Source: a virus. From it: 24,829 nucleotides of DNA. Under the pieces are notes generated by a model. That model worked only from the letters and a program-made list of their open reading frames with translations. It did no database searches and was not told the DNA's origin. The position numbers and the translations under genes are program-made. Shown one piece after another: positions 1-24,829 of the stretch (positions within the stretch are counted from its first letter, which is position 1; the number at the start of each line of letters is the position of its first letter). The DNA lies in the IMG/VR virus record IMGVR_UViG_3300023180_000375, positions 1 to 24,829 of that record. One strand, 5' to 3'.

Positions 1-1270
1 TGTTGCGGAGGATTTGCAATTCCGCAAGGATTGTGCCTTGGAAACTACGCTCACTCTTGAACTTCGATACGGTAGTACGAATCGGGCGGATTGCATCAAA
101 TGCTTGAGCAGCAGTGAAGCAACCATTAGGGAAGTTGGATTGAAGAATGGAGCAAGTCATTTGCCACATCTTCACATTCATCTTGTTGGGAGATTGCAAC
201 TCTTCAACAATATCTTGCAGTTTGGTGTAGTCATCCACATCATCAATTTGAGGAGGACGCTTACCGATAATCAAGAAGTCACGAAGGTCAACTTCACTAT
301 CACTGTAAATGAGATCCAAACTGTCAAGAATCCCACGGAGTTCCTTGATGCGAACAGAGATAACTTTCAGCAATTCGTCACCATCGGAGACATTGCTGGT
401 ATTCACATAGAAATTCAAGCGAGTCTTGATACCTTCGGCAGCACAAGCAAGGAAGGTAGGAAGAAAGTCACGAATCCACACTTTCTGCGTTGCTTCGTGC
501 AAACGGTCAACAATATCAGTCGTAACAGTGGCACCAGAATCAAGAATGGTGATACCGTGCTTCTTGTAGATTTCAACGATACCGTTAGGACCAGTGCGAG
601 CAGTGTAGTTAGTCAGGAACGAATCTTTGACTTCAGTCTTGAAAAGATTACGCTTGAGATTGGTGCGGTTGATAGCAATTTCATGAACTGCAAAAGTTTC
701 AACCCACTCATCAATCATTTCCTGAGTGACTTCAATACCCTTCTCTTGTTGGCGGCGGATGTATGCCTGCCCACGGGCAAAGTAGTCATCGTAGTTAGAT
801 TCAGTGCCGTCAGGTTGCGGTTGATGTAGAAGACCAACCTCATCAATTACGTCACCGTCAGCATAACCATCGTTAGCGGCATAAACATCAACGAGCATCC
901 ACTCGTAGTTGTTAGCAACATACCACATCCAGCGGTGGTTGCCATTCACCAACCAGTTTTCCAGTTTGTTGGTATCTTCATCCAGAAGAATCACAGGGGG
1001 CAGTTTGCCAACCTTGTAACCTTTTTCCAAGGAACGTGCTACACGGTCGTACACTTTGCGGTCATTACCACGCTTACGACCCACGTTTTTGCGGAGTTTG
1101 ATGTCTTTGGTATTCACGATTGCAGTATAAAGATACTTGCAACTCGCATACTCAGGGCGAACATAACCCTCAACTTCACGCTTCAGGTGAAGCATTTCAT
1201 CAGTATCTTTGGGGTGTGCAACGTATTCAGAAGGAATCTGAACTTCGTAACCAAAACCTTGACCAGACAT
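1..1270 (-). CDS. ParB-like domain protein, 3' end outside window
   Basis: This gene is open from an ATG at 1270 to the window edge, giving about 423 residues with no stop, so its C-terminus is missing. Residues of about 50 to 135 look like a ParB/sulfiredoxin-type domain: a short strand with PPVILLD at 91-97, then the signature GNHR at 110-113 in VNGNHRW, followed by VDVY at 127-130. The rest is mixed helical sequence I do not recognise. In ParB-like families the GxxR/GNHR loop binds nucleotide and can act in DNA binding, cleavage or modification. The target here cannot be read from the sequence. The gene has its own sigma-70 promoter 58 bases upstream and no strong Shine-Dalgarno sequence. 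By eye its base composition is richer in G+C than the neighbouring oxygenase genes, which could mean a different origin. The domain call is reasonable; the function is unknown. Confidence 0.7.
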   Translation of the reverse strand, partial: MSGQGFGYEVQIPSEYVAHPKDTDEMLHLKREVEGYVRPEYASCKYLYTAIVNTKDIKLRKNVGRKRGNDRKVYDRVARSLEKGYKVGKLPPVILLDEDTNKLENWLVNGNHRWMWYVANNYEWMLVDVYAANDGYADGDVIDEVGLLHQPQPDGTESNYDDYFARGQAYIRRQQEKGIEVTQEMIDEWVETFAVHEIAINRTNLKRNLFKTEVKDSFLTNYTARTGPNGIVEIYKKHGITILDSGATVTTDIVDRLHEATQKVWIRDFLPTFLACAAEGIKTRLNFYVNTSNVSDGDELLKVISVRIKELRGILDSLDLIYSDSEVDLRDFLIIGKRPPQIDDVDDYTKLQDIVEELQSPNKMNVKMWQMTCSILQSNFPNGCFTAAQAFDAIRPIRTTVSKFKSERSFQGTILAELQILRN

Positions 1271-1327
1271 AATAAGTTAGTTAATGCAGTGTGCAACGTG
1301 GTGAGGCAATCCCCCAACCACTCATGC

Positions 1328-1356
1328 AATATACGATGAATCCGATGCCCTGTCAA
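1328..1356 (-). promoter_or_regulatory. Sigma-70 promoter for ParB-like gene
   Basis: On the minus strand a perfect -35 box TTGACA (1351-1356) is followed by a 17-base spacer and the -10 box TATATT (1328-1333), one base from consensus. It lies in the only sizeable intergenic gap of the window (1271-1367), between the stop of the methyltransferase part and the ParB-like start. Transcription should begin near 1321 and run into the ParB-like gene. The host-type signal suggests early or middle expression, unlike the TAAATA-type motif ahead of the operon upstream. Confidence 0.75.
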
Positions 1357-1367
1357 CCCCTAAACGA

Positions 1368-1769
1368 TTAGAAGAACTTATCTAACCCAACTGGTTCCCC
1401 AAAGGAATAGTTATAGGTCAGGGCATCGGCACACACATAATGTCGATGTGTTACAGAAACGCCCAAACGCTCGCAAAGTTCTCTATGATTGTCTTCCATC
1501 ATTTCCACGGCATACAACATGTTATCTAAAACGTGTTGTTCGCTGTGATATTGACACAAACGATTCTTTAATCCAACAAGAAAGTTTCCACATCCAGCAG
1601 AGTTGTCAATGAATGTGCTGCTAGGATCTTTCAACAACTCTTCTGGAATTTCATCAATCATCTGCTCCACAAGTTCCATCGGAGTGAAAACCTCTTGTGT
1701 TTCTTTGATTCTTTCATCGGAACGTTCGATGGTTGATCCAACATTTTGGTTGTGTTTATTCTTTGCCAT
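1368..1769 (-). CDS. DNA adenine methyltransferase, SAM-binding half (motifs X, I-III)
   Basis: This 133-residue protein matches the N-terminal half of gamma-type N6-adenine methyltransferases. It shows ETQEVFTP ending at residue 30 (motif X region), DNSAGCGNF at 55-63 (motif I, the S-adenosylmethionine loop), an acidic YAVEMM at 86-91 (motif II) and ADAL at 114-117 (motif III). It stops just where the catalytic NPPY motif should follow. That motif is at the start of the preceding gene, so the two proteins probably assemble into one enzyme (inference). The ATG at 1769 is preferred over the GTG directly before it because AGAGGA (1775-1780) sits five bases upstream of the ATG. It overlaps the preceding gene by 14 bases. 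Without its partner it should bind cofactor but not methylate. Confidence 0.75.
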   Translation of the reverse strand: MAKNKHNQNVGSTIERSDERIKETQEVFTPMELVEQMIDEIPEELLKDPSSTFIDNSAGCGNFLVGLKNRLCQYHSEQHVLDNMLYAVEMMEDNHRELCERLGVSVTHRHYVCADALTYNYSFGEPVGLDKFF

Positions 1770-2343
1770 CACGTTCCTCTAGACATCTTGTGTAGGTGGT
1801 AATCAAATCATTCTTGCCGAAGTGATACCTACCGTTGCACTGCGTTGCAGCAGCACGAAACTTATCCGCAAACTCTACCATATTTTCTACGACTGTCAAA
1901 TCTCGACAGCGTAAAAAGTGATGCCCCTTTGCATAGTGTGTAAAGTTTTCAGTTTTTACTCTACCACTAGGTCCACAACCATATTCACCAACAAAAACAT
2001 TTGCCTCATCTCGACGCTCATAAGGTAGAAATTCAAAATCTGGATGCTCTCGCATCATTGGAATCTCGCCCACGCCTCTGGCAAATCTCGATGAGTTTTT
2101 GACTTCCCAGTGTTGTTTCACAGCATTGATACCACCTGGGAAACATTTTGGGTCACAGTCTTCATCCACAACACAATGAAGATGCCCTACAATCTTATTG
2201 AGTGAGGATGGTTTCCGAACAGAAGTTGGCAGCACAAAACGAATATCATCAGTGATTTCTGATGTCTTATTCAGAAATTTGATGGCAAGGTTTCCACCAA
2301 CACCGTAAGGTGGATTACCAATAGCAAGTGTGAATCTTTTCAT
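1756..2343 (-). CDS. DNA adenine methyltransferase, catalytic half (motif IV NPPY)
   Basis: This 195-residue protein begins almost directly with the catalytic motif of amino-methyltransferases: LAIGNPPYG, with NPPY at residues 10-13. In N6-adenine enzymes NPPY flips and positions the target base. The remaining sequence presumably holds the later catalytic-domain strands and a target-recognition region, although I cannot mark the boundaries. There is no S-adenosylmethionine-binding motif I here; it lies in the next gene (DNSAGCGNF). The usual order X-I-III-IV is therefore swapped at gene level to IV then X-I-III. The gene starts with an ATGA overlap with the upstream oxygenase stop and overlaps its partner by 14 bases. 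It could modify phage DNA against host restriction or act on host DNA. Activity needs both halves (inference). Confidence 0.72.
   Translation of the reverse strand: MKRFTLAIGNPPYGVGGNLAIKFLNKTSEITDDIRFVLPTSVRKPSSLNKIVGHLHCVVDEDCDPKCFPGGINAVKQHWEVKNSSRFARGVGEIPMMREHPDFEFLPYERRDEANVFVGEYGCGPSGRVKTENFTHYAKGHHFLRCRDLTVVENMVEFADKFRAAATQCNGRYHFGKNDLITTYTRCLEERDGKE
1775..1780 (-). promoter_or_regulatory. Ribosome binding site of methyltransferase SAM half
   Basis: AGAGGA on the minus strand lies five bases before the ATG at 1769 and only two before a GTG at 1772. The spacing favours the ATG as the start. The site lies inside the 3' end of the preceding gene, so the two methyltransferase parts are probably translated together. 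Confidence 0.6.
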
Positions 2344-2816
2344 ATACCATATTTTACAGCAAGTGTGAACCTATGTCCAGTCCTAAATGCAGTCGCACGA
2401 TGTAAGATATTAGCATCAAACATTACCATACGATTAGGAAAAGGAAAGACACCTCTTATCTCATCATCAACAACAAACTGAGTTTCTCCACCATATTCTA
2501 TATTCCATTCCTCAACAGCATAGTATAAAAGTGTAACACCATGAGACCCATCAATGTGAAAGTATGGGTTCTCACTTGGCGCAAAACAATTCACATACAT
2601 TCTATTGAGATTCAAAGATGTTGGAACTAATTCTTTAGTCTCATCCCGAAACAGTTTGTATATCTCACTGGTCTCATCAATCTCATGAATCATTCCTGTA
2701 GGTAGAGAAGTGGGACTATCTCTCTCACCATAAGAATACGCAGCATTGTGACAATATTCAATCACATTCTCACAATCATCAACTGAAAGAAAGTTATCAA
2801 TGACTTGTATTTCCAT
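2340..2816 (-). CDS. 2OG-Fe(II) dioxygenase, prolyl 4-hydroxylase type
   Basis: The 158-residue protein has the double-stranded beta-helix signature of 2-oxoglutarate/Fe(II) oxygenases. An HxD pair at H87 and D89 (YFHIDGS) and a distal H139 (ILHRATAF) would hold the iron. R149 in HRFTLAVKYG is well placed to bind the 2-oxoglutarate carboxylate. GGETQF at 109-114 is the strand pattern typical of prolyl 4-hydroxylase relatives. The substrate is not evident. The gene overlaps the upstream oxygenase by 20 bases and the methyltransferase part by four (ATGA), so it belongs to a translationally coupled operon. All key residues are present, so it is probably active. Confidence 0.8.
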   Translation of the reverse strand: MEIQVIDNFLSVDDCENVIEYCHNAAYSYGERDSPTSLPTGMIHEIDETSEIYKLFRDETKELVPTSLNLNRMYVNCFAPSENPYFHIDGSHGVTLLYYAVEEWNIEYGGETQFVVDDEIRGVFPFPNRMVMFDANILHRATAFRTGHRFTLAVKYGI

Positions 2817-3432
2817 AACTCAAAACTCTTATGTTAAATGATATTGTAATTCTTGGATATTCGGTCTTTTCACAGGGTAATACACAGTGTTGAAGATATG
2901 ATGGAAACATTAGTAAGTCTCCTTCATCAACATCTGGCACATAAACCTCACCACAGTTATTAGTATCAAACTCCAAACTTAAATTACGAAGTTGTGCTAA
3001 AGGATCATGAAACTCTGGTGGTTGATGCTCTTCTTTATTAAATGAAAGAAAGTGAATACATGAAAAGTGTGCTGGATTTAATGCACTACCCAGATGGTCA
3101 TGAATTTCTTGATACTCACCATCAAAGTAAACGTTGTACCAAATATCATTTATATCTGCTGTATAATCTTTATCAAAAATCTCATCAAGACATTCTCTAT
3201 ATTGATTATCTAATAGATTCTGATTCTCCTGAAGTATTTCCATACCAGGAGGTTCTCTCTTATAAGATGTTCTAATCTTATTTGTAGTCCAATCGTCAGG
3301 AATTTCAAGGTTCTCCGATGCTTCTACAATTCCTGAAACTAAAAGATTCTTTAGTAAGTCATTATTGTTGACTTGAGTCTTAAAGATTGTTACCGGAAAG
3401 ATCTCTTTAGACCTCATCTCTTCAACGCTCAC
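2797..3432 (-). CDS. 2OG-Fe(II) oxygenase, PF13759-like
   Basis: This 211-residue protein resembles the oxygenase family Pfam calls 2OG-FeII_Oxy_5. Residues 97-130 hold the WYNVYFDGEYQEIHDHLGS-type core with H111 and H113. The distal part has MFPSYLQHCVLP with H182, followed by R194 in PRITISFNIRV, the expected 2-oxoglutarate-binding arginine and terminal strand. The first iron site reads HDH rather than a clear HxD, as in other members of this family. The start appears to be GTG at 3432, ten bases after the upstream stop; an ATG at 3417 is the alternative, and neither has a strong Shine-Dalgarno sequence. Substrate unknown. It overlaps the next oxygenase by 20 bases. Confidence 0.75.
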   Translation of the reverse strand: MSVEEMRSKEIFPVTIFKTQVNNNDLLKNLLVSGIVEASENLEIPDDWTTNKIRTSYKREPPGMEILQENQNLLDNQYRECLDEIFDKDYTADINDIWYNVYFDGEYQEIHDHLGSALNPAHFSCIHFLSFNKEEHQPPEFHDPLAQLRNLSLEFDTNNCGEVYVPDVDEGDLLMFPSYLQHCVLPCEKTEYPRITISFNIRVLSYGNTSH

Positions 3433-3442
3433 AAAGCATATT

Positions 3443-3928
3443 CTACTGAAATTCTACCATTGTGTCAAGTCTTACATCCACGAACAAAAATTCCATTGGT
3501 TTATCGGATAAGTTTGCACCATCATGAATAACACTGAGAACATCATAGACTTGACAATTACCCTCATCCCATAGTATTCTCTTATTGTCCCAAGTCATAT
3601 AACATTTCTCTCTGTCTGGTATGTTTATGGGCACTTGAATACGCTTGTAAGGTTCTCGATATATGTCTGGATCTCTATGAGGTTTCAGCACTGTTCCAGG
3701 GTCAAATAAAGAGTATCCAGAGTACAGAATATCTTCATTCTGATGTATCTGAATCACTTCATCAGTCATCAATTTCTTTCTAATTAAGATAGATTTTGCT
3801 GTACTTTTTAACCAGTAATGATGAATATCTTTATTGCAATATCCTCTGGTAGTTGGTGCTTTTTTAGTTGGAAATTTAGTCTCTTTTGCCCATTTGTATA
3901 GGGTCTTAAGGTCTTGTTGAGTGATCAT
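3443..3928 (-). CDS. Aspartyl/asparaginyl beta-hydroxylase-like protein
   Basis: The 161-residue protein fits the small aspartyl/asparaginyl beta-hydroxylase group of 2OG-Fe(II) enzymes. It has LKPHRDPD with H84 and D86, a following RIQVPINIP strand at 96-104, MTWDNK, and a distal H135 in VIHDGANLSDKPMEF, a spacing usual for this group. These enzymes hydroxylate Asp or Asn side chains in proteins, or in some phage and bacterial members act on free or peptidyl substrates; the target here is not known. The start overlaps the upstream gene by 23 bases and the stop is ten bases from the next gene. It is distinct in subfamily from the neighbouring prolyl-hydroxylase-type genes, so the cluster is not a simple tandem duplication. 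Confidence 0.78.
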   Translation of the reverse strand: MITQQDLKTLYKWAKETKFPTKKAPTTRGYCNKDIHHYWLKSTAKSILIRKKLMTDEVIQIHQNEDILYSGYSLFDPGTVLKPHRDPDIYREPYKRIQVPINIPDREKCYMTWDNKRILWDEGNCQVYDVLSVIHDGANLSDKPMEFLFVDVRLDTMVEFQ

Positions 3929-4589
3929 AATACTTAAAGTTCAAGTATGGATTGTATGGAGATGTTCTATAAAACTTCACTACTTGTTCTCTATCCTTGT
4001 AGAGTTTTATTTTAATGTGCCACGCAAATTGTTCTATATCATAATGTAAAAATTCATCACGCATTACATACTCTTTATCTATCTCAAAATTTTTTGATAA
4101 TATGTCTATAACTTCTTGATGATTTAATTGAAACGGAATGATTTCTATATTGATAGATTCATCAATAAAATCACCATCTTTTGTAAAGTCTCCTGCTAGC
4201 AGAACATCAATGAAATGTCCTTTGAACAGTTTCATGATTTTAACTGTATCTTTTAAGAATAGTGATTTGAATTTTTTGAATGTATCAAAATGAAATCCAC
4301 ACTTAAAGTTATCAGTGTATGGAAAATCTCTAGTGAAGTAAATTGTTGGGAAGTTTACATTGATGTTGTAAGCATCTAAAACATCTTTTGTAAGATAGTC
4401 TCCGTTTCTATTGAGATGGTGAATATGAAAGGCTGGATTTTTAATATCTGGACCAAGAGCAGTTATTGAAGTTTCATATTTTGATAGATCTAATCCCCTA
4501 TCCAGTTCTCCTTCAAACTTATCTACAGTGTAATGAACTGATTTATGATTTCCTTTTGAAATCTCTGTTTCATACATCCGATAAGTCAT
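3906..4589 (-). CDS. Protein of unknown function in oxygenase operon
   Basis: I do not recognise this 227-residue protein. It is rich in Lys, Phe, Asp and Tyr, with no signal peptide and no membrane segment. Single HxD-like and H-rich stretches occur (HIHHLNRNG near 55-63, GFHFDTF near 98-104, a C-terminal FLHYD), but they do not form the spacing of a 2-oxoglutarate oxygenase iron site, so I do not call it one. It sits between two oxygenase genes, starts with an ATGA overlap with the upstream stop and overlaps the next gene by 23 bases. Co-translation with the oxygenases suggests a shared process. It could be an accessory or substrate-binding protein. Confidence 0.65.
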   Translation of the reverse strand: MTYRMYETEISKGNHKSVHYTVDKFEGELDRGLDLSKYETSITALGPDIKNPAFHIHHLNRNGDYLTKDVLDAYNINVNFPTIYFTRDFPYTDNFKCGFHFDTFKKFKSLFLKDTVKIMKLFKGHFIDVLLAGDFTKDGDFIDESINIEIIPFQLNHQEVIDILSKNFEIDKEYVMRDEFLHYDIEQFAWHIKIKLYKDREQVVKFYRTSPYNPYLNFKYYDHSTRP

Positions 4590-5278
4590 TTTCCAAAAAC
4601 TTCATTATGCACGCTTTGCTTGGTCATTTTTCTAGGAGAACCATAGTAAAACCAAAATGTTCCAGAATATTTTATTCCACTAATCATTTCATTTACTTTA
4701 TGGTAAAACATCCAGTTAGAAGGGAAGATAATCACATCCCCAGTAGACGGTTTGTAAGACTTTCCTGAAAAAAACTCTATGTCTCCACCTTCATAGTTAT
4801 CGTTAAAATAAACAGTACAACTTAAAATATTTTTTCTTCTAGCAAACCATTGTGGAAATATTTCTTCTAAGAAGTCATCATAATGATAATTGAATTTAGA
4901 TCCTTTATGATATTGTCTAACCATCATTTCAGAATATCTAAACTTTTCTCTACCAAAATATGACCAATTAAAAGATCTCACTCTTTCAGAATATATTTTC
5001 AAACCCTCGGTAAAAATATATTTCTGAACACCTTCTATCGAATCTAATTCTGGATCAAAAAAAGAATCAGCAGCATCATCTAATAAACCATCTGTATATG
5101 GTTCTGATCTAAATTGTTGTAACTCTTTAATATCTTTTATTATTTCCTTACATTTTTTGCTATCAATAAATGATTTTAAGAAAACAATATGGTCTGATAA
5201 ATTTTGATTGAACTGTTTATTTTCTATTTCTTCTGTTATTTTACTTTTGTTCTGTGAAATTTTTAGATAATCTAACAT
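4586..5278 (-). CDS. 2OG-Fe(II) dioxygenase, prolyl 4-hydroxylase family
   Basis: The 230-residue protein shows the full prolyl 4-hydroxylase pattern in its second half. H132 and D134 (FNYHYDDF) and H193 (MFYHKVNEM) would bind iron; K203 in GIKYSGTFWFYY would bind 2-oxoglutarate. The intervening VYFNDNYEGGDIEFF (156-170) and PSTGDVIIFPSNW (177-189) are the hallmark strands of this family. The first 60 residues are lysine-rich and helical, lacking a recognised domain. Of the oxygenases in this operon it is the closest to classical prolyl hydroxylases by motif. Protein-bound proline or a related residue is the likely substrate (inference). It starts seven bases inside the upstream gene and ends in an ATGA overlap. 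Confidence 0.83.
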   Translation of the reverse strand: MLDYLKISQNKSKITEEIENKQFNQNLSDHIVFLKSFIDSKKCKEIIKDIKELQQFRSEPYTDGLLDDAADSFFDPELDSIEGVQKYIFTEGLKIYSERVRSFNWSYFGREKFRYSEMMVRQYHKGSKFNYHYDDFLEEIFPQWFARRKNILSCTVYFNDNYEGGDIEFFSGKSYKPSTGDVIIFPSNWMFYHKVNEMISGIKYSGTFWFYYGSPRKMTKQSVHNEVFGK

Positions 5279-5760
5279 AATTCAAACAAAGCAACACACG
5301 AGTCTTCATTAACTTTCACAATATATTCTTTATCCTGCTCAAGATCTGCATATTCTAATTCATTTATAATTTTTCCACTTACCTCACAACTTCCTTCATA
5401 ACATATCAAACATCCATAATTCTTCGAAGAACTAACCGTCCCACTATCAATTAATTTACCTTCCCATTTTTCATCTTTTTTCCAAGAATTAAAAGTTATA
5501 ATTCTTGTGTTTTCAAAACACTCACCAACCATATGATTATTCATATAGTTTCCAATATAAAAAAGTTGTTTTGGTTCTAAAGTTTCATGCGTTTCAAATT
5601 TTCCGTCAACTAAAGCATGATATCTACCACCACCACAGGATAAAAATGAATAATGTGAATATCTATTTTCTGCTGGATCATATCCAACATGATAATCATC
5701 AGTGGTATGAACACATAGATGAAACTTTGGTGCTCTGTAAGTTCTGTTGAATGACGTCAT
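5272..5760 (-). CDS. Possible cupin-like protein in oxygenase operon
   Basis: This 162-residue protein is beta-rich with no signal peptide. Its C-terminal third (about residues 115-160: YGCLICYEGSCEVSG followed by a charged turn and YIVKVNEDSCVALFEL) follows the strand rhythm of a cupin barrel, with an EGSxxVxG turn and a final VALFE strand. The middle is His- and Tyr-rich (YRYH-type SCGGGRYHALVDG at 41-53). I cannot identify a complete metal-binding cupin motif, so a catalytic role is unproven and it may be a binding or accessory barrel. It overlaps both neighbours by four to seven bases. Function unknown. Confidence 0.55.
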   Translation of the reverse strand: MTSFNRTYRAPKFHLCVHTTDDYHVGYDPAENRYSHYSFLSCGGGRYHALVDGKFETHETLEPKQLFYIGNYMNNHMVGECFENTRIITFNSWKKDEKWEGKLIDSGTVSSSKNYGCLICYEGSCEVSGKIINELEYADLEQDKEYIVKVNEDSCVALFELC

Positions 5761-6107
5761 GATAAATCAACTCTTTTCATACGTTTTGATTTTACGTCTC
5801 TAAGTTCATTAGTATCTATTGCAACCACCTTACCTATAAAATCATCATATGATTTTCCAAAGAACATCTCACTAGCAACATTAGATTCTAAAGTTACTTC
5901 TTCACTTTCCTGTTCTTTGATAATTGGCATACCTAGTTGAAATAATGATTCTATTAGATTCACTCTATCTGTATTGTCAATAAACTTGCAATTAATTACA
6001 ACTGGGCAGTAATCATCAATTGATTTTGGTGCATTTTGACGACAAAAACTTACTACGACTTGCTCTGTTTCTGGCAAATACTCAATAATTTTGAAAATGA
6101 TTTTCAT
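5757..6107 (-). CDS. Small protein of unknown function
   Basis: I do not recognise this 116-residue protein. It begins MKIIFKIIEYLPETEQVVVS, then contains a Cys-Arg pair and two short beta-like stretches; there is no membrane segment. The ATG at 6107, one base after the upstream stop, fits the coupled layout. An in-frame ATG at 6140 would overlap the upstream gene by 32 bases and add a poorly matching 11-residue lead, so I prefer 6107. No strong Shine-Dalgarno sequence is visible for either. The C-terminus is basic (KSKRMKR). Its place within an oxygenase operon suggests an accessory function but does not show one. Confidence 0.6.
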   Translation of the reverse strand: MKIIFKIIEYLPETEQVVVSFCRQNAPKSIDDYCPVVINCKFIDNTDRVNLIESLFQLGMPIIKEQESEEVTLESNVASEMFFGKSYDDFIGKVVAIDTNELRDVKSKRMKRVDLS

Positions 6108-6108
6108 G

Positions 6109-6804
6109 TCAAGTAAATGTCTTCCAATATTTAGGGTCAATATACCCCATTGAATAGTGTAAGTTTTCCTCTTTGAGAGTTAGTGTCACATCACCCACGA
6201 TTGCCAATCTTTCTCCGCTGAAGTTTTCAGTTCTTGCTTCCGTGCGATGAGTAATAGAACTTGGGAATATGACCAATGTTCCTTCTGGTGGTCCAAGAAA
6301 GAAAGATTCTGAATTATATTGATTGAACTCTTTTAACATAACTCTATCTTCAAATTCAGAAACAGCATTGCTCCCTAGGAACAAACTATTTTTCATATGT
6401 GGATTTTGAAATGATATATGATGTGAATTTGGTGGGCAACTTAAGTAGTATGCAAAAGAAATATGACTCGTGGAATGTATGTGCCACTTAATTTGATCTT
6501 TAGATTGTCTCGCTCTTGATAACCACGTTTTAGTAATTGTAAAATTGAATATATCCTTATATTCTAAGACATCATGAACATAACACTTAACATGACTAAT
6601 CACATCTTTGAATAATGGTTGAAGACTATCTTCTAGATGTATGAGTGGATTGCCTACATTTTCACTTACTGTATTATTTTTATCGTCATCTTCGTAATCG
6701 TATTTTGGATATACTTTATAGAAAGATTTTTTGTGTGTATCATGCTTTTCCATATCCCCAACATAAAAGGATACTGGAAAAGCGTCAAATATTTCATAGT
6801 TCAT
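6109..6804 (-). CDS. 2OG-Fe(II) oxygenase, PF13759-like
   Basis: This 231-residue protein is related in pattern to the 211-residue oxygenase downstream (2797-3432). The core runs from IKWHIHSTSHISFAYYL (H108, H110) to PPEGTLVIFPSSITHRTEA (H186) and ends in GERLAIVGDVTLTL with R199 as the probable 2-oxoglutarate ligand. The first iron-site pair is HxH instead of HxD, as in the related gene. The N-terminal 60 residues are acidic and charged (DYEDDDKNN), resembling a linker. The C-terminal YWKTF ending resembles a motif I associate with cyanophage oxygenases of this type. It starts with an ATGA overlap with the upstream oxygenase. Substrate unknown. Confidence 0.75.
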   Translation of the reverse strand: MNYEIFDAFPVSFYVGDMEKHDTHKKSFYKVYPKYDYEDDDKNNTVSENVGNPLIHLEDSLQPLFKDVISHVKCYVHDVLEYKDIFNFTITKTWLSRARQSKDQIKWHIHSTSHISFAYYLSCPPNSHHISFQNPHMKNSLFLGSNAVSEFEDRVMLKEFNQYNSESFFLGPPEGTLVIFPSSITHRTEARTENFSGERLAIVGDVTLTLKEENLHYSMGYIDPKYWKTFT

Positions 6805-7364
6805 GATGATTGATGTGTTCCCCAGGTTGTCAAGATATACTTCTCTCCACCAATGGGTGGATTTCCTCTATGTGTATATGCATATGATGTTGGGAACACT
6901 AATAGTCTACCTTTCTTTGGTGGAATTCTTGTATTCATATACAAGAATTCTGTTTCTCCTGCCTCAAAATCATCATTCAAATATAGTTGAACAACAACTG
7001 CTCTAGAAGATGAGATTAAATCTGAGGACTCATAATGCCAACTATGAAATCCTCCACCTTGTGGAATTTTCTTTGCCTTTACATCGTAATACAAAAGAGT
7101 TGTATTCTGTAAAACAGAGTATAGATTAGCGTAGTCTTCGATAAATGGTTTTAATTTTTCAAAAAATACTTCACCAATACAAGACCATGCTGGAAGGTCA
7201 TAATAGTGATGGAGATTTATACCTTTATGATCTACTTCATGATTATCATATCCTCTTTCAGCAAATAATAAACTATTCTTCTCCAAGTTGTTTATCATGC
7301 CGATAAACATATCACAATCTTCGGCACTAAACGCATCATCATACACTTCAATACAATTTCTCAT
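6801..7364 (-). CDS. 2OG-Fe(II) dioxygenase, prolyl 4-hydroxylase-like with HxE
   Basis: The first gene of the oxygenase operon encodes 187 residues. GGGFHSWHYES carries H110 and E112 in the place of the HxD pair; H165 (YAYTHRGNPP) is the distal iron ligand and K175 in GEKYILTTW the 2-oxoglutarate-binding lysine. The strands VQLYLNDDFEAGETEF (125-140) and PPKKGRLLVFPTS (148-160) are typical of prolyl 4-hydroxylases. Glu in place of Asp may alter or weaken iron binding, or mark a natural variant. It follows a TAAATA-type motif 20 bases upstream and heads the operon directly after the glycine-rich adhesin gene. No good Shine-Dalgarno sequence is seen. Confidence 0.78.
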   Translation of the reverse strand: MRNCIEVYDDAFSAEDCDMFIGMINNLEKNSLLFAERGYDNHEVDHKGINLHHYYDLPAWSCIGEVFFEKLKPFIEDYANLYSVLQNTTLLYYDVKAKKIPQGGGFHSWHYESSDLISSSRAVVVQLYLNDDFEAGETEFLYMNTRIPPKKGRLLVFPTSYAYTHRGNPPIGGEKYILTTWGTHQSS

Positions 7365-7383
7365 TGCAAATAAGATAAAAAAT

Positions 7384-7390
7384 TATTTAG
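7384..7390 (-). promoter_or_regulatory. Late-type promoter motif of oxygenase operon
   Basis: The minus strand reads CTAAATA here, 20 bases before the first oxygenase start at 7364 and directly after the stop of the adhesin gene. It shares the TAAATA core with the T4 late consensus TATAAATA and with other motifs in this window. Function is inferred from position and recurrence; it is not proven. Confidence 0.5.
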
Positions 7391-8452
7391 TTATGAAACG
7401 TTAGTTGCTCCTGTGTTTCCATGCACTGTTCCATTATTGGTAAGGGTGAAATTAGCACCACTTACTCTACGAATTGCAGCACCATCTCCACCAGAACTAG
7501 TGCCATCTGAACTACAAACATTGCCACCACCTCCAGCGCCCCTACCTGCTCCTTGTCCAGGCGCTCCACCTGCTCCACCATCTCCACTTCTGGATCCTCC
7601 ACCAGACTTTCCACCACCACCACTGCCTCTACCAGTCTTACTACCATCGCTTCCGCTATTACCATTACCACCACTACCAAAAGCACCATCACCTCTTGGT
7701 CCACCTCTTCCTGAAGGCAAACCTGCTCCACCTCCGCCGCCTCCACCAGAGGATGCGTGGTCTTGTGTGTTTTTATCTGGGTCATTATGACCACCGCCAC
7801 CACCGCCACCACCGGCGTATCCTGCTTGGATTCTACCTCCAGAGAATACTCTTACTTTAGTAGTTCCATTGGTATACTGAATACCTAAAGCACTATTTCC
7901 ATTTTTGCCATTATATCCACCATCACAAACACGTCCTTTTCCACCATCACCACCTGCTCCAAAGATTTCTCCAGAACTACCAACATCAACATATAAATCA
8001 GTATTACTTTCCCAATTACCAGTTCGCATTCCACATCTTGATCTTGAATCTGATCTATCAGAACCAATGGTTAAATTGACATGCAAATAAACTTTTGTAC
8101 CAGCAGAACTTGATGGTCTAGATCTGAATCCTCCTATACATCTAACATCTTGCGGTCTATTATTCCACTTTCTTCTACCATCAACTCTATATCTTGGATT
8201 GGGACCAGAACTTGTATCATAATAATTTACTACTGAATTTAATCTTGAATTATAAAAATCACTCATGCGTATTGTCCCCTGATGGGGAATACTCTTATTT
8301 TGTGAAGGACCACAAGTATCATTATCTAAGTTCAGAGTCAAATTACCAAGGGTTTCTCTGACTCTGTAATTACCTAAACTTCTTCTTCCATTCCTTCCAA
8401 ATTCTGCTTCAATTTGACTAAAACGGATTGGACCTGAGTTTTGAAGTGCCAT
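7391..8452 (-). CDS. Glycine-rich tail adhesin/fibre-tip protein
   Basis: The 353-residue protein begins MALQNSGPIRFSQIEAEFG and continues to a GTIRMSDFYN module at about residues 59-68, an N-terminal pattern found in cyanophage and related virion proteins that anchor a variable C-terminal region. A central beta domain follows (about 75-205). Then comes a long glycine-rich region (about 205-330) with runs of six to eight glycines, likely a polyglycine-II type lattice as in phage tail adhesins. It ends in a short hydrophobic beta segment (GANFTLTNNGTVHG). It sits six bases downstream of the fibre gene stop and directly upstream of the oxygenase operon. Attachment to the host surface is the likely role; the receptor is unknown. 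Confidence 0.72.
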   Translation of the reverse strand: MALQNSGPIRFSQIEAEFGRNGRRSLGNYRVRETLGNLTLNLDNDTCGPSQNKSIPHQGTIRMSDFYNSRLNSVVNYYDTSSGPNPRYRVDGRRKWNNRPQDVRCIGGFRSRPSSSAGTKVYLHVNLTIGSDRSDSRSRCGMRTGNWESNTDLYVDVGSSGEIFGAGGDGGKGRVCDGGYNGKNGNSALGIQYTNGTTKVRVFSGGRIQAGYAGGGGGGGGHNDPDKNTQDHASSGGGGGGGAGLPSGRGGPRGDGAFGSGGNGNSGSDGSKTGRGSGGGGKSGGGSRSGDGGAGGAPGQGAGRGAGGGGNVCSSDGTSSGGDGAAIRRVSGANFTLTNNGTVHGNTGATNVS

Positions 8453-8458
8453 AATAGT

Positions 8459-10504
8459 TTACGCTATAGTTGCAATTCCACACCACCCATTCGGTAGTTT
8501 TAATTCTAATCGAGTATTATCTGTGTTGTAGATGATAGCACCATCTTCAACACCTGTATTATCAACATTAGTTAGGTTGTTTCTTTGAGTCGTTGTGAGT
8601 TTGGGGAAGAGAACATATGCAATGAGATCTCTGTTTGGACCAAGAATATCTGCGTTATTTGCATGAGTAAAATCAATCGCACATTTTGCTCTGGTTGTTC
8701 CAATTCCAACACCAGCAACTAAACAATCAACTTGAGGTGCCGTAATACCTTGATTATTGATTATAGTTGTTTTGATACCAATGTTGCCTGCCTGGTCAAT
8801 GAAAACTCTACCACTTCCTGGAGAGTTAACTGAGAATTTTTCAGGAACAACTGCTGAAGGGAAAGAAGAATCTGTTCCAATTCCAATGAAACTGGAAGTA
8901 ACATCGATAAATGTTGAAATACCTGACTGTGCATCAACGTTACCAGTGAGATTACCAGTTACGTTTGCATTGATTGCATCTGGAAGTGTAATGTTTCCGG
9001 TAACATTCAAGTCTCCACCAACGGTTGTATCTCCAGTAACATATAACTCTGATGTAGTCACAATACCAGAACTTCTTAAAGTTCCTGCAACATCAAGTGT
9101 ATGTTCCGGTAATGTAATTCCAATACCCAAGTTTCCACCATAGGTCAATGTCATCAGTGGATTACTTTGGAAATGCCAGTAGTAAGAACCAGTATTGACT
9201 CCTACAGCACCTGATTGCAGATAGTGATTGATATTTCCATCACCCTTATTAAGAATACTGAATGAATATGGTGTGCTGTATGAACCATCATCATGACCAT
9301 ATCTCAGTAATGTATTCCATCCATTGATTGAATCAGATCTACCAATAGAAATATATGAAGATGTTTTTTCACTAATTATTTGTACCGCTGCTTGGGTAGT
9401 CACAAAACCAACTCTTCTGATGAGAATGTCGGCACCGTTTGAAGGACTATCAGAACCAATCGCAACTCTTCCAGTTAAATAATTGGTTCCAATGCCAAGA
9501 GTTGTAACTGTCGCAACACCAACAGTTAAGTCTGCAATATCTACTTCTGCATCTGGAGTGAGTGATGCTGCTGTTGATGCAGTACCTGTAATTCCACCAA
9601 TAAAACTAGATGCAGAAACAGCGTTTGCAGTGATAATGCCAACACTGATGTTTGGAGTTCCAATCAGAGATGATGCAGATGATGCAACACCAGTAAGATT
9701 TCCAATAATGTCTCCTACGAAGTTAGTTGTTGCGGTAATTATTCCAGATTGAATTGTATCGGATTCGAAATGAATGGCAGTTGCGGCAGCACCAACTGCT
9801 AAATCATTAGTTACAGTAAGACCACCACCAACTACAATTTCTTGAGGTAGTTTTGAATTTAATAATACTGGAATTCTATCGTTACTGATAGTTCCTAAGG
9901 TTAAATTATTCGCATCTAGAAGAGTTAAATCCGAACCAATACCAACGAATTTATATGCAGTTGTAATTCCACTAATTAAAACATCTCCACCAGAACTAAT
10001 ACCAACACCAGTTCCAAATCCTGCTAAAGTATTATCTGCAACTCCTCCAACTTGGAAAGTGAATCGTGGGTCTGTCGTCCCCACTCCAACATTTCCGGCA
10101 GCATAGATGCTTGTATAACCTAATCCAGCATCAATGTCAATCCACTGTGATGTTGGCATCCCCGAAAGGAATCTAGCGTCACCATAATAAGTAACAATCC
10201 CAGCAACTCCTGGAGATATTTCATACGATGTTATGATTCCTGAAGCAATACTAACTCCAGCACCAACGACACTATTTGTAAAAGTTAAATCAGTAACACT
10301 TGCAGTGCCATTTACTTCAAGAGAAGTGGAATATAATGTTGATGCTGTAGCAAATCCAGAGATTTTTGCATTCCCATAAGCATCGATTGCTTCAGTTGGA
10401 ATAGTCGTTCCTATTCCAACCAAACCAGTAGGACTTACTACAAAGTTGTCATTGTCAACTTGTACACCATTACGAAAATTAAACTGCTTGTTATAATTCG
10501 CCAT
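8459..10504 (-). CDS. Long tail fibre protein with VGIGTT repeats
   Basis: The 681-residue protein has many copies of a short beta motif centred on VGIGTT or variants (GLVGIGTTIPTEA, GNVGVGTTDP, GNLGIGITLPE, VGIGTTRAK) spread through threonine- and serine-rich beta sequence. This is the pattern of trimeric beta-helical phage fibres. The N-terminus MANYNKQFNFRNGVQVDN is typical of cyanophage fibre proteins. A C-terminal domain (about residues 600-681, ending LELKLPNGWCGIA) resembles the caps of such fibres. Unlike its 2262-residue neighbour it lacks an S74 chaperone end. It starts 15 bases after the big fibre stop, and a CTAAATA motif lies 20 bases upstream of the ATG. Confidence 0.78.
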   Translation of the reverse strand: MANYNKQFNFRNGVQVDNDNFVVSPTGLVGIGTTIPTEAIDAYGNAKISGFATASTLYSTSLEVNGTASVTDLTFTNSVVGAGVSIASGIITSYEISPGVAGIVTYYGDARFLSGMPTSQWIDIDAGLGYTSIYAAGNVGVGTTDPRFTFQVGGVADNTLAGFGTGVGISSGGDVLISGITTAYKFVGIGSDLTLLDANNLTLGTISNDRIPVLLNSKLPQEIVVGGGLTVTNDLAVGAAATAIHFESDTIQSGIITATTNFVGDIIGNLTGVASSASSLIGTPNISVGIITANAVSASSFIGGITGTASTAASLTPDAEVDIADLTVGVATVTTLGIGTNYLTGRVAIGSDSPSNGADILIRRVGFVTTQAAVQIISEKTSSYISIGRSDSINGWNTLLRYGHDDGSYSTPYSFSILNKGDGNINHYLQSGAVGVNTGSYYWHFQSNPLMTLTYGGNLGIGITLPEHTLDVAGTLRSSGIVTTSELYVTGDTTVGGDLNVTGNITLPDAINANVTGNLTGNVDAQSGISTFIDVTSSFIGIGTDSSFPSAVVPEKFSVNSPGSGRVFIDQAGNIGIKTTIINNQGITAPQVDCLVAGVGIGTTRAKCAIDFTHANNADILGPNRDLIAYVLFPKLTTTQRNNLTNVDNTGVEDGAIIYNTDNTRLELKLPNGWCGIATIA

Positions 10505-10518
10505 CTCTGGATGCTTTT

Positions 10519-13500
10519 CTAGTTATTTAGTTTGTCTTCAAGGGCAGAAACTTTGTCGTTAAGTTCCTTGATTGCTTCAATGAGAAGTGGGACAAGTTTT
10601 TCATAACGAACACCAACGTATCCATCATTTCTCGTCTTAGTAATTCCAGGTAAACCAAGTGCTTCGATTTCTTGTGCGATAACACCAGTATCTTCACCAG
10701 TTTTCTTGGATTTCTCTTCATTCCAAGTAAAAGTGTTTCCACTTATGGAGATAACCTTTGCAAGAGGATCTTCAATTCTCTTAATGTTATCCTTCAACCT
10801 TTCATCTGATGCATTAAACGCAATAACATCTCCTTCACACTTGAGTTCATTGGTTGCAATATTGAATTTCAATTGAAGGTCACGCATCAATGTAGTCATT
10901 GCTCCGTTTGCAATATTGGAGTCAATCATCATAATGGTCATCTCATCGGTGGTTAAATTACCAAGATTTTTTTGACCTTCAGTTCCATAAACTCTACATT
11001 TACCAGCCCGATCTGCTTCACCAGCAAATCTAGTTGCAGTAACAGTGTCACCATTGATAATAACGTTATCAACTCTTGCTGCACCAGCAACTACCAAATT
11101 TCCAGTAATATTTGTGTTGTTTAAAGAACTAGTACCAGTAACGCTGAAGTCATCATTCACCTGAAGGTCTTCAGTGACCACAAGATTTCCACGAACGATT
11201 GAACCACCACTTAAGGTTTCAAATTTGATTGAATTATCATAATAAAGTTTTACTCCCTGATTTTCCTGAGCAAAAATCATCGACTCAGAATTACCAGCAT
11301 TCTTAACATTAAAAGCACTTGCATTGATAATCAGTCCACCAGGACCATCATCATGAATGAAAGAGTTGTTACCATCATGATAAATCTTGAGGTCATCATC
11401 ATCGCCAAGTAACAACTTATCATTGTCACGCATATCAATGTCAGCGTTGACATTTAATTTTCCATCAAATGTAGATGTGCCATCAACTTGTAAGTTGCCA
11501 CCAAAATCAACATCTTCACAAACAAACAATCTCTTGCCGATAGCAACGCCGCCAGCAACTCTAAGAGCAGCATTTTGATCTGTGCAATTACTTGCATCTT
11601 GTTGACTCTTGATATCAACAGAACCTGCTGTTCTCAGTGAAGATGGAACTCCATTCAGAATTAAGGTCTTAGCAAGTCTTACATTTTCAGTGAATGTAAC
11701 TGGACCATCAAATTGTGAAAGGATTTGTTTAGATTTGCCACCCTCAACCAGAATTCTTTCTTTAACAACAATCTCATCAAATACGACAGAGAGTCTATTA
11801 GGATCTTCACCAGTTACAGTTGGTGTTGGAACATCAAATGTCTTCTGCTCACCAGATTGTGCAGAATACTTCGTGTTACCAATATAGAAGTCACCATCAC
11901 TGTCCATACCAGTGTAGAGAACAGTTCCACAAGAAGTTTCTTGGGATTGTGAGAGGAACTCCTCATCTTCACTCAGAGTCTTGATTTGAACCTGTGGAAG
12001 ACCAGTTGAGTAGTTACCAGGTCCATAACCAAGATATTCAAATGTATGACCAGATGCACGAAGAATAGAAGGTCTACGTGATTCGATTGGTAACAGTTTA
12101 ATCTTCTTGATTTGACTGTTTATTTCATGAGTTTCAATGATGGTTCCCATTGAACCACGAATTACTTGAATTTCATCATTATTAGTTCCAGTAAGTTCAC
12201 CAGAACTGACTCTCATGATTTCATTATCAATCTGAATATATGAACCTACGGGGAATCTAGATTCAATCTTAGTGGCGTGACCATCAGGTTTTGCAACCTT
12301 AAATTGTGAATCACTAACGCCAATCGTTTCTTTTGTTAAGAGAATATTGTTATCATAGAATGTGAGAGTTCTAGTACCAATATTCTCACCAAAACTATCC
12401 GCACTTGCATTGTTAGCAGATACACCATGCTTCATAAACTTGGAAGCATTACTAATATCTGTTGCTGTGAAAACATCAAAGGTATTTGTGGTACCTTTAG
12501 TAACACTATTGACGTAGTAATCACCCAAGTTGTTGTTACTAGAATCAAGAAGTCTTAAGGAGTTTCCAGCAATCAATCCAGATGCTTCACCCGATGTAAT
12601 TGTAAATGTATGGAGATTTGCATTTACACTATGATTTGAAATAGTTCCTACACGACCAAGAACGGTAATATATTCTCCTGGAGTTGGTAATGGATCGCCA
12701 ACAGTTCTTGCAATAGCAACTTGATTTGTGGTGTTTGTGTTGGTAATTGTGTAATAACCACCACCAGTGGTTCCAATACCAGTTACCTGAACATAATCAT
12801 TTGTTGCAATGTTAATATCTGATGCAGTAATTCCAATTCCTGCTTGAGGTGTACCACCAATCTGATTGGAGTCAAAGTAAAGAGTTTCGCCATCAGTGTA
12901 TCCAGAACCGTTTGCAGTAATTACTGCATTGGTGACTGCACCACTACTAACTTCAACAGTTGCGAGAGCACCATCCCAAACTAAGTTAATAGTCTCAAGA
13001 TTAGTTGGTGGAACTGTCTGATTATTAATCAGACGAACATTATAGTATGTTCCATCAGTATGACCAGAACCACCTATTAATGATGAGAATGTTGTAATAC
13101 CTGATAATCTATGCTCAGAAGCAAGTGTAAGAGTTGCTGTAGTATTTGTGGCGGTTACACCAGTAATTTCATTTCCCGCAGTAAAGGTCTTGAAGAACTT
13201 ATCTGTGGTTTCCCTCGTCAAACTTCTCTTCAGATCGTTAGTAACAACTTCTCCAAGAGGAGTTCTCTTAGCATAACTTGCTGCAGATGCTGGATTGTCA
13301 ACTTCATTATCCCTATCCAACTGTGGATACAGGTCAGTGATGTTTTGACTATACTTACCATCACTAAATTCACCACTAGGATCTTGAACAGCATTATTTG
13401 CATTCAGAATATAGAGATAGTAAACACCATCCTGAACATCCTTAATATATGGTGTGATTGTTTCTACACGATAGATGTAAAGATTCTCTTGTGCATCATT

Positions 13501-16500
13501 TCTTTGTAGTGTTGGAAGAGTTTTATCTCTAACATTTACATCAAAGTTTGAAAGACCTGGTGTATGAGTGATGTCGAAGATATCAACATCATTAACAGTG
13601 AAAGTATTGCTATCCTTAACGTCTAAAACTCTAAATGAACCGTTGTATCCAAAGTTATCTACAGCAGATTCATTGGTTGTACTTGTTATACCTTTAATGA
13701 TAACAATGTCATTATCTCTAAGGTTGTGTGGTCTATCTGTGCTATAAACAATTGTATTTGTTGGATTGTTGTAGCTACATGTACTGATAAACTTTGGATT
13801 TCTATTGAAATTGTAATCAGCAGTGGTTATGACATTAAGATTGAAGTCGGCAACTTCTCTGACATTAACATCACTGGATTCTTGGAGTACAAAACCACTT
13901 ACAGGGTCTCTAGCATTCTCAAGTTCTTTTGGAACAACATAACGAAGTTTATAGATTTTCTCGTCAATACTTCTTCCATCTTCAACTCTCTTAATGTATG
14001 AAATTTCAGATTCCTCAATTTCAGAATCAGAACTTGATCCAAGGAATGACCTGATCGCTGATTGAAGAGTACTATTTGATATAAATGCTGCGTGTCCTCC
14101 AGTGGCAACTGTTGTGAGGGTTGTAGTAGCGTTAGCAGGAATTGCATCAATCGCATTGATATAATCCTGCAACCAAGTTGCTTGGTTTCCACCACCAGAT
14201 GTATCATCCAATGCCTGAGTGAACAGTAATGGTGCATTATGTGTGCTGGTATAAGTCTCTAGACCGATTGATTGGTAAGGTTCGGAACCGTCACCACTGG
14301 AAGCTCCATGAATTGCTGCAATCTTTGTACATGAAAGAGAAGAAGATCCACCACCAGCACAAGTTTGGTCAAACTGAATAGGACCAGGAGCGTTTGCAAT
14401 GACACCAGCAATACCTGTTTCTAAGGTATTCATCTTGGTGACAAGTTTACCGCCTTGTGAATGACCAAACAGATAAACATCTCCTATTGATTTGGAAATG
14501 CCATTTGCTGTCATAAATGCATTCAAGGAGTTCTTAACCCAACCAACTGCTGCTCTAGCATAAGGTAAGTTATCTCCCATCAGGAAGTCTGCTTGTTCTA
14601 TGCCAGTTCCAGATAAATTATAATTTCTTGCTTGAGAAATGTTATCCTGAGGATATGCAGCAGAGAAAATAATCTTATCCCTTACATTAAGACCTGATTG
14701 ATCTAAGAAATAGTTCAGAGAAGTTTCTGCTGCATCTGCAATGGATGGACCAGTTGGACCATCAGAAAGAGTTCCGTGATAAACAACTACAACATCAACT
14801 GAACTTGATGATACACTTGTAGGTACATACAATTTACCCATAACTGGGTACGATGTAGAACCTACCGTATAAGTTTGACCATCAGATGGCGCAAGTGTAA
14901 TCGTGGTGCTTGTAATATTTGAAGTTAGTGTTTGGAAATATTGATAAAGGGCACTAGAGGAATCAACGTGTACGAACCAATTCCCCTCAACATAATCATA
15001 CTGAATTGGATGACCAATTTCACCGGCAACTTTATCAGAAACTCTACTTTCTACTCTAAGTTGATCGCCACCATAACTTGTAATGTAAATTGGTGTTGCC
15101 GCATCTGCATTGGTTTTAGATGCTGCAATCTGGAATTGAGAACCAGAGAGGGAGATTCCATCAGTTCTTCCACTATTTTTGAATGATGTAATTGCATAGT
15201 AAACTCTATTCTCTTCCAAACCTTCTGGAAGATCACCAGTCTCACTAAAGATGCGGATTGATTCACCGTTTCTTAAGTTATGACCTGTTATGGTATTGTA
15301 AATGGTCTTGGTACCAGTAGTATCTGTAGATGGTACGGTAATTCTCACACCGTTGTATACTTTTGCTGAAGTATCGGCACCAGATACTGTATTGGATGTT
15401 GTAGATTCTGGGATGTCATTTGTCATCAGAATCTTAGCACCGTGTTCTACGGTAGCACCACCAACAGTTTCTTGAAGATATACAATATCATTAACCTTGG
15501 CACCAATTCTATATCCCTGAGAAATAATCGGTGGTTCAATATCTAGATTAGTATATCCTAAGAGATAGATTCTATCTGATTTTCCAACCGTCTTCGTTTT
15601 GGCAATATCAAACTGAACCCATTCAATATCAATTTCTGGCGTCCCAATAGATCTTGGCGTCACAACACCAGTTACAAATCCCTTATCATCCTTATTAAAT
15701 GCTGATGCTTTAAATCCATCAGCAGCAAGAGAGAATTGACCAAAGTTGGAGTTTGAGTTGGTGATAGAAGCGTCACCACCACTCAGACATTCGAAGTGTT
15801 TGTGGAAACCAATAGCGAAGACCGAAACGACCTGAATAACAGCATCGTTTGACATCTTGATATGAGTTGTCTTCCACCCATCTCTATAGACAGCATCAGA
15901 GTCTAAGTGATAAACTTGTGCTTCGGTGAGAGAAGAAGAACCTCTAGACAGTAAATCTCCAGTTACTTTATTTGTTGGGAGACCATCATATCTTCTGTTC
16001 TTTGGATCGTACTTAACGAATGCACGGTCATCCTTTTGAAGAGATACAGCAGTGAACTGTGCAACGACCATGGAGCGGAAACCATCTGCTTTGCTTCCAT
16101 CGGCGTGCATACCTGCCATACCATAGACAGAACGCAATGATACGTTAAAGATATATGGAGATGCACCAGATACGGTATCAGTTTCAATAACAACAGATGC
16201 TCCTCTTCCTGGTGCAAGACCTGCTCCAGGACCAGCAGGAAGGTTTGGTCTTACATATGGAAGAGCATATGTAAATCTAGTATCACTCAGAACATCAACA
16301 ACTTTGGTTGAGATATTATAATCTTCTACATTGATATTTCTAATCTTAATAGGTGTTCCTGCATTAAGATCGTGTGCAGTTTGAGTTGTAACTGTGACGA
16401 TAGTTCCAGGAGTTGCACCATCACCAGAAATGATGCTAGAAATAACTACAGGGTCAGTTGCAAATGCGCCAACGATTTCCCATTCTGGTCTTTGCTTTGA

Positions 16501-17307
16501 GAAACCAAGAGCATCAACTGGGAATTTCTGGTCAATTTCTCTACCAGATGCTCTATTGAATGCATTACTAATCTTGCTGTAATACATGTCAAGGTCGGTG
16601 AGTTGATATCCACCAGGGATATTGACACCATCTGCATATTCAAAGCAAGTAACTTTGTGGTGAGAGAATGTAGGTTTTGTTCTATTGTTTGTAGAGAAAT
16701 CTCTGGGGTCAGTATAGACTAATCCAGTTTCATCACCATCAAAGAAGGTGAACTGCCAGAAATAACAAGCACCAGTAACTCTAAAGATTGCAGTGCTTGG
16801 TGCATCTGGATCAGTTGGGTTTGGAACATACTTTGGTCTAACCTTTGTCTTTCTTAAGTCAAGACCAACGATAGAAGTACCACGAGGAATAATAATACCA
16901 CCGTTGATACTATTGAACTTATACAGGATGTTATCTTCCTGTGTAAGGTCGAAGTTAGAATTAAGTGTAAGAGTTAATTCATTTTGTGCAGCAGACTCAG
17001 AACCTCCAGGAGCAACTGCTGTTGCAACACCACCATTATCCTTGATAGCATATCCAGGTCTGTTGTCAATCAAGTGCTCACCAGGGAACACAAGGATAGT
17101 AGTTTTCTCTACCAGGTCGTTGTCATCACCTCTCAGATAAGAGAATCTTGCCGATTCCAGCAGTGCTCTCTGAATGGTTTTGAAAGGTTTCGTTAACGAA
17201 TTACCTTGGTTCTCAATACCATCAGTGGAGTCAAGGTCGTTAGGGTTAACGTAAAGAATGCGACCTTCGGCATTCTTGATAAAGTTCTCAAGCTTATTAA
17301 GAGGCAT
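10519..17307 (-). CDS. Giant tail fibre with inserted alpha/beta-hydrolase and S74 chaperone end
   Basis: This 2262-residue protein is the largest gene here. The N-terminus resembles pectate-lyase-type beta-helical fibres (GRILYVNPND, then KPFKTIQRALLESAR near residues 40-54). The middle is beta-rich. Residues of about 805-1095 form an apparent alpha/beta hydrolase (see the separate entry). The fibre type resumes at ISYIKRVEDGRS. Residues of about 1880-2100 carry shaft motifs such as LKIYHDGNNSFIHDDG and KLYYDNSIKFET. The end (about 2165-2262) is an S74 intramolecular chaperone: S2167 and K2172 in SDERLKDNI form the self-cleavage dyad, with a heptad-like helix at the tip (EAIKELNDKVSALEDKLNN). 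Trimerisation and self-cleavage are inferred from the family. An AATAAATA motif is 33 bases before the ATG. Confidence 0.85.
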   Translation of the reverse strand: MPLNKLENFIKNAEGRILYVNPNDLDSTDGIENQGNSLTKPFKTIQRALLESARFSYLRGDDNDLVEKTTILVFPGEHLIDNRPGYAIKDNGGVATAVAPGGSESAAQNELTLTLNSNFDLTQEDNILYKFNSINGGIIIPRGTSIVGLDLRKTKVRPKYVPNPTDPDAPSTAIFRVTGACYFWQFTFFDGDETGLVYTDPRDFSTNNRTKPTFSHHKVTCFEYADGVNIPGGYQLTDLDMYYSKISNAFNRASGREIDQKFPVDALGFSKQRPEWEIVGAFATDPVVISSIISGDGATPGTIVTVTTQTAHDLNAGTPIKIRNINVEDYNISTKVVDVLSDTRFTYALPYVRPNLPAGPGAGLAPGRGASVVIETDTVSGASPYIFNVSLRSVYGMAGMHADGSKADGFRSMVVAQFTAVSLQKDDRAFVKYDPKNRRYDGLPTNKVTGDLLSRGSSSLTEAQVYHLDSDAVYRDGWKTTHIKMSNDAVIQVVSVFAIGFHKHFECLSGGDASITNSNSNFGQFSLAADGFKASAFNKDDKGFVTGVVTPRSIGTPEIDIEWVQFDIAKTKTVGKSDRIYLLGYTNLDIEPPIISQGYRIGAKVNDIVYLQETVGGATVEHGAKILMTNDIPESTTSNTVSGADTSAKVYNGVRITVPSTDTTGTKTIYNTITGHNLRNGESIRIFSETGDLPEGLEENRVYYAITSFKNSGRTDGISLSGSQFQIAASKTNADAATPIYITSYGGDQLRVESRVSDKVAGEIGHPIQYDYVEGNWFVHVDSSSALYQYFQTLTSNITSTTITLAPSDGQTYTVGSTSYPVMGKLYVPTSVSSSSVDVVVVYHGTLSDGPTGPSIADAAETSLNYFLDQSGLNVRDKIIFSAAYPQDNISQARNYNLSGTGIEQADFLMGDNLPYARAAVGWVKNSLNAFMTANGISKSIGDVYLFGHSQGGKLVTKMNTLETGIAGVIANAPGPIQFDQTCAGGGSSSLSCTKIAAIHGASSGDGSEPYQSIGLETYTSTHNAPLLFTQALDDTSGGGNQATWLQDYINAIDAIPANATTTLTTVATGGHAAFISNSTLQSAIRSFLGSSSDSEIEESEISYIKRVEDGRSIDEKIYKLRYVVPKELENARDPVSGFVLQESSDVNVREVADFNLNVITTADYNFNRNPKFISTCSYNNPTNTIVYSTDRPHNLRDNDIVIIKGITSTTNESAVDNFGYNGSFRVLDVKDSNTFTVNDVDIFDITHTPGLSNFDVNVRDKTLPTLQRNDAQENLYIYRVETITPYIKDVQDGVYYLYILNANNAVQDPSGEFSDGKYSQNITDLYPQLDRDNEVDNPASAASYAKRTPLGEVVTNDLKRSLTRETTDKFFKTFTAGNEITGVTATNTTATLTLASEHRLSGITTFSSLIGGSGHTDGTYYNVRLINNQTVPPTNLETINLVWDGALATVEVSSGAVTNAVITANGSGYTDGETLYFDSNQIGGTPQAGIGITASDINIATNDYVQVTGIGTTGGGYYTITNTNTTNQVAIARTVGDPLPTPGEYITVLGRVGTISNHSVNANLHTFTITSGEASGLIAGNSLRLLDSSNNNLGDYYVNSVTKGTTNTFDVFTATDISNASKFMKHGVSANNASADSFGENIGTRTLTFYDNNILLTKETIGVSDSQFKVAKPDGHATKIESRFPVGSYIQIDNEIMRVSSGELTGTNNDEIQVIRGSMGTIIETHEINSQIKKIKLLPIESRRPSILRASGHTFEYLGYGPGNYSTGLPQVQIKTLSEDEEFLSQSQETSCGTVLYTGMDSDGDFYIGNTKYSAQSGEQKTFDVPTPTVTGEDPNRLSVVFDEIVVKERILVEGGKSKQILSQFDGPVTFTENVRLAKTLILNGVPSSLRTAGSVDIKSQQDASNCTDQNAALRVAGGVAIGKRLFVCEDVDFGGNLQVDGTSTFDGKLNVNADIDMRDNDKLLLGDDDDLKIYHDGNNSFIHDDGPGGLIINASAFNVKNAGNSESMIFAQENQGVKLYYDNSIKFETLSGGSIVRGNLVVTEDLQVNDDFSVTGTSSLNNTNITGNLVVAGAARVDNVIINGDTVTATRFAGEADRAGKCRVYGTEGQKNLGNLTTDEMTIMMIDSNIANGAMTTLMRDLQLKFNIATNELKCEGDVIAFNASDERLKDNIKRIEDPLAKVISISGNTFTWNEEKSKKTGEDTGVIAQEIEALGLPGITKTRNDGYVGVRYEKLVPLLIEAIKELNDKVSALEDKLNN
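10524..10530 (-). promoter_or_regulatory. Late-type promoter motif of 681-residue fibre gene
   Basis: CTAAATA on the minus strand lies 20 bases before the ATG at 10504, inside the last codons of the large fibre gene. The motif, flanking AAC and distance equal those before the oxygenase operon. It is a weaker match to TATAAATA than the sites near 17340, 17669 and 21557. Confidence 0.4.
14024..14895 (-). other. Alpha/beta-hydrolase domain inside giant tail fibre
   Basis: Residues of about 805-1095 of the fibre read as a whole esterase-like domain. GQTYTVGSTSYPVMGKLYVP opens it at residue 810. VVVYHG gives an oxyanion-type HG at H844-G845. The nucleophile elbow GHSQGG has S950, the acid strand LDDTSGGG has D1034 and D1035, and GGHAAF has H1072. 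Order and spacing fit a serine hydrolase of the polyhydroxybutyrate-depolymerase/feruloyl-esterase kind. Two cysteines bracket a loop (TCAGGGSSSLSC) after the elbow. Low-complexity serine and glutamate sequence (SSSDSEIEES) marks the exit. Cyanophage fibre sequence continues on both sides, so this looks like an insertion into a loop. A role in cutting ester groups on a host surface polymer is inference. Confidence 0.82.
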
Positions 17308-17339
17308 CTTATTCTGACAACCGTTAGATTTCTATGTTT

Positions 17340-17347
17340 TATTTATT
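17340..17347 (-). promoter_or_regulatory. Late promoter motif of giant fibre gene
   Basis: AATAAATA on the minus strand, one base from the T4 late consensus TATAAATA, overlaps the stop codon of the 101-residue gene and lies 33 bases before the ATG at 17307. Confidence 0.5.
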
Positions 17348-17651
17348 AACCCATAAAATCTTCCTCATCATAAAATGGAATCAAATCTTCGGGTAAATCT
17401 TTGGCATTTGAAATCTCGACCATATCAAAACAAGGATGCATTGATTCCATAATCATATAGTTGGAACCTTTATAAACATCATCTATTTCATAGGACTTAT
17501 TTTTGTTTGCTTCTTCTACTAAATCTCGATCATAAAGATGACCATCAGGCATCTCATCAAACGTAAATGGAATACCCTCAAAGAAGTACATCTTTACGAT
17601 AATCTTCTCTTCGTTATACCAAACGTGCTTTGTTGTAATGGTATACGACAT
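17346..17651 (-). CDS. Small acidic protein of unknown function
   Basis: I do not recognise this 101-residue protein. It starts MSYTITTKHVWYNEEKIIVK, is mostly beta in its first third, and has an acidic, aromatic C-terminus (FYDEEDFMG). There is no signal peptide or membrane segment. It lies between tRNA-Leu and the giant fibre gene and has its own late-type motif 18 bases upstream. A short purine-rich stretch (AAAGAGA) could serve for ribosome binding. A fibre accessory role is possible from position only. Confidence 0.62.
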   Translation of the reverse strand: MSYTITTKHVWYNEEKIIVKMYFFEGIPFTFDEMPDGHLYDRDLVEEANKNKSYEIDDVYKGSNYMIMESMHPCFDMVEISNAKDLPEDLIPFYDEEDFMG

Positions 17652-17668
17652 AACATTCTCTTTAATGT

Positions 17669-17676
17669 TATTTATT
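17669..17676 (-). promoter_or_regulatory. Late promoter motif of 101-residue gene
   Basis: AATAAATA on the minus strand is four bases past the tRNA-Leu discriminator base and 18 bases before the ATG at 17651. It separates the tRNA island, which has a host-type promoter, from the fibre genes. Confidence 0.5.
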
Positions 17677-17679
17677 TTA

Positions 17680-17764
17680 TAGGACGAGGGGGAATCGAAC
17701 CCCCACGGGCATAATGCCCAACAGATTTTAAGTCTGGTGCGTCTACCTATTCCGCCACCGTCCC
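17680..17764 (-). tRNA. tRNA-Leu (anticodon UAA)
   Basis: An 85-base class II tRNA. The seven-pair acceptor stem starts GGGACGG and ends TCGTCCT with wobble pairs at the first and last positions, followed by discriminator A. The anticodon loop CTTAAAA gives UAA, the long variable arm pairs GGGCA with TGCCC, and the T arm is GGGGG-TTCGATT-CCCCC. The anticodon stem has one unpaired position at its outer end. No CCA is encoded. It would read TTA and TTG codons, common in AT-rich phage genes. Confidence 0.93.
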
Positions 17765-17769
17765 GTAGG

Positions 17770-17842
17770 TGCTCCCTGTGAGGATCGAACTCACCTCAGC
17801 CGAATTATGAGTTCGGTGCATTCACCAGATTGCTAAGGGAGC
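17770..17842 (-). tRNA. tRNA with anticodon CAU (Met elongator, or Ile2)
   Basis: A 73-base tRNA with a perfect acceptor stem GCTCCCT/AGGGAGC, anticodon stem CCGAA/TTCGG, loop CTCATAA (CAU) and T stem GTGAG/CTCAC. Discriminator A is followed by CC but not a full CCA. A standard first pair and no GGG/CCC anticodon stem exclude an initiator tRNA. CAU may be elongator Met or, if the C is changed to lysidine, Ile for AUA; identity elements alone do not let me decide. Confidence 0.9.
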
Positions 17843-17866
17843 ATTCGCTATTCGCAAATAGCGAAT
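17843..17866 (-). repeat. Perfect 10-bp hairpin between two tRNAs
   Basis: ATTCGCTATT and AATAGCGAAT form a perfect ten-pair stem with the four-base loop CGCA on the plus strand (TGCG on the minus). It fills exactly the gap between the CAU tRNA and tRNA-Ile, touching the last base of the latter. No T-run follows, so it is probably not a simple terminator. It may guide cleavage of the tRNA precursor. Confidence 0.75.
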
Positions 17867-17937
17867 AGGAGTACTGGGAGTTGAACCCAGACTACCCCGT
17901 TATAAGCAGGGCGCTCTAACCATTAAGCTATACTCCC
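17866..17937 (-). tRNA. tRNA-Ile (anticodon UAU)
   Basis: A 72-base tRNA: acceptor GGGAGTA/TACTCCT with a G-U first pair, D arm starting GCTTAATGGTTAGAGC, anticodon stem CCCTG/CGGGG, loop CTTATAA with anticodon UAU, T arm CTGGG-TTCAACT-CCCAG, and discriminator A. There is no encoded CCA. The anticodon decodes AUA directly, which most bacteria do with a lysidine-modified CAU tRNA instead. Confidence 0.88.
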
Positions 17938-17946
17938 GCAGATGAT

Positions 17947-18120
17947 TCAGTCAGCGTCATTATTCAACTCTGTGTGTATTCGCACAAAATCATCATTTGC
18001 GGGTATCATTACTGCTGCTGTACCATCCTCTCTGACAATACCAATATGCTCTCCGTTTTCTACTCTTTCAAGAAGAGCATCAAAGTTTTTTTCCCATTCT
18101 TCAAGTGTGAATACTTCCAT
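17947..18120 (-). CDS. Small Phd/YefM-like antitoxin-type protein
   Basis: A 57-residue gene starting at 18120, whose ATG overlaps the upstream stop codon (TAATG). The protein (MEVFTLEEWEKNFDALLERV, then ENGEHIGIVREDG and AAVMIP) follows the Phd/YefM antitoxin pattern: an initial strand and helix, a GE-hydrophobic turn and a VMIP strand. Those proteins bind DNA as dimers and usually neutralise a partner toxin. The C-terminal toxin-binding extension is short and acidic here (IHTELNNDAD), and no toxin gene is next to it. It may be a solitary antitoxin that blocks a host toxin, or only a fold relative. It is cotranscribed with the 65-residue gene and probably the tRNAs. Confidence 0.65.
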   Translation of the reverse strand: MEVFTLEEWEKNFDALLERVENGEHIGIVREDGTAAVMIPANDDFVRIHTELNNDAD

Positions 18121-18317
18121 TATTCTTCTACAGCAAGATCGGCATACTCAATTTGATGGGGCTCAAGATTAGCAGTTACAACTTCTAGGACATTCATAAA
18201 CTCTTGGACAGTTTCACACTCTACCACTTTTTCATTACCTTCATCGCTGAGGAGAAGAAAAGAACGAGTGCAGACATCAATTACGATGCCTAGAACAGAT
18301 TCTTGCGCGGTTCCCAT
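18120..18317 (-). CDS. Small protein of unknown function
   Basis: The 65-residue product (starting MGTAQESVLGIVIDVCTRSF) looks like a compact alpha/beta protein with strands around IGIVIDV-type and LLLSDEG sequence and a final helix; I do not recognise it. It is the first gene behind the perfect sigma-70 promoter, with its start about 19 bases after the probable transcription start. A GGAA sequence about ten bases before the ATG is a weak Shine-Dalgarno sequence. Its stop shares a base with the next gene start. Small genes under strong early promoters in T4-like phages often act on host proteins; that role here is inference. Confidence 0.65.
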   Translation of the reverse strand: MGTAQESVLGIVIDVCTRSFLLLSDEGNEKVVECETVQEFMNVLEVVTANLEPHQIEYADLAVEE

Positions 18318-18342
18318 TGGGTGTTCCGTTGATTACCTAGGT

Positions 18343-18371
18343 ATTATAAGGTAGATTGAAGTGGTTGTCAA
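18343..18371 (-). promoter_or_regulatory. Perfect consensus sigma-70 promoter for small genes and tRNAs
   Basis: The minus strand carries TTGACA (18366-18371), a 17-base spacer and TATAAT (18343-18348), an exact match to the bacterial sigma-70 consensus. It begins one base beyond the stop codon of the 689-residue virion gene. Transcription should start near 18336 and cover the 65- and 57-residue genes and the three tRNAs. Confidence 0.88.
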
Positions 18372-18372
18372 G

Positions 18373-20442
18373 TCACTCAAAAATAAGAATAACTAATCCG
18401 TTTTGACTGCTGCCACCATACCCAGAAACATAGTTCTCGTCATTAGTATCAGCGGCATCTACACCACCTGCAGTTCCCGATGAACCATTTTGAGAAACTG
18501 TGCTTGTCCAGGAACCATTAATGATTCCTGAACCTCCACCTCCACCTCCACCAGAACAATTAGTGGGTTCAAATCCACCGCCGCCACCACCACCATAGTA
18601 TCCAGCACCACCACCACCGCCACGCTTTCCTTGATAAGTTCCAGCACCACCACTGGCACCACCACTATTACGATAATAAGCATTATTGCTTGCGTGTGGA
18701 GAACTCCAAGGTAATCCAGCACTTGCTGCTGCACCACTTGTAGAACCTGCAATACCACCAGCACTTTGTGTACCACCTTGACCTACCGTAGGTGCTCCAT
18801 ATCCACCAGTACCAGCACCACCAGGTCCATTTCCACCACCATATCCACCATTACTTGCCTGACCAGCGCCACCACCTCCGCCAGCAAGCATAAAGTTAGA
18901 TCCATACTTCACTCCAGAATATCCACCACCTCTTCCTGCACCAGAACCAGACATTCCTGTTGGTGATCCTACTCCTGCACCACCAACATATACCACCACA
19001 GTATCCCCACCAGTGACTGCTATTGTTCCTTCAACGTGACCACCAGAACCACCACTAAAGTTTCCACCATCAAGTCCTACTCCGTTTGGTGGACACTCAC
19101 CAATGCCAGTTCCACCAGCACCCCATACCTTTGCAGTCATAGATGTAGAAGTTGCTGGAACATTTACAGTATATGCTTCATTTCCACCTGTCCCTCTATA
19201 TTCCAAAGCAATAATACCTTGGAGGACAATGCGAGATGGATATTGTAAAGAACCTGCACCTCCTCTTTCTGGATGATTCTGTCCAGATGCAAATCCACCA
19301 GTAAATCCATTGATTACCGACGAATGAACATATCCTGAACCACCACCGCCACCAGAAGCGGCACGAGTCCCAGAACCATAGTCATCGCCACCGCCTCCAC
19401 CGCCGCCTCCATAGTATCCAGCTCCGCCACCGCCACCACCAGACCAGTTTGGATATGAACCAGAACCTTGTCCACCAGTACCACCTTGAAGTGCAGAACC
19501 AGGAGTTGCGCCAGTACCAGAACCACCACCAGCACCACCACCTCCACTCTGCGAACCTCCACCGCCACCAGTAGAACCAGTTGTGGAGTCTGGTGAGTTT
19601 CCTCCTCCACTACCAGAAGGACCACCACCATTACCACCAGGAGCACTACCAGAACCTCCAACTGGTGGTGCTCCTCCTCCACCACCACCCGCAATCAAAA
19701 GTGCATTTGCTTGACTGATAGTTGATGACGAAAAGATTCCTGCAAGACCACCACCATTTTCTCCACGATTTAATCCACTACCACTTCCAGGTCTTGTAGG
19801 TCCACCACCATAGTTCAAGACCATATGTAGCGTATCGCCTTGATTTAAGTTAAAAGTTCCATACGAATATCCACCTAAACCACCATACGCATATCCACCT
19901 GCTTGACCCCAAATAAATGCTTTGAGTTTTACATTTGTTGCCGCAGTATATGATCGTGTTCCTGAACCATCTAGGATAAGGCTGCCACCAGAACCAAAAT
20001 CATGAAATGATGGACTTCCATTTCCATCAATAACTTCACCAACGCCAGTTGCTTGTGCTCCTTGAATATAAACACTACTGGTAGTATCTAAAATATTTCC
20101 AGTAATAGAGTTTTCTCTGATTTGTACTACAAAAGCTTCCCCATCTTCAACTACACCATCTGCTGCAACAGTTTTATTGAAAGAACCTGTATCATTGTTG
20201 ACTGTAAAAGAACCAGAAAGAGAGTTATCTGTAAAATCTGATGCAGTTATTGTTCCTAATGTCCCACTGATAGTGTAATATAATGTTGTCCCATCTGATA
20301 CACCATCAGTCGTTACAGTAACTGTAATCTGTGTACCTTCAATTAGATTGGTTGGAGTAACAGTTGCTTCTGCACTAATAGCAGTTCCTCCAAATCCATA
20401 TCCAGTAACATTAATTGACGATTGTGTTCCAAGTATTGGCAT
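18373..20442 (-). CDS. Large glycine-rich virion protein with Calx-beta-like domain
   Basis: The 689-residue protein begins with a short anchor (MPILGTQSSINVTGYGFGG). Next comes a Calx-beta-like domain at about 25-115 (NLIEGTQITVTV, then SDGTTLYYTISG, ASDF, and VEDGEAFVVQIREN). The rest is two successive glycine-rich halves (about 140-410 and 410-689). Each opens with a beta segment, has runs of up to eight glycines, and contains the block GAGYYGGGGGGG, so the protein appears to have arisen by internal duplication. Such proteins form adhesins or decorate the tail or capsid of cyanophages. Its ATG overlaps the upstream stop (TAATG), placing it in the baseplate operon. Cell-surface contact is likely but unproven. 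Confidence 0.7.
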   Translation of the reverse strand: MPILGTQSSINVTGYGFGGTAISAEATVTPTNLIEGTQITVTVTTDGVSDGTTLYYTISGTLGTITASDFTDNSLSGSFTVNNDTGSFNKTVAADGVVEDGEAFVVQIRENSITGNILDTTSSVYIQGAQATGVGEVIDGNGSPSFHDFGSGGSLILDGSGTRSYTAATNVKLKAFIWGQAGGYAYGGLGGYSYGTFNLNQGDTLHMVLNYGGGPTRPGSGSGLNRGENGGGLAGIFSSSTISQANALLIAGGGGGGAPPVGGSGSAPGGNGGGPSGSGGGNSPDSTTGSTGGGGGSQSGGGGAGGGSGTGATPGSALQGGTGGQGSGSYPNWSGGGGGGAGYYGGGGGGGGDDYGSGTRAASGGGGGSGYVHSSVINGFTGGFASGQNHPERGGAGSLQYPSRIVLQGIIALEYRGTGGNEAYTVNVPATSTSMTAKVWGAGGTGIGECPPNGVGLDGGNFSGGSGGHVEGTIAVTGGDTVVVYVGGAGVGSPTGMSGSGAGRGGGYSGVKYGSNFMLAGGGGGAGQASNGGYGGGNGPGGAGTGGYGAPTVGQGGTQSAGGIAGSTSGAAASAGLPWSSPHASNNAYYRNSGGASGGAGTYQGKRGGGGGAGYYGGGGGGGFEPTNCSGGGGGGGSGIINGSWTSTVSQNGSSGTAGGVDAADTNDENYVSGYGGSSQNGLVILIFE

Positions 20443-20927
20443 TATCCAAATCTAGTTAGAGTTCCTAAAACTGTATAACTTGTAGCAGTATTCTTAATGA
20501 TTGCAAAGTTATATGAGTTTATTGAATTTGTAAAACCAGAAGATGGTGGAGAAGATGAAATCCATTTAACTGTAACGGCAGTTCCATCAATCTTAAATCC
20601 TGTCGTGCTTGGATTTGAGATAACATAAGCACTAGAACCCATATTGATTAGTACAGTTACAACTATACTCTTTTGTATTGGTATACTATTCAGACCTTTT
20701 ATATTAAAAGTAAAGTTTCCTGTTGCTTCGGAAGTGTAGTTGTGGAGTGAACCTTTACTTATATCAATTTCAATATCTTGATATGTAGACTCTTCATACA
20801 CACATACCTTTTCAAAAATTTCTTTTACATTTGCTGTTGACTGTAAGTCCAATCCACCAGAAAACTTTGCATTTGATAGAAAATCAGATTTTCCTGCAAA
20901 AACTGATTCAAAGTTATACTGTGTCAT
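20442..20927 (-). CDS. Virion structural protein, probably tail/baseplate
   Basis: This is a 161-residue protein starting MTQYNFESVFAGKSDFLSNA. An open frame reaches further upstream to 21089, but that part overlaps the spike gene and is cysteine- and serine-rich nonsense, so the ATG at 20927, two bases after the upstream stop, is the start. The rest is beta-rich with the pattern GNFTFNIKGLNSIP and KSIVVTVLINMG, seen in cyanophage virion proteins that carry a small beta-sandwich. It sits between the spike and the glycine-rich protein. A connector or adhesin-anchor role is inferred. Confidence 0.6.
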   Translation of the reverse strand: MTQYNFESVFAGKSDFLSNAKFSGGLDLQSTANVKEIFEKVCVYEESTYQDIEIDISKGSLHNYTSEATGNFTFNIKGLNSIPIQKSIVVTVLINMGSSAYVISNPSTTGFKIDGTAVTVKWISSSPPSSGFTNSINSYNFAIIKNTATSYTVLGTLTRFG

Positions 20928-20929
20928 GA

Positions 20930-21535
20930 TTATCCTAACGCTTTGATTGCTGCACTCGCAACAGAAACTGCCGCTGCTGCACCAGGTCCACCTGCTGCTG
21001 TCGCTGCTGCCCTTGCAATACCCTCTGCATTTAATCCAGAATATACCTGATTCAAGAATGAATTTGCATTGTCTTGAGTTGCAATACAATCTGGTCCATA
21101 AGAGTGCGGTGCCTCACAGTAAGCTTCTTTTGCATTCATATCAATCTTATTACCAGCATCGAGAGTAATATCATTACCACACTTTAGTTTTATATTTTCT
21201 TTTGCTTCTAAGATAATATCTTTTCCTGCAATTCTTACATCACCATTTTCCATAGCAGTAATCAAAACACTGCCTTTCATTCCAGTGATACAAATATCTA
21301 CACCACCACGCTCTGATTTGTTTCCTGCAATAATCTCAATAGTTCTGTCATTATACAAGCGATAGATGCCACCCTGCATCATACCGGCAAGTGACACATC
21401 ACCTTGGTCATTAGTGCCATAAAGATCATAGACACCAGGACCATTATACCCTACTTGTGGATTGTTGACATCAATTCTAAACTGTGGACTAAAACTAACG
21501 TATTGTCTTTTTTCCCAATTCTGGTCGTGTGCCAT
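20930..21535 (-). CDS. Baseplate spike protein, beta-helical needle
   Basis: The 201-residue protein has a repetitive core (about residues 80-145) in which short strands alternate: GGVDICITGMKGSVLIT, GDVRIAGKDIILEAKENIKL and GNDITLDAGNKIDMNAKE. This is the pattern of the intertwined triple-stranded beta-helix that forms the needle of T4 gp5 and related spikes. The C-terminus is an alanine- and glycine-rich helix (AAATAAGGPGAAAAV). In T4 the OB-fold, lysozyme and needle are one protein; here the needle is a separate gene after an OB-fold hub protein. A strong AGAGGA lies nine bases before the ATG, and an AATAAATA motif overlaps the upstream stop. Probably a trimer at the tail tip that punctures the host envelope. 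Confidence 0.72.
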   Translation of the reverse strand: MAHDQNWEKRQYVSFSPQFRIDVNNPQVGYNGPGVYDLYGTNDQGDVSLAGMMQGGIYRLYNDRTIEIIAGNKSERGGVDICITGMKGSVLITAMENGDVRIAGKDIILEAKENIKLKCGNDITLDAGNKIDMNAKEAYCEAPHSYGPDCIATQDNANSFLNQVYSGLNAEGIARAAATAAGGPGAAAAVSVASAAIKALG

Positions 21536-21544
21536 CTATAATAA

Positions 21545-21550
21545 TCCTCT
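21545..21550 (-). promoter_or_regulatory. Strong ribosome binding site of spike gene
   Basis: AGAGGA on the minus strand, nine bases before the ATG at 21535. It is one of the clearest Shine-Dalgarno sequences in the window and fixes this start. Confidence 0.65.
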
Positions 21551-21556
21551 TTTGGA

Positions 21557-21564
21557 TATTTATT
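21557..21564 (-). promoter_or_regulatory. Late promoter motif of spike gene
   Basis: AATAAATA on the minus strand overlaps the stop codon of the gp5-like gene and lies 22 bases before the spike start. It differs by one base from T4 late TATAAATA. Confidence 0.55.
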
Positions 21565-23752
21565 CGATACAATCGATAACTTGTCTGATTTCTCCTTGGG
21601 GTTCTGCTGGTCTTGGAATGAGTCTTGGTTTTAAGATGGCACCAGATCCTCTGAGAGATTTGATTCTATATCTAACTGGTTCCGTAATAGATGGAATTTG
21701 TCTAGCAGCGGTACTAGTGGTACCTTGAACTGTGGTTTGAACTGTGGTTTGAACTGTACCTTCGACTCCATCATCTCTATTATTTTTCACAACATTTACA
21801 ATTCCACCACGAGTATCTGTAATGATTGTGTAATCATTTCCAGAATCATCTACTACAGTATCTGTAATACCATCATAATCTTGACCTTGGTCTACGATGA
21901 TTGGTCCATTCTCATCATCTGTAATGTAATCTTCTTGGTCCTCACCAACAGTATAGTCTTCACCTTCAGTAACAATGTAGATGTCAGTAATTTGTTGATA
22001 TGTTGGTGAATCTGGATCATAATCAATCTCTGCTCTTGCAGAAGCGCCGTATCCTCTACCACATTCATCAACAATTTCAACAAATGGTGGGAATGTGTAT
22101 CCACCTCCACCATTTACAAGGTCAACACCAAGCAAACTTCCAGTAAGTCCTCTTCCACCCTCTGCAATCTGACCAAGAGCACCGATAATTGCTTTTGCCG
22201 TTCCACCACTACCTTTTCCACCACCAAAGATTTTAATTTTAGTTCCACCACATCCACCAAGTTCTGGAGGACCAGCATAGCAGTTGCCAAGAACACTTTT
22301 AAATCCAGGAACAGAAACACTTGGATTTGCAAAATCAAATACACCGAGAGCACCAGTGTCTCCAGCAATATCCTGAACGGTATTAATTGCAAGTTCTGCT
22401 AATCCTTGTGCTTCGTTTGCAGTGTCTAAAATATCTTGAACAGGAACGCCTACCTTATCATTAGAACCTTTACCAATTACCCACTCATTAGATGCAAGGT
22501 CAAAATCAGGAGCAATTTCATTACATCCAAGTCTATCTGCCAAACCTAAAATAGCATTAGCAGTGCTTCTTAAGAAATTCAGTGGACTAAATCCACCAAG
22601 TATCTTATCCAGACCACCAAGCAATGGTTGTATTAACTTAGTAACTCCACCAATGATGTTATTCATCAATGCACCGACTACTTGGTCACCAATACAGGAA
22701 ACAAAGTTAGTAACATTATCGGCAACATTTTGAAGAATACCTTTGATAGTCTCACCAATACCATTGATTACATTGTTAGCAATACATGGGATAGCATCTG
22801 ATAATTTTTTAACTGGTCCAATTAGAAGTGCCTGTGCAACAGTTCCTGCTTTTACTGAAATAGGATCATTTTGTGTTGCAGCAAATGTTAGTGCATAAAC
22901 AGTATCATATAGTTTTTGCAAACCAGTATTTAATACTGGCACCATCGCTTCGGACAAGTTTCTAGTCATGTCCTGAACCAGGCGTGTAGCACCTTTTTGA
23001 ATAGATGCTGTCATGCTATCAATAGCAGAAAATATTTTTTGCTTTTCTTTACCGATGGCATCACTTACACCATCGGTAATATCTTTAACTCTAGATACAA
23101 AATTATCTACTTCATTCTTAATCTTTTGAATTGCACTATCCTTTTCTGCAGATGCTGCTGTAACCTTTTTACCAATCGCACTTGATGAAGTGATTTCTTT
23201 CTTTGCGGGGTCACCATCAGGATTAGTTTTACTGTTTATCTTATCGGCATCAGTTTTTGATACAGAACGTGGTGACTTCTGTGAATTAGCATTCTGCTCA
23301 TTTGCTTCATTTTTTGCAAGTTTGGCACCATCATTTTCAATCTCACTAGTGTAACCAGTAAATGGAACAAAGGGACTTACATAATCTGTAGATGCTACTT
23401 GACTTGTTCTTCCAAAAACTCCTACAATGACAGGAACTTGAGCATTATCACCATCAAGAAAGAATCCAAATACAGTATCTCCTGGTGAAAGGGCAACAGA
23501 ATTTGCTCTGTTAGCGGCACCAGAACCATCAGTTGTTCCTAAGAGAACATTTGCCCATGGTAAATCATCATCAGGAAGTTCAACCACACTGTAAGGATGG
23601 TAACCAAGAATACGAACCTTTACGCGGTTTCCCCATCCAGAACCATTAGATTGCTCACTCTGTCCCGATGTCTTAGGAGGAATTTGACCAATCCACCAAC
23701 GGAACCCATCTCTCCCAATAAAATTAGTTTTAAGTAAAGACTCTTCTATCAT
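21560..23752 (-). CDS. 5: Baseplate hub protein, gp5-like OB-fold, no lysozyme
   Basis: The 730-residue protein carries the T4 gp5 N-terminal OB-fold. The region of about 15-125 contains FRWWIGQIPPK, RVKVRILGYHPYS, LPWANVLLGTT, GDTVFGFFLDGD and VPVIVGVFGR, in the same order as T4 gp5. No lysozyme Glu/Asp/Thr catalytic motif is visible. The middle (about 150-430) is a long helical, valine- and lysine-rich region (VDNFVSRVKDITDGVSDAIG) unusual for gp5. The C-terminal part has acidic beta modules (GGGGYTFPPFVEIVDECGRG, then GEDYTV-type repeats). Its start overlaps the gp27-like stop (TAATG), as expected for hub partners. It probably sits at the tail tip with the separate spike protein. The symbol follows the T4 name. 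Confidence 0.78.
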   Translation of the reverse strand: MIEESLLKTNFIGRDGFRWWIGQIPPKTSGQSEQSNGSGWGNRVKVRILGYHPYSVVELPDDDLPWANVLLGTTDGSGAANRANSVALSPGDTVFGFFLDGDNAQVPVIVGVFGRTSQVASTDYVSPFVPFTGYTSEIENDGAKLAKNEANEQNANSQKSPRSVSKTDADKINSKTNPDGDPAKKEITSSSAIGKKVTAASAEKDSAIQKIKNEVDNFVSRVKDITDGVSDAIGKEKQKIFSAIDSMTASIQKGATRLVQDMTRNLSEAMVPVLNTGLQKLYDTVYALTFAATQNDPISVKAGTVAQALLIGPVKKLSDAIPCIANNVINGIGETIKGILQNVADNVTNFVSCIGDQVVGALMNNIIGGVTKLIQPLLGGLDKILGGFSPLNFLRSTANAILGLADRLGCNEIAPDFDLASNEWVIGKGSNDKVGVPVQDILDTANEAQGLAELAINTVQDIAGDTGALGVFDFANPSVSVPGFKSVLGNCYAGPPELGGCGGTKIKIFGGGKGSGGTAKAIIGALGQIAEGGRGLTGSLLGVDLVNGGGGYTFPPFVEIVDECGRGYGASARAEIDYDPDSPTYQQITDIYIVTEGEDYTVGEDQEDYITDDENGPIIVDQGQDYDGITDTVVDDSGNDYTIITDTRGGIVNVVKNNRDDGVEGTVQTTVQTTVQGTTSTAARQIPSITEPVRYRIKSLRGSGAILKPRLIPRPAEPQGEIRQVIDCIE
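21726..21761 (-). repeat. Three 12-bp tandem repeats in hub gene
   Basis: On the plus strand TGAACTGTGGTT occurs at 21726-21737 and 21738-21749, with a third, partly changed copy at 21750-21761. In the hub protein this gives a TVQTTVQTTVQG stretch. It is an in-frame short duplication of four residues per copy in a flexible region. Confidence 0.85.
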
Positions 23753-24829
23753 TATTTTTTCTGATTATTTGGACTATACTGACCAAAAGTATCTCTAATT
23801 AGTTTCATTGAGGTCCAAGAACCCTCTGTATCAAAATGATGACACAACTCTTTAATCATATATAGACCGCTTTGGTCTTGGTCATATTCCTTGTTCTCTT
23901 CAGTAGTAACTGATGGGAACAGGCATTCAATAATATTACCCGCCTCTAGAGTTGTATTGCACGGAATCGTAGCATTCAACGTCTGAGTAAACAAGATATT
24001 ATATCTCATCAATGATTGTGATTGATATAGTAGTGGGTCGGCATTTTTTGCAGTTGAAACACCAACTTCAAGTGTTCCTAAGTCAACCACTCCAGTAAGT
24101 AATCTTGATGGAACATCTCCGAGAGTATCATCAGAATCATCACTTATCTTAGGTAGTGTAATTTTATCTCCAAGATTTCTAGATTTTCCAGAGTAATCAT
24201 CAAGTTTGAACAATCCCTTTTCTGGATGTGTGAAAGTAAAGTTCAATGGGTTAAAATAACTTCTCTGACTTGCATAGGTTCCTAATCGTAGATTCTGCAA
24301 TACATTTTGATTTCTATCAATCTTAAAACTTACAATTTGAAAGTCTTGAGAATCTGTATTTGGATTCACAACATCTGTTGAGTTATAAGTTGCTCTCTTC
24401 TCTGATGCAATCAGATTATCGAGTGCCTTAAATTTATATCCAGTTTGTGTTTCATAAAAACAATATCCAGCAGTTCCGTCACCTTCAACTTCTGGAACAC
24501 CTTTTGATGCTAACCATGTCAGAACTGTAAATGGTTTTCTCATATTACCAATGAAACCATAGGTATTCATTGTAGGATCAACTTCAACTGGTTTCTTGGT
24601 CTTGAGATAGTCTTGAATTATCTTTTGTGCTGATGCTGAAATTGGAGATGATGTTGGAAACTTTACAGGAACTCTAGAGGTTTCATTCGTAATCGCTTCT
24701 CTAGAGCAGAGATTCAAAACAAATGATTCTGATTGGTTTCCACTAATTACATTACCGATACTAGAAACATAAAGATACTTATCGGTTTCTGTAAAGTCTA
24801 GACCAGGATTTGTAGGAGAATTTCCTTTT
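23752..24829 (-). CDS. 27: Baseplate hub protein, gp27-like (C-terminal part)
   Basis: Only the last 358 residues are in the window; the frame is open to the edge, so the true start lies beyond. The visible part has SSIGNVISGNQSESFVLNL, then SREAITNETSRVPVKF, a pattern like the segment of T4 gp27 in which a hub domain contacts the tail tube. The end has SGLYMIKELCHHFDTEGSWT then MKLIRDTFG, which matches the final strand-helix of gp27-like hub proteins (control-gene D type). It is followed by a TAATG overlap with the gp5-like gene, the T4-type hub order. The hub ring holds the spike. The gp27 assignment relies on pattern and position. Confidence 0.65.
   Translation of the reverse strand, partial: KGNSPTNPGLDFTETDKYLYVSSIGNVISGNQSESFVLNLCSREAITNETSRVPVKFPTSSPISASAQKIIQDYLKTKKPVEVDPTMNTYGFIGNMRKPFTVLTWLASKGVPEVEGDGTAGYCFYETQTGYKFKALDNLIASEKRATYNSTDVVNPNTDSQDFQIVSFKIDRNQNVLQNLRLGTYASQRSYFNPLNFTFTHPEKGLFKLDDYSGKSRNLGDKITLPKISDDSDDTLGDVPSRLLTGVVDLGTLEVGVSTAKNADPLLYQSQSLMRYNILFTQTLNATIPCNTTLEAGNIIECLFPSVTTEENKEYDQDQSGLYMIKELCHHFDTEGSWTSMKLIRDTFGQYSPNNQKK

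Follow-up and report, generated by a model that had tools for sequence, protein, structure and literature searches.

How a domain with the motifs of a serine hydrolase came to stand in the middle of a phage tail fibre, whether it is complete there, and what it would do at the host surface are the questions raised by the window (the whole stretch of DNA analysed here, a 24.8-kb virus record covering the tail region of a T4-like cyanophage). The answer we favor, and consider rather probable, is that a serine esterase has been inserted into the fibre shaft, that it belongs to a phage-borne family moving among tail proteins in at least three chain orders, and that it would be active at the host surface.

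The inserted domain and its fold

The fibre matches the phrog_529 tail fibre family over residues 1 to 813, neighboring genes gave matches to baseplate hub/tail lysozyme and to tail proteins, and upstream of the fibre there is a cluster of tRNAs (Leu-Met-Ile). Two large structural open reading frames of the window have partial family matches only (18373–20442, minus strand, to a fragment of phrog_1922; 8459–10504, minus strand, to the N terminus of phrog_3269). The features of the fibre are as follows.

10519–17307, minus strand: tail fibre gene, encoding the 2262-aa protein that contains the insert; matches phrog_4527 and the phrog_529 tail fibre family (E = 0)
14953–17307, minus strand: N-terminal part of the fibre, residues 1–785, continuous with insert-free cyanophage fibres (59 to 62% identity to P-SSM2, AG-345-F15 and S-T4)
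14026–14919, minus strand: inserted alpha/beta-hydrolase domain, residues ~797–1094, in canonical (unpermuted) order; from AlphaFold, Foldseek and empty sites in related fibres
14770–14778, minus strand: HGT oxyanion motif, residues 844–846; invariant in 30 sequences
14449–14466, minus strand: GHSQGG nucleophile elbow, residues 948–953, with S950 at 14458–14460; invariant, between beta5 and the next helix in the model
14329–14361, minus strand: cysteine pair C983 and C993; both invariant
14272–14304, minus strand: loop cut in relatives with permutation A, residues ~1002–1012, at the lid position between beta6 and beta7; within the low-confidence model stretch 187–227
14203–14205, minus strand: predicted catalytic acid D1035; invariant in 30 of 30 sequences, D1034 not
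14134–14145, minus strand: point cut in relatives with permutation B (S-SCSM1 and L004 to L006), residues ~1055–1058, before beta8; from sequence comparison of relatives
14092–14094, minus strand: predicted catalytic histidine H1072; invariant in 30 sequences, in the loop after beta8 in the model
10657–10809, minus strand: C-terminal Peptidase_S74 intramolecular chaperone, residues 2167–2217; Pfam PF13884, E = 8.6e-12

The sequence-only reading had claimed a complete serine-hydrolase domain embedded in the fibre at about residues 805–1095, and the empty sites in relatives, the predicted fold and the esterase neighbors in structural searches all bear this out. The P-SSM2, S-T4 and AG-345-F15 fibres align with the window fibre from residue 1 to ~785–791 and again from 1083–1096, with essentially nothing between, so the domain region does not align with ordinary fibre sequence of related phages. 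The L013 fibre is 79% identical to that of the window over residues 1–797 and 66% identical over 1077–1947, is empty at the window's site, and carries a permuted domain instead near its C-terminal part (L013 residue 1667, near window residue 1947). Because insert-free related fibres align on both flanks, the status of the domain as an insertion is well supported. Across these comparisons alignment ends at ~785–797 and restarts at ~1077–1096, giving a compact domain of ~290 aa in the shaft with bounds closer to ~797–1094 than to those first proposed; the fibre sequence described on either side (VHVDSSSALYQYF before the domain, ISYIKRVEDGRS after it) was found in place. No convincing direct repeats or target-site duplications were found on searching the two ends of the insert. 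An intein-like origin was considered and rejected, given the hydrolase fold, the absence of a splicing role and ends that vary among canonical copies.

The motifs occur in the order originally described (HG at 844–845, GHSQGG at 948–953 with S950, DD at 1034–1035 and H1072). Conservation over 30 relatives, some only ~50% identical, left 55 of 280 columns invariant, among them HGT, GHSQGG, D1035, H1072 and the two cysteines, C983 and C993, which may form a disulfide. Either D1034 or D1035 had been put forward as the acid; relatives carry G, N or S at the former position, so only D1035 stands. An alpha/beta hydrolase has a parallel central sheet, a nucleophile elbow after beta5, an acid after beta7 (or beta6) and a histidine after beta8, and this is the topology of the AlphaFold model of the window domain (alignment of 24 rows; mean pLDDT 80.5, pTM 0.83), in which S950 occupies the turn from beta5 into the next helix, and D1035 and H1072 follow beta7 and beta8, respectively (in model numbering, strand 148–157/S158/helix 159, strand 235–240/D243 and strand 270–275/H280). 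The structure prediction that had been suggested as a check thus placed all three residues, by topology, where a triad is expected. With this model as query, Foldseek matched 781 PDB chains at E ≤ 0.001, the best having E = 1.3e-8 and a probability of 1.00. The Pf2001 esterase headed the list, which also contained acylaminoacyl peptidases as well as cinnamoyl and feruloyl esterases; the structural-match test for the superfamily also counts 42 viral hits at E ≤ 0.001. Since 36 viral records carry the domain and AlphaFold gives a hydrolase topology, a chance motif is excluded, and an alpha/beta-hydrolase fold with S950, D1035 and H1072 as the predicted triad is well supported by the model.

Sequence families say less. 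No alpha/beta-hydrolase model of Pfam (best Abhydrolase_6, 14.9 bits against a cut-off of 26.3) or NCBIfam reaches its cut-off for the phage domain, relatives likewise gave weak E-values only, and a PDB profile search reached a best E of about 0.1; because no such model reaches its cut-off, the substrate class is not readable from family membership. Assignment to the SGNH hydrolases was rejected, the nucleophile lying in GHSQGG rather than GDS and the fold being different. The polyhydroxybutyrate depolymerases, earlier named as a comparison, dropped out, with only LpqC (3d0k, E = 0.12 over 22 residues) matched by sequence and none among the best 50 Foldseek matches.

Relatives and insertion sites

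Two features had been overlooked in the earlier reading, namely the promiscuity of the domain and the circular permutation of most of its relatives. Relatives were gathered from viral contigs in three scans, two using window-family queries and the third a divergent query set; S-SCSM1 was added to the records so obtained. The search for the same insertion elsewhere found the domain in 36 classifiable viral records, many of them near-identical copies, which flank comparison resolved into ~18 distinct insertion sites in cyanophage virion proteins (a count that depends on judgement of flank similarity; many of the contigs are fragmentary). The host proteins comprise phrog_529 fibres (two sites), collar-domain proteins, phrog_4924 short tail fibres, baseplate or virion proteins, two subtilase-bearing proteins and a podovirus nozzle protein (PF25675).

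The nozzle insertion is exact: the S-RIP1 sequence MPHILSNT-GATTFTF corresponds in L008 to a 300-residue domain flanked by MPHELVDT and ASTFTF, and the surrounding protein is 51% identical on one side and 62% on the other. In L008 (786–4331) the permuted putative esterase thus sits inside the nozzle protein, its S-RIP1 homologue (L035) is uninterrupted, and HQ317388.1 has no annotation for the S-RIP1 nozzle gene. The L016 collar protein has an insert-free counterpart in Sf-FR1, and one in S-CAM1 points the same way for L011, its N-terminal side being weakly aligned; a search for such a counterpart of the small S-SCSM1 protein found none. The 250-kb contig bearing L011 has psbA/psbD-type genes, as expected of a cyanophage. 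Two virion proteins (L011:7590–10391 and L024:6048–9035) join a Peptidase_S8 subtilase and the permuted domain, which would make two surface-acting enzymes per chain.

A bacterial source was sought among genome contigs: the window-family query found none, and the divergent set found a single real relative, L061 (L061:7722–8681), a free-standing protein of 327 aa, ~30% identical, encoded among ordinary bacterial genes of a Parcubacteria MAG. A search of 295 genomes around L061 found no second homologue in the other 294. Two further candidates (L062 and L063) were discarded as short lipase-like matches around GHSQG only.

Chain orders and their direction of change

Among the 36 viral records, eight have the canonical order (the window, L002, L003, L007, L056, L057, L059 and L060). 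In the 24 records of type A, domain residues ~204–289 come first and residues 1 to ~200 follow in one open frame, so that the C-terminal third stands ahead of the N-terminal two-thirds and the cut lies in the beta6-beta7 lid loop; in the four of type B (S-SCSM1 and L004 to L006), residues ~253–289 precede 1 to ~252 and the cut lies before beta8. The beta6-beta7 loop is the usual place of the lid or cap in alpha/beta hydrolases (PMC11878206), and the type A opening loop falls in a low-confidence stretch of the canonical model. In all 26 permuted sequences measured, the old C and N termini are connected by a linker of 34 to 37 residues, counted from the Arg motif of the last helix as far as YPVMG, and its sequence is similar in types A and B (GSTNPxGxIxNxQFTI). 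Closely related copies (about 60 to 80% identical) occur in the canonical and the two permuted orders: the permuted L017 domain sits at the window's own site in a homologous fibre, and canonical L007 and permuted L019 to L023 share a host protein and nearly the same site.

With a rotated order, joined old termini and a retained fold, the family has the properties of a natural circular permutant, the window copy itself being unpermuted. AlphaFold predicted the permuted L017 chain with similar confidence (pLDDT 81.5, pTM 0.83), and the best five PDB matches to this model were engineered circularly permuted HaloTags, an independent sign that the permuted fold was correctly read. A duplicated domain in L017 was considered and set aside as a low-identity alignment extension. 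Most permuted loci are metagenomic contigs, which might suggest that their order arose falsely in assembly or in the alignment of repetitive fibre sequence; we find this barely credible, however, given that about a dozen different sites show permutation A in an open frame, with a linker of near-constant length, that permutation B occurs in a cultured, sequenced isolate (S-SCSM1) and three more contigs, and that the permuted chain folds confidently.

In a tree with L061 as outgroup (a very long branch), L061, L056, L057 and the L059/L060 pair are basal and all canonical; because the bacterial outgroup and the basal viral forms share this order, the tree places it as ancestral and the window copy as one of the old type. 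Apart from L027, which falls outside with starred support, types A and B group together (support 93/85, not starred). A single clade for all type A was rejected by the AU test (p = 0.0002) and one for A plus B was not (p = 0.25), which on this tree sets the minimum at two permutation events; a third is likely, and one permutation type may have arisen twice (L027).

Tandem duplication followed by trimming is the classical route to a permuted protein. The same route may apply here, and the near-constant linker in both types suggests that the permutants derive from one closed form. Short in-register repeats were seen at the ends of permuted domains (KVAA around 7995–8040 in L009; NADVTLTAV/TADQTLNPL in the type B copy L005), and these KVAA and NADVTL/TADQTL overlaps hint weakly at remnants of tandem duplication.

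Probable role and comparison with known systems

Alongside the computed results (the insertion, the fold, the invariant triad residues, the many host proteins, the permutations and the canonical order of outgroup and basal forms), activity and substrate are argued by analogy, and the window domain is likely an esterase that trims acyl groups on the picocyanobacterial surface. Peptidase_S74 chaperones belong to trimeric fibres; since one is present here, the window fibre would be a trimer, which suggests three enzymes per fibre. The virion would then display three active copies on each fibre, and at the cyanobacterial surface the enzyme would most likely hydrolyse acyl or acetyl esters of LPS or capsule, allowing the phage to attach or detach. 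The S-SCSM1 homologue carries the GenBank note "virion protein", a label that concerns this permuted homologue rather than the window protein; 45 virion proteins of S-SCSM1 were identified by mass spectrometry (PMC9602691), and SGNH esterases occur in receptor-binding proteins (PMC13123978). Because the host proteins touch the cell, two of them carry a subtilase, the homologue bears this virion note and the SGNH enzymes provide a precedent, a surface-trimming esterase is favored, and by that analogy deacylation of surface polysaccharide at attachment is plausible.

Other activities were weighed against this one. An S9-like peptidase or aminopeptidase cutting a host surface protein or S-layer would accord with the cellular relative L061, which passes the Peptidase_S9 cut-off, with the acylaminoacyl peptidases among the Foldseek matches and with the subtilase in two host proteins; we think it improbable, because the best single match and most of the top of that list are esterases, the propeller domain normally present in S9 enzymes is absent, and the phage domain itself falls below S9 in Pfam. 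Similarly unlikely is a phospholipase or lipase that opens the outer membrane at injection instead of trimming polysaccharide: the nozzle and baseplate-type insertions do lie near the injection point in some phages and the permuted model resembles cutinases, but most sites are in fibres and collar-type proteins, which touch the cell first, and no lipase family was matched. Many phage fibre insertions are adhesion modules, and the domain might have ceased to be an enzyme and been kept as a folded decoration or adhesin. The invariance of S950, D1035, H1072 and HGT in 30 of 30 sequences, across canonical and permuted forms in unrelated hosts and while ~80% of columns vary, makes such a loss of function quite improbable.

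The permutations may have a structural rationale. Cutting the ring elsewhere would tether a different face of the enzyme (type A at the lid loop beside the active site, the window form at the old termini), and alternative tethering may fit one enzyme to different fibre geometries, our proposed reason why permutation was tolerated or favored. The fuller proposal, in which marine cyanophages share the esterase as a "topological ring" that has been cut at three or more positions and has entered unrelated tail proteins at about 18 sites, permutation choosing the tethered face and one type perhaps arising twice (L027), is evenly balanced in our judgement.

Fibre-borne serine esterases are known from the SGNH family (gp63.1 of E. 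coli phage G7C; receptor-binding proteins of Klebsiella prophages, PMC13123978), which are thought to deacetylate surface polysaccharide at attachment. This is a comparison of how they would work; the SGNH enzymes have a GDS motif, whereas the window domain is a predicted GHSQGG alpha/beta hydrolase, and members of its family are inserted within fibres and frequently permuted. The window form has its fold, triad order and elbow in common with feruloyl/cinnamoyl esterases (3pf8, 7xrh), the Pf2001 esterase (5lcn), BD-FAE and S9 relatives, but identity is 11 to 17%, the phage domain lies below all Pfam/NCBIfam cut-offs and in virion proteins, and its permuted forms use the lid loop as the attachment point. 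The closest structural parallel to the permuted model is circularly permuted HaloTag (8b6p, 8b6n, 6u2m), likewise opened in the cap/lid region with a linker joining the old termini, although that tag is a man-made haloalkane dehalogenase, whereas phages have several permuted forms of natural origin. The PHB depolymerase of Penicillium funiculosum (2d80) is another alpha/beta hydrolase permuted in nature, a free secreted enzyme absent from the best 50 structural and from any significant sequence matches. It is listed only for its crevice in PMC11878206.

When an enzyme is naturally permuted, the change is usually a single one that separates distant families. Promiscuous Ig-like phage domains shuffle among tail proteins. 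Domain mosaicism of phage proteins, with one domain shuffled among unrelated tail proteins, has been described (PMC10684548), but "permut" is absent from that text and no permuted enzyme is reported there. Searches of the open-access literature turned up no account of circular permutation in an enzyme of phage fibres; fibre-borne enzymes as such are already known, and none that is both mobile and repeatedly permuted came up in these papers. Here canonical and two permuted orders occur, sometimes at the same fibre site, beside insert-free relatives, and because proteins of near-identical sequence exist in different orders, both the route of permutation and the reason for it are directly testable. 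Alpha/beta hydrolases would thereby join the enzymes mounted on tailed-phage fibres, in phages whose hosts, the most abundant photosynthetic bacteria, have surface receptors about which little is known.

A close comparison is also offered by SSCSM1_235 of the Synechococcus phage S-SCSM1 (QFG06499.1, annotated "tail fiber protein"), a member of the same domain family at 66 to 68% identity. It differs in being a small separate virion protein permuted before beta8, and its record names neither hydrolase nor permutation. A few genes past this copy S-SCSM1 has a row of oxygenase genes (SSCSM1_240-243), and the window has a similar one beyond the fibre cluster (2797–7364, minus strand), with four 2OG-Fe(II) oxygenase genes (2797–3432, 4586–5278, 6109–6804 and 6801–7364) and, within the row, an Asp/Arg-hydroxylase-type gene at 3443–3928 (minus strand).
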